In this document: piece by piece, positions 1-42,067 of the stretch
Layout of the letters: every line of letters begins with the position of its first letter
Numbering within the stretch: position 1 is the first letter of the stretch
Position numbers and translations under genes: made by a program
The notes under the pieces: generated by a model
Database searches by the model: none
What the model was told of the DNA's origin: nothing
The model's input: the letters and a program-made list of their open reading frames with translations, nothing else
Source: Marmoricola sp.
GTDB taxonomy: Bacteria > Actinomycetota > Actinomycetes > Propionibacteriales > Nocardioidaceae
DNA length: 42,067 nt
Reading direction: 5' to 3'
Assembly (NCBI GenBank): GCA_025965315.1
Contig: JAOPXD010000044.1
Span: 1 to 42,067, forward strand

Positions 1-275
<275 letters not shown>

Positions 276-394
276 TCACGCAGATGAGTCGGACGGCCGG
301 TTCGTCGCCCGCGACGGACGATCCGGGCTGACCCGACAGACCCTTCCCGTCGGCGCCTTCGGACCTCGACTTACCCGGCCCTGAGTAGTACTTG

Positions 395-421
395 TTGTCA
401 CTCTCGAACCGAGAGTGCCAG
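395..421. promoter_or_regulatory. Second, degenerate CIRCE element downstream of the first
   Basis: TTGTCACTC, 9 nt, then GAGTGCCAG: 14 of 18 arm positions match the CIRCE consensus with the exact 9-nt spacer. It starts 36 nt from the first element and lies right at or after the predicted groEL start site. The inner part is also an 8-bp perfect inverted repeat (CACTCTCG / CGAGAGTG). Confidence 0.75.
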
Positions 422-427
422 CCCCAA

Positions 428-456
428 TTGTTAGCACTCGGCACCTGAGAGTGCAA
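428..456 (-). promoter_or_regulatory. groEL promoter, sigma-70 type
   Basis: On the minus strand TTGCAC (456-451) and TAACAA (433-428) are separated by exactly 17 nt, a canonical -35/-10 layout. Both hexamers lie inside or at the edge of the 431-457 CIRCE palindrome, so a bound HrcA repressor would cover the polymerase site. Transcription would start near 421. No start site has been measured; this is a sequence reading. Confidence 0.75.
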
Positions 457-457
457 A
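431..457. promoter_or_regulatory. CIRCE operator (HrcA binding site), near-perfect
   Basis: TTAGCACTC, 9 nt, then GAGTGCAAA. The CIRCE consensus is TTAGCACTC-N9-GAGTGCTAA, so 17 of 18 arm positions match. It overlaps the groEL -35 and -10 hexamers. HrcA repression through this element is well established for groE genes. Confidence 0.93.
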
Positions 458-483
458 CAGCAAACCCGGCAGCTACCCGGCAG

Positions 484-1305
484 CTACCCGCGCCCGAGCA
501 GGCGACCGATGAGTGCGGCGAAGGCGGGCCCGTTCGCCGGCAGCACGTCCAGGTACAGACCGGGCTCGGTGACCTCGAGCTCGCTGACCGCGAGGGTGCC
601 GTCGGCGAGCCGGATCTGGTCGACCCGGCCGTAGTCCAGGCGGGTACCGAGGATCCGCTCCGCGACGGCCACCGTACGCCGGGCCAGCTCGGTCGCCTCG
701 GCCGTCGGTACCACCGCGACGGTGGTTCCGCCGTAGTGCTCGTGCACCCGGATCTCCTCGCCGGCCGGCAGCTTGCGGACCATCGAGACCGGCTCGCCAC
801 CGAGCACGAACACCGAGGTCTCGCCCTCGGTCCGGACCGATTCGACCAGCGGCTGGACCACCCACGGACCGGGACCGGCCGGCGTACCGATGCTGACTCC
901 GCGCCCTCCGGCACCGACGCTCGGCTTGATCACGGCCTGGTCGAACGAGGCGATCGCCGCCGGCAGGTCGGCGGCCGTCCCGACGACGATCGTCGGGACC
1001 ACCGGCAGACCGGCGGCCGCGAGCTCGAGCAGGTACGACTTGTCGGTGTTCCAGGCGAACACCGCGGCACTGTTCATCAGCCGCGGTACGGCCGCTGCCC
1101 AGGCCAGGAACTGCGGGAGCCGTTCGTGGTAGTCCCAGGTCGAGCGCACCGAGACCAACGCCGCGCCCCAGTCGACCTGCGGGTCGTCCCAGGTCGCCCA
1201 ACGAGCACTGATCCCGGCGGCTGCGAGTGCCTGGTCGAGGGCCGGGTGACCCGGCTCCCCGTCCGCCCAGGCGCTGCTGGTGGCCAGCAGCAGATCCATG
1301 TTCAT
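484..1305 (-). CDS. ATP-grasp domain protein (RimK-like ligase)
   Basis: 273 aa from the ATG at 1305 (MNMDLLLATSSAWADGEPGH); a longer upstream reading is possible but would cross the divergent neighbour. ATP-grasp features are visible: the VIKPSVGAGGRGVSI nucleotide-binding loop around residues 130-145, ETSVFVLGGEPV in mid-protein, and an acidic metal-binding end (YGRVDQIRLADGTLAVSELEVTEPGLYLD). The family joins a carboxylate to an amine or thiol through an acyl-phosphate. Similar actinobacterial proteins are annotated as RimK-like or DcsG-like. The substrate cannot be told. It is divergent from the DGPF gene across 85 nt and has a weak GGA site upstream. It stands alone in its direction. Confidence 0.8.
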   Translation of the reverse strand: MNMDLLLATSSAWADGEPGHPALDQALAAAGISARWATWDDPQVDWGAALVSVRSTWDYHERLPQFLAWAAAVPRLMNSAAVFAWNTDKSYLLELAAAGLPVVPTIVVGTAADLPAAIASFDQAVIKPSVGAGGRGVSIGTPAGPGPWVVQPLVESVRTEGETSVFVLGGEPVSMVRKLPAGEEIRVHEHYGGTTVAVVPTAEATELARRTVAVAERILGTRLDYGRVDQIRLADGTLAVSELEVTEPGLYLDVLPANGPAFAALIGRLLGRG

Positions 1306-1390
1306 AAGTTCCAGCCTGCCAGTTGTCGATTCCGTCCTGTCTCGCCCGTCATCCCGGTGACAGACTCCAACAGACCCGAGAGGAACCACC

Positions 1391-1744
1391 ATGACCGAGT
1401 ACGCCGTCCTCCTTCCTGGCGACGAGAGCAAGTGGACCGCCGCATCTGCCGAGCAGCAGGCGGAGATGTACCAGCGCCACATGAAGTTCGCCGAGCTGCT
1501 CGCGGCTCGTGGCCACCAGATCACCGGCGGCAACGAGCTCCAGGCCAGCAGCACCGCCCGCACCGTCACCGGATCGCTGGACGAGGTCGCCGTGACCGAC
1601 GGCCCGTACGCCGAGGCGGCCGAGCAGCTGACCGGCTTCTACACCGTCGTCACCGACGACCTCGACGACCTGCTGAAGGTCTGCGGGGTCCTCGCCGAGG
1701 GCGGGGCCAAGGTCGAGGTCCGTGCGACCGTCGTCCACGGCTGA
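1391..1744 (+). CDS. DGPF/YCII-domain protein, partner of ECF42 sigma factor
   Basis: 117 aa. It has the DGPF-family signature as TDGPYAEAAEQLTGFY near residues 68-83, in a small ferredoxin-like YCII fold. Proteins of this family are encoded next to ECF42 sigma factors across actinobacteria and are thought to be a partner or target; their chemistry is not established. A clear AGAGGA ribosome site lies 9 nt before the ATG. The gene overlaps the next one by 23 nt in a different frame, so the two are probably translationally coupled. Confidence 0.85.
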   Translation: MTEYAVLLPGDESKWTAASAEQQAEMYQRHMKFAELLAARGHQITGGNELQASSTARTVTGSLDEVAVTDGPYAEAAEQLTGFYTVVTDDLDDLLKVCGVLAEGGAKVEVRATVVHG

Positions 1745-2942
1745 CCGGATCGACCAGGTCTGGCGCGACGAGTGGGGGCGGCTGATCGCCCTCCTCGTCG
1801 CCCAGTACCGGCGCCTGGACCTTGCTGAGGACGGGCTCGCTGACGCCTTCGAGGCAGCGAGCCGGACCTGGCCGGTCGACGGCGTACCGGCGAACCCACC
1901 GGCCTGGCTGCTCACCGCGGCCCGCCGACGCATCGTCGACCGGTTGCGCTCGGACGCCGTCCTGGCGCGCCGGATGCCGCTGCTCGGCGTCGACGCCGAG
2001 CTGACCGAGGAGGCGCAACGGGTGATGGCCGATGCCGGCGAGGAGGTGCGCGACGAACGACTCCGACTGGTGCTGCTCTGCGCGCACCCGTCCCTGGCCG
2101 GCGAGGCCGCCGCTGCCCTGACCCTGCGGCTGGTGCTCGGTGTGTCCACCGAGGACATCGCCCGACTGTTCCTGGTCAGCACGTCCACGATGGCCGCGCG
2201 CCTGACCCGTGCCCGGCACAAGCTCGCCGGCGAGACGTTCACCGTTCCCGGGCGCGGCGAGCTCGACACCCGGATAGCCTCGGCCGCGTCCATCGCCTAC
2301 CTGGCCTTCACCGCCGGCTACGCGCCCGGCAGCGGTTCCGACGTGCACCGTCCCGAGCTCGCCGGGGAGGCGCTCCGGCTGGTGCGGGTCCTGCGCGAGG
2401 TCGCCCCGGGGCACGCCGACCTCGACGCCCTGCTGGCGTTGATGCTCCTCCAGCACGCCCGTCGCGACGCCCGCGTCGACCACGGCGAGCTGGTGCTGCT
2501 GCCCGACCAGGACCGCAGCCGCTGGGACGCCGACGAGATCGACGAAGCCGTCGACCTGCTCACCCCGCTGGTGAACGCCACCCCGACCCGGTGGTTGCTG
2601 GAGGCCCTGATCGCCTCCGAGCACGCGATCGCGGTCCGCGCCGAGGACACCGCGTGGCTCCGGATCGCCGGGTACTACGCCGAGCTCGAGGAGCTCACCG
2701 GCTCCCCCGTCGTACGGCTGAACCGGGCAGTGGCGGTCGCGGAGACCGACGGCCCGCTCGCTGCACTGGCACTGCTCGACGGCCTCACCCTGCCGGGTCA
2801 CCGGCTGCCCGGCGTACGGGCTGAGCTGCTGCACCGGGCCGGGCGCGTGCCCGAGGCCCGGGTCGAGCTCGAGGCGGCGATCCGACTGGCCGACAACGAT
2901 GCCGAACGGGCTCACCTCGCCGGGCGCCTCAGCGCCTGGTGA
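1722..2942 (+). CDS. ECF42-type RNA polymerase sigma factor with C-terminal helical extension
   Basis: 406 aa from a GTG start. Sigma region 2 covers about residues 10-75 (VAQYRRLDLAEDGLADAFEAA, then PPAWLLTAARRRIVDRLR). Region 4 lies around residues 120-175 (LRLVLGVSTEDIARLFLVSTSTMAARLTRARHKL is the helix-turn-helix part). The remaining roughly 220 residues are the TPR-like extension typical of ECF42, including SPVVRLNRAVAVAETDGPLAALALLD. In this group the extension replaces a separate anti-sigma factor as the regulatory element; none is present here. The start lies inside the DGPF gene, which suggests one transcript and stoichiometric coupling. Targets are unknown, but autoregulation of the DGPF promoter is usual for the group. 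Confidence 0.9.
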   Translation: MRPSSTADRIDQVWRDEWGRLIALLVAQYRRLDLAEDGLADAFEAASRTWPVDGVPANPPAWLLTAARRRIVDRLRSDAVLARRMPLLGVDAELTEEAQRVMADAGEEVRDERLRLVLLCAHPSLAGEAAAALTLRLVLGVSTEDIARLFLVSTSTMAARLTRARHKLAGETFTVPGRGELDTRIASAASIAYLAFTAGYAPGSGSDVHRPELAGEALRLVRVLREVAPGHADLDALLALMLLQHARRDARVDHGELVLLPDQDRSRWDADEIDEAVDLLTPLVNATPTRWLLEALIASEHAIAVRAEDTAWLRIAGYYAELEELTGSPVVRLNRAVAVAETDGPLAALALLDGLTLPGHRLPGVRAELLHRAGRVPEARVELEAAIRLADNDAERAHLAGRLSAW

Positions 2943-2956
2943 CCTAGGGTCGCCGC

Positions 2957-3874
2957 ATGGACGCAGGCACTGGCAAGAGCGACATGATCCCGAGCGGCGA
3001 CGGCCGCGACCTCGAGGTGCTCACCGGGGGCGACCCGGACGGGTTCCCGTTCCTGTTCCACGGTGGTACGCCGAGTGCCGCGGTCGCGTCCGCGGCGTTC
3101 GACCGGAGCGCGCGCGAGGCCGGTCTGCGGCTGATCACCTACTCCCGACCCGGGTACGGCGCCTCGACACCGTGGCCGTTCCCGTGGCCGCGGATCACCG
3201 ACGACCTGACCGACACGATCACCATCCTCGACACCCTCGGGATCGACACCTTCGTGACGCTCGGGTGGTCCGGCGGCGGGCCCCGCGCGCTGGCCTGCGC
3301 CACGCTCCTGCCACGGCGTTGCCGGGCCGCGGCCACGCTCGCCGGGATCGGGCCGGCGGACGCGGACGATCTCGACTTCACCGCTGGGATGGGGCCGGAG
3401 AACATTGCCGAGTTCGCCGCTGCGGCCGCCGGACCGCAGGCCTACGACGCGTTCCTCGCCGAGCCGGTCGCCGGCCTGGCCCAGGTGACCGGAGCCGAGG
3501 TGGCTGCCCAGCTCGGCGGCCTGGTCACCCCGGTCGACGTGGCGGCACTGACCGGCGAGTTCGCGGACTGGATGGCCGCGACCTTCCGGGCCGCCACCGC
3601 CCAGGGCGCGATCGGCTGGCGTGAGGACGGTCTGGCGATGATGGCCCCGTGGGGCTTCGACGTCGCCGAGATCCGGGTACCGGTGTCGATCTGGCAGGGA
3701 CGTGAGGACGCGATGGTCCCGTTCAGCCACGGGACCTGGCTCGCTGCCAACGTCCCGGGCGCCCGGGCACACCTCTACGACACCGAGGGCCACATCTCGT
3801 TGGTGAACCGGTTCGACGAGGTCCTCGCGGACCTCAGGGAGCTGGCCAGCCTGCCAGCAGCCGGTCCAACCTGA
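2957..3874 (+). CDS. Alpha/beta hydrolase
   Basis: 305 aa with a complete hydrolase triad. The nucleophile elbow is GWSGGG (Ser105), the oxyanion segment is FHGGTPS near residue 35, the acid is Asp in QGREDAMVPF, and the base is His in EGHISLV close to the C-terminus. The order and spacing fit proline-iminopeptidase or haloalkane-type hydrolases, but the substrate cannot be read from sequence. TAGGGT ends exactly 6 nt before the ATG and there is no good ribosome site, which suggests a leaderless transcript separate from the ECF gene 14 nt upstream. Its last 41 nt overlap the convergent membrane-protein gene. Confidence 0.85.
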   Translation: MDAGTGKSDMIPSGDGRDLEVLTGGDPDGFPFLFHGGTPSAAVASAAFDRSAREAGLRLITYSRPGYGASTPWPFPWPRITDDLTDTITILDTLGIDTFVTLGWSGGGPRALACATLLPRRCRAAATLAGIGPADADDLDFTAGMGPENIAEFAAAAAGPQAYDAFLAEPVAGLAQVTGAEVAAQLGGLVTPVDVAALTGEFADWMAATFRAATAQGAIGWREDGLAMMAPWGFDVAEIRVPVSIWQGREDAMVPFSHGTWLAANVPGARAHLYDTEGHISLVNRFDEVLADLRELASLPAAGPT

Positions 3875-4475
3875 CCGCCCCTGCGGCGAGCGACAGCATC
3901 AGTACCGACACTCCGGCGCTGTACAGCGCGACGATCCCGTACCCGTGCTCGCCGACGTCGAGGAACGGGTACGGGTACCAGTTCACGAAAGAGCCCCGGA
4001 CCAGCGTGTAGGCCAGCCAGAACACCGGGACGACCAGGAACGGCACCAGGTCGGCCGTGCTGGCGCGACGGCGCGGGCCGAAGGCCAGCCAGCCGATCAG
4101 CGCGAGCAGCGGGACCACCAGGTGCAGGAGCTTGTCGGCGACCAGGTCCCAGCCGTGCAGGTTCAGCAGCGGCCGCAGCAAGAAGAAGTGCACGACACCT
4201 CCGCCGAAGCAGATCACGACCGCGTCCAGCCGCAGCGCCCGCCAGATCCGGCTGTCGCGATCGACACCGAGCGCGAGGGTCAGCGTCGTCGCCGCCACCA
4301 GGACGTTGCTCCAGATCGTCAGGTACGAGACGAACCGCACCAACCGGGTGCCCGGATCGATCCGGTGGGCTTCGTCGAGCACCTTGTGACCCTGGATGAC
4401 CAGGACGAGCTGCAGCACGATCGCGAAGGTCGCGACGAGGAAGGTGAGCAGGTGGAAGGCGCGGGCGCGGCTCAT
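3834..4475 (-). CDS. Pr6Pr-family integral membrane protein
   Basis: 213 aa with about six hydrophobic segments, starting with FLVATFAIVLQLVLVI and ending with VALYSAGVSVLMLSLAAGA. The pattern RFVSYLTIWSN, HFFLLRPL, DKLLHLVVPLLALIGWL and WYPYPFLDVGEHGY is the one seen in actinobacterial Pr6Pr (FAR-17a/AIG1-like) membrane proteins, whose function is unknown. TAGTCT lies 6 nt upstream of the ATG, so transcription is probably leaderless. Its N-terminus MSRAR.. resembles that of the lipoprotein encoded just upstream at 4492-5106, including at DNA level. It overlaps the hydrolase tail-to-tail. Confidence 0.8.
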   Translation of the reverse strand: MSRARAFHLLTFLVATFAIVLQLVLVIQGHKVLDEAHRIDPGTRLVRFVSYLTIWSNVLVAATTLTLALGVDRDSRIWRALRLDAVVICFGGGVVHFFLLRPLLNLHGWDLVADKLLHLVVPLLALIGWLAFGPRRRASTADLVPFLVVPVFWLAYTLVRGSFVNWYPYPFLDVGEHGYGIVALYSAGVSVLMLSLAAGAVRLDRLLAGWPAP

Positions 4476-4491
4476 GTCCGGAGACTAGCCG

Positions 4492-5106
4492 TCACCGGAC
4501 CGCGATCTGGTGAGCCAGTGCGACAGCGGCGGTCTGGGTGAAGGAGCCGCTGATCTCGATGCTGCCGTCGGTGATCGGAGCATCGACCGACGCGGCCGTC
4601 AGGACCTTGCCGCCGACGACGAGCCCCAGCCTCCCCCCGCTTCGGAACAGCTTCCGCGTCAGGCGCGCGAGGACGGCCGTGCCCCGGCGGTCGAACTCGA
4701 TGTTCACCACCCAGGTCGACTCGCCAGGAGGCACATCAGTGCTGACCTGGCGGACCTTGCCCGCCCAGGATGCCGGGGCGAGCAGGTACTTGGTCCTGTG
4801 ATCGCACGCGAGCAGGAAGGACTTCGCACCCGTGGCGTGCGGGGCCCGCTCCGTCCGGGGGCAGACGAAGCTCGCGAAGCGCAATACCTCGGGTGCAGGC
4901 GCCGTCGGTGCTCCTGCGCCAGCGCTCGGTCTGAGCACCACCCGGAACTGCAGCTGCCCCGGACGAGTCGGTGCCAGGGTCGACGGGGTCAGCGACGGAG
5001 TTGGCGTGGGCCCGTGACCAGCAGCCGTGGAGTGGCCACCGCAGCCGGCCAGAAGCAGGGCGGCGACCAGGAAGCAGGACACGTGGGAGACCCGGGCACG
5101 GCTCAT
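4492..5106 (-). CDS. Lipoprotein with a SecD P1-head-like domain
   Basis: 204 aa. The N-terminus has a signal peptide with lipobox LLAGC, so the mature protein should be lipid-anchored outside the membrane. A proline/threonine linker follows (PTPTPSLTPSTLAPTRPG). The C-terminal 70 residues (VNIEFDRRGTAVLARLTRKL ... GGKVLTAASVDAPITDGSI ... SGSFTQTAAVALAHQI) match the periplasmic P1 head pattern of SecD, which has FDxxG, a DGKVxSAP-like strand and an ISGxFT helix. No SecD membrane part is present. TAGAGT 6 nt before the ATG suggests a leaderless transcript. The role is unknown; an export-related or substrate-binding job is possible but unproven. Confidence 0.8.
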   Translation of the reverse strand: MSRARVSHVSCFLVAALLLAGCGGHSTAAGHGPTPTPSLTPSTLAPTRPGQLQFRVVLRPSAGAGAPTAPAPEVLRFASFVCPRTERAPHATGAKSFLLACDHRTKYLLAPASWAGKVRQVSTDVPPGESTWVVNIEFDRRGTAVLARLTRKLFRSGGRLGLVVGGKVLTAASVDAPITDGSIEISGSFTQTAAVALAHQIAVR

Positions 5107-5252
5107 GACCTGACTCTAGGGCTTCGCACGCTGGGCCGTCGGAAGGCGATGCGGGCGGCGAACACGAAGTCGAAGCCGGCGCAGACCGGTGCGCCGTGGC
5201 CCACCCGAGCACGGCGCCGCCCACGAGTGCCGGAACCGTGCTGCCGGGCACG

Positions 5253-5528
5253 TCAGCCGCCGGCGACGGCGGGGATGATCGAGATCGAGGCGCCGGCCGG
5301 GGTCGCCGTGCCGAGGCCGTCGAGGAAGCGGACGTCCTCGTTGCCGACGTACACGTTCACGAACCGGCGCAGGTCGCCGGCGTCGTCCAGCACGCGGGCC
5401 TTGATCCCCGGGTGGTTCGCCTCGAGGTCGTTGAGCACCCCGTCCAGGTCAGTACCCTCGGCGCTGACCTCGGAGGCCCCGTCGGTGTAGGTGCGCAGGA
5501 TGGTCGGGATCCGGACGGACACGCTCAT
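5253..5528 (-). CDS. metO: MoaD/ThiS-type sulfur-carrier protein, MetO/CysO-like
   Basis: 91 aa beta-grasp protein of the MoaD/ThiS family ending in Gly-Gly (IIPAVAGG), the tail that is adenylated and turned into a thiocarboxylate. Internal hallmarks are LRRFVNVYVGNEDVRFLDGL and PAGASISIIP. It starts 29 nt after the stop of the threonine-synthase-like gene, with AGGAGA 10 nt before the ATG, so it is the second gene of that riboswitch-controlled unit. In Streptomyces, MetO is the carrier that gives sulfur to MetM for homocysteine synthesis (from memory of published work). CysO, the cysteine-synthesis carrier, is the alternative name. The activating E1-like and C-terminal-processing enzymes are not in this window. 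Confidence 0.85.
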   Translation of the reverse strand: MSVSVRIPTILRTYTDGASEVSAEGTDLDGVLNDLEANHPGIKARVLDDAGDLRRFVNVYVGNEDVRFLDGLGTATPAGASISIIPAVAGG

Positions 5529-5557
5529 GGTGCTGGTTCTCCTGGTGGGTGGGGCGA

Positions 5558-6838
5558 TCAGATGATGCCGGCCGCGACGAACGCGTCGTACGTCGGGGCG
5601 ATGGTGGCGACGGGGCCGACGCGGTCGGAGATCGCGTCCAGGGTCTTGAGGCCGTGCCCGGTGTTGATCACGACCGTCTCCAGGGACGGGTCCAGCTGAC
5701 CGGTCTCGACGAGCTTCTTCAGCACCGCGACGGTGGTCCCACCGGCGGTCTCGGTGAAGATGCCCTCGGTCCGCGCGAGCAGCACGATGCCGTCACGGAT
5801 CTCGTCGTCGGTGACCTCCTCGACCGCACCGCCGGTGCGCCGGGCGATGTCGAGGACGTAGATGCCGTCGGCAGGGTTGCCGATCGCCAACGACTTGGCG
5901 ATGGTGTCCGGCTTGACCGGGCGGATCGCGTCGACACCCGCCTTGAACGCGGTCGCGACCGGGCCGCACCCCTCGGCCTGGGCGCCGAAGACCTTGTAGG
6001 GCTTGTCCTCGACCAGGCCGAGCTTGATGAACTCCTGGAACGACTTGTCGACCTTGGTGAGCTGGGAGCCGGAGGCGACCGGGATCACGATCTGGTCGGG
6101 CAGCCGCCAGCCGAGCTGCTCGGCGATCTCGTAGCCCAGGGTCTTGGAGCCCTCGGCGTAGAACGGGCGGACGTTGACGTTCACGAACGCCCAGCCGTCC
6201 TCCTCGCCGGCGATCTCGGAGGCCAGCTTGTTCACGTCGTCGTAGTTGCCGTCGACAGCGACCAGCGACTCGGTGAAGATCGCGGAGTTGACCTGCTTGG
6301 GCTGCTCGAGGTTGCTCGGGATGAAGACCACGGTCTTGATCCCGGCACGGGCGCCCGCAGCAGCGACGGCGTTGGCGAGGTTGCCGGTGGACGGACAGGC
6401 GAACACCTTGGCGCCGAACTCGACCGCGGCGCTCAGGGCGCACGCGACGACCCGGTCCTTGAAGGAGTTGGTCGGGTTGGTGGAGTCGTCCTTGACCCAC
6501 AGCGTGGTGATCCCGAGCTCGCGGCCGAGGTTGTTCGCCTTGAGGAGCCGGGTGTACCCGGGCTCGGTGTTCGGCGACTGCTCGATGTCGTCGGGGACGG
6601 GCAGCAGCGCCTTGTAGCGCCAGATGTTCGCGGGCCCGGCCTCGATGTCCGCGCGGGTGATGGCCGGGAAGTCGTAGGAGATCTCCAGCGGGCCGAAGCA
6701 CTCCATGCAGGCGTAGTGCGGGCCGAGCTCCTGGGTGGCGCCGCACTCGCGACAGATGAGTCCGGTGGCGTTCCCGAAGGCACGGTCACGAAGGACGGTG
6801 CCGCCCGCCGTCTGCTGTACCGGGGTTACGTTGCTCAA
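5558..6838 (-). CDS. metM: Threonine-synthase-fold PLP enzyme, probable MetM (O-phosphohomoserine to homocysteine)
   Basis: 426 aa from a TTG start at 6838, chosen because a perfect AAGGAGG lies 6 nt upstream; an ATG at 6856 would put that ribosome site inside the gene. An N-terminal Cys4 zinc-ribbon-like motif is visible (C29, C32, C44, C47). The PLP lysine is K127 in NPTNSFKDR, followed by the phosphate loop STGNLANAVAAAGARAG. By family it could be threonine synthase (thrC). The SAM-I riboswitch in its leader and the sulfur-carrier gene directly downstream instead fit MetM, which uses O-phospho-homoserine plus carrier thiocarboxylate to make homocysteine. A second, canonical thrC elsewhere in the genome would settle it, but it is outside this view. 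Confidence 0.82.
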   Translation of the reverse strand: MSNVTPVQQTAGGTVLRDRAFGNATGLICRECGATQELGPHYACMECFGPLEISYDFPAITRADIEAGPANIWRYKALLPVPDDIEQSPNTEPGYTRLLKANNLGRELGITTLWVKDDSTNPTNSFKDRVVACALSAAVEFGAKVFACPSTGNLANAVAAAGARAGIKTVVFIPSNLEQPKQVNSAIFTESLVAVDGNYDDVNKLASEIAGEEDGWAFVNVNVRPFYAEGSKTLGYEIAEQLGWRLPDQIVIPVASGSQLTKVDKSFQEFIKLGLVEDKPYKVFGAQAEGCGPVATAFKAGVDAIRPVKPDTIAKSLAIGNPADGIYVLDIARRTGGAVEEVTDDEIRDGIVLLARTEGIFTETAGGTTVAVLKKLVETGQLDPSLETVVINTGHGLKTLDAISDRVGPVATIAPTYDAFVAAGII

Positions 6839-6851
6839 AGGAGGCCTCCTT
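6838..6851 (-). promoter_or_regulatory. Self-complementary ribosome binding site of metM
   Basis: The minus strand reads AAGGAGGCCTCCTT, a perfect 14-nt palindrome. Its first half is an ideal Shine-Dalgarno sequence, and its last T is the first base of the TTG start codon. It begins directly after the last base of riboswitch helix P1. A short hairpin (5 bp, loop of 4) could hide the ribosome site, so it may be the expression platform. Confidence 0.7.
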
Positions 6852-6971
6852 CTCATCTTCCCCGGGTCGGCTCTCGACCAAGGACGGATTTGGCACCACA
6901 CCCACGAATTGAGGCTCGTGCGGCGGTTGCCGGGACTTCAACGGGCCGTTCCCTCAGTCCCTCTCGATGAG
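6852..6971 (-). ncRNA. SAM-I (S-box) riboswitch in the metM leader
   Basis: Minus-strand RNA, 120 nt. P1 closes with CTCATC (6971-6966) and GATGAG (6857-6852). After P1 comes GAGAG, then helix P2 GGGACT...AGTCCC enclosing the kink-turn/pseudoknot piece GAGGGA..CGGCCC. The highly conserved GGCAACC follows. P3 contains CACGA...TCGTG, then GGTGCCAAATCC (consensus GGUGCUAAUUCC). P4 is GGTCG/CGACC. All core SAM-I elements occur in order, so this is not SAM-IV. No uridine-rich terminator follows; helix P1 abuts the ribosome binding site, so control is probably translational, with SAM turning the gene off. Confidence 0.93.
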
Positions 6972-7048
6972 CTGTGCACCAGCGTATGGAGCGAGCCCAG
7001 AATGTGCACGTCGATTCCACCATGCGAGACCGTCGTCCCACATCGTGG

Positions 7049-7894
7049 TCAGCCTGCCGCGACCGCGATCCGTTCGCTGAGCAGGTCGAGCAGATCCATC
7101 ACGCCGTCGGGACCGTCGACGACCGCGTCGCAGAGCTCGCGCAGCTTCGATTCCTCGTCCGACCCGGAGCACACCAGCAGCGCCGGCATCCCTCCGGCAC
7201 GCAGCTCCAGCACTGCCTGGAACGCGGGGACGTCGCCGAGGTCGTCCCCGACGAAGACGATGCCGCCGACGTCGTGCTCGGCGATCAGGCTGCGCAGCGC
7301 GATGCCCTTGTCCATGCCCGCGGCCCGGATCTCGATCACGAAGCGGCCGGGCTCGATGGTGAGGTGGCGCGCCTCGGCGGCCTCGGTGAGGACCGGCAGC
7401 AGGGCGTCGAAGGCGGCCTTGGGATCAGGGCAGCGACGGGTGTGCACGCCGACCGCCAGGCCCTTCTCCTCGACCCAGGCGTCCGGCACCCCGGCCCGGC
7501 GGAACAGCCGCGGCAGCTCGCTGATCAGGCTCGCGAGCCCCGGCGGCGGTTTCGGGGAGACGACCCGACGGCCCGACGAGGTCCAGCGCTCGTTGCCGTA
7601 CTGGCCCAGGACCACGAGCTCGTGCCCGGTGGCGCCGATGTTGTCGCCGACCTCGTCGAGACCGCCGAGAGCCAGCACCTGGCGGGCCGGGCGTCCGGTG
7701 ATCACCGCGATCGTGCGGACCTGGGTCGACAGCGAGATCAGCAGGTCCTGGGCACGCTCGTGGATGTGAGCCACATCGGGGTTGTCCACGATCGGGGCGA
7801 GGGTGCCGTCGAAGTCGAGGGCGACCAGCAGGCGGCGGCCGGTGCGCACCACGTCGTCGTACGCCGTGATGGCGGCGGCGGAGCGGAACTCCAT
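7049..7894 (-). CDS. otsB: Trehalose-6-phosphate phosphatase OtsB
   Basis: 281 aa HAD-superfamily phosphatase. Motif I is LLVALDFDGTLAPI (nucleophile and acid aspartates), motif II is AVITGRP, and motif IV is GIVFVGDDLGDVPAFQAV with the metal-binding aspartates. MDKGIALRSL supplies the motif III lysine. It removes phosphate from trehalose-6-phosphate, finishing the OtsA/OtsB route to the stress sugar trehalose. The matching otsA lies 1 kb away on the other strand. ATG at 7894 was chosen over a TTG four codons upstream. Its 3' end lies 77 nt before the riboswitch of metM, in the same direction, so read-through into the riboswitch leader is possible. Confidence 0.93.
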   Translation of the reverse strand: MEFRSAAAITAYDDVVRTGRRLLVALDFDGTLAPIVDNPDVAHIHERAQDLLISLSTQVRTIAVITGRPARQVLALGGLDEVGDNIGATGHELVVLGQYGNERWTSSGRRVVSPKPPPGLASLISELPRLFRRAGVPDAWVEEKGLAVGVHTRRCPDPKAAFDALLPVLTEAAEARHLTIEPGRFVIEIRAAGMDKGIALRSLIAEHDVGGIVFVGDDLGDVPAFQAVLELRAGGMPALLVCSGSDEESKLRELCDAVVDGPDGVMDLLDLLSERIAVAAG

Positions 7895-7928
7895 GGGTCC
7901 ACTCAATCATCCCCGGGCGACGGCGGAG

Positions 7929-8417
7929 CTAGTGGTAGTCCGCCGTGAGAATCACCGTGAGGCGATCGAGCTGCATCGGGGCGAACGCGGGCTTCACGTG
8001 GGCGATACCGAGATCGTGGGCGAGCAGGGTCGCAGCGGGCTTCATCTTCGGCGGGAAGTACACCGTGCTGGCATCGATCGCGCCGTACCAGTTGTCGGTC
8101 GCGACGACGTTCCAGCCATCGCTCTGAGCCCGGGTGGCCGTCTTGCCGGCCAGACCCTTGACGTTGGAGTTGTTGAACACGACGACGTTGGTCTTGGCGC
8201 GCCTGATCACCGGGAGCGGCTTGGGAGTCGGCGGGACGATCGTCGTGGTCGGGTCCGAGCTCGGCGTCGTCCCGGCCTTGGGGGTGCTCGCCACCGGCGT
8301 CGAGTGCGCTGCCGGAGCGGCGGTGTCCGAGCCGTTGCCCTGGGTCGCGACGAACACCAGCCCGGCGAGCGCGACGGCGGAGATGCTCAGCACCATCAGC
8401 CGGGTGGGAAGCACCAC
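7929..8417 (-). CDS. Membrane-anchored LytR C-terminal-domain protein
   Basis: 162 aa from a GTG start. One N-terminal membrane segment (LMVLSISAVALAGLVFVAT) is followed by a Thr/Pro-rich linker and a LytR_C domain (VVVFNNSNVKGLAGKTATRAQSDGWNVVATDNWYG ... STVYFPPKMKPAATLLAHDLG), so the domain lies outside the cell. Proteins of this type are associated with LCP/LytR cell-wall ligases, but their exact role is unsettled. It lies 4 nt after the stop of the DUF3263 gene and is almost certainly in one operon with it, as commonly seen in actinobacteria. Confidence 0.85.
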   Translation of the reverse strand: MVLPTRLMVLSISAVALAGLVFVATQGNGSDTAAPAAHSTPVASTPKAGTTPSSDPTTTIVPPTPKPLPVIRRAKTNVVVFNNSNVKGLAGKTATRAQSDGWNVVATDNWYGAIDASTVYFPPKMKPAATLLAHDLGIAHVKPAFAPMQLDRLTVILTADYH

Positions 8418-8421
8418 AGTG

Positions 8422-8718
8422 TCAGAGCTCGAAGCCGAGCCGACGTGCCGACCGCTGGCGCTGGCGGGCTGCCCGGAGACGACGCAGCCGGCGTACCAGC
8501 AGGGGGTCGTGCTCGAGCGCCTCAGGACGGTCGATCAGGGCGTTCAGGACCTGGTAGTACCGGGTCGAGCTCATCTCGAACTTCTCCCGGACCGCGCTCT
8601 CCTTGGCACCGGCGAACTTCCACCACTGGCGCTCGAAGTCGAGGATGCCGCGATCACGCTCGGACAGCCGACCGGATTCGTCGGGCTGTCCCGAGCTGAG
8701 TGCGTGACTGGCGACCAT
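8422..8718 (-). CDS. DUF3263 family protein
   Basis: 98 aa, wholly cytosolic by composition. The conserved DUF3263 run is present: LSERDRGILDFERQWWKFAGAKE, followed by STRYYQVLNALIDRPEAL and PLLVRRLRRLRAARQRQRSARR. The pattern resembles a small helix-turn-helix protein with a basic C-terminus, so nucleic-acid binding is plausible, but the family has no assigned function. GAGGAG lies 9 nt before the ATG. It heads a two-gene operon with the LytR_C gene and is divergent from otsA across 134 nt. Confidence 0.88.
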   Translation of the reverse strand: MVASHALSSGQPDESGRLSERDRGILDFERQWWKFAGAKESAVREKFEMSSTRYYQVLNALIDRPEALEHDPLLVRRLRRLRAARQRQRSARRLGFEL

Positions 8719-8852
8719 GGTCGTCGACTCCTCGAGGTGCTGGCTGCGGACGGGATCATCCTAGGCGACGAACCACACCGATGTCATTCGCTCGGGCCGG
8801 TTCGTTCGAGGGAGATTTCGGGCGAGCCCCAGGCACGGCCTAGGCTGGAGAC

Positions 8853-10316
8853 GTGATCGGGAGCGGGCGGCGCCGGGCGGACGCGGTTCCGCGCGCCGAT
8901 CTGGTGATCGTCGCGAACCGCCTCCCGGTCGACCGGGTCACCGAACCGGACGGCAGCACGTCGTGGCGCCGCTCCCCCGGCGGCCTGGTCAGCGCGCTCG
9001 CGCCGGTGATGAACGCCGAGGACGGCGCCTGGATCGGCTGGCCCGGCGACGTCGGCGAGGACCTCGAGCCGTTCCAGAACGAAGGCATGACGCTCGTCCC
9101 GGTGAGCATGTCCGCCGACGAGTACGAGGACTACTACGAGGGCTTCTCCAACGCGACCCTGTGGCCGCTGTACCACGACGTCGTCGCCAAGCCGGAGTTC
9201 CACCGGGAGTGGTGGGAGGCGTACGTCGTGGTGAACCGGCGCTTCGCCGAGGCCGCCGCCGCGGTTGCCGCGGACGGCGCGATGGTGTGGATCCAGGACT
9301 ACCAGCTCCAGCTGGTCCCGGCGCTGCTGCGCGAGCTCCGTCCCGACCTCCGGATCGGCTTCTTCCTGCACATCCCGTTCCCGCCCGCCGAGCTCTTCTC
9401 CCAGGTTCCGTGGCGCCGCGAGCTCCTCGAGGGCCTGCTCGGCGCCGACCTGGTCGGGTTCCAGCTGCCCGGCGGCGCCCAGAACTTCATCCGGCTGGTG
9501 CGTGAGCGAGTCGGCCACAAGACCCACCGCGACTCCGTCTACCTGCCCGACGGGCGGGTGGTGACTGCCAAGGCCTTCCCGATCTCGATCGACACCGCCG
9601 GCTTCGAGGAGCTCGCCCGCTCGGAGCCGGTCCAGGAACGCGCCAAGCAGATCCGCGAGGACCTCGGCAACCCGCGACGGATCTTCCTGGGCATCGACCG
9701 CCTCGACTACACCAAGGGCATCTACGCCCGGTTGCGTGCCTTCAGCGAGCTCATCCACGACGGGCACTTCACGGTCGAGGACGCGACCTTCGTCCAGGTC
9801 GCCAGCCCGTCGCGCGAGCGGGTGGACCAGTACCGGATCCTGCGTGACGAGATCGACCGGCTCGTCGGGCACATCAACGGCGACCTGGGCCGGATCGGGC
9901 GCCCGGCCATCTCCTACCTGAACGCCTCGTTCCCCCGGGGCGAGATGGCGGCGCTCTACGTGGCCAGCGACATCATGGTCGTCACCCCGTTCCGGGACGG
10001 GATGAACCTGGTCGCCAAGGAGTACGTCGCCTGCCGGTATGACGACAACGGCGCGCTGGTGCTGTCCGAGTTCGCCGGCGCCGCGGCCGAGCTGAAGCAG
10101 GCCTACCTGGTCAACCCGTACGACATCAACGGTATGAAGGCCCAGATGCTCGAGGCCTACCAGGCCGAGCCGAAGGACCTGAGCCGGCGGATGAAGGCGA
10201 TGCGCCGTACCGTCGCCGACAACGACGTCGACCACTGGGCGAACGCGTTCCTGGCAGATCTGGCCGCAGCCCGGCCCGGCCACGCCAAGCAGGTCAAGCC
10301 CGCCCGCCGCAACTAG
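8853..10316 (+). CDS. otsA: Trehalose-6-phosphate synthase OtsA (GT20)
   Basis: 487 aa from a GTG start. GT20 hallmarks appear in order: [79 protein letters not shown] (donor-site loop), [10 protein letters not shown], and [18 protein letters not shown] with [11 protein letters not shown] near the end. It joins UDP- or GDP-glucose to glucose-6-phosphate in the cytosol; OtsB then makes trehalose. The hexamer TAGGCT ends 6 nt before the GTG and there is no ribosome site, so the transcript is probably leaderless. Confidence 0.95.
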
Positions 10317-10336
10317 CCCGGGTCTAGTCTGCGGCC

Positions 10337-11743
10337 ATGAGCCGCACCGTGCTGAAGGTCAACGACTCCGCCTGGCTGTACGCCGAGTCGCACCGCACGC
10401 CGATGCAGGTCGCGATGCTCGCCACCTTCGCGGTTCCCTCCGACCGGCCCGACTTCGTCCGCGACCTGGTTGCGCGCTGGCGCGAGGTACGCGAGTTCCA
10501 GGCGCCGTTCAACTTCCTCTACAAGTCGTCACCGGTGCCGAGCTGGAAGGAGCTGGGTCCCGACGAGATCGACCTGGACTACCACTTCCGGCACTCGGCC
10601 CTGCCGAAGCCGGGATCCCAGCGCGAGCTCGGTGTCCTGGTCTCGCGGCTGCACTCGGCCAAGATGGACCGTCGCTACCCGTTGTGGGAGTGCCACATCA
10701 TCGAGGGCATCACCGAGCCCGACCAGCCCGGCGCCCAGTGGTCGATGTACATGAAGGTGCACCACTCCCAGATCGACGGTGTCGGCGGGATCCGGCTGCT
10801 CAAGCGGATCATGAGCATCGACCACGACGCGCGCGACCTGCTCCCTCCGTGGGCCGTCGGCACCCACGGGCCCAACCAGTCCGGGATCCCGCGAAAGGCC
10901 AGCCCGCCTGTTCCGGAGCAACGCAGCCCGATCTCGCTGAGGTCGGCCCTCGGCAGCGGGGCCGCGGTCGTGGGCTCGTTGGGCCGGACCTACAGCGAGA
11001 GCCTGCTCGGCACGCTCGAGGAGGGCCGCGCCGCGCCGTTCCGGGCACCCAAGACGCTGTTCAACGGACGCATCCACACGCCCCGCCGGTTCGCGACCCA
11101 GCACTACTCGATCGATCGGATGCGTGCGGTCGCCTCGGCCACCGGCGGCAGCCTCAACGACGTCTTCCTGGCGATCTGCGGCGGCTCGCTGCGGCGCTAC
11201 CTCGACGAGGCGGGGGCGCTGCCGAAGGAGCCGCTGATCGCCAACGTCCCGGTCTCGGTGCGCGAAGGCGAAGCCGCCGGCGTCGGCAACGCGATCACCT
11301 TCCTCTACTCCAGCCTCGGTACCGACGTCTCCGACCCGATCGTGCGGATCAAGGCGATCCAGGAATCCACCCGGCTGGGCAAGGCCCGGCTGCCGCAGGT
11401 GGACGGGATCGCGATGGACGCCTACACGGCCGTCCTGATGGGCCCGTTCCTGAGCCAGGCGATCCTCGGGTTCGGCGGTCGTGGCAGACCTGCGTCGAAC
11501 GTGGTGATCTCGAACGTCCCGGGCCCGTACGAGCCGCGGTACATCGACGGGTCCCGGTTGCTCGAGATCTATCCGGTCTCGCTGCTGTTCAACGGCCAGG
11601 CCCTGAACATCACCGCGGTCTCGTACGACGGCGAGTTCAACATCGGCTTCACGGGGTGCCGCGACTCGATCCCGTCGCTGCAGAAGATCGCGGTCAACGC
11701 CGGCGAGGAGCTCGAGGCACTCGAGTCCGCGCTGGGGCTATGA
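10337..11743 (+). CDS. Wax ester synthase/diacylglycerol acyltransferase (WS/DGAT)
   Basis: 468 aa. The catalytic HHxxxDG motif is present as VHHSQIDGVGG near residues 138-148. The family motifs LNDVFLAICGGSLRRYL and ASNVVISNVPGPYEPRY also occur. The enzyme esterifies acyl-CoA to diacylglycerol or long-chain alcohols, producing neutral lipid that collects as droplets. TAGTCT lies 6 nt before the ATG, so leaderless expression separate from otsA (20 nt upstream) is likely. Downstream is a PHA-synthase-like hydrolase, forming a lipid-related neighbourhood. Whether this copy makes triacylglycerol, wax or neither cannot be read from sequence. Confidence 0.92.
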   Translation: MSRTVLKVNDSAWLYAESHRTPMQVAMLATFAVPSDRPDFVRDLVARWREVREFQAPFNFLYKSSPVPSWKELGPDEIDLDYHFRHSALPKPGSQRELGVLVSRLHSAKMDRRYPLWECHIIEGITEPDQPGAQWSMYMKVHHSQIDGVGGIRLLKRIMSIDHDARDLLPPWAVGTHGPNQSGIPRKASPPVPEQRSPISLRSALGSGAAVVGSLGRTYSESLLGTLEEGRAAPFRAPKTLFNGRIHTPRRFATQHYSIDRMRAVASATGGSLNDVFLAICGGSLRRYLDEAGALPKEPLIANVPVSVREGEAAGVGNAITFLYSSLGTDVSDPIVRIKAIQESTRLGKARLPQVDGIAMDAYTAVLMGPFLSQAILGFGGRGRPASNVVISNVPGPYEPRYIDGSRLLEIYPVSLLFNGQALNITAVSYDGEFNIGFTGCRDSIPSLQKIAVNAGEELEALESALGL

Positions 11744-11746
11744 GCC

Positions 11747-12241
11747 CTACTGGCCCGGGAACCACTTCAGGGTGACGATCTTGGTCGCGTAGCCGGACTT
11801 GGCGATCGTGACGCGCAGGGTGACCGCCTTGCCGTGCAGCTGCCAGTGCCCGTCCACAGCCGGGGACACCAGGTTCTGCTTCAGGTAGTCAACCCGGCCG
11901 CCGGGGTGCAGCTCGGTCTTGCCGGCATCCTTGCGAAGCAGCGTACTGCCGGCGTACCAGCGGAAGGTGAAGGTGATGCCGGTCGCCGACGGTACGAACT
12001 TCGTACCACCGGCGCAGGGATGACCAGCGCTGCTCGGGTGGGTCCAGTGCCCGAGGTTGATCCGGGCCTCGAGCTCGGTGGCCGAGCCGAGATGATCCTC
12101 GTCGTTGGAACTGCCGCACGTGTAGACCTGCGAGAAGTGCTTCGAGGAACCCGCGTTCGCGACGCCCAACGGCAGCAGGGCTGCCAGCACCGCGACGAAG
12201 CTGAGCACGAGCACTGACCTGAACCGCACCACAGTGGACAT
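11747..12241 (-). CDS. Secreted protein of unknown function
   Basis: 164 aa from the ATG at 12241; upstream in-frame residues look like non-coding sequence. A signal peptide is clear (FRSVLVLSFVAVLAALLPLGVANAGS). The mature part has two cysteines (YTCGSSNDEDH and HPCAGGT) that could form a disulfide, and an all-beta look: TGITFTFRWYAGSTLL, ELHPGGRVDYLKQNL, WQLHGKAVTLRVTIAKSG. I do not recognise a family. GGGAG lies about 8 nt before the ATG. It is convergent with the WS/DGAT gene with only 3 nt between stops, and divergent from the tailed hydrolase. Confidence 0.7.
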   Translation of the reverse strand: MSTVVRFRSVLVLSFVAVLAALLPLGVANAGSSKHFSQVYTCGSSNDEDHLGSATELEARINLGHWTHPSSAGHPCAGGTKFVPSATGITFTFRWYAGSTLLRKDAGKTELHPGGRVDYLKQNLVSPAVDGHWQLHGKAVTLRVTIAKSGYATKIVTLKWFPGQ

Positions 12242-12335
12242 CTGAACTCCCGAAATCGACGAGACCGAACTGCCAGAGTAGGTCCCAAACGGCGGACGAT
12301 GCTCGACTTCAGGGCATTGTTGGTAATTTTCGCTC

Positions 12336-13631
12336 ATGGATCTGATCCCGAAGCCGGACCAGGTCGCCTCCGCCGCCAGCAACGTCGCCCACAAGGTGCT
12401 CTACGGCGGGCTGGCCGACTTGCGCCCCATGCCCCGAACTCTCATCGACGACGGGCCGCTGCGGGAGGTCTACCACTACCGGCCGCAGAAGCAGGTCACG
12501 TCGACCGGGGACCCGATCCTGCTGGTGACACCGCTGGCCGCACCGGCGATCTGCTTCGACCTGCGCCGGGACTGCTCACTGGTCGAGCACTTCGTGAAGG
12601 CAGGCCGCCCGACGTACCTGGTCGAGTACGGCGAGGTCTCCTTCAAGGACCGCAACTTCGGCCTCGAGCACTGGGTCGACGAGGTCGTCCCCGAAGCGAT
12701 CCGCGAGGTCAGCAAGCACGCCGGCGGTCGCCCGGTGCACGTGATCGGCTGGTCCCTCGGCGGCATCTTCGCCACCCTGGTCGCAGCCTCCGACGCGAAG
12801 CTCCCGATCGCCTCGTTGACCATCCTTGGCTCACCTTTCGACGTCCGCGAGGTCCCGTTGGTCGCCCCGTTCCGACCGATCCTCAACCTCACCGACGGTG
12901 GGATCGTCACCCGGATCTACCGCGCGATGGGCGGGGCCCCGAAGCCGCTGGTCCGCCGCGCCTTCCAGCTCAGCAGCGGCACCAAGCTGCTGACCAAGCC
13001 GATCGCGACGCTCCAGCACCTCGACGACGCCGAGTGGCTGGCCCAGATCGAGGCCGTCGACCGTTTCACCGCGAACATGATCGCGTACCCCGGGCGCACC
13101 TTCGGGCAGATGTACCACCGGGTGCTGAAGAACAACCAGCTGCTCAGCGGCAAGGTGAACCTGAGCGGACAGGACATCGACCTGGCCGACATCAAGGTGC
13201 CGGTCCTGGTCTTCGCCGGCAACACCGACGGGATCGCCCCGATCGGCGCGGTCAGGGCCGTGGTCCCGCTGCTCAAGAACGCCCACGAGGTCCGTTTCGA
13301 GATCGTCCCCGGCGGTCACCTCGGCATGCTGACCGGTAGGGCGGCCCGGACCACCACCTGGGTGGTGATGGACGAATGGATCGCCCAGTACTCGGCGCCC
13401 GACGACCGGGTCAAGCAGCCGCGCAAGAAGACGGCCGCGAAGAAGACCGCCGTACGCAAGACTGCCAAGGCAACCGGTACGACGACCCGAAAGGCCGCTG
13501 TGAAGAAGACCGCGAAGAAGGCCGCCCCGCGCGCGTCGGCCGAGGTCGCCCCGGACCGGTCCGCGATCGGTTCGAACCGAGATCGCCGCTTCTCCTCGAC
13601 CTCCTCGCGCGACCTGGCGCCCAAGCGATGA
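12336..13631 (+). CDS. PHA-synthase-like alpha/beta hydrolase with histone-H1-like basic tail
   Basis: 431 aa. The first roughly 358 residues form an alpha/beta hydrolase of the PHA-synthase/PhaC-like group: PILLVTPLAAPAICFDLR, the nucleophile elbow VIGWSLGGIFATL with Ser where PHA synthases have Cys, VPVLVFAGNTDGIAP for the acid, and PGGHLGMLTGR for the base. From residue 359 on comes a 73-residue low-complexity tail with KKTA/RKTA repeats, like histone H1 or the PhaF-type granule proteins. TAATTT lies 6 nt before the ATG (leaderless type). Its stop overlaps the next gene as ATGA. A lipid or PHA ester hydrolase that also binds DNA or polyanions is my inference. Confidence 0.82.
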   Translation: MDLIPKPDQVASAASNVAHKVLYGGLADLRPMPRTLIDDGPLREVYHYRPQKQVTSTGDPILLVTPLAAPAICFDLRRDCSLVEHFVKAGRPTYLVEYGEVSFKDRNFGLEHWVDEVVPEAIREVSKHAGGRPVHVIGWSLGGIFATLVAASDAKLPIASLTILGSPFDVREVPLVAPFRPILNLTDGGIVTRIYRAMGGAPKPLVRRAFQLSSGTKLLTKPIATLQHLDDAEWLAQIEAVDRFTANMIAYPGRTFGQMYHRVLKNNQLLSGKVNLSGQDIDLADIKVPVLVFAGNTDGIAPIGAVRAVVPLLKNAHEVRFEIVPGGHLGMLTGRAARTTTWVVMDEWIAQYSAPDDRVKQPRKKTAAKKTAVRKTAKATGTTTRKAAVKKTAKKAAPRASAEVAPDRSAIGSNRDRRFSSTSSRDLAPKR

Positions 13632-14494
13632 GCCGCCCGTCCGCCCGGACCGCCGGTCTGCTGGCTCTCCTCTGCCTGCTCGCGGTCGCTGCGACCGGAT
13701 GTGGCGGCTTCGGCAGCACGGAGGCGGCTGCTCCCGACCGACCGCTGCGCAGCTACGTCGCGATCGGCGACGGCTTCGCCGCCGCGCCGTACACCGGACC
13801 GACCAGCAAGGACGGCTGCCTGCGCTCGAGCAAGAACTACCCGGCGCTGGTCGCGCAGGACCTGAAGATCACCGACGTCACGGACGTCACCTGCACCGGG
13901 GCCACCACCAGCGCGCTCGGCAACCGGAGCAAGCCCGCCTTCGGCACGCACGCGCTGGCCCCGCAGCTCGATGCGGTGAAGGCGGACACCGCGCTGGTCA
14001 CGGTCAACATCGGCATCGAGGACCACGGCCTGCTCGGCGGGATGTTCCACGTCTGCCTGAGTCTGCCGTGCGGCAAGAACATCTCCGCGAAGCCCCTGCT
14101 CGCCGATCTGGAAGCCTTCGGCACGACCCTGACCGCCGCGCTGCGCACCATCCAGGACAAGTCGCCGCAGGCATACATCGTCGTCGTCGGGTACCCGCAG
14201 CTGATGCCGTCGGACAAGTCGTGCGCCGCCCTCCCGGCCATGGCCGCAGCGCAGCTCGACGCGGCCAACCTGGTTCTGACCCGGATCAACTCCCAGGTCC
14301 AGTCGTCGGCACGCCAGACCGGGGCGAGCTTCGTGGACCTGAGCACGATCACCGGGGACCACACCGCCTGCTCCCCGCAGCCGTGGGTCCACGGGAAGAC
14401 GTCGGTTCCCGGGAAGTCAGTGGCGTTCCACCCGGTGGAGGCGGAGCAGCAGGCCGTCGCCGACGCCGTCGCGGCACAGGTGCGGAGCCGTTGA
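13628..14494 (+). CDS. SGNH-hydrolase-like lipoprotein lacking the catalytic serine
   Basis: 288 aa. The signal peptide ends in a lipobox (VAATGC), so it is lipid-anchored outside. The fold matches SGNH/GDSL esterases, including the cysteine-rich spacing GCLRSSKNYPALVAQDL and TCTGATTSAL, and the terminal AFHP. The block I motif is AIGDGF, with Gly in place of the nucleophile Ser. Block III reads GIEDHG where the intact paralogue has GLNNLG, so the oxyanion Asn is lost too. It is most likely a non-catalytic binding protein. It starts by ATGA overlap with the hydrolase and ends by TTGA overlap with its paralogue, so the three genes are one operon. Confidence 0.85.
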   Translation: MSRPSARTAGLLALLCLLAVAATGCGGFGSTEAAAPDRPLRSYVAIGDGFAAAPYTGPTSKDGCLRSSKNYPALVAQDLKITDVTDVTCTGATTSALGNRSKPAFGTHALAPQLDAVKADTALVTVNIGIEDHGLLGGMFHVCLSLPCGKNISAKPLLADLEAFGTTLTAALRTIQDKSPQAYIVVVGYPQLMPSDKSCAALPAMAAAQLDAANLVLTRINSQVQSSARQTGASFVDLSTITGDHTACSPQPWVHGKTSVPGKSVAFHPVEAEQQAVADAVAAQVRSR

Positions 14495-15366
14495 CCATCC
14501 GGACGCGCCGCGCGCTGACGGTGCTCGCAGCCCTCGCGCTCGTCGTCCTCAGTGCCTGCGGCGCGCCGCAGGCACCGCCGATCAAGCCCGTGGTCGGGTA
14601 CGTCGCTCTCGGTGACTCGTTCACGGCCGTCGCCGGCACCGGGCCGTTCACCGATTCCGGCTGCCTGCGGTCGGACGCGGACTATCCCGCGCTGGTGGCC
14701 GCCAAGCTCGGCTACAAGAACTACGACAACGTCTCCTGCGGCGGCGCGACGTCCTCGGACCTGACCTCGACGCAGTTCCCGTCGAACGGCCACGGCGCGA
14801 ACCCGCCGCAGCTCGAGGCGCTCACCAAGGACACCAAGCTGGTGACCCTCGGGATGGGGCTCAACAACCTGGGCTTGTCCTACTACCTGCTGTACGCGTG
14901 CCTCCCGGTCAACGGCAAGACCCCGGTCACGTGCAAGAAGTACCTGCACCAGCCGGACACCGCCGTCACGGCAGCGATCGCCAAGATGGGCGCGATGGTG
15001 CGCACCAACCTCAAGGCGATCCGCCAGGCAGCACCGAAGGCCCGGGTCGTTCTGGTCGGCTACCCGCGGCTGCTGCCGGACGGCACCGACTGCGCCAGCC
15101 AGGTCCCCCTGCCGCCGGCTGCCCTCGACCGGATCAGGACGACGCTGGTCGACGTGAACACCACCTTGCGCGACGTGGCGAAGCGGTCCGGTGCGGACTA
15201 CATCGACATGTACGCGGCCTCGGAGGGTCACGACGTCTGCTCGGCCGACCCGTGGGTCGACGGCCAGACCAACCTTCCGGGCCAGGCGCTCGCGTTCCAC
15301 CCGTACAAGGCGTACCACGTCGCCGTCGCGGACAAGATCGCCGCACTGGTCGGCAAGAAGAAGTAG
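14491..15366 (+). CDS. SGNH/GDSL hydrolase lipoprotein (intact active site)
   Basis: 291 aa from a TTG start that overlaps the upstream TGA. The lipobox is VLSAC. The SGNH motifs are intact: VALGDSFTA (nucleophile Ser), [10 protein letters not shown] (Gly block), [10 protein letters not shown] (Asn block), and [11 protein letters not shown] (His block). Six or more cysteines suggest disulfides, as in secreted actinobacterial esterases. It is a tandem duplicate of the preceding protein: [20 protein letters not shown] aligns with YVAIGDGFAAAPYTGPTSKD and similarity continues throughout. The probable substrates are ester-linked lipids or acylated envelope glycans; not determinable here. Confidence 0.87.
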
Positions 15367-15368
15367 GC

Positions 15369-16055
15369 ATGGGTCGTCTGGCCGAGCTGGCTGCTTCCGG
15401 GCTGGTCGCTCCCGACTGGGCCGAGGCGTTGGGCCCGGTGGAGGACGACCTGGTCCGGATGGGTACGTTCCTGCGCGAGGAGATCGCGGCCGGTCGCAGC
15501 TACATGCCCGCCGGACCCAACATCCTGCGCGCGTTCTCCCGGCCGCTGGCGGACGTCAAGGTGCTCATCGTCGGCCAGGACCCCTACCCCAACCCGGGAC
15601 ATCCGGTCGGGCTGAGCTTCTCGGTCGGGCCCGACGTACGCCCGTTGCCGCCGAGCCTGGTGAACATCTACAAGGAGCTGATGGCCGATGTCGGCGTACC
15701 GGCTCCGAGCAGCGGTGACCTGACGGCGTGGGCCGACGCCGGGGTGATGCTCCTGAACAGGACCCTGACGGTGACCCCGGGGGTGTCGAACTCGCACCGG
15801 GGCAAGGGCTGGGAGCCGTTCACCGAGCGGGCGATCGACGTCCTGGCCCACCGTGGCGGGCCGTTGGCCGCGATCCTGTGGGGCCGGGACGCGCAGAGCC
15901 TGAAGCCGAGGCTGGGCCCGGTGCCCTCGGTGGAGTCGGTGCATCCGAGCCCGTTGTCGGCGCACCGCGGTTTCTTCGGATCGCGGCCGTTCAGCAAGGC
16001 CAACGAGCTGCTCCTCGCCCAGGGCGGCGAACCGGTCGACTGGGCCCTGCCGTAG
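15369..16055 (+). CDS. ung: Uracil-DNA glycosylase, family 1
   Basis: 228 aa. Family-1 motifs are complete: [22 protein letters not shown] (catalytic Asp in GQDPYP), [25 protein letters not shown], and the DNA-minor-groove loop [20 protein letters not shown]. The enzyme removes uracil from DNA at the start of base-excision repair. The ATG is 2 nt after the SGNH stop, so it is likely co-transcribed with the lipoprotein operon or expressed from within it; no separate promoter is obvious. Confidence 0.96.
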
Positions 16056-16101
16056 CCGGGAACATCGACAGGTACTTGAATGTTGAACTACTGTGATGCC
16101 C

Positions 16102-16893
16102 ATGACCTCCAGCCCGACCGACCGGATGCCCGCGCTGTACATCGGGCACGGCGCGCCACCGCTGCTCGACGACCCCGTGTGGTCCGGCCAGCTGCGCACC
16201 CTCGCCGGCACGTTCGCGCGACCGAAAGCGATCCTGATCGTCAGCGCGCACTGGGAGTCGGCACCGCTCTCGCTGAGCGCCAGCGGCCCGGGCACCGAGC
16301 TCGTCTACGACTTCGGCGGCTTCGACCCGCGCTACTACCGGATGCGCTACGACACCCCGGACGCCTCCGCGCTCGCCCAGCGGATCGCGGCGATGATGCC
16401 CGATACCGAGCCGGTCCACCAGCACGTCAGCCGCGGTCTCGACCACGGTGCCTGGGTGCCGCTGACGATCATGTACCCCGAGGCGGACATCCCGGTGCTG
16501 CAGATGTCCCTGCCCACCCACGACCCGTACAAGCTGCTCACCCTGGGCAGCCGGCTGCGTGAGCTGCGCGACGAGGGTGTGCTCGTGATCGGCTCAGGCT
16601 TCCTGACCCACGGTCTGCCGTTCCTCACCGAGTTCCGGATCGACGCCGAAGCACCCGCCTGGTCCAAGGACTTCGACCTCTGGGCCGCCGATGCCCTCTC
16701 CCGCGGTGACGTCGCCGAGCTGGCGGCGTACCGGTCGAAGGCACCAGGCATGCCGTACGCGCACCCGACCGTCGAGCACTACACGCCGCTGTTCGTCACC
16801 CTCGGTGCCGCACTGGACCCCGAAGCCCCCGGCGAGCAGGTCATCGACGGCTTCTGGATGGGGCTCTCGAAACGGTCGTTGCTGGTCGCCTGA
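16102..16893 (+). CDS. Class III extradiol dioxygenase family protein (LigB/DODA, YgiD-like)
   Basis: 263 aa from the ATG at 16102; GTG 16093 and ATG 16096 are alternatives in frame. LigB-type metal ligands are visible: YIGHGAP near the start, SAHWES, RGLDHGAWVPL, and GSGFLTHGL. The family includes 4,5-DOPA dioxygenases and many uncharacterised cytosolic oxygenases with non-haem iron or zinc. The start was chosen because TACTGT sits 7 nt upstream and no ribosome site is seen. A direct repeat TTGAATGTTGAA precedes it and may be part of an operator. It is convergent with the GMC oxidoreductase. Confidence 0.82.
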   Translation: MTSSPTDRMPALYIGHGAPPLLDDPVWSGQLRTLAGTFARPKAILIVSAHWESAPLSLSASGPGTELVYDFGGFDPRYYRMRYDTPDASALAQRIAAMMPDTEPVHQHVSRGLDHGAWVPLTIMYPEADIPVLQMSLPTHDPYKLLTLGSRLRELRDEGVLVIGSGFLTHGLPFLTEFRIDAEAPAWSKDFDLWAADALSRGDVAELAAYRSKAPGMPYAHPTVEHYTPLFVTLGAALDPEAPGEQVIDGFWMGLSKRSLLVA

Positions 16894-16911
16894 CCCACCT
16901 CGACGTACAAG

Positions 16912-16955
16912 AACTCCGCCCTCCACACCAATGTTTCGGTATGGAGGGCGGAGTT
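16912..16955. terminator. Strong stem-loop between convergent genes
   Basis: AACTCCGCCCTCCA (16912-16925) pairs perfectly with TGGAGGGCGGAGTT (16942-16955), with a further ACC/GGT inside the loop. A 14-bp GC-rich stem between two converging genes is a bidirectional terminator; on the plus strand it is followed by a short T-run. Confidence 0.85.
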
Positions 16956-16977
16956 TCCCAACTTAAGTTGGGAAACT
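16952..16977. repeat. Perfect 26-bp palindrome overlapping the terminator stem
   Basis: Each half is AGTTTCCCAACTT or its exact complement, with no mismatches. Its first 4 nt are the last 4 nt of the preceding stem, so the two RNA hairpins exclude each other. The AT-rich centre (AACTTAAGTT) differs from the surrounding DNA. It may be a second terminator, especially for the minus-strand gene ending 7 nt away, or a protein site. Confidence 0.8.
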
Positions 16978-16983
16978 GGGGAG

Positions 16984-18606
16984 TCAGGCGCCCAGGATGA
17001 GCTCGGCCGCCTTCTCACCGATCATGATCGAGGGCGCGTTGGTGTTGCCGCCGGTGATGCTCGGCATGATCGAGGCGTCGGCGACCCGGAGGCCCTCGAC
17101 ACCGCGGACCTTGAGGTCGGGGCCGACGACGGAGAGCTCGTCGACGCCCATCCGGCAGGTGCCGACACCGTGGTAGACCGACGTAGCGCGGTTGAGGATC
17201 GCGGTGCGGAGGTCGCTGCCCTTGAGGTCGATGCCCGGGTGGATCTCTTCCTTGACGTGACCGCCGAAGGCCTTGTTCGCCATGATCTCGCGGACCATCT
17301 CAGAACCTTCGCCGAGGAGCTCGAGGTCGGCGTTGTCGGCGAGGTAGTTGAAGTCGATCAGCGGCGAGGCGAACGCGTCACCCGATGCCAGCCGCAGCGT
17401 GCCGCGGCTCTTCGGGTAGATCAGCGTCGCCAGGATCGTCATCGAGGTCCGCGGGTCGACGTCGTGCATGATCGGCTCGTCCTGGTTCGGCGAGACGTAG
17501 GACCACGGCAGCATGTGCAGCTGGAGGTCCGGGATGTTGTTCTGGGCCTGCGAGGTCTTGATGAACCCGCACGCCTCGAAGACCGAGTTGGCCAGGAAGG
17601 TCGTCCCGGGACGCATGACCTCCTTGACGATGCCCTTGCCGAAGAAGGCGGGCGTGCCCCGCATCTTGGTCGAGGTGGTGTGGAACGTCAGCGCGTGGAA
17701 CATGTGGTCGTGCAGGTTGTCTCCGACGGGGAGGTCGGAGACGACCTCGATGCCGTGGTCCTTGAGGTGCTGGGCGTGGCCGACCCCGGAGAGCATCAGG
17801 AGCTGGGCCGAACCGACGAAGCCGGCGGAGAGGATGACTTCCTTGCCGGCACGGATCGTGCGGGTGCCACCGTTCTTGTCGGTCACCTGGACGCCGGTCG
17901 CACGACCGTTCTCGATGTTGACCTTGGTGACCATCACCTCGCGCTGCAGCTCCAGCGTGGCCGGCTTGAGGTTGTGCACGTAACCGCGCGAGGCGCTGTA
18001 GCGCAGACCGTCAGCAGCATTCTGCTGCATCTTGGAGATGCCCTCCTGGGACGCTCCGTTGTAGTCAGGGTTGATCGGAACCCCGAGCGCGTCCGAGGTC
18101 GCCTCGAGGAACATCGCGGTTCCCTCCTGCGGGAACTTGTTCACCGTGACCCGGATCGGCCCGCCGGCGCCGCGGAAGGCGTCCTCGCCACCCTCGAAGT
18201 CCTCCATCCGCTTGTACGCCGTGTTGACCGAGTCGGCGTCCCAGCCGGGGTTGCCCTCGGCTGCCCAGGAGTCGAAGTTCGCGCGGTTTCCGCGGACGTA
18301 GACCATGCCGTTGATCGAGCTCGAGCCGCCGACGACCTTGCCGCGCGGGACCGGCATCTTGCGGTCGAGGATGTGCTTCTGCGGCGTCGAGTAGAAACCC
18401 CAGTCGACGGTCTTCTTGATCTGGGGAACCGAGTGCATCGGGCCGATCATGCCGGGCTTGTTGGTCAGGAACTTGTCGTCCTTCTTGCCCGCCTCGAGCA
18501 GGATCACCGAGTGACCGGCCTGGGCGAGACGGCCGGCGACGGCACTCCCGGAACTTCCCGATCCGACGACGACGTAGTCGGCTTCGCTGGCCAGGTGCTT
18601 TGCCAT
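16984..18606 (-). CDS. GMC-family FAD-dependent oxidoreductase (choline/alcohol dehydrogenase type)
   Basis: 540 aa from the ATG at 18606, which has GAGGG 4 nt upstream; an ATG five codons earlier is weaker. The FAD-binding Rossmann loop is YVVVGSGSSGSAVAGRLAQAGHSVILLEAG. GMC signature 1 is RGKVVGGSSSINGMVYVRG, and signature 2 is in GKEVILSAGFVGSAQLLMLSGVG. The catalytic His/Asn region is VYHGVGTCRMG ... PSITGGNTNAPSIMIGEKAA. It oxidises an alcohol or choline-like substrate. No aldehyde dehydrogenase or transporter lies beside it, so choline is not supported by context. A perfect 16-bp palindrome sits between promoter and gene. Confidence 0.9.
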   Translation of the reverse strand: MAKHLASEADYVVVGSGSSGSAVAGRLAQAGHSVILLEAGKKDDKFLTNKPGMIGPMHSVPQIKKTVDWGFYSTPQKHILDRKMPVPRGKVVGGSSSINGMVYVRGNRANFDSWAAEGNPGWDADSVNTAYKRMEDFEGGEDAFRGAGGPIRVTVNKFPQEGTAMFLEATSDALGVPINPDYNGASQEGISKMQQNAADGLRYSASRGYVHNLKPATLELQREVMVTKVNIENGRATGVQVTDKNGGTRTIRAGKEVILSAGFVGSAQLLMLSGVGHAQHLKDHGIEVVSDLPVGDNLHDHMFHALTFHTTSTKMRGTPAFFGKGIVKEVMRPGTTFLANSVFEACGFIKTSQAQNNIPDLQLHMLPWSYVSPNQDEPIMHDVDPRTSMTILATLIYPKSRGTLRLASGDAFASPLIDFNYLADNADLELLGEGSEMVREIMANKAFGGHVKEEIHPGIDLKGSDLRTAILNRATSVYHGVGTCRMGVDELSVVGPDLKVRGVEGLRVADASIMPSITGGNTNAPSIMIGEKAAELILGA

Positions 18607-18628
18607 GGTTCCCTCATTCATCCGCGAT

Positions 18629-18644
18629 GGTGACCCGGGTCACC
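18629..18644. promoter_or_regulatory. Perfect 16-bp palindrome upstream of the GMC oxidoreductase, candidate operator
   Basis: GGTGACCCGGGTCACC is fully self-complementary and lies 23 nt before the ATG at 18606. A TACATT hexamer farther upstream could be the -10, which would put the palindrome just downstream of the start of transcription, where a TetR-type repressor would act. No regulator gene is adjacent. Confidence 0.5.
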
Positions 18645-18730
18645 CCGAGCGGCCACAAATGTAACAAGTTCTAGTTTGGTCGGCTAGGGCGGTCCGGAAC
18701 GGGCGCCGCCCGGAGTGGCAGGATCGATTC

Positions 18731-19594
18731 GTGCAGATCCTCTCGATCCAGTCGGCGGTCGCCTACGGCCACGTCGGCAACAGCGCAGCAGTCTTCCCGC
18801 TGCAGCGGCTGGGGCACGAGGTTCTCGTCGTGAACACGGTGCTCTTCTCCAACCACACCGGGTACGGCGCGTGGCGCGGGCCGGTGATCTCCGGAGCCGA
18901 CGTGCACGAGGTCATCCTCGGCATCGAGGAGCGCGGCGCGCTCGCCGGCACCGACCTGGTCCTCTCCGGTTACCAGGGCAGCCCCGAGATCGCCGAGGTC
19001 GTCCTCGACGCTGTCGCGCGGGTCAGGGCTGCGAACCCGGCGGCGGTCTACGCGTGCGACCCGGTGATGGGCAACGCCCGTAGCGGCTGCTTCGTCGATC
19101 CGGCGATCCCGGTGCTGCTCCAGGAATCGGTCGTTCCTGCAGCCGACGTGATCACGCCGAACCAGTTCGAGCTGGGCTACCTGACCGGGCTCCTCGAGGA
19201 CGACCGCCTCCCCTCGCTCGCCGAGGTCCTCGACGCCGCGGACGCCGCCCGCGCTCTCGGACCGAGGACGGTGCTGGTCACCAGCGTCGAGCACAGCGAC
19301 CTGGGAACCGATGAGCTCGGCATGCTCGTGGTCGACGATTCCGGCGCCTGGTCGGTGCACACGCCCCGGCTGCCGCTGCACGCGAACGGCTCCGGCGACG
19401 TCACTGCGGCACTGTTCTCGGCCCAGCTGCTGGAGAGCGGCAACGCGGCCGACGCACTGGCGCGGACCGCGTCCAGCGTGTTCGAGCTGTTGTCCACGAC
19501 GCTCGAAGCGAAGTCGCGCGAGCTCCGCCTGGTCCAGTCCCAGGCGTGCTACCCGAACCCGCGGATGGAGTTCGTGGTCGAGCAGCTTCGCTGA
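18731..19594 (+). CDS. pdxY: Pyridoxal kinase PdxY
   Basis: 287 aa from a GTG start. Ribokinase-like PdxK/PdxY features are present: ILSIQSAVAYGHVGNSAAVFPLQRLG, VNTVLFSNHTGYGAWRG, VLSGYQGS, YACDPVMGN, DVITPNQFELGYLTG, and the anion hole and catalytic base in HANGSGDVTAALFSAQLL (GSGD, where GTGD is more usual). It phosphorylates pyridoxal to PLP in the salvage pathway. CAGGAT sits 6 nt before the GTG, a leaderless-type arrangement. It is divergent from the GMC gene and convergent with the ImmA-like gene (7 nt between stops). Confidence 0.92.
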   Translation: MQILSIQSAVAYGHVGNSAAVFPLQRLGHEVLVVNTVLFSNHTGYGAWRGPVISGADVHEVILGIEERGALAGTDLVLSGYQGSPEIAEVVLDAVARVRAANPAAVYACDPVMGNARSGCFVDPAIPVLLQESVVPAADVITPNQFELGYLTGLLEDDRLPSLAEVLDAADAARALGPRTVLVTSVEHSDLGTDELGMLVVDDSGAWSVHTPRLPLHANGSGDVTAALFSAQLLESGNAADALARTASSVFELLSTTLEAKSRELRLVQSQACYPNPRMEFVVEQLR

Positions 19595-19601
19595 GGCGAG
19601 G

Positions 19602-20066
19602 TCAGACCGAGACCGCACCGGCGCGCGCGCTTCGACGGAGCCAGCGCCGCTCGGCCCGGCTCAGGGACTCCTCGCGCGCCCGGAGCATCGGCAGGTCGAC
19701 CGCGAGCTCGGCAGCGACCTCCGCGCGCGACCCGGCCCAGCAGATCGCTGCGGCGAAGGCATCCAACGGGATCAGGCGTCCCGCGGCCAGGCGATCGGCC
19801 TCGGCCTCCTCGCGGTTCTCGAAGAACCCCGGCGTCGTCCAGCCGTGGCCGAGATCGAGGTGGGCGACCGCGTGCGCGAGCGAGCTGCGCTGGCCGGCGA
19901 TGCTCTGCTCGCGCTCGATCAGGATCACCCGACGTTCCAGGCAGAGCACCTCCGGGACGATGCCTCCGAGGTCTGCCATCGCGATGGTCCAGTCAGGGAA
20001 GCGGCGCGCGGCATCGGCCGCCGGGTCGTACGTCAGAGGTCGCGGGTCGTCCGCTGGATCTGCCAC
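19602..20066 (-). CDS. ImmA/IrrE-like metallopeptidase homologue with altered active site
   Basis: About 154 aa; the start is uncertain. The conserved part begins at LTYDPAADAARRFPDW, where a CTG overlaps the upstream TGA. The nearest standard starts are GTG 20066 (used here) and GTG 20105. The zinc motif region reads RSSLAHAVAHLDLGH, that is HAVAH rather than HExxH, so the catalytic Glu is missing. The third ligand region ENREEAEADRLAAGRLIPL is kept. COG2856 proteases cleave partner HTH repressors in ICEBs1 (ImmA) and Deinococcus (IrrE); the gene upstream is such an HTH protein. Whether this copy is active is doubtful. Confidence 0.75.
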   Translation of the reverse strand: MADPADDPRPLTYDPAADAARRFPDWTIAMADLGGIVPEVLCLERRVILIEREQSIAGQRSSLAHAVAHLDLGHGWTTPGFFENREEAEADRLAAGRLIPLDAFAAAICWAGSRAEVAAELAVDLPMLRAREESLSRAERRWLRRSARAGAVSV

Positions 20067-20434
20067 TCGACGTACCCCGTCACCTCGTCCTTGAGACGCT
20101 GCCACTGGGTATCGGTCAGCCCGTCGGGCCGACGGAAGCGCAGGGCGTCGTCGTTCTGGTCACGATCATGGCGGCGCCCACCGACAGGGTCGCCCGGCTC
20201 TGGCGCCGGGCCGCCGGCGGCGACGGTGCGCAACGAGCCCGGGGTCCAGCCGAGGGCACGCTCGATCTTTCCCTGGGTGCCGAGCTTGGGCCAGCGCTTC
20301 CCGTTCAGGAAGTCGCCGATGGTGCCGGGGTCTGCCCCGGTGGCGGCGACCAGCTGGGTGTTGTTCCACTCCAGGTGCGCCATCCACGCCGCGACGGCGT
20401 GCGCCGCGCGCTGCTGGTTCTTGGTCTGCGCCAT
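20033..20434 (-). CDS. XRE-like helix-turn-helix regulator, partner of the ImmA-like gene
   Basis: 133 aa from the ATG at 20434 (MAQTKNQQRAAHAVAAWMAH); the longer reading upstream is unlikely. The HTH region covers roughly residues 15-60: MAHLEWNNTQLVAATGADPGTIGDFLNGKRWPKLGTQGKIERALGW, typical of the XRE/Cro fold. A polar linker is followed by a C-terminal helix with DGLTDTQWQRLKDEVTGYVEW. It overlaps the ImmA-like gene, so the two are co-translated. Repeated GAAC-containing boxes upstream at 20459-20532 are candidate operators for it. Phage-type repressor or stress switch are both possible; no phage genes are nearby. Confidence 0.8.
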   Translation of the reverse strand: MAQTKNQQRAAHAVAAWMAHLEWNNTQLVAATGADPGTIGDFLNGKRWPKLGTQGKIERALGWTPGSLRTVAAGGPAPEPGDPVGGRRHDRDQNDDALRFRRPDGLTDTQWQRLKDEVTGYVEWQIQRTTRDL

Positions 20435-20458
20435 GGGTTTCGGTGCTCCGAGTGCCTG

Positions 20459-20532
20459 CCGGGGAACGTGCTGGAGTCCCGAGGGAACATCATGCGTCGC
20501 GGCGTTGTACACCGAGGAACTAGGCAGGGAAC
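20459..20532. repeat. Four short direct repeats upstream of the HTH/ImmA pair
   Basis: On the plus strand the boxes read CCGGGGAAC, CCGAGGGAAC, CCGAGGAAC and GCAGGGAAC, with GAAC at 20464, 20485, 20517 and 20529. They sit in the leader and promoter area of the HTH gene. They look like regulator-binding boxes, but the uneven spacing (21, 32, 12) leaves this uncertain. The rest of the 20435-20696 gap is less GC-rich than its surroundings and holds no gene I can support. Confidence 0.4.
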
Positions 20533-20696
20533 AAGGACCGATTCATCACTGATATGGCGTTGTCCTGTTCGACGTGGGCCAAGGTTATCCACAATAATCA
20601 CTCGGTGTTCCTTGACAACTTCCGAACCATCGAGGTCAGACCGGGGCAAAATCTCCCTAACAGATCCGGAACTTCTCGGACCTCGTCAGCCGAAAA

Positions 20697-21953
20697 TTAT
20701 TTTCCCTGGGTGACGCCCGCACAGCGGTAGCCGGTCCCGCCGTACGGCGCCCAGGCCCCGTTCTTGACGGCGAGGAACCGCACGCACGGCGAGGTGTGCT
20801 TCCCGCCTACGTCCATCGCGGCGTGCAGCCCGCCGCCGGTCCACTGGTGCACGCCCTTGATCTCGGCGACCAGGGACGTGCGGGTCAGCTTGCCGCCGAG
20901 GGCGACCGCTTCGGTGGTGAAGAGCTTGGCCGCCGACCAGGCGTAGAGGCCGGCGACGGTCGGTTGCGCACCCGGGGACACCTTCGTGAGCCACTTCTTG
21001 TACAGGTTGAGCTCGGACTGGTTGGTGTTCAGCGGCAGGAAGTTGATGTAGGCGATCGCGCCTTCGACAGCGCTGCCGCCGGCACTGAGGAACGACGCGT
21101 CGTAGGCCGACGAGTCCACCAGGAACACCTTGGGATGGAAGTCCGCGGCCTGCATGGATTGAGCAATTCCCACTGCGCTCTGCACTGACCCTCGGACCTG
21201 CAGCCACTCCACGCCTTTGGCCTTGAGCTGCTGGACGTACGGCCCGTAGTTGAACTCGGCGATGTCGAAGCTCGACGTGTACAGGAACTTCATCCCTCGC
21301 GCTTTCTCGCCGCGGATGTCCCGCAGCGCACCTTCACTGGCTGCCGGGGCGTTCAGGTACAGATAGCCGGCCTTCTGGGTGGCCGCGTGCTCGTGGGCCA
21401 GGAAGTAGTCGGCGACGCTGTTCGGGAACTCGTTCGCTGCTACCGCGTCAGCGCTGAAGCAGGTCGGGCACGCCATCCGCGCGGCTGTGCTCGAGACGGC
21501 GCGGAGGTCCGGGAGCCCGCAGCGCTGCGCCGTCGCAGCGCCGCCGTCGTCGAAGGCCGACACCGAGCCGACCGCCGCGAAGTCGGCCTTGCAGATGGCC
21601 GCGTAGCTGGTCTTGTCAGCGCTGGTCTCGGTTTGCGAGTCGTACTTGTCGAGCACCAGCTTGCGTCCGCAGATCCGCTTGCTGGAGTTGAAGTACGCGA
21701 CGTACGCCGCAGTTGCCTGCTGTGCCGCGGTGTAGATCCCCGGGATCGGTCCGGTGAGGTCGGACGAGTTCCCGATCCGGATCGTCTTGGCGGTGACGCC
21801 CTTGGTCGCGTGGAAGCCGGCGCACGACGGCGCCTTCGCTACCGCAGGGGTGCTCGAGGCCTGGGCCAACGATGCGCTCATCCCCGTGGCCAGTGCCGCT
21901 GAGAGCGCGGCGACAGCGATCACCGAGCGCTTGGGTCCAGGTCCAGTTCGCAT
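20697..21953 (-). CDS. Periplasmic solute-binding protein, branched-chain amino acid (Leu/Ile/Val-BP) type
   Basis: 418 aa from the ATG at 21953. A Sec signal peptide is followed by ASSTPAVAKAPSC. The type-I periplasmic fold is visible: KTIRIGNSSDLTGPIPGIYTAAQQATAAYVAYFN at its start, DSQTETSADKTSYAAICKADFAAVGSVSAFDDGG, a cysteine-containing MACPTCF segment, and VAGLYAWSAAKLFTTEAVALGGKLTR near the end. Such proteins deliver ligands to ABC importers. No permease or ATPase gene is in the neighbourhood, so it is an orphan binding protein. It ends in an AT-rich TAA context, and the intergenic DNA beyond is also less GC-rich. Confidence 0.85.
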   Translation of the reverse strand: MRTGPGPKRSVIAVAALSAALATGMSASLAQASSTPAVAKAPSCAGFHATKGVTAKTIRIGNSSDLTGPIPGIYTAAQQATAAYVAYFNSSKRICGRKLVLDKYDSQTETSADKTSYAAICKADFAAVGSVSAFDDGGAATAQRCGLPDLRAVSSTAARMACPTCFSADAVAANEFPNSVADYFLAHEHAATQKAGYLYLNAPAASEGALRDIRGEKARGMKFLYTSSFDIAEFNYGPYVQQLKAKGVEWLQVRGSVQSAVGIAQSMQAADFHPKVFLVDSSAYDASFLSAGGSAVEGAIAYINFLPLNTNQSELNLYKKWLTKVSPGAQPTVAGLYAWSAAKLFTTEAVALGGKLTRTSLVAEIKGVHQWTGGGLHAAMDVGGKHTSPCVRFLAVKNGAWAPYGGTGYRCAGVTQGK

Positions 21954-21978
21954 GCCGCAAGATAGCCCGAACTGCAGG

Positions 21979-22404
21979 TCACCGTCGGGTGAGTCGCGAA
22001 GCGACACCGGGGACCACGATCGCGGCAGCCGCCACGTGCGTGGCCATCAACGTGAGCCTGGTCCCGGTCGCGGCATCAGCCAGGAGATCGGGCACGAACG
22101 AGAACGCGGTGAGCACGATCGTGGTGCGGAGCCAGGCCCGGTGCGGGTCACGGGTCCAGCGTCGCAGCCCGGCAGCTATCGCCAGCCCGATCAGCGCGAA
22201 CCCGAAGGTGACCTCTGCGAAGGCCGGCAGCGGGACAGGCTCCTTGGCCACGTCGAGCGAGACGCCGGCGGCGTGCAGCACCGCAGCGACGGTCGTGGTG
22301 GCCGCCGCGGCGAGGAGTCCGTAGCCGACCCCGGCCGACCAGAGCCGGGGGTACGTCGGAGTCGCGGAGGTTGCTGGGTCCTGCTGGATGACGGTCGTGG
22401 ACAT
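21979..22404 (-). CDS. DUF6069-like four-helix membrane protein
   Basis: 141 aa with four hydrophobic segments: YGLLAAAATTTVAAVLHAAGV, FAEVTFGFALIGLAIAAGL, LRTTIVLTAFSFVPDLLA and LMATHVAAAAIVVPGVA. The segment DAATGTRLTLMATHVAAAAIVVP resembles DUF6069 proteins, which have no known role. GAGAGGA lies about 9 nt upstream of the ATG. A GGGT-N16-GGGTAG sequence further upstream only weakly resembles a SigB-type promoter. It is not clearly in an operon with its neighbours. Confidence 0.72.
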   Translation of the reverse strand: MSTTVIQQDPATSATPTYPRLWSAGVGYGLLAAAATTTVAAVLHAAGVSLDVAKEPVPLPAFAEVTFGFALIGLAIAAGLRRWTRDPHRAWLRTTIVLTAFSFVPDLLADAATGTRLTLMATHVAAAAIVVPGVASRLTRR

Positions 22405-22502
22405 GAGGGAGGTCCTCTCGGATCCGGCGGCCTGGTGCCGCCTCTACCCGTACGACGAACCGCCGACCCCGGATACGACATCCGTGGAGCTGGCGAACAC
22501 GT

Positions 22503-23120
22503 TCAGGCGGCGAAGCCTCCGGACCGCAGTGCCGAGGCCACCGACATCGTCCGGGCCACCAGGTGCTCCAGCGCGTCCCTGGCCGCGTCCGCGACGCCGT
22601 CGTCGGTGCCGGTCTCGGTGTTGGAGACGCCGTACGGGTTGCCCTCCTCGAACTTCACCGGATCGGTGTAGCCGGGCGCGACCAGGATCCCGCCGAAGTG
22701 GATCACGGTGTTGTAGAGCGCCAGCAAGGTCGACTCGTGCCCACCGTGCGCCGTCTTGGTCGACGTGAAACCGGCGTACACCTTGTTGGCGAGCTCGCCG
22801 TTCTGCCACTCGGGTCCGAGACCGTCGAGGTACTGCTTGAGCTGGCTCGCGACATTGCCGAACCGGGTCGGCGTACCGAGCAGCACCACGTCGGCCCAGG
22901 TCAGGTCGTCCACCGCAGCGTCGGGCTCGTCCTTCGTCTCCTCGACGTGCTCGGCCCAGTCCTCGTTGGCCTGGATCGCGCTGTCCGGGGCCAGCTCGGC
23001 CACCTGGCGGAGCCGGACCACGGCGCCACCCTTCTCGGCCATCGCGGCGGCGTGGCGCGCCATCGCGTCGACCGTCCCGGTCGAGGAGTAGTAGATGATC
23101 GCGACCTTCACGTCAGTCAT
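22503..23120 (-). CDS. wrbA: NAD(P)H:quinone oxidoreductase, WrbA type
   Basis: 205 aa flavodoxin-like protein. FMN phosphate loop: VAIIYYSSTGTVDAMARHAA. The FMN-binding GTPTRFGNVASQLKQYLDG and the STKTAHGGHESTLLALYNTVIHFGGILVAPGYTDP segment are diagnostic of WrbA, with LGPEW and the late NPYGVSN loop. WrbA reduces quinones by two electrons, limiting semiquinone and oxidative stress. ATG 23120 (MTDVKVA) was chosen; a GTG one codon earlier is possible. TAGGGG lies 6 nt upstream. It follows the broken CDF gene in the same direction, with 28 nt between. Confidence 0.93.
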   Translation of the reverse strand: MTDVKVAIIYYSSTGTVDAMARHAAAMAEKGGAVVRLRQVAELAPDSAIQANEDWAEHVEETKDEPDAAVDDLTWADVVLLGTPTRFGNVASQLKQYLDGLGPEWQNGELANKVYAGFTSTKTAHGGHESTLLALYNTVIHFGGILVAPGYTDPVKFEEGNPYGVSNTETGTDDGVADAARDALEHLVARTMSVASALRSGGFAA

Positions 23121-23148
23121 CACCTACCCCTACCCCGCGCTCGGCGAA

Positions 23149-24099
23149 TCATGCGTCCGCCGGCGGCGTCGGATCCAGGAAGACGTGCCGGACCTCGGGG
23201 AACCTCGACTGGACCCGGGCATCGATCTCGTCGGCGAGCAGCGCCAGGTCGCCCCCGGACACGTCCGGCGCCACCTCGACCCGGGCGGCCAGGAGCACCT
23301 CCCCGGGACCGAGCTGCATCGTGAGGAGCTCGGCCAGCGCTCGATCCCGTCCGAGGCAGAGATCTCGTCGTCGATCGCGGTGAGGACCTCCGTGCCGACG
23401 GCGCGGCCGATCAGGAGCTGCTCGTTCTGACGACCCAGCAGGTAGGCGGTGCCGATCAGGAGCAGCCCGATCGCGATCGATGCCGCGGCGTCGTACAGGG
23501 TCGTGCCGAGCAGGCGGTCCAGCACCAGCCCGGTCGCAGCGAGGACGACGCCGATCACGGCCACCAGGTCCTCCACCGCCACTGCGCGGACGGCCGGTTC
23601 GGCGCCGTACAGCACGTGCATCAGGAACGGGGTGTCCTTCTCGCGCGCTTCGCGGCGCAGCTGCCACCCGGCACGCACCAACGAGGCCCCGTCGAACACG
23701 AAGGCGACGACGAGCACGACCAGGGCCACCGCGAGATGGCCCTCGGCCCGCGGTGCGACGATCGCCGTGACGCCCTGGTAGATGGAGAAGCCCGCCCCGA
23801 GGACGAAGATCGCCACTGCGGCCAGCAGCGACCAGAAGTAGCGCTCCATCCCGTACCCGAACGGGTGGTCCGCGTCGGCCGGCCGCGCGCTGCGGCGCAG
23901 GGCAGCGAGCAGGAAGGCCTCGTTCAAGGTGTCCGCGAACGAGTGCGCTGCCTCGGACTGGAGCGCTGCCGAGCCCGAGACCAGGCCGCCGCCGAGCTTG
24001 GCAACGGCGATCAGGACGTTGGCGCCGCCGGCGAGCAGGACCGTCGCGCGAGACCTGTCCAGCGCGCTACCCGATCCCGTGGATGCGGATGTACCTCAT
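23149..24099 (-). pseudogene. Cation diffusion facilitator (CDF) transporter broken by two frameshifts
   Basis: The ATG at 24099 overlaps the DUF421 stop as ATGA, but that frame stops after MRYIRIHGIG. Removing one G from a GGG run (plus strand 24070-24072) restores SALDRSRATVLLAGGANVLI and the CDF core SGSAALQSEAAHSFADTLNEAFLL, ADADHPFGYGMERYFWSL and AVEDLVAVIGVVLA. Near 23339-23342 a second slip, one base missing, throws the frame off after DEISASDGIE. The correct ending LLTMQLGPGEVLLAARVEVAP ... VRHVFLDPTPPADA is in another frame. The intact protein would export divalent metals such as zinc. Either it is a decaying gene, or there are two sequencing errors. Confidence 0.8.
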
Positions 24100-24581
24100 G
24101 CGGCCTCCGCGGTCTCCGGGGCGCCGTCGGAGCCGTGGTCGTCGGTGCGGGTGAAGAACGAGATCCGCCCGTCCGCCTCGAGGACGGCGAGGTCGACCTG
24201 GTCCAGCCAGCGGATGCCCTGCTGGCGCGCTGCGGCCATCAGGTCGGTCAGCGAGAGCCGCTGCTGCCGCAACGCCTTCTCCACGAGCTCCCCGTCCCGT
24301 ACGACGACGATCGCGCGTCCGTTCACGAACGGCTGCAACCGCGGGAACCGCCACTGCGACCAGGACAGCAGCACCGTGGTCAGCGCGAAGACCCCGATGG
24401 CGAGCATCCCGCCGGTCACGGAGTAGTCCTGCTGGGTGACGGCCTGCTGGATCAAGTCACCCATCGCCACGTAGAGGACGAGGTCGAAGGTGCTGAGCTC
24501 CCCCAGCGTCGACCTGCCCACGGCCCGGGTGACGATCCAGAGGAACAGGAACATCACCAGCGCGCGGAACACGATCTCCAT
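24096..24581 (-). CDS. DUF421 (YetF-like) membrane protein
   Basis: 161 aa. Two or three N-terminal membrane helices (IVFRALVMFLFLWIVTRAVG, MLAIGVFALTTVLLSW) are followed by a cytosolic YetF/DUF421 domain: GRSTLGELSTFDLVLYVAMGDLIQQAV, RAIVVVRDGELVEKALRQQRLSLTDLMAAARQQGI and DLAVLEADGRISFF. The family is linked to stress and sporulation envelopes, but its biochemistry is unknown. The ATG overlaps the upstream stop (TGATG), and its own stop overlaps the CDF start, so the three genes form one operon, apparently under a SigB-type promoter at 25115-25139. Confidence 0.88.
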   Translation of the reverse strand: MEIVFRALVMFLFLWIVTRAVGRSTLGELSTFDLVLYVAMGDLIQQAVTQQDYSVTGGMLAIGVFALTTVLLSWSQWRFPRLQPFVNGRAIVVVRDGELVEKALRQQRLSLTDLMAAARQQGIRWLDQVDLAVLEADGRISFFTRTDDHGSDGAPETAEAA

Positions 24582-25105
24582 CAGGGCACCAACCTTGTCG
24601 TGTAGTCGAGGCCGACGACCTCGGGACTGCCGTCCCCGGCGCGGAGCAGCGCCAGGTGTCCTTGGTGTCCCTGCTGGCTGGCGGGCTGGATGTAGGCGTC
24701 GTAGTCGAGCTCGAAGGTGTTGCCGGTCGGTGCGTCGAACGTCATGTACAGGACCTTGCCGTCCCGGGTCTCCGCGCTGGGTTCGGGGAAGAAGCCCTGC
24801 GACTCGAAGATGTCGAAGTAGTCGCCGGTCACAGCGAGCGTCAGCTCCTTGCCGAAGCCGCCCGGGTGGCTCAGGTGCACCCGCCACCGGGCATCGAGAC
24901 CGGCGCGGCCGGTCGAGGGGTACTCCAACGTCAGGGTGTAGCCGCCCGAGGTGCGCGAGACCGACCCGGTGTGCTCCCCCAGGACCCCGCCCAGGTCGAG
25001 GATCACCGCCACCAGGATGAGCACCAGGACCAGCCGTCGTACGAGCAGCGCGATCGCCGGGCTGCCGTCCTGGAGCCCGTCCAGGGTCGAGCGCCGGGTA
25101 GTCAT
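24581..25105 (-). CDS. Single-pass membrane protein of unknown function
   Basis: 174 aa from the ATG at 25105 (MTTRRSTLDGLQDGSP). One membrane segment (LLVRRLVLVLILVAVILDLGGVLG) leads to an extracellular, beta-rich domain: SGGYTLTLEYPSTGRAGLDARWRVHLSHPGGF, VTGDYFDIFESQGFFPEPSAETRDG, VLYMTFDAPTGNTFELDYDAYIQPA. No family is recognised, though similar proteins often precede DUF421 genes in actinobacteria. It heads the operon with DUF421 and CDF. TACTTC lies 6 nt before the ATG and overlaps the GGGTAC of the SigB-type promoter. Confidence 0.75.
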   Translation of the reverse strand: MTTRRSTLDGLQDGSPAIALLVRRLVLVLILVAVILDLGGVLGEHTGSVSRTSGGYTLTLEYPSTGRAGLDARWRVHLSHPGGFGKELTLAVTGDYFDIFESQGFFPEPSAETRDGKVLYMTFDAPTGNTFELDYDAYIQPASQQGHQGHLALLRAGDGSPEVVGLDYTTRLVP

Positions 25106-25114
25106 GGGCCCGAA

Positions 25115-25139
25115 GTACCCGGTCCAGGGCACATGAAAC
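25115..25139 (-). promoter_or_regulatory. SigB-type promoter of the one-TM/DUF421/CDF operon
   Basis: On the minus strand GTTT (25139-25136), 15 nt, GGGTAC (25120-25115). This fits the actinobacterial SigB/SigF consensus GNNT-N14-16-GGGTAC. The same hexamers with the same 15-nt spacing occur at 33417-33441. Confidence 0.65.
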
Positions 25140-25164
25140 GACCCGGAACGGGTAAGGATGGTTC

Positions 25165-27585
25165 ATGGTCCGCTTCCGCACCCGAGCCGATCACATCGCG
25201 CCGCCCCCGGAGATCGACGAGGCCGACCTGCGGGTCGGGCACCGAAGCCGGGCCGCGGCGGGGATCCCCGGTGTGGCGGTCGCCCTCAAGCGCGGCATCG
25301 AGAGCATGGGGATGACTAGGACCGCGCGGAGCCTGCTGCGCCTCAACCAGGCCGACGGCTTCGACTGCCAGGGCTGCGCCTGGCCCGACCCGGACCCGAA
25401 GGAACGCAAGGTCGCCGAGTTCTGCGAGAACGGCGCGAAGGCCGTTGCGGAGGAGGCCACCACCCGGCTCCTGGACCGCGACTTCTTCGTCCGGCACGAC
25501 CTCGACGACCTCGAGGGACACACCGACTACTGGCTCGGCCAGCAGGGCCGGATCGTCGAGCCGATGGTGCGCCACCGCGACTCGAACCGCTACGAACCGA
25601 TCACCTGGGACGCAGCATTCACCCTGATCGGGAACACCCTGAACGACCTGGACTCCCCGGACGAGGCGATCTTCTACACCTCGGGGAAGACCTCCAACGA
25701 GGCGGCGTTCACCTACCAGCTGCTGGCCCGTTCCTTCGGCACGAACAACATGCCCGACTGCTCCAACATGTGCCACGAGTCGACGTCGGTCGCTCTCGCC
25801 GAGACGATCGGGATCGGCAAGGGCAGCGTCAGCCTTGAGGACCTGTACGCCGCCGAGCTGATCATCATCTCGGGCCAGAACCCCGGCACGAACCATCCCC
25901 GGATGCTCACCGCGCTGGAGAAGGCCAAGGCCGCCGGCGCGAAGATCCTGGCGATCAACCCGCTCCCCGAGACCGGCCTGATGAAGTTCGCCAACCCGCA
26001 GACCCCTCGGGGCCTGTCCGGGATCGGCACCGACCTCGCCGACCTCTACCTGCCGATCAGGATCAACGGCGACCTCGCGCTGTTCCAGGCGATCGGGTTC
26101 CTGCTGCTCGAGGCCGAGGACGCGGCGGCCGCCGCGGGCCGTCCCGGCTCGGTGCTCGACCTCGAGTTCGTCGGGCGTCACACCGAGGGTTTCGACGACT
26201 GGGCCGCGCACGTCCGCGAGCTCGACTGGGACGCGGCCCTGGCCGCCTGCGGTCTGAGCCGTGACCAGGTCCAGGCGGCGGCCGACCTGCTGATCGCCTC
26301 GAACGCGACCGTGCACTGCTGGGCGATGGGCATCACCCAGCACCGCAACGCGGTCGCCACCATCAAGGAGTTCGTGAACGTCGCGCTGGTCCAGGGCAAC
26401 ATCGGGAAGCCCGGCGCCGGGCTCTGTCCCGTACGGGGCCACTCGAACGTCCAGGGCGACCGGACCATGGGGATCTGGGAGAAGCCCCCGAGCCACTTCC
26501 TCGATGCACTCCAGACCGAGTTCGGGTTCGACCCGCCGCGGGAGAACGGCTTCGACACCGTCGACTCGATCCGGGCTCTGCGGGACGGCAAGGCGCACGT
26601 CTTCATCGGGATGGGCGGCAACTTCGTCTCGGCGACCCCGGACACCGAGGTGACCGAGGACGCGATGCGCAACGCCCGGCTCACCGTGCAGGTCTCGACC
26701 AAGCTCAACCGGTCGCACGTGGTCTGCGGCGCGACCGCACTGATCCTGCCGGCGCTGGGCCGCAGCGAACGCGATCTGACCGGTGGCCGACCGCAACGCG
26801 TGACCGTCGAGGACTCGATGTCCGCCGTACACGCCTCCCGCGGTCCGCTCGCGCCGGCGGGACCGGACCTGCGCTCCGAGGTGGCGATCATCTGCGGGAT
26901 CGCCGAGGCCACGCTCGGGGACCGGACCGACGTTCCGTGGACCGAGTTCCGCGCGGACTACCGACGGATCCGGGAGTCGATCGCGCGGGTGGTCCCGGGG
27001 TGCGAGTCCTACGAGGAGAAGGTCAGCCGACCGGGCGGCTTCGTGCTTCCGCACCCGCCGCGCGACTCCCGGACGTTCCCGACGGAGTCCGGGAACGCGG
27101 TGATCTCGGTCAGCCCGCTGGAGGTGCTCAGCGTCCCCGAGGGCCGGCTGCTGCTCCAGAGCCTGCGCAGCCACGACCAGTTCAACACCACCATCTACGG
27201 CCTCGAGGACCGGTACCGCGGCATCTCCGGGGGCCGCCGGGTGGTGTTCGTGAACGCCGACGACATCGAGCACCTGAAGCTGCGTGACGGCCAGATGGTC
27301 GACCTGATCAGCGAGTGGGAGGACGGCAGCGAACGGACCGCCCCGTCCTTCAGGATCGTGGCCTACCCGACCCCGCGGGGGTGCGCGGCGGCGTACTACC
27401 CCGAGACGAATCCGCTGGTCCCGCTCGACTCGACGGCCCTGGGCAGCAACTGCCCGACGTCGAAGTCGATCATCATCCGGCTCGAGGAGGAGTCGGACCG
27501 CGACCAGCACTCCGACGGCGGCGGCGCACCGACCGGCTCGGACCGCGGCCACAAGTCGGGCGTCGAGCCGACTCACCTGAGCTGA
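25165..27585 (+). CDS. FdhF/YdeP-family molybdopterin oxidoreductase
   Basis: 806 aa. The N-terminal metal region is FDCQGCAWPDPDP, not a classical CxxCxxxC cluster site, as in the YdeP/FdhF-like branch. Molybdopterin-binding parts include SGKTSNEAAFTYQLLARSFGTNNMPDCSNMCHESTSVAL, IISGQNPGTNHPRMLTALEKAKAAGAKILAINP, WAMGITQHRNAVATIKEFVNVALVQGNIGKPGAGLCPVRGHSNVQGDRTMG, and SLRSHDQFNTTIYGLEDRYRGI with the C-terminal dinucleotide-binding domain. Despite the name, most members are not proven formate dehydrogenases; YdeP is tied to acid resistance. AAGGA lies 6 nt before the ATG. It converges on the MFS transporter and its small peptide. Confidence 0.92.
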   Translation: MVRFRTRADHIAPPPEIDEADLRVGHRSRAAAGIPGVAVALKRGIESMGMTRTARSLLRLNQADGFDCQGCAWPDPDPKERKVAEFCENGAKAVAEEATTRLLDRDFFVRHDLDDLEGHTDYWLGQQGRIVEPMVRHRDSNRYEPITWDAAFTLIGNTLNDLDSPDEAIFYTSGKTSNEAAFTYQLLARSFGTNNMPDCSNMCHESTSVALAETIGIGKGSVSLEDLYAAELIIISGQNPGTNHPRMLTALEKAKAAGAKILAINPLPETGLMKFANPQTPRGLSGIGTDLADLYLPIRINGDLALFQAIGFLLLEAEDAAAAAGRPGSVLDLEFVGRHTEGFDDWAAHVRELDWDAALAACGLSRDQVQAAADLLIASNATVHCWAMGITQHRNAVATIKEFVNVALVQGNIGKPGAGLCPVRGHSNVQGDRTMGIWEKPPSHFLDALQTEFGFDPPRENGFDTVDSIRALRDGKAHVFIGMGGNFVSATPDTEVTEDAMRNARLTVQVSTKLNRSHVVCGATALILPALGRSERDLTGGRPQRVTVEDSMSAVHASRGPLAPAGPDLRSEVAIICGIAEATLGDRTDVPWTEFRADYRRIRESIARVVPGCESYEEKVSRPGGFVLPHPPRDSRTFPTESGNAVISVSPLEVLSVPEGRLLLQSLRSHDQFNTTIYGLEDRYRGISGGRRVVFVNADDIEHLKLRDGQMVDLISEWEDGSERTAPSFRIVAYPTPRGCAAAYYPETNPLVPLDSTALGSNCPTSKSIIIRLEEESDRDQHSDGGGAPTGSDRGHKSGVEPTHLS

Positions 27586-27713
27586 GAGCGGCGACTTCCG
27601 AGAGCACGCCCGAGAACAGCGGTCCCGAGTCCGAGGATCAGCACCGCGAGCGACGGGGAGCCCGCTGCCCGGGCCTCGACCTGCGTCGGAGGCAACCTGT
27701 CGCTGGTTCTCAT
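27573..27713 (-). CDS. 46-residue single-helix membrane peptide, possible small partner of the MFS transporter
   Basis: A short reading frame starting at ATG 27713, 19 nt after the transporter stop. It has a good ribosome site (GAGAGGA, 7-8 nt upstream). It reads MRTSDRLPPTQVEARAAGSP, then the hydrophobic helix SLAVLILGLGTAVLGRALG, and ends in SRRSQLR, so the basic end would face the cytosol. Its last 13 nt overlap the convergent FdhF gene. Small single-helix subunits downstream of MFS carriers are known, but this sequence does not match one I can name. The call rests on position, ribosome site and the helix. Confidence 0.5.
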   Translation of the reverse strand: MRTSDRLPPTQVEARAAGSPSLAVLILGLGTAVLGRALGSRRSQLR

Positions 27714-27732
27714 GCCGTTTCCTCTCGTGCGA

Positions 27733-29184
27733 CTACGCGTTGACGGGCTCTGAGCGGGCGGTCAACGGGGCGGCGATGCTCTCGAGCGACTTCTGCTCGG
27801 CCTTCACACCGAGGACCGCTTCGGCGACCCCGCCGATGACCATCAGGGCGGCGCCGATGAAGTACCCGACGGCGAGCTTGGTGATGTCGCCCGAGGCGGA
27901 CGCGTGGTTGATCAAGGATCCGAACAGCAGCGGTCCGCTGATCCCGCCGGCCGCCGTCCCGGTCGCGTAGAAGAACGCGATGCACAGGGCGCGGGTCTCC
28001 ATCGGGAACACCTCGCTGGCAGTCAGGTAGGCGGCGCTCGCCCCGGCGGAGGCGAAGAAGAAGATCACCGCACCGAAGAGCGTCAGCGTTCCGGCGTTGA
28101 GCGATCCCAGCGAGAGGCCGGCCACCGCGAGCAGGATCCCGGACACCAGGTACGTCCCGGAGATCATCCGGACCCGGCCGACGGTGTCGAAGAAGTGTCC
28201 CAGGATGACGGCTCCGGCGAAGTTGCTGACGGCGAACGCTGCCAGGTACCACCCGGTCTGGCCGACGTGCATGAACGTGGTCAGGGTGTCGCCGTAGGTG
28301 AAGAAGAACGCGTTGTAGAGGAACGCCTGACCGACGAAGAGCAGGAAGCACAGCAGCGTACGCCGGGGGTAACCGGTGATCACCGCGCGAGCGATCTCCA
28401 GCAGCCCGATCGACCTCCGCTGCTCGACCGTGATCGTGTCGGTCGCGTCCTCCAGGCTGCCGGACATCTCGCTGGTCACGGTCTTCTCGATCTCGCCGAC
28501 GATCTGCTCGGCCTCGTCCTCGCGTCCGTGGATGAACAGCCACCGGGGGCTCTCGGGAACCTGCCGCCGCACCCACAGGATGCCGACCGCAAGGATCGCT
28601 CCGAGCCCGAAGGCCAGTCGCCAGCCGACCGACTGGTCCACCTTGCTCGGGTCGAGCAGCGGGATGGTCAGCAGTGCGCCGGCGGCGGCGCCGACCCAGA
28701 AGGACCCGTTGATCGCGATGTCGACGCGGCCGCGGAACTTCTTCGGGATCAGCTCGTCGATCGCCGAGTTGATCGCGCCGTACTCGCCACCGATGCCGGC
28801 GCCGGTGAGGAACCGGCAGACCAGGTACCAGGTGGGGTTGAGGGAGAACGCGGTCAGCACGGTGGCCACCGTGTACAGGCCGAGCGTGATCATGAAGAGC
28901 TTCTTGCGCCCGAACCGGTCGGTGAGCTGCCCGAAGAGCAGCGCACCGATGCAGGCGCCCGCCACGTACGTCGACCCCGCCAGACCGACCTGGTAGCTGG
29001 ACATCCCCAGGCCGGTCGAGTGCGGTTTCAGCGCCGCCGACATCGACCCGACGATCGTCACCTCGAGGCCGTCCAGGATCCAGACCGTGCCGAGGCCGAT
29101 CACGATCAGCCAGTGCCACCGCACCCAGGGCAGCCGGTCGAGCCGGGCCGGGATGTCGGTGGTGAGGCGGTGAGTGTCGGACAT
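27733..29184 (-). CDS. MFS transporter, sugar/acid-symporter type
   Basis: 483 aa with 12 membrane segments. The family signatures are clear: LFGQLTDRFGRKKLFMITLG (loop 2-3), RFLTGAGIGGEYGAINSAIDELIPKKFRG, PESPRWLFIHGREDEAEQIV before the central loop, GHFFDTVGRVRMISG (loop 8-9) and SEVFPMETRAL. This is the sugar-porter/metabolite:H+ symporter branch, and organic acids are likely substrates for such sequences. The early TVWILDGLEVTIVGSM segment is typical of that branch. TAACGC lies 6 nt before the ATG. It is divergent from the HAD gene and followed by a 46-aa membrane peptide. Confidence 0.9.
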   Translation of the reverse strand: MSDTHRLTTDIPARLDRLPWVRWHWLIVIGLGTVWILDGLEVTIVGSMSAALKPHSTGLGMSSYQVGLAGSTYVAGACIGALLFGQLTDRFGRKKLFMITLGLYTVATVLTAFSLNPTWYLVCRFLTGAGIGGEYGAINSAIDELIPKKFRGRVDIAINGSFWVGAAAGALLTIPLLDPSKVDQSVGWRLAFGLGAILAVGILWVRRQVPESPRWLFIHGREDEAEQIVGEIEKTVTSEMSGSLEDATDTITVEQRRSIGLLEIARAVITGYPRRTLLCFLLFVGQAFLYNAFFFTYGDTLTTFMHVGQTGWYLAAFAVSNFAGAVILGHFFDTVGRVRMISGTYLVSGILLAVAGLSLGSLNAGTLTLFGAVIFFFASAGASAAYLTASEVFPMETRALCIAFFYATGTAAGGISGPLLFGSLINHASASGDITKLAVGYFIGAALMVIGGVAEAVLGVKAEQKSLESIAAPLTARSEPVNA

Positions 29185-29220
29185 GCCGGTGCGTTACCCA
29201 ACCTCGCGAATCCGACACCT

Positions 29221-29245
29221 GATTGGTCGCTGCGAATTCGGGTAC
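29221..29245 (+). promoter_or_regulatory. Possible SigB-type promoter upstream of the HAD/F420/partner-switching genes
   Basis: GATT (29221-29224), 15 nt, GGGTAC (29240-29245) fits GNNT-N15-GGGTAC. The -35 half is weaker than at the other two sites. The ATG of the HAD gene is 9 nt after the hexamer. Confidence 0.45.
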
Positions 29246-29254
29246 CGCTGGGCC

Positions 29255-29962
29255 ATGGAGTTCGACACAGCCGTGCTCGACGTCGACGGAACGCTGGTCG
29301 ACTCGAACTACCAGCACGTGATCGCGTGGCAGCGCGCCTTCGCCGAGGCGGGCCTCGCCGTGCCCGGCTGGCGCATCCACCGCGCGATCGGGATGGGCGG
29401 TGAGCGGCTGGTCGCGCACGTGGCCGGTGACGCGGTCGAGACCGAGCACGGCGACCGGATCCGGAAGTCCTGGGAGGGCGAGGTCGACACCCTGCTCGCC
29501 GAGATCGTGCCGTTCGACGGTGCCACCGCCCTGCTGGACGCGCTGCACGACCTCGGGCTCACGGTGGTGCTGGCGACCTCCGGCAAGCCGAAGCACACCG
29601 AGCACGCGCTCGACGTCCTCGACGCCCGGACCCGGATCGACCACCTCGTGACCAGCGCGGACGTCGATGCGAGCAAGCCCGCCCCCGACCTGCTGACCGT
29701 GGCCCGCGAGGCGGTCGACGGCGTGGCCGCGTTCATGGTCGGCGACTCGGTCTGGGACGCCTACGCGGCGGCCGGGGCTGGCCTGCCGATGCTGGGTCTG
29801 CTCAGCGGTGGCTTCGGCCGCAACGAGCTGACCGCAGCCGGAGCCCGGGACGTGTGCGACGGCCCGGACGAGCTGCGCGCGCAGCTCCCCGCAGCGCTCG
29901 ACCTGCTCGCCGGTCCGGTCTGGGTGAAGACCGCGGCGACGAACCGACCGACGGAAGGCTAG
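29255..29962 (+). CDS. HAD-superfamily phosphatase (phosphoglycolate/beta-phosphoglucomutase-like)
   Basis: 235 aa from the ATG at 29255; a longer frame would enter the divergent promoter region. Motif I is TAVLDVDGTLVDSNYQHVIAWQ, motif II is VVLATSGKPKH, motif III Lys is in DVDASKPAPDLLTVA, and motif IV is AAFMVGDSVWDAYAAAGAG. A helical cap lies between motifs I and II, as in subfamily IA. It is a cytosolic phosphatase on a small metabolite, not identifiable further. It is separated by 6 nt from the F420-type gene, so the two are co-transcribed, probably from the SigB-like site upstream. Confidence 0.87.
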   Translation: MEFDTAVLDVDGTLVDSNYQHVIAWQRAFAEAGLAVPGWRIHRAIGMGGERLVAHVAGDAVETEHGDRIRKSWEGEVDTLLAEIVPFDGATALLDALHDLGLTVVLATSGKPKHTEHALDVLDARTRIDHLVTSADVDASKPAPDLLTVAREAVDGVAAFMVGDSVWDAYAAAGAGLPMLGLLSGGFGRNELTAAGARDVCDGPDELRAQLPAALDLLAGPVWVKTAATNRPTEG

Positions 29963-29968
29963 GACCAG

Positions 29969-30943
29969 ATGGTGCAGATCGGCTACACCCTGATGAGCGA
30001 GCAGTCGGGCCCCCGCGAGCTCGTGGGGTACGCGCAGCAGGCGGAGGCCGCGGCCTTCGACTTCGCGGTGATGAGCGACCACTACTTCCCGTGGCTGACC
30101 GAGCAGGGCCACTCCGGCTACGCCTGGAGCATGCTCGGTGCGGTCAGCCAGGTCACCGAGCGACTCGAGCTGATGACCTACGTGACCTGTCCGACGATGC
30201 GCTACCACCCGGCCGTGGTGGCCCAGAAGGCTGCCACCCTGGGGGTGTTGTCGCAGGGACGGTTCGTCCTCGGCCTGGGTGCCGGCGAGAACCTCAACGA
30301 GCACGTCGTCGGTGCCGGTTGGCCACCGGTGAACGTTCGGCACGAGATGCTCGTCGAGGCGATCACGGTCATCCGTCGGCTGCTGGACGGCGAGGACGTC
30401 AGCTTCGCGGGTGATCACTTCCGGGTGGATTCCGCACGGCTCTGGGACCTGCCCGCCCAGCCGGTCCAGATCGCCGCCGCCGTGTCCGGCGACCAGGGCA
30501 TCGGACTGCTCGCACCGCTCGCCGACCACCTGGTGGCGGTGGCACCCGAGGCGAACCTGATCGCGTCCTGGGACGAGGTGAACCAGCGACCGGGCTCGCG
30601 CAAGATCGGCCAGCTGCCGATCTGCTGGGACACCGACAAGGACCGGGCGGTCGAGCGGGCGCACCAGCAGTTCCGCTGGTTCGGTGGTGGCTGGAAGGTC
30701 AACGCCGAGCTGCCCGGACCGTCCGGTTTCGCCGCGGCCAGCGCCTACGTCACCCCCGAGGACGTCGCCGGGTCCATCCCGTGCGGCCCGGACCTCGATC
30801 CGATCCTCGACGCCGTCCAGGAGTGGGTGGACGCGGGGTTCACCGACGTCGCCCTGGTCCAGGTCGGCGACGAGGGTCAGGACGCGTTCCTCGAGATGGC
30901 GAACAAGGAACTGGTCCCCGAGCTCCAGGCACGATTCTCCTGA
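29969..30943 (+). CDS. F420-dependent luciferase-like oxidoreductase (TIGR03557-type)
   Basis: 324 aa with a luciferase-like (LLM) barrel. The opening VQIGYTLMSEQSGPRELVGYAQQAEAAAFDFAVMSDHYFPW and then SMLGAVSQVTERLELMTYVTCPTMRYHPAVVAQKAATLGVLSQGRFVLGLGAGENLNEHVVG follow the actinobacterial F420-dependent group close to F420-dependent glucose-6-phosphate dehydrogenases. LMTYVTCPTMRYHPA is the typical core strand. Cofactor F420 is expected from family membership; the substrate is unknown. AGGA lies 4-8 nt before the ATG. It sits between the HAD phosphatase and the STAS gene. Confidence 0.88.
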   Translation: MVQIGYTLMSEQSGPRELVGYAQQAEAAAFDFAVMSDHYFPWLTEQGHSGYAWSMLGAVSQVTERLELMTYVTCPTMRYHPAVVAQKAATLGVLSQGRFVLGLGAGENLNEHVVGAGWPPVNVRHEMLVEAITVIRRLLDGEDVSFAGDHFRVDSARLWDLPAQPVQIAAAVSGDQGIGLLAPLADHLVAVAPEANLIASWDEVNQRPGSRKIGQLPICWDTDKDRAVERAHQQFRWFGGGWKVNAELPGPSGFAAASAYVTPEDVAGSIPCGPDLDPILDAVQEWVDAGFTDVALVQVGDEGQDAFLEMANKELVPELQARFS

Positions 30944-30991
30944 AGGCCCAGGTCGGCGTAACCACGTCCGCGGAGTCTCGTTGAGCCCGTC

Positions 30992-31300
30992 ATGGCTGAG
31001 TTCGTGACCCGGGTCCCCGCTGACGGAGCCTGCTCGCTGGCCCTCTCGGGCGAGGTGGACATCGCGTCGGTCGATGAGCTGCTCACCGCTGCGCACGCCT
31101 GCCTGGACACCGACGTGCGCGTGCTCGAGATCGATCTCGGCGAGGTGACGTTCATCGACTCCAGCGGCCTCGGCGCCCTCGTCAGGATCCGCAACGAGGC
31201 CGCCGCCCTCGGCAAGGACCTGGTGCTCGTCCGGGTGACGCCGGCGGCGGAACGGATCCTCGCCGTCACCGGCCTCTCCGACCTGTTCGGGACGCGGTAG
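30992..31300 (+). CDS. STAS-domain anti-sigma factor antagonist (RsbV-like)
   Basis: 102 aa. The STAS core is LSGEVDIASVDELLTAAHACL, then VLEIDLGEVTFIDSSGLGALVRIRNEAA; the phosphorylated serine of the family is in DSSGLG. In partner switching the unphosphorylated form binds the HATPase anti-sigma factor and frees the sigma factor. The PP2C-type phosphatase and a HATPase gene follow directly (12 nt, then ATGA overlap), giving a complete switch except for the sigma factor. The ribosome site is weak. Confidence 0.92.
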   Translation: MAEFVTRVPADGACSLALSGEVDIASVDELLTAAHACLDTDVRVLEIDLGEVTFIDSSGLGALVRIRNEAAALGKDLVLVRVTPAAERILAVTGLSDLFGTR

Positions 31301-31312
31301 GGATCGGGACCG

Positions 31313-33049
31313 ATGAGTCGCGCGCAGACGGTGCCGGACCTCAAGGTCCCCGTGATGAGGAGCCCCGCTCCTGACGAGGCGCATGATGCCCGCAGCGACG
31401 AGCCGGACCGGGCGCGCAGGCGAGCAGTCGCGGCGTACCGCACCCAGCAGACCCGGCACCCGTACCGGGTGGCCGCACTCATCTCTGCGGTCTGCCTGGC
31501 GCTGACCGGGTTGTCGACGTGGGCGGCCGCCCGGGTCGACGCGAACGCCGAGCAGCGCCTCCTCGAGGTGCAGACCAAACAGGCCGCCGCGGTCCTCTCC
31601 ACCGCGATCCTGCTGATCCAGGCACCGCTGAGCACCGCCCTGAGCGTCCAGCAGGTCGCCGGACCTACCGACACCGCTGCCTTCCGGCAGCTGATGGCGC
31701 CCTCCGTCGGTCAGGGGAAGTCCTTCGTGTCCGCCTCGCTCTGGCAGCGGCACGGCACCCACCTGACCAGGCTCGCCAACGTCGGCGTCGCGCCGGCGCT
31801 GCCCTCCGACGGTCCGGCCCTCCAGTCCTACCTGCGCCGGGCCTTCAGCAAGCACACGTTCACCGTCGAGTCGGTGCACACCCCGGCGCCCGGCCGGATC
31901 GCGTACGCCGAGGCCGATCCGAGGACCGGCTACGTGGTGTACGCCGAGCGGGCGATCCCGGCGGACCGGCGTTCGCCGGTCGACCGCGACTCCGCCTTCG
32001 CGGATCTGCACTACGCCATCTACCTCGGAGCGAGACCCGATCTCTCGACGCTGTCCACCACCGACGTCGACCCGGCCTCGTTGCCCCTGACCGGTCACAC
32101 CGCACGGGCGACGCTGCCCTTCGGCGACACCGTGCTGACCCTGGTCTCCTCGCCGCGCCGCCACCTGGGTGCCTCGCTCAGCCAACGGCTGCCACTGATG
32201 CTGCTGCTCGGCGGCCTGCTGCTGACCCTGATCGCCGGCCGTACCGGGGAGCAGTTCGCGCGGCGACGGCAGAGCGCCGAGGCCGATGCGACCACGGTCG
32301 CGGAGCTCTACGACCGGGTCGAGATCCTGTACGGACAGCAGCGCGATCTCTCCGTCCGGCTCCAGAAGGCACTGCTGCCGCACGTGATCCCGGCCGTCCC
32401 GCAGCTGGAGATCGCCGCCGAGTACGTCGCCGGAGCCCAGGGCGTCGACATCGGCGGCGACTGGTACAGCATCATCGGGCTCGGCGAGGACCACTTCGCG
32501 TTCGTCGTGGGTGACGTCTCCGGACGAGGGATCGACGCGGTCGCGGTGATGGCGCACGCCCGGTTCACGGTGCGCGCCTACCTCCTGGACGGCGACAGTC
32601 CCGCGGTCGCGCTCGAGAAGTGCTCGCACCAGTTCGACATCACCGTCGACGGCCACATCACCACCGCCATCGTCGGCGTCGGGAACTGGCGGACCGGGGA
32701 GATCACGCTGGCCTGCGCCGGACACCCCGCTCCGCTGCTCCTGACCGGTGACGGCGCCCGGTACGTCGAGGTCGCGCCGGGGCCACCGCTGGGCACCGGA
32801 CCGACGGCGTACCCGAGCACGAGCTTCACGATGACGCCCGGCTCGACCCTCTTCTGCTTCACCGACGGGTTGATCGAACGGCGCAACGAGGACATCGACA
32901 CCGGGATGGAGCGGCTCGCGACCACGCTCGCAGGACGTCCGACGACGCCGGTCGTCGAGCTCGTCGCGCACGCGCTCGGATCGCTGCGGAGCGACGACGC
33001 ACCCGACGACATCGCGATCCTCGCACTGCGCTGGGAGCCTGTCCGATGA
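31313..33049 (+). CDS. Membrane-bound PP2C (SpoIIE-type) serine phosphatase, RsbU-like
   Basis: 578 aa. Order: a charged N-terminus, one membrane helix (VAALISAVCLALTGLSTWAAA, about residues 53-73), an extracellular sensor domain of about 210 residues, a second helix (LPLMLLLGGLLLTLIAG), a short linker, and a SpoIIE phosphatase domain from about residue 350. Metal-binding and catalytic parts are VDIGGDWYSIIGL, VGDVSGRGIDAVAVMA, CAGHPAPLLL, CFTDGLIERR and DAPDDIAILAL. It should dephosphorylate the STAS protein in response to an outside signal bound by the unrecognised sensor. Its stop overlaps the HATPase start (ATGA). Confidence 0.92.
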   Translation: MSRAQTVPDLKVPVMRSPAPDEAHDARSDEPDRARRRAVAAYRTQQTRHPYRVAALISAVCLALTGLSTWAAARVDANAEQRLLEVQTKQAAAVLSTAILLIQAPLSTALSVQQVAGPTDTAAFRQLMAPSVGQGKSFVSASLWQRHGTHLTRLANVGVAPALPSDGPALQSYLRRAFSKHTFTVESVHTPAPGRIAYAEADPRTGYVVYAERAIPADRRSPVDRDSAFADLHYAIYLGARPDLSTLSTTDVDPASLPLTGHTARATLPFGDTVLTLVSSPRRHLGASLSQRLPLMLLLGGLLLTLIAGRTGEQFARRRQSAEADATTVAELYDRVEILYGQQRDLSVRLQKALLPHVIPAVPQLEIAAEYVAGAQGVDIGGDWYSIIGLGEDHFAFVVGDVSGRGIDAVAVMAHARFTVRAYLLDGDSPAVALEKCSHQFDITVDGHITTAIVGVGNWRTGEITLACAGHPAPLLLTGDGARYVEVAPGPPLGTGPTAYPSTSFTMTPGSTLFCFTDGLIERRNEDIDTGMERLATTLAGRPTTPVVELVAHALGSLRSDDAPDDIAILALRWEPVR

Positions 33050-33414
33050 GGGCCAGCTTCCCCGGTGACCTGCACGCGCCGGCCCACGCCCGGATGTTCG
33101 TCACGACCAGGCTCGAGCACATCGTCGGCGACGACGGCAGGCCGGACGGCGACGACGTCGTCCTGATCGTCAGCGAGCTCGTCACCAACTCGGTACGGGC
33201 GGGCGCCGCCACCATCGACGTCCAGGTGTCCGCGCATGCGGACCGGGTCGATGTCCGGGTGACCGACGATGCCGACGGCTGGCCCACTGCGCGGGAGGCG
33301 ACCGTCGACTCCCTCGGTGGTCGCGGGCTGGCCATCGTCGAGGAGCTCGCCGACACCTGGACCGCCACCGCCCGCAGCCCCGGCAAGTCGGTCACCGCGA
33401 CCTGGTTCCGCTAG
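33046..33414 (+). CDS. HATPase_c anti-sigma factor/serine kinase (RsbW-like)
   Basis: 122 aa GHKL-ATPase domain. The N box is VLIVSELVTNSVRAGA (Asn for Mg-ATP). The G1 box reads VTDDADGWPT, and the late G box is DSLGGRGLAIVEELADTW. The protein phosphorylates the STAS serine and holds a sigma factor when not engaged. It is translationally coupled to the phosphatase by ATGA overlap. No sigma gene is adjacent, so its target lies elsewhere in the genome; the SigB-type sites in this window suggest a SigB/SigF-like factor. Confidence 0.9.
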   Translation: MRASFPGDLHAPAHARMFVTTRLEHIVGDDGRPDGDDVVLIVSELVTNSVRAGAATIDVQVSAHADRVDVRVTDDADGWPTAREATVDSLGGRGLAIVEELADTWTATARSPGKSVTATWFR

Positions 33415-33416
33415 AC

Positions 33417-33441
33417 GTTTCGAGCTGCCCGGCGCGGGTAC
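33417..33441 (+). promoter_or_regulatory. SigB-type promoter of the DUF7218/holin/DUF3618 genes
   Basis: GTTT (33417-33420), 15 nt, GGGTAC (33436-33441), a full match to the actinobacterial SigB/SigF consensus. It begins 3 nt after the stop of the anti-sigma factor gene and about 95 nt before the next gene. Confidence 0.7.
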
Positions 33442-33535
33442 CTCGTTGCTACGGCGGAGCCCGGAGGCGAGCCGAGGTCACGCACACCGGCCGTTCTCCG
33501 GCACCGTCGTCCCGATGAGTCGAGAGGAGCCTGCC

Positions 33536-33757
33536 GTGCCGAACCGGAGTGCGAACGTCAAGAACGAGAAGCAGTACGAAGCGCTGAAGGACAAGGGCAT
33601 GTCCAAGGAACGCGCCGCGAAGATCGCCAACTCCCCCGACTCCTCGAAGCACGGCGGCGAGAAGAGCCACTCCGGCTCGGGCAACAGCTCGCAGGGCGGC
33701 ACCACGGCCCAGAAGAAGCGTGCTGGCCGCAAGGGCGGCAAGGCGTCGCACTCATGA
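33536..33757 (+). CDS. Small basic DUF7218-like protein
   Basis: 73 aa from a GTG start with GAGGAG 7 nt upstream; the ATG at 33515 would place that ribosome site inside the gene. The conserved run is NVKNEKQYEALKDKGMSKERAAKIANSP, known from small actinobacterial proteins grouped as DUF7218 or Rho-N-like. The rest is hydrophilic and low-complexity: Ser/Gly-rich, then AQKKRAGRKGGKASHS. It looks disordered and basic, so nucleic-acid binding is possible. It is the first gene after a SigB-type promoter and overlaps the holin-like gene (ATGA). Confidence 0.8.
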   Translation: MPNRSANVKNEKQYEALKDKGMSKERAAKIANSPDSSKHGGEKSHSGSGNSSQGGTTAQKKRAGRKGGKASHS

Positions 33758-34185
33758 CGAGCACGACCCAGCAGCCTCCTCAGCAGCCCCCCGCGGTCCG
33801 GTCGAGCGACGACGAGCCGACCATCGGCGAACTCGTCGGTCGGCTGACCGAGCAGTCGAGCCGGCTGATGCACCAGGAGGTAGCCCTGGCCAAGGCCGAG
33901 CTGCGCGCCGACGTGCAGCACGCGGGCGCCGGCGCCGGCCTGTTCGGCGGCGCGGGGCTCTTCGCCGTGCTCGGGCTGGCCACGTTGGTCGCTGCCGCGG
34001 TTGCCGGGCTGGCGACGACGTTCGACGTCTGGCTCTCGGCCCTGATCGTGGCAGCCGCTCTCTTCGTGATCGCGGGCGTCGCGGCGCTGGTCGGCAAGCG
34101 CGAGGTCGGCGAGGTCGGGCCGCCGGAACGCACCATCGCCTCGGTGAAGGACGACGTCGACGCGGTCAAGGACGCGCGCTCGTGA
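33754..34185 (+). CDS. Phage-holin-3_6 family membrane protein
   Basis: 143 aa. After a polar N-terminus (PTIGELVGRLTEQSSRLMHQEVALAKAELRAD) come two hydrophobic hairpin helices (GLFGGAGLFAVLGLATLVAAAVAGLA and WLSALIVAAALFVIAGVAALVG) and a short tail. This is the actinobacterial Phage_holin_3_6/DUF1469 pattern. Despite the name it is a chromosomal envelope protein, commonly next to DUF3618 genes as here, and not evidence of a prophage. It overlaps both neighbours by 4 nt. Confidence 0.88.
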   Translation: MTSTTQQPPQQPPAVRSSDDEPTIGELVGRLTEQSSRLMHQEVALAKAELRADVQHAGAGAGLFGGAGLFAVLGLATLVAAAVAGLATTFDVWLSALIVAAALFVIAGVAALVGKREVGEVGPPERTIASVKDDVDAVKDARS

Positions 34186-34406
34186 CCGCCATCGGCGAGC
34201 TCGAGGCCGAGATCGCGCTCACCCGCGACCAGCTGGCCGGGACGGTGAGCGCTCTCAGCGACAGGCTCGACGTCGGCGCCCGGTTGCACGAGTCCGCGGA
34301 CCACGCGAAGCGCGCGGCCGCTTCGCACAAGCCCGCACTGATCGCCGCTACGGGGCTAGCAGCGCTGGGACTGGCCGCGTTCGTCCTCTGGCGCCGCCGC
34401 AGCTGA
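34182..34406 (+). CDS. DUF3618 membrane protein
   Basis: 74 aa from a GTG that overlaps the previous stop (GTGA). The DUF3618 motif is LEAEIALTRDQLAGTVSALSDRLDVGARLHESA, followed by one C-terminal helix (PALIAATGLAALGLAAFVLW) and RRRS. It is the usual companion of the holin-like protein and is probably part of the same envelope stress unit. The 242 nt that follow hold no gene I would call; a 33-codon GTG frame at 34431-34532 lacks a ribosome site. Confidence 0.85.
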   Translation: MTAIGELEAEIALTRDQLAGTVSALSDRLDVGARLHESADHAKRAAASHKPALIAATGLAALGLAAFVLWRRRS

Positions 34407-34648
34407 GCTCACCGTGACGTGACCGCGACCGTGACGGACGTTGCCGACGCCGTGGCCGTGACCGTCGCGCGGCTGAGACGCGCACGGAACCTCGCTGCAC
34501 TGCTGGACCGGGTCGAGCTGGTCCCGCGCTGACGCCACCACGCTGGCGAAGGGTCCTGCGTCCGACCTGCCGGGACCTTCGGCACTGTCGAGGCCAGGCC
34601 ACCGGATGGTCCTCTCGAGGTACGCACTCCACCGATGGGACACCACAG

Positions 34649-35497
34649 ATGAACACGTTCGGCTTCGTCCTCCTGGCACTCTTCGCCGTCGTCCTGCTCG
34701 GCCTGTTCCTGGCCGTACGGATCGTCAAGCAGTACGAGCAGGGGGTCGTCCTGCGTCTGGGTCGGGTGCAGCGACCCCGGGATCCCGGCCTGCGCATCAT
34801 CATTCCTGTCGTCGACGTGATGCATCGGATCTCACGACGGATCGTGACCATGCCGATCCAGTCCCAGGGGATCATCACCCGGGACAACGTCAGCGTCGAC
34901 GTCTCGGCCGTGGCGTACTTCCGGGTCGTCGACGCGGTCAAGTCCGTCGTCGCGATCGAGAACGTCCGCGCGGCCATCGACCAGATCGCCCAGACCACGC
35001 TGCGGAAGGTGGTCGGTCAGCACACGCTCGACGAGACCCTGTCCGAGACCGATCGGATCAACCTAGACATCCGGGAGATCCTCGACGTCACCACCGTCGA
35101 GTGGGGGGTGGAGGTGACCCTCGTCGAGCTCAAGGACATCCAGCTTCCGGAGACCATGAAGCGCGCCATGGCCCGCCAGGCCGAGGCCGAGCGCGAGAAG
35201 CGCGCCAAGATCATCAACGCCGAGGGCGAGTCCCTCGCAGCGGCCGCTCTCGGGGACGCCTCGGACATCATGATGGAGCACCCGCTGGCCCTCCAGCTCC
35301 GCAACCTGCAGAGCCTGGTCGAGATCGGGGTCGACAAGAACACCACCGTCGTGTTCCCGGCGCCGATCATGACGACGATCGCTGAGCTCGGTGCCTTCAT
35401 CGCTCGCGAGGAGTCCGCCGCGTCCGGTCCCGGCACAGCAGTGCCGGCACCCCGACGAGGCGTCGAGAAGTCCAACGGGGTCGGCGTCTCCGCATGA
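34649..35497 (+). CDS. SPFH/band-7 protein, slipin/stomatin-like
   Basis: 282 aa. An N-terminal helix (FVLLALFAVVLLGLFLAVRI) anchors an SPFH domain: VKQYEQGVVLRLGRVQRPRDPGLRIIIPVVD, MPIQSQGIITRDNVSVDVSAVAYFRV, TTLRKVVGQHTLDETL, DIREILDVTTVEWGVEVTLVELKDIQLPETMKRAMARQAEAEREKRAKIINAEGE. Helical oligomerisation follows. Such proteins organise membrane microdomains. There is no NfeD partner next door; instead the stop overlaps (ATGA) a LiaF-like gene, which fits an envelope-stress role. Confidence 0.93.
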   Translation: MNTFGFVLLALFAVVLLGLFLAVRIVKQYEQGVVLRLGRVQRPRDPGLRIIIPVVDVMHRISRRIVTMPIQSQGIITRDNVSVDVSAVAYFRVVDAVKSVVAIENVRAAIDQIAQTTLRKVVGQHTLDETLSETDRINLDIREILDVTTVEWGVEVTLVELKDIQLPETMKRAMARQAEAEREKRAKIINAEGESLAAAALGDASDIMMEHPLALQLRNLQSLVEIGVDKNTTVVFPAPIMTTIAELGAFIAREESAASGPGTAVPAPRRGVEKSNGVGVSA

Positions 35498-35913
35498 CGA
35501 CCGCCGGCACCCCTGCACAAGGCGCCTCGCACCACCGCTGGCTGCTCGGCCTCGAGCCGTTCTTCGAGGGCGGCTGGCGGCACCGCGGCGACCGCGGGCA
35601 CCGGTGGGCCGTCGAGGACCGTCTGACCGCCGTCGCCCTGCTCGGGGACGTGACGATCGAGCTGGACCACACCCGGAGGCTGCCGGACTCCGTCTCGATC
35701 AGCGCGTGGTCGATCTTTCGCGACGTCGACGTCGTGGTCCCGTCGGGCCGGCGTGTGGAGCTCGTCCAGCGGAGGTTCTTCGGCGCGCCGAGACGGAGTG
35801 ACCTCGCCGCGGCCGAGGCAGCCGACCGGCTGGTCAGCATCCAGGGGCACTCGTTCCTGGGCGACGTGAACGTCCTCGTCCTCGACGCCGAGGAGGAGCC
35901 ATGGACGCGCTGA
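35494..35913 (+). CDS. LiaF/DUF1707-like C-terminal-domain protein
   Basis: 139 aa, no membrane segment. The central repeat-like strands LTAVALLGDVTIELDHTRRLPDSVSISAWSIFRDVDVVVPSGRRVEL resemble the beta-helical cell-wall-stress domain of LiaF/DUF2154 proteins, where each turn carries a GDVxIxL motif. A second turn, LVSIQGHSFLGDVNVLVLDA, ends the protein. The N-terminal membrane helices of LiaF are absent. It is coupled to the band-7 gene by overlap and overlaps the next small gene by 13 nt. A role in envelope-stress signalling is likely but inferred. Confidence 0.7.
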   Translation: MTTAGTPAQGASHHRWLLGLEPFFEGGWRHRGDRGHRWAVEDRLTAVALLGDVTIELDHTRRLPDSVSISAWSIFRDVDVVVPSGRRVELVQRRFFGAPRRSDLAAAEAADRLVSIQGHSFLGDVNVLVLDAEEEPWTR

Positions 35914-36104
35914 ACAACATTGCGGCGGCGCCGCTCCGGCATGCCCACTGCGAGCACTGCGAGCACGAGATCGTCCTCGCCCCGCGGGTCGGGTGGATCG
36001 AGATCTTCCCCGGCGACACTTACGACCTCTGCCCGGACAACGAGACCGGCCGGCACCAACCGGACCAGCAACGCGACTTCGATCGCCCGTACTGGAGCCG
36101 ATGA
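35901..36104 (+). CDS. Small cysteine/histidine-rich protein, possible zinc binder
   Basis: 67 aa. Cysteines and histidines cluster in APLRHAHCEHCEHEIVLAPRVG, with one more Cys in DTYDLCPDNETGRHQ, so a small metal site is plausible. GGAGG lies 4 nt before the ATG. No family is recognised. It is the last gene of the band-7 unit. Its stop codon (36102-36104) lies inside the acceptor stem of the tRNA-Thr gene on the opposite strand, an overlap of 9 nt. Confidence 0.65.
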   Translation: MDALNNIAAAPLRHAHCEHCEHEIVLAPRVGWIEIFPGDTYDLCPDNETGRHQPDQQRDFDRPYWSR

Positions 36105-36168
36105 CAGGAGTCGAACCCGCGACATCCTCTTTACAAGAGAGGCGCTCTACCAACTGAGCTACATCGGC
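36096..36168 (-). tRNA. tRNA-Thr, anticodon UGU
   Basis: Minus-strand cloverleaf: acceptor GCCGATG (36168-36162) pairs with CATCGGC (36103-36097), discriminator T at 36096. D arm GCTCAGTTGGTAGAGC. Anticodon arm CCTCT-CTTGTAA-AGAGG, with anticodon TGT. The T arm holds GCGGG-TTCGACT-CCTGT, with one weak pair. CCA is not encoded. It reads threonine ACA/ACG codons. Confidence 0.96.
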
Positions 36169-36230
36169 CTGCTCCGCCGTAGCGACGGGCGGCGCCATCG
36201 TACCGGCGCCGATCAGGAAGGATGGACCCC

Positions 36231-37988
36231 GTGGACCATCTCCTGCACGAGCCGCACCACGACGGGTCTCCGCTGTACCTCGAGCAGGAGAGCGCACCCC
36301 TCGGGACAGCTGTGCGCGTGCGGGTGCGGACCAGCGCCCAGGCCGGCGTCGACGCGATCTGGCTGCGCACCATCGAGGACGGCGAGCCGTTCTACGCCCC
36401 GTGCACGGTCGAGACGACCGAGGGCGGAAGCACCTGGTGGGTCGGCACCGTCACGGTGCACAACCCGGTGCAGCGCTACCGCTTCATGGTGGTGACCGGG
36501 GAGAGCTTCCGCTGGCTGAACCAGGCCGGCGTCTACGACCGCGACGTCACCGATGCGCACGACTTCCGGATCTCGGCGTACGACGGCGCCCCCGACTGGG
36601 GCCGGGACGCCGTCGTCTACCAGGTCTTCCCGGACCGGTTCGCCCGCTCCGCTGCAGCCGAGGACCGTCCGACCCCTGCCTGGGCAGTGCCGGCGCAGTG
36701 GAGCGACGACCCGATCCCGTCAGGCCCGGACGTCTCCTTGCAGTTCTACGGCGGCGACCTCGACGGCATCACCGAGCACCTCGACCACCTGGTCACCCTC
36801 GGCGTCGCCGTGATCTACCTGACCCCGGTCTTCCCCGGGGAGAGCAACCACCGCTACAACGCCAGCACCTTCGACGAGGTCGACCCGCTGCTCGGCGGCG
36901 ACGAGGCCTACCGCCGCCTGATCGACGCCGCGCACGCCCGCGGGCTCCGGGTGCTCGGCGACCTGACCAGCAACCACACCGGCGACACCCACGAGTGGTT
37001 CCTGCGGGCCCGGGCCGACCTGGACAGCACCGAACGCGGCTTCTACTACTTCGCCGCCGACGGCAGCCACGAGGGCTGGAAGGGCTACCAGACCCTGCCG
37101 AAGCTCGACCACCTGGCGACCGCACTCGGATCGCGCTTCAGCGGTGTGGTCGCCCGCTGGCTCGAGTTCGGCATCGACGGCTGGCGCGTCGACGTGGCGA
37201 ACATGACCGGCCGTCGGGCAGACGTCGACATCGCGCACGCGGTGGCCCGCGAGATCCGGCACACCGCAATCAGCATCCGGCCCGACGCCCTGGTCCTGGC
37301 CGAGCACGGCCACGACGCCACCGGCGACCTCGACGGCGACGGCTGGCACGGCACCATGAACTACTACGGCTTCTCGTTCCCGCTCTGGGAATGGCTGCGC
37401 GACCCGACCCGACCGGTGCCGAGCTTCGGTCTGCCCGTCGACATCCCCCGGCGAGACGGCATCGCCGCGATCACCTCGATGCGCGAGTTCACCGCCAGCT
37501 TCGGCTGGCGGGCGGTGAGCAGCAGCTGGAACATCCTCGGCTCGCACGACTCCCCGAGGATCCGTACGACGACCGGGTCGGCCGAGCTCCAGCAGCTCGC
37601 GGCGGTGCTGCAGTTCACCCTGCCCGGTGTACCGATGATCTTCGCCGGGGACGAGCTCGGGCTCGAGGGCACCAACGGCGAGGACTCGCGCCGGACGATG
37701 CCCTGGAGTGATCCGGCGGCGTTCGCGACCGCGACCTCCGCGACCTACGCCACGCTGGCCCGGGTACGCCGGGAGCACACCGCGCTGCGCCGGGGAAGCC
37801 TGCGCTGGCTCCGGATCGCCGCCGACGACATCGCGTTCCTGCGCGAGCACCCGGACGGCACCGTCCTGGTGACCGTTGCGCGGACGCGCACCGAGCCGGT
37901 CGACCTACCGGGGCTGACGCCAACAGACCTGCTGTTCGGGGTCGGCGACGCCAGCGGTCCGCACGCGCGGATCTGGCGGATCAGCTGA
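36231..37988 (+). CDS. Glycoside hydrolase family 13 enzyme (neopullulanase/alpha-glucosidase type)
   Basis: 585 aa from GTG 36231, chosen because AGGAAGG lies 8-9 nt upstream; the ATG at 36222 directly abuts it. An N-terminal beta-sandwich of about 120 residues (CBM34-like) is followed by the GH13 barrel: VVYQVFPDRFA, region I DLTSNHTGD, region II DGWRVDVANM (nucleophile Asp), region III LVLAEHGH (acid Glu), region IV ILGSHDSPRI (Asp), and a C-terminal beta domain. No signal peptide, so it acts on internal maltodextrin- or glycogen-derived sugars; the substrate is otherwise open. It is divergent from the tRNA and convergent with the Rrf2 gene. Confidence 0.9.
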   Translation: MDHLLHEPHHDGSPLYLEQESAPLGTAVRVRVRTSAQAGVDAIWLRTIEDGEPFYAPCTVETTEGGSTWWVGTVTVHNPVQRYRFMVVTGESFRWLNQAGVYDRDVTDAHDFRISAYDGAPDWGRDAVVYQVFPDRFARSAAAEDRPTPAWAVPAQWSDDPIPSGPDVSLQFYGGDLDGITEHLDHLVTLGVAVIYLTPVFPGESNHRYNASTFDEVDPLLGGDEAYRRLIDAAHARGLRVLGDLTSNHTGDTHEWFLRARADLDSTERGFYYFAADGSHEGWKGYQTLPKLDHLATALGSRFSGVVARWLEFGIDGWRVDVANMTGRRADVDIAHAVAREIRHTAISIRPDALVLAEHGHDATGDLDGDGWHGTMNYYGFSFPLWEWLRDPTRPVPSFGLPVDIPRRDGIAAITSMREFTASFGWRAVSSSWNILGSHDSPRIRTTTGSAELQQLAAVLQFTLPGVPMIFAGDELGLEGTNGEDSRRTMPWSDPAAFATATSATYATLARVRREHTALRRGSLRWLRIAADDIAFLREHPDGTVLVTVARTRTEPVDLPGLTPTDLLFGVGDASGPHARIWRIS

Positions 37989-38002
37989 CGCTGAGGCGTC
38001 AG
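37985..38002. terminator. Hairpin shared by two convergent genes, stop codons in its arms
   Basis: CTGACGC (37985-37991), TGAG loop, GCGTCAG (37996-38002): a perfect 7-bp stem. The TGA of the GH13 gene lies in one arm and the TGA (as TCA) of the Rrf2 gene in the other. It is the only hairpin in the 10-nt gap, so it is a likely bidirectional terminator, though without a U-run. Confidence 0.6.
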
Positions 38003-38457
38003 TGCGACTGCCAGGCGTCCTCGTCCGCCGTACGGGCGGTGACCGACCTGGGCAGCTTGCCGTCGGCGAGCTGACGCACGGAGACCTGCTCGAAGACGTC
38101 GCGCAACGACGACCGACCAGCGATCCAGACGTGCTGGAGAACAGCGGCAGCCTCGTTGTAGGCGACGGCTTCAGGGCGCAGCCCGTAGACCGAGACCAGC
38201 GGACCGTCGACGGCGCGGATCACGTCGGCCACCGAGATGTCCCCGGCGTCCTTGTTCAGCCGCCAGCCACCGGCCTGACCGCGCTGGGCGATCACGACAC
38301 CGGCGCGACGGAGGTCCGCGAGGATCGCCTGCAGGAACCCGTGCGGGATCTCCTGCAGCCGTCCGAGCTCCTCGGCGCTGACCGGGGACTTGCCGTCACG
38401 ACGAGCGATCTCGATGAGTGCTCGCAGGGCGTAATCGGACTTGGCTGTGACGCGCAT
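37999..38457 (-). CDS. Rrf2-family transcriptional regulator without cysteines
   Basis: 152 aa. Rrf2 winged-helix layout: MRVTAKSDYALRALIEIARRDGKSPVSAEELGRLQEIPHGFLQAILADLRRAGVVIAQRGQAGGWRLNK holds the HTH and wing, followed by ISVADVIRAVDGPLVSV, the usual dimer helix. Family members such as NsrR, IscR and RsrR hold an iron-sulfur cluster by three or four cysteines; this protein contains no cysteine at all, so it must sense something else. GAGAG lies about 8 nt before the ATG. The target is unknown; the 54-nt gap to rlmB offers room for an autoregulated promoter. Confidence 0.88.
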   Translation of the reverse strand: MRVTAKSDYALRALIEIARRDGKSPVSAEELGRLQEIPHGFLQAILADLRRAGVVIAQRGQAGGWRLNKDAGDISVADVIRAVDGPLVSVYGLRPEAVAYNEAAAVLQHVWIAGRSSLRDVFEQVSVRQLADGKLPRSVTARTADEDAWQSH

Positions 38458-38511
38458 GGAGCAAGTCTCTCAGATCACTCGACTCAGTTGTTTCAACCAA
38501 GCCGCTAAACC

Positions 38512-39462
38512 TCAGCCAAGTCGCTTCTGGGCGACCGTGTAGAGCGCGATCGAGGCGGCCACACCGGCGTTGAGCGACTCCAGCGTGGAGCTCATCGGGA
38601 TCGACACCAGCTGGTCGCAGGTCTCCGCGACGAGCCGACCGAGGCCGTCGCCCTCCGACCCGATCACGATCACCAGCGGACCATCGGCCAGATCCAGGTC
38701 CGGGAGCGAGACGTCACCATCGGCGGCCAGGCCGATCACCATGCAGCCGGCCTCCTGGTACGCCTTGAGCTGGCGGGTCAGGTTGACCGCTTGCGCGACC
38801 GGGATCCGGGCGGCGGCACCGGCCGAGGTCTTCCAGGCCGACGGCGTCATCCCGGCAGCACGACGTTCCGGGATCAGTACCCCGTGCGCGCCGAACCCGG
38901 CAGCGGAGCGGACCACGGCACCGAGGTTGCGCGGGTCGGTCACCGAGTCGAGGGCGATGATCAACGGCTTCTCGCCGCGTTCGGCAGCCAGCTCGAGCAG
39001 GTCGTCGGCGTGCGCGTACTCGTACGCCGGCACCCGGGCCGCCAGGCCCTGGTGGACCGCGCCGGAGGTCATCCGGTCGAGCTCGACGCGAGGAACCTCC
39101 ATCACCGAGATCCCGTACTCGGAGGTCATGCTGAACGCCTCGCGCAGCCGGGCGTCGCGCTCGGCGCCCTCGGCGACGTACACAGCGATCACGGGCATCC
39201 GGGCACGCAGCGCCTCGACGACCGAGTTCCGACCGGCGATCCACTCGGCCTCGCCGGGCTTCTGGCGGCGCTTCGGGCGGGCAGCCTCGGCGCGCTCGGT
39301 GCGCTGGTTGGCCTTGAAGACCTTGTGGTTCGGGCGGTCCTTCGCCTTGGGCGTCGGTCCCTTGCCCTCGAGCCCGCGCTTGACGCGACCTCCGGAGCCG
39401 GCGGTGGGGTTGCCCTTGCCGGTCTTCTTGATCGCGCCGCGTCGAGCGCTGTTGCCTGGCAT
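38512..39462 (-). CDS. rlmB: 23S rRNA 2'-O-methyltransferase RlmB (SpoU family)
   Basis: 316 aa. A long basic N-terminal extension of about 70 residues (GNSARRGAIKKTGKGN...AEAARPKRRQKPGEAEW) precedes the substrate-binding domain (IAGRNSVVEALRARMPVIAVYVAEGA). The SPOUT domain shows its three motifs: LDSVTDPRNLGAVVRSAAGFGAHGVL, PLVIVIGSEGDGLGRLV, and IPMSSTLESLNAGVAASIALY. It methylates a guanosine of the ribosomal peptidyl-transferase region (G2251 in E. coli numbering). It starts just after the cysS stop, in one operon with it, the usual actinobacterial pairing. Confidence 0.93.
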   Translation of the reverse strand: MPGNSARRGAIKKTGKGNPTAGSGGRVKRGLEGKGPTPKAKDRPNHKVFKANQRTERAEAARPKRRQKPGEAEWIAGRNSVVEALRARMPVIAVYVAEGAERDARLREAFSMTSEYGISVMEVPRVELDRMTSGAVHQGLAARVPAYEYAHADDLLELAAERGEKPLIIALDSVTDPRNLGAVVRSAAGFGAHGVLIPERRAAGMTPSAWKTSAGAAARIPVAQAVNLTRQLKAYQEAGCMVIGLAADGDVSLPDLDLADGPLVIVIGSEGDGLGRLVAETCDQLVSIPMSSTLESLNAGVAASIALYTVAQKRLG

Positions 39463-39463
39463 C

Positions 39464-40876
39464 TCAGTCTTTTCCTGTCACTGTCCATCGCGCACCCTGG
39501 GGGGTGTCTTCGATCTCTACGCCCGCAGCAGCGATCTGGTCGCGGATGGCGTCCGCTGCTGCGAAGTCCTTGCTGGCCCGGGCGGCCTGGCGCTGGTCGA
39601 TCAGCCCGGCGATCAGGACGTCGACGACGCCCTTCAGATCCGCCGAACCCGTACCCGAGTCCTGGGTCCAGTGTGGATCAGCCGGGTCCAGACCCAAAAC
39701 CGAGAGCATCGCGCGCACCTGGTTCGCGGTGGCGGCGGCGCCGCTGGCGTCGCCCGCAGCCACCTGGCAGTTGCCCTGCCGGACGGCGTCGTGGATCGCG
39801 GCGACCGCGGCCGGCGTACCCAGATCGTCGTCCATCGCCGCGGCGAAGGCCTCCGGGAACGGGGCGCCCTCAGCGCTGCCGCCGGCCTTCTCGAGGAAGC
39901 GCTCGATGCGGCCGAAAGCGGTGGCCGCATCGGCGAGCGCCTCGAACGAGAACTCGACGTGCGAGCGGTAGTGCGCGGCCACCATGTAGTAGCGCAGCTC
40001 GATCCCGCGGACCTTCTTGAGCACCTCGGGCACCAGCAGCGAGTTGCCCAGCGACTTGCTCATCTTCTCGCCGGACGTGGTGATCCAGGCGTTGTGCAGC
40101 CAGTACGACGCGAACGCCCCACCGGCCGCCTTCGACTGCGCCTGCTCGTTCTCGTGGTGCGGGAAGCGCAGGTCGACGCCGCCGCCGTGGATGTCGAAGG
40201 CCTGGCCGAGGTACTTGCCGGCCATCGCCGAGCACTCGATGTGCCAACCCGGGCGGCCGCGGCCCCACGGCGCCCGCCAGGAGGCGGTCCGCGGCTCGGT
40301 CGCCTGCTTCCAACCCTTCCAGAGCGCGAAGTCGCGGGGATCCCGCTTGCCTCGCGGGTCCGCGTCCTCCGCGGCCTCCATGTCGTCGATGCCCTGGTGG
40401 GTCAGCTCGCCGTACGCCGGCCAGGACCGGACGTCGAAGTAGACGTCCCCGGAGTCGTCGGCAGCCGGGTAGGCGTGCCCGCGCTCGATCAGCAGCTCGA
40501 TCAGCTCGACCATCTCCGGCACGTGCCCCGTGGCCGCCGGCTCGTACGTCGGCGGCAGCACGTGCAGCGCGTCGTAGGCCTTGTCGAGCTCGCGCTTCAT
40601 GTCGTACGCGAGGTTGTACCAGGGACGGTTCTGCTCCGCCGACTTCGTCAGGATCTTGTCGTCGATGTCGGTGATGTTCCGGATGAAGGTGACGTCGTGG
40701 CCGGTCGCCGCGAGCCAGCGCCGCAGCACGTCGAAGTTGACCGCCGAGCGGACGTGGCCGACGTGCGGCTCGCTCTGCACCGTGAGACCGCAGACGTAGA
40801 TGCCGGCCTTGCCCTCTTCCAGGGGCACGAAGTCACGGACTTCGCCGGTTGCGGTGTCGTAGAGCCTCAAGGTCAC
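39464..40876 (-). CDS. cysS: Cysteinyl-tRNA synthetase
   Basis: 470 aa from a GTG start. Class I motifs: the HIGH box as [13 protein letters not shown] near residue 38, the zinc-site region [20 protein letters not shown] and HHENEQAQ, and the KMSKS loop as [13 protein letters not shown]. It charges tRNA-Cys. The catalytic core is complete, and the C-terminal helical domain ends in PQGARWTV. There is no upstream ribosome site; TAGACT ends 6 nt before the GTG, so the transcript is probably leaderless. It shares its promoter region head-to-head with the C39-type gene. Confidence 0.96.
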
Positions 40877-40882
40877 CGGAGG

Positions 40883-40892
40883 AGTCTACGGT
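40883..40892. promoter_or_regulatory. Bidirectional leaderless promoter core (cysS / C39-type gene)
   Basis: Minus strand TAGACT (40888-40883) and plus strand TACGGT (40887-40892) are -10 hexamers that share the central TA pair. Each lies exactly 6 nt from its own GTG start codon. The gene-to-gene gap is only 22 nt. Overlapping, mirror-placed -10 elements are the recognised mark of bidirectional bacterial promoters. Confidence 0.6.
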
Positions 40893-40898
40893 TCTGGG

Positions 40899-42067
40899 GT
40901 GCCACTGCCCGACCCACGCGCCACGCTCCGCCACCCGCGGGTGGTGGTGTCGCTGCTCGCGCTGGTCCTGCTGGTCGTTCCGCTCGGAATCCTGACCCAC
41001 GGGCGGGTGCACGGCCACGGTGCGATCCGGCTCTCCGCGGCCCCGGTCCCCAGCCAGTACGCCGTCACCACGTCCGGCTCGATCCGGTTCACGGCGGCGA
41101 AGGGAACCCGGACGTACGCCGGACACTCCTACGAGTACGGCGTCTGGACCTCGGCCTGGTCCACACCCGCACACCCCTTCACCCAGGCGATCCCGTCCTG
41201 GAACGCTGCCACCCCGACCGGCAGCCTGATCCAGGTCCTCGTCCGGGTCCGGGACACCTCCGGCCACGTCAGCGGGTTGAAGAGCCTCGGCAGCTGGGCC
41301 TCGACCGATGGGGTCGTCGCCCGCTCGAGCGCGGGAGCGCAGTCCGACGCGGTGGCCCGGGTCGCCACCGACACGCTGGTCGCGACCGGTGCCGCCCTGT
41401 CGTCGTACCGGATCACGGTGCGGTTGCTGCACCAGCCTGGGCGACAGGCGCCGACCCTGCGGTCGATCGGGATCGTCACCTCGACACCGTCGGCCACCCT
41501 GCCGGCGACGTCGGTCCCGTGGAGGCGCACGGCCGTCGAGCTGACGGTGCCGCACTACTCCCAGATGACCCACCGGGGCGAGAACGTCGCGTACGGCGGG
41601 GGCGGTGAGGCCTGGTGCTCGCCGACCTCGCTGGCGATGGTGCTCGGCTACTACGGGCGGCTGCCGGCCCGGTCGTCGTACCGGTGGGTGGCGGCGTCGT
41701 ACCCGGACCGCTGGGTGAACGCGGTCGCCCGGTCCACCTACGACCACGCGTACGAGGGCACCGGCAACTGGCCGTTCAACACCGCGTACGCCGGAACCCG
41801 CGTTCCGGACGCGTTCGTGACCCGGTTGGCGAGCCTGCGGATGGCCGAACGGTTCATCCGGGCCCGGATCCCGCTGGAGCTCTCGATCCGGTTCGCCCGC
41901 GGCCAGCTCGACGGCGCCCCGATCTCAGCGACCGCCGGCCACCTGGTGGTGCTGGTCGGGTTCACCGCCGCGGGCAACCCGGTCGTCAACGACCCCGCCG
42001 CTGCCTCGGACGCGTCCGTACGCCGCGTCTACGACCGGGGTCAGTTCGAACGCGCCTGGCTGCGCGG
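40899..42067 (+). CDS. C39-like family peptidase, membrane-anchored or secreted; 3' end beyond the window
   Basis: 389 codons are visible from a GTG start. One N-terminal hydrophobic helix (VVVSLLALVLLVVPLGILT) acts as signal or anchor. Then comes about 200 residues of beta-rich substrate-binding-like sequence (RVRDTSGHVSGLKSLGSW...), followed by a C39-type papain fold: the nucleophile Cys in GGGEAWCSPTSLAMVLGYYG, the catalytic His in SATAGHLVVLVGFT, and Asp/Asn in PVVNDPAAAS. Such actinobacterial proteins are secreted cysteine peptidases of unknown target. The stop codon is outside the window. It is expressed divergently from cysS through a shared promoter core. Confidence 0.85.
   Translation, partial: MPLPDPRATLRHPRVVVSLLALVLLVVPLGILTHGRVHGHGAIRLSAAPVPSQYAVTTSGSIRFTAAKGTRTYAGHSYEYGVWTSAWSTPAHPFTQAIPSWNAATPTGSLIQVLVRVRDTSGHVSGLKSLGSWASTDGVVARSSAGAQSDAVARVATDTLVATGAALSSYRITVRLLHQPGRQAPTLRSIGIVTSTPSATLPATSVPWRRTAVELTVPHYSQMTHRGENVAYGGGGEAWCSPTSLAMVLGYYGRLPARSSYRWVAASYPDRWVNAVARSTYDHAYEGTGNWPFNTAYAGTRVPDAFVTRLASLRMAERFIRARIPLELSIRFARGQLDGAPISATAGHLVVLVGFTAAGNPVVNDPAAASDASVRRVYDRGQFERAWLR

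Follow-up and report, generated by a model that had tools for sequence, protein, structure and literature searches.

The metM-metO operon of the window (the whole 42,067-nucleotide stretch of Marmoricola DNA analysed here), which stands under a SAM-I riboswitch, very probably makes homocysteine by the MetM/MetO pathway. That pathway is already known from Streptomyces, and the operon adds a member in Nocardioidaceae. The sequence-only reading had proposed this route. The proposal was supported by the search for MetX and MetA, neither of which was found in the genome, by a MoeZ-like activator, and by the riboswitch ahead of metM in 80 and metO behind it in 70 of 80 relatives; the activity is assigned by homology, and we infer the MetM reaction and the path of its sulfur by analogy. 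Two outcomes that would have counted against the proposal, a poor RF00162 score and the lack of a second thrC, did not occur.

The operon with its leader occupies 6973-5253 on the minus strand, the riboswitch being followed by two genes. The aptamer (S box) was identified with cmscan at 6973-6850 (minus strand) and matched RF00162 over all 108 model positions, scoring 71.3 bits where the gathering score is 44.4 (E 7e-15); it was the only RF00162 match in the whole assembly. The first gene, metM (6838..5558, minus strand, 426 aa), encodes a probable homocysteine synthase with a threonine-synthase fold, which scored 257.3 bits against the cut-off of 167.1 of the thrC equivalog model TIGR00260 and also matched PF00291. 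The second, metO (5528..5253, minus strand), encodes a sulfur carrier protein of 91 aa, which scored 45.5 bits against the cut-off of 22.5 of PF02597 (ThiS family) and ends exactly in AVAGG. The SAM-I leader, the PLP-dependent threonine-synthase homologue and the Gly-Gly sulfur carrier that had been recognized by eye were thus all confirmed by model searches. The start codon of metM is likely the TTG at 6838-6836, 6 nt past the Shine-Dalgarno sequence AAGGAGG (6851-6845, minus strand). The GTG at 6901, at which the mechanically called ORF starts, was rejected because it falls within the aptamer. The upstream neighbour of the operon is a trehalose-phosphatase-type gene, above the TIGR00685 cut-off, and metO is followed at 4492-5106 by a gene for a small protein that has a SecDF P1-head domain and, by inspection, resembles a lipoprotein. 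The sole tRNA in the window is a tRNA-Thr (TGT) at 36093-36168. Among the matches listed, the closest MetM (96 % identity) is from a Marmoricola MAG.

Three ThiS-family matches were found in the genome, namely MetO, a CysO that lies beside CysM on contig C36 as the genome's own cysO-cysM pair, and a weak third on contig C129. MetO is 61 % identical to this CysO, the tail of which reads GGASAGRA. The solved structure closest to MetO is 3dwg_C (E 1.1e-25), which we take to be CysO of M. tuberculosis. A MoeZ-type protein (ThiF plus rhodanese) is present and is the one full-length ThiF match of the genome. Mycobacterial MoeZR sulfurates both MoaD and CysO, according to the abstract of PMC3227635, so one activator of this type could, by analogy, serve MetO as well. 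JAMM-type pieces were found near two contig ends of the genome, and the JAMM-type gene of the cysO-cysM cluster is seemingly cut by contig ends (L129:6384-6722 and G000 C196:6-191, G000 being this genome).

The named relatives comprised the best 80 of at least 565 confirmed. MetO lies within 141 nt after MetM in 70 of these (in one it is cut by a contig end), and it is therefore normally kept. Among the ten others, L093 stops at a contig end. The MetO C-termini were exactly GG in 56 relatives, GGC in nine (L027, L041, L042, L045, L047, L059, L064, L091 and L097), and GGS, GGSR or GGYR in four (L025 GGS; L020 and L023 GGSR; L040 GGYR). Residues past the Gly-Gly were thus present in 13 of the 70, mostly a single Cys, and such longer tails would need trimming, perhaps a task of the CysO system's JAMM protease. 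Seven of the nine MetO-less genomes with enough downstream sequence were searched (L038, L046, L054, L087, L090, L094 and L096; three Nocardioides and four Pseudonocardiaceae). A CysO-like protein (57-61 % identity) was the sole close carrier in all seven, with the start of a CysM-like gene downstream in six (not at L276), and a further, distant carrier-like protein (42-49 %) was found in three of the four Pseudonocardiaceae. MetM of these lineages thus probably takes its sulfur from CysO, which suggests that one CysO would feed both cysteine and homocysteine synthesis. These seven genomes, which all keep MetM, also favour an alternative in which the cellular sulfur source of MetM is free sulfide or CysO, with MetO a helper or redundant. 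However, the regular retention of MetO behind MetM among the relatives makes this alternative rather unlikely.

As to the acyl-homoserine route, neither MetX (TIGR01392, E 1e-60) nor MetA was found in the genome; the assembly (4.07 Mb) is 90.5 % complete, and the absence of MetX is therefore weak for a single genome. The Cys/Met-metabolism family PF01053 is represented above its cut-off by two full-length members and, in addition, a partial match. One full-length member is of the cystathionine gamma-synthase type (above the NF005871 cut-off), and the other is below all cut-offs shown and best matches a cystathionine gamma-lyase model. Since no acyltransferase was found and a cystathionine beta-synthase-like protein (by inspection) is encoded on the same contig as the gamma-synthase-type member, both may act in the conversion of homocysteine to cysteine. 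The gamma-synthase-type protein could make cystathionine if acyl-homoserine were made.

The distribution of the two routes was assessed over one fixed set of 296 Actinomycetes genomes. MetM was called by BLAST at E up to 1e-100 (189 genomes) and MetX by TIGR01392 at E up to 1e-60 (188 genomes, with no match reaching the curated cut-off of that model). Both were present in 87 genomes, MetM only in 102, MetX only in 101 and neither in 6, against 39 expected by chance for the last class (odds ratio 0.05, P=5.9e-19, kinship not corrected). MetM and MetX therefore appear complementary, and MetM would replace MetX over the class, with MetX present too in 87 of the 189 MetM genomes. Two of the six genomes with neither (G089 and G270) have MetA. 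In the other four (G027, G030, G091 and G200) MetM, MetX and MetA were all below the thresholds; these are perhaps auxotrophs, incomplete genomes or users of another route. RF00162 (E up to 0.001) was matched in 201 of the 296 genomes, comprising all 189 with MetM and 12 of the 107 others, a count of presence in the genome and not of place. The 12 with a match and no MetM at the threshold were G022, G041, G047, G076, G091, G246, G253, G263, G270, G278, G294 and G313. Place was resolved in the named relatives, where an aptamer lies upstream of MetM in 80 of 80 (74 by a strict motif, 6 by Rfam). The SAM-I riboswitch thus helps to tell MetM from ThrC.

It had been anticipated that standard annotation would call the gene thrC, and this proved correct, metM being above the NCBIfam thrC cut-off. 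A search for a second thrC in a homoserine cluster, which had been proposed as a check, was positive: contig C128 carries lysA-hom-thrC-thrB-rho, with hom called by PF00742, thrB and thrC above the TIGR00191 and TIGR00260 cut-offs, and lysA and rho by inspection. MetM is 34 % identical to this ThrC. Each of 21 genomes had at least two thrC-family genes above the cut-off. When 25 MetM and 22 ThrC rows were placed in one tree (a single ThrC gene being entered twice; cluster context examined for this genome's ThrC alone), the two groups fell on opposite sides of one branch with support of 100/100, and in an alignment of 64 MetM and 22 ThrC rows (52 and 21 distinct) 44 columns were fixed differently (>95 % in each group). 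The ThrC stretch PVGNAGN (as aligned in 6cgq; PTGNAGN in this genome's ThrC) is PVASGSQ in MetM. The family model therefore fails to separate MetM from ThrC, since metM exceeds the TIGR00260 cut-off yet falls outside the ThrC clade. A role of metM in plain threonine synthesis was rejected on these comparisons, a second thrC lying elsewhere in the genome. The gene might instead encode a further threonine synthase under SAM control, or an enzyme that makes both threonine and homocysteine, as its score above the thrC equivalog cut-off would allow and as is suggested by a Microcystis homologue that made threonine in vitro and was not fully MetM-like in the cell (excerpt of PMC12172450). This is very unlikely, however, given that the proper thrC sits beside hom and thrB, that regulation by SAM and a co-encoded sulfur carrier would be senseless for threonine, that MetM appears to stand in for MetX over the class, and that conserved stretches such as PVGNAGN are altered. 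A cysteine-type carrier system, with MetO serving cysteine synthesis and MetM replacing CysM, is suggested by the resemblance of MetO to 3dwg_C and to the genome's CysO but is hardly credible, because a separate cysO-cysM pair is present, MetM is on the threonine-synthase and not the cysteine-synthase branch, and SAM control points to methionine. The homocysteine reading of metM-metO matters for annotation, since a curated model that gives the name thrC means that methionine synthesis can be overlooked across a large part of Actinomycetes.

The proposed scheme is as follows. ThrB would make O-phosphohomoserine, part of which ThrC would turn into threonine. The MoeZ-like enzyme would load sulfur onto the Gly-Gly terminus of MetO, forming a thiocarboxylate. 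With this thiocarboxylate MetM would displace the phosphate from O-phosphohomoserine, and the resulting homocysteine would be converted to methionine and on to SAM. The SAM-bound leader would then block translation of metM, probably aided by base pairing between the P3 tip and the ribosome-binding site, so that methionine would draw on the shared intermediate only at low SAM.

The leader itself points to translational control, because the Shine-Dalgarno sequence follows P1 directly and no T run of more than 4 occurs in the next 60 nt. The 3' strand of P1 (GAUGAG, 6852..6857, minus strand, from the coordinates of the RF00162 match) is immediately followed by AAGGAGG (6845..6851), which lies inside the palindrome AAGGAGGCCTCCTT (6851-6838). 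Transcription termination as the switch was rejected: no terminator-like site was found in 6700-7150, and none of 191 leader records (repeats counted) had a T run of more than 4 in the 60 nt beyond P1. A palindrome GGAGGCCTCC over the Shine-Dalgarno sequence was present in the window and in 8 of 74 named relatives. In its longer form in the window it overlaps the TTG start and is folded into a hairpin in the MFE structure, which makes it a possible second sequestering element. The window leader as a whole folds barely better than its shuffles (z -1.45). SAM-I riboswitches with direct translational control have been described (Barrick and Breaker 2007, excerpt of PMC2258182). A 2005 survey detected no conserved RNA structure at the methionine operons of Actinobacteria (excerpt of PMC1262725), and no mention of SAM riboswitches at actinobacterial threonine synthase genes was found in an excerpt of PMC12452182.

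The outer part of P3 in metM aptamers of Actinomycetes possibly carries a built-in strand against the ribosome-binding site, such that SAM, by docking P3 and P1 side by side, would clamp the site in a helix with P3; we put this reading a little short of an even chance. In SAM-I structures this outer part packs beside P1. The variable part of P3 in the window (6898..6924, minus strand, 27 nt, between GCAACC and GGTGCC) folds as a single hairpin (MFE), with the proposed strand GCCUC (6911..6915, minus strand) at its tip, complementary to GAGGC at 6848-6844. These 5 pairs are not significant in the window taken alone (P=0.39 and 0.36). P3 of L054 (Nocardioides terrae) has 119 nt with an extra hairpin block.

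Complementarity was sought over many leaders. Equal-length rows more than 85 % alike were removed before counting (90 % for the nearest-relative contrasts), and 29 of 220 records without a leader by the strict motif were left out (8 other genes of this genome, 6 relatives and 15 other loci). In 49 nonredundant Nocardioidaceae leaders, chosen by names and family codes (L023, L035 and L056 by vaguer names), the duplex energy peaked at P3 nt 6-15 from the 5' end (-9.28 kcal/mol, letter-shuffled sites -6.96). Nt 9-18 gave -8.69 against -7.33 kcal/mol, and the four other windows were close to the shuffled energies or weaker. For 60 leaders that come from other families and have a P3 of at least 36 nt, the peak lay 9-21 nt from the 3' end of P3 (-11.31 and -10.66 against -7.75 and -6.82 kcal/mol), with the eight remaining windows likewise close to their shuffles or weaker. 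Helices were then counted in windows picked after the energy scan on the same sequences, with shuffles that, as for the energies, preserve letters and not dinucleotides. At least 7 pairs were formed in 35 of the 60 other-family leaders, whereas shuffles averaged 2.7 such leaders, with 8 at most, and a control P3 stretch gave 1 of 60. At least 6 pairs were formed in 25 of the 49 Nocardioidaceae against 9.5 (largest 17) and 2 of 49 for the control. Among 37 short-P3 leaders, which include the window itself (L167), 5 had at least 7 pairs, where shuffling gave 2.2 and a maximum of 6 (shuffled site) or 7 (shuffled P3). The 35 helix-bearing leaders represent 9 of 19 family labels, which mix codes and names, so that some of the nine may be one family. 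No helix of at least 7 pairs was found in three Kribbella or four Pseudonocardiaceae leaders.

The proposed pairing took two forms. In the nine other family labels the 3' side of P3 carries a GCGAGGCC-type strand that would face GGCCUCGC just ahead of the start codon, with 8 pairs in an Actinomadura leader, and in Nocardioidaceae the 5' side of P3 carries a stretch rich in pyrimidines that would face the Shine-Dalgarno sequence. One Nocardioidaceae genome (L155) has the form of the other families, with CGAGGCC in P3 and GGCCTCG in the site. Paired changes in P3 and site included GCGAGGCG with CGCCTCGC and, each side being one base longer, GCGGGGGCC with GGCCCTCGC. Of the 60 long-P3 leaders, 47 have CCTCG in the site, 31 CGAGG in P3 and 29 both. 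The 'nearly invariant' GGCCTC of alignment A1 (45 of these 60) is biased because its leaders were picked by hand. Single-sequence folding, by inspection, put the anti-site strand of many Nocardioidaceae in a 5' bulge of about 5 nt between two stems, and a stricter count found at least four of the five motif bases unpaired in 18 of 50. Compared with its relative L018, the window lacks the inner stem, and GCCUC is in the hairpin tip with its first G paired (MFE fold).

Per-sequence shuffles of the complementarity between P3 and the site were mostly not significant, with P≤0.05 in 20 of 148 (P3 shuffled) and 19 of 148 (site shuffled). Comparison of matched with permuted partners, which ignores kinship, gave 0/200 in two windows and 1/200 in a third, and 15/200 in the lowest-energy Nocardioidaceae window. 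Nearest-relative contrasts did not support covariation, either in the best Nocardioidaceae window (7 of 10 pairs; sign test P=0.17, Wilcoxon P=0.053) or in the others (10 of 18 and 7 of 15). No description of such pairing was found in titles and abstract openings or in excerpts of PMC1262725, PMC8269248, PMC2258182 and PMC10907184, which leaves its absence from print unproven. The P3 helix is a possible new SAM-I expression platform, and if real it would link a much-studied SAM aptamer directly to the ribosome.

Among known systems, the closest is MetM/MetO of Streptomyces albulus, with a SAM riboswitch upstream of metM (Hasebe et al. 2024, doi 10.1128/aem.01247-24, as cited in an excerpt of PMC12172450). 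The present operon shares with it the threonine-synthase-fold enzyme, the MetO carrier and the position of the riboswitch, and differs in belonging to Nocardioidaceae and in its TTG start; the likeness is drawn from the description and from a Kitasatospora stand-in. The abstract of the S. albulus study reportedly agrees with MetM/MetO in that species. Kitasatospora, the nearest named stand-in from Streptomycetaceae, reaches 68 % identity for MetM and 70 % for MetO, and its MetO ends in GGC, whereas that of the window ends exactly in GG. The CysO-CysM-Mec+ system of M. tuberculosis (3dwg) uses a carrier of the same family with a Gly-Gly end. Its enzyme, CysM, uses O-phosphoserine and, unlike MetM, belongs to the cysteine-synthase branch; the present genome has both systems. 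With ThrC (TIGR00260; 6cgq, 1uim) MetM shares the family, the PLP lysine motif SFKDR and probably the substrate O-phosphohomoserine, but it is set apart by a CxxC...CxxC N-terminus, the 44 fixed differences, its separate clade and its identity of 34 % to the ThrC of the same genome.
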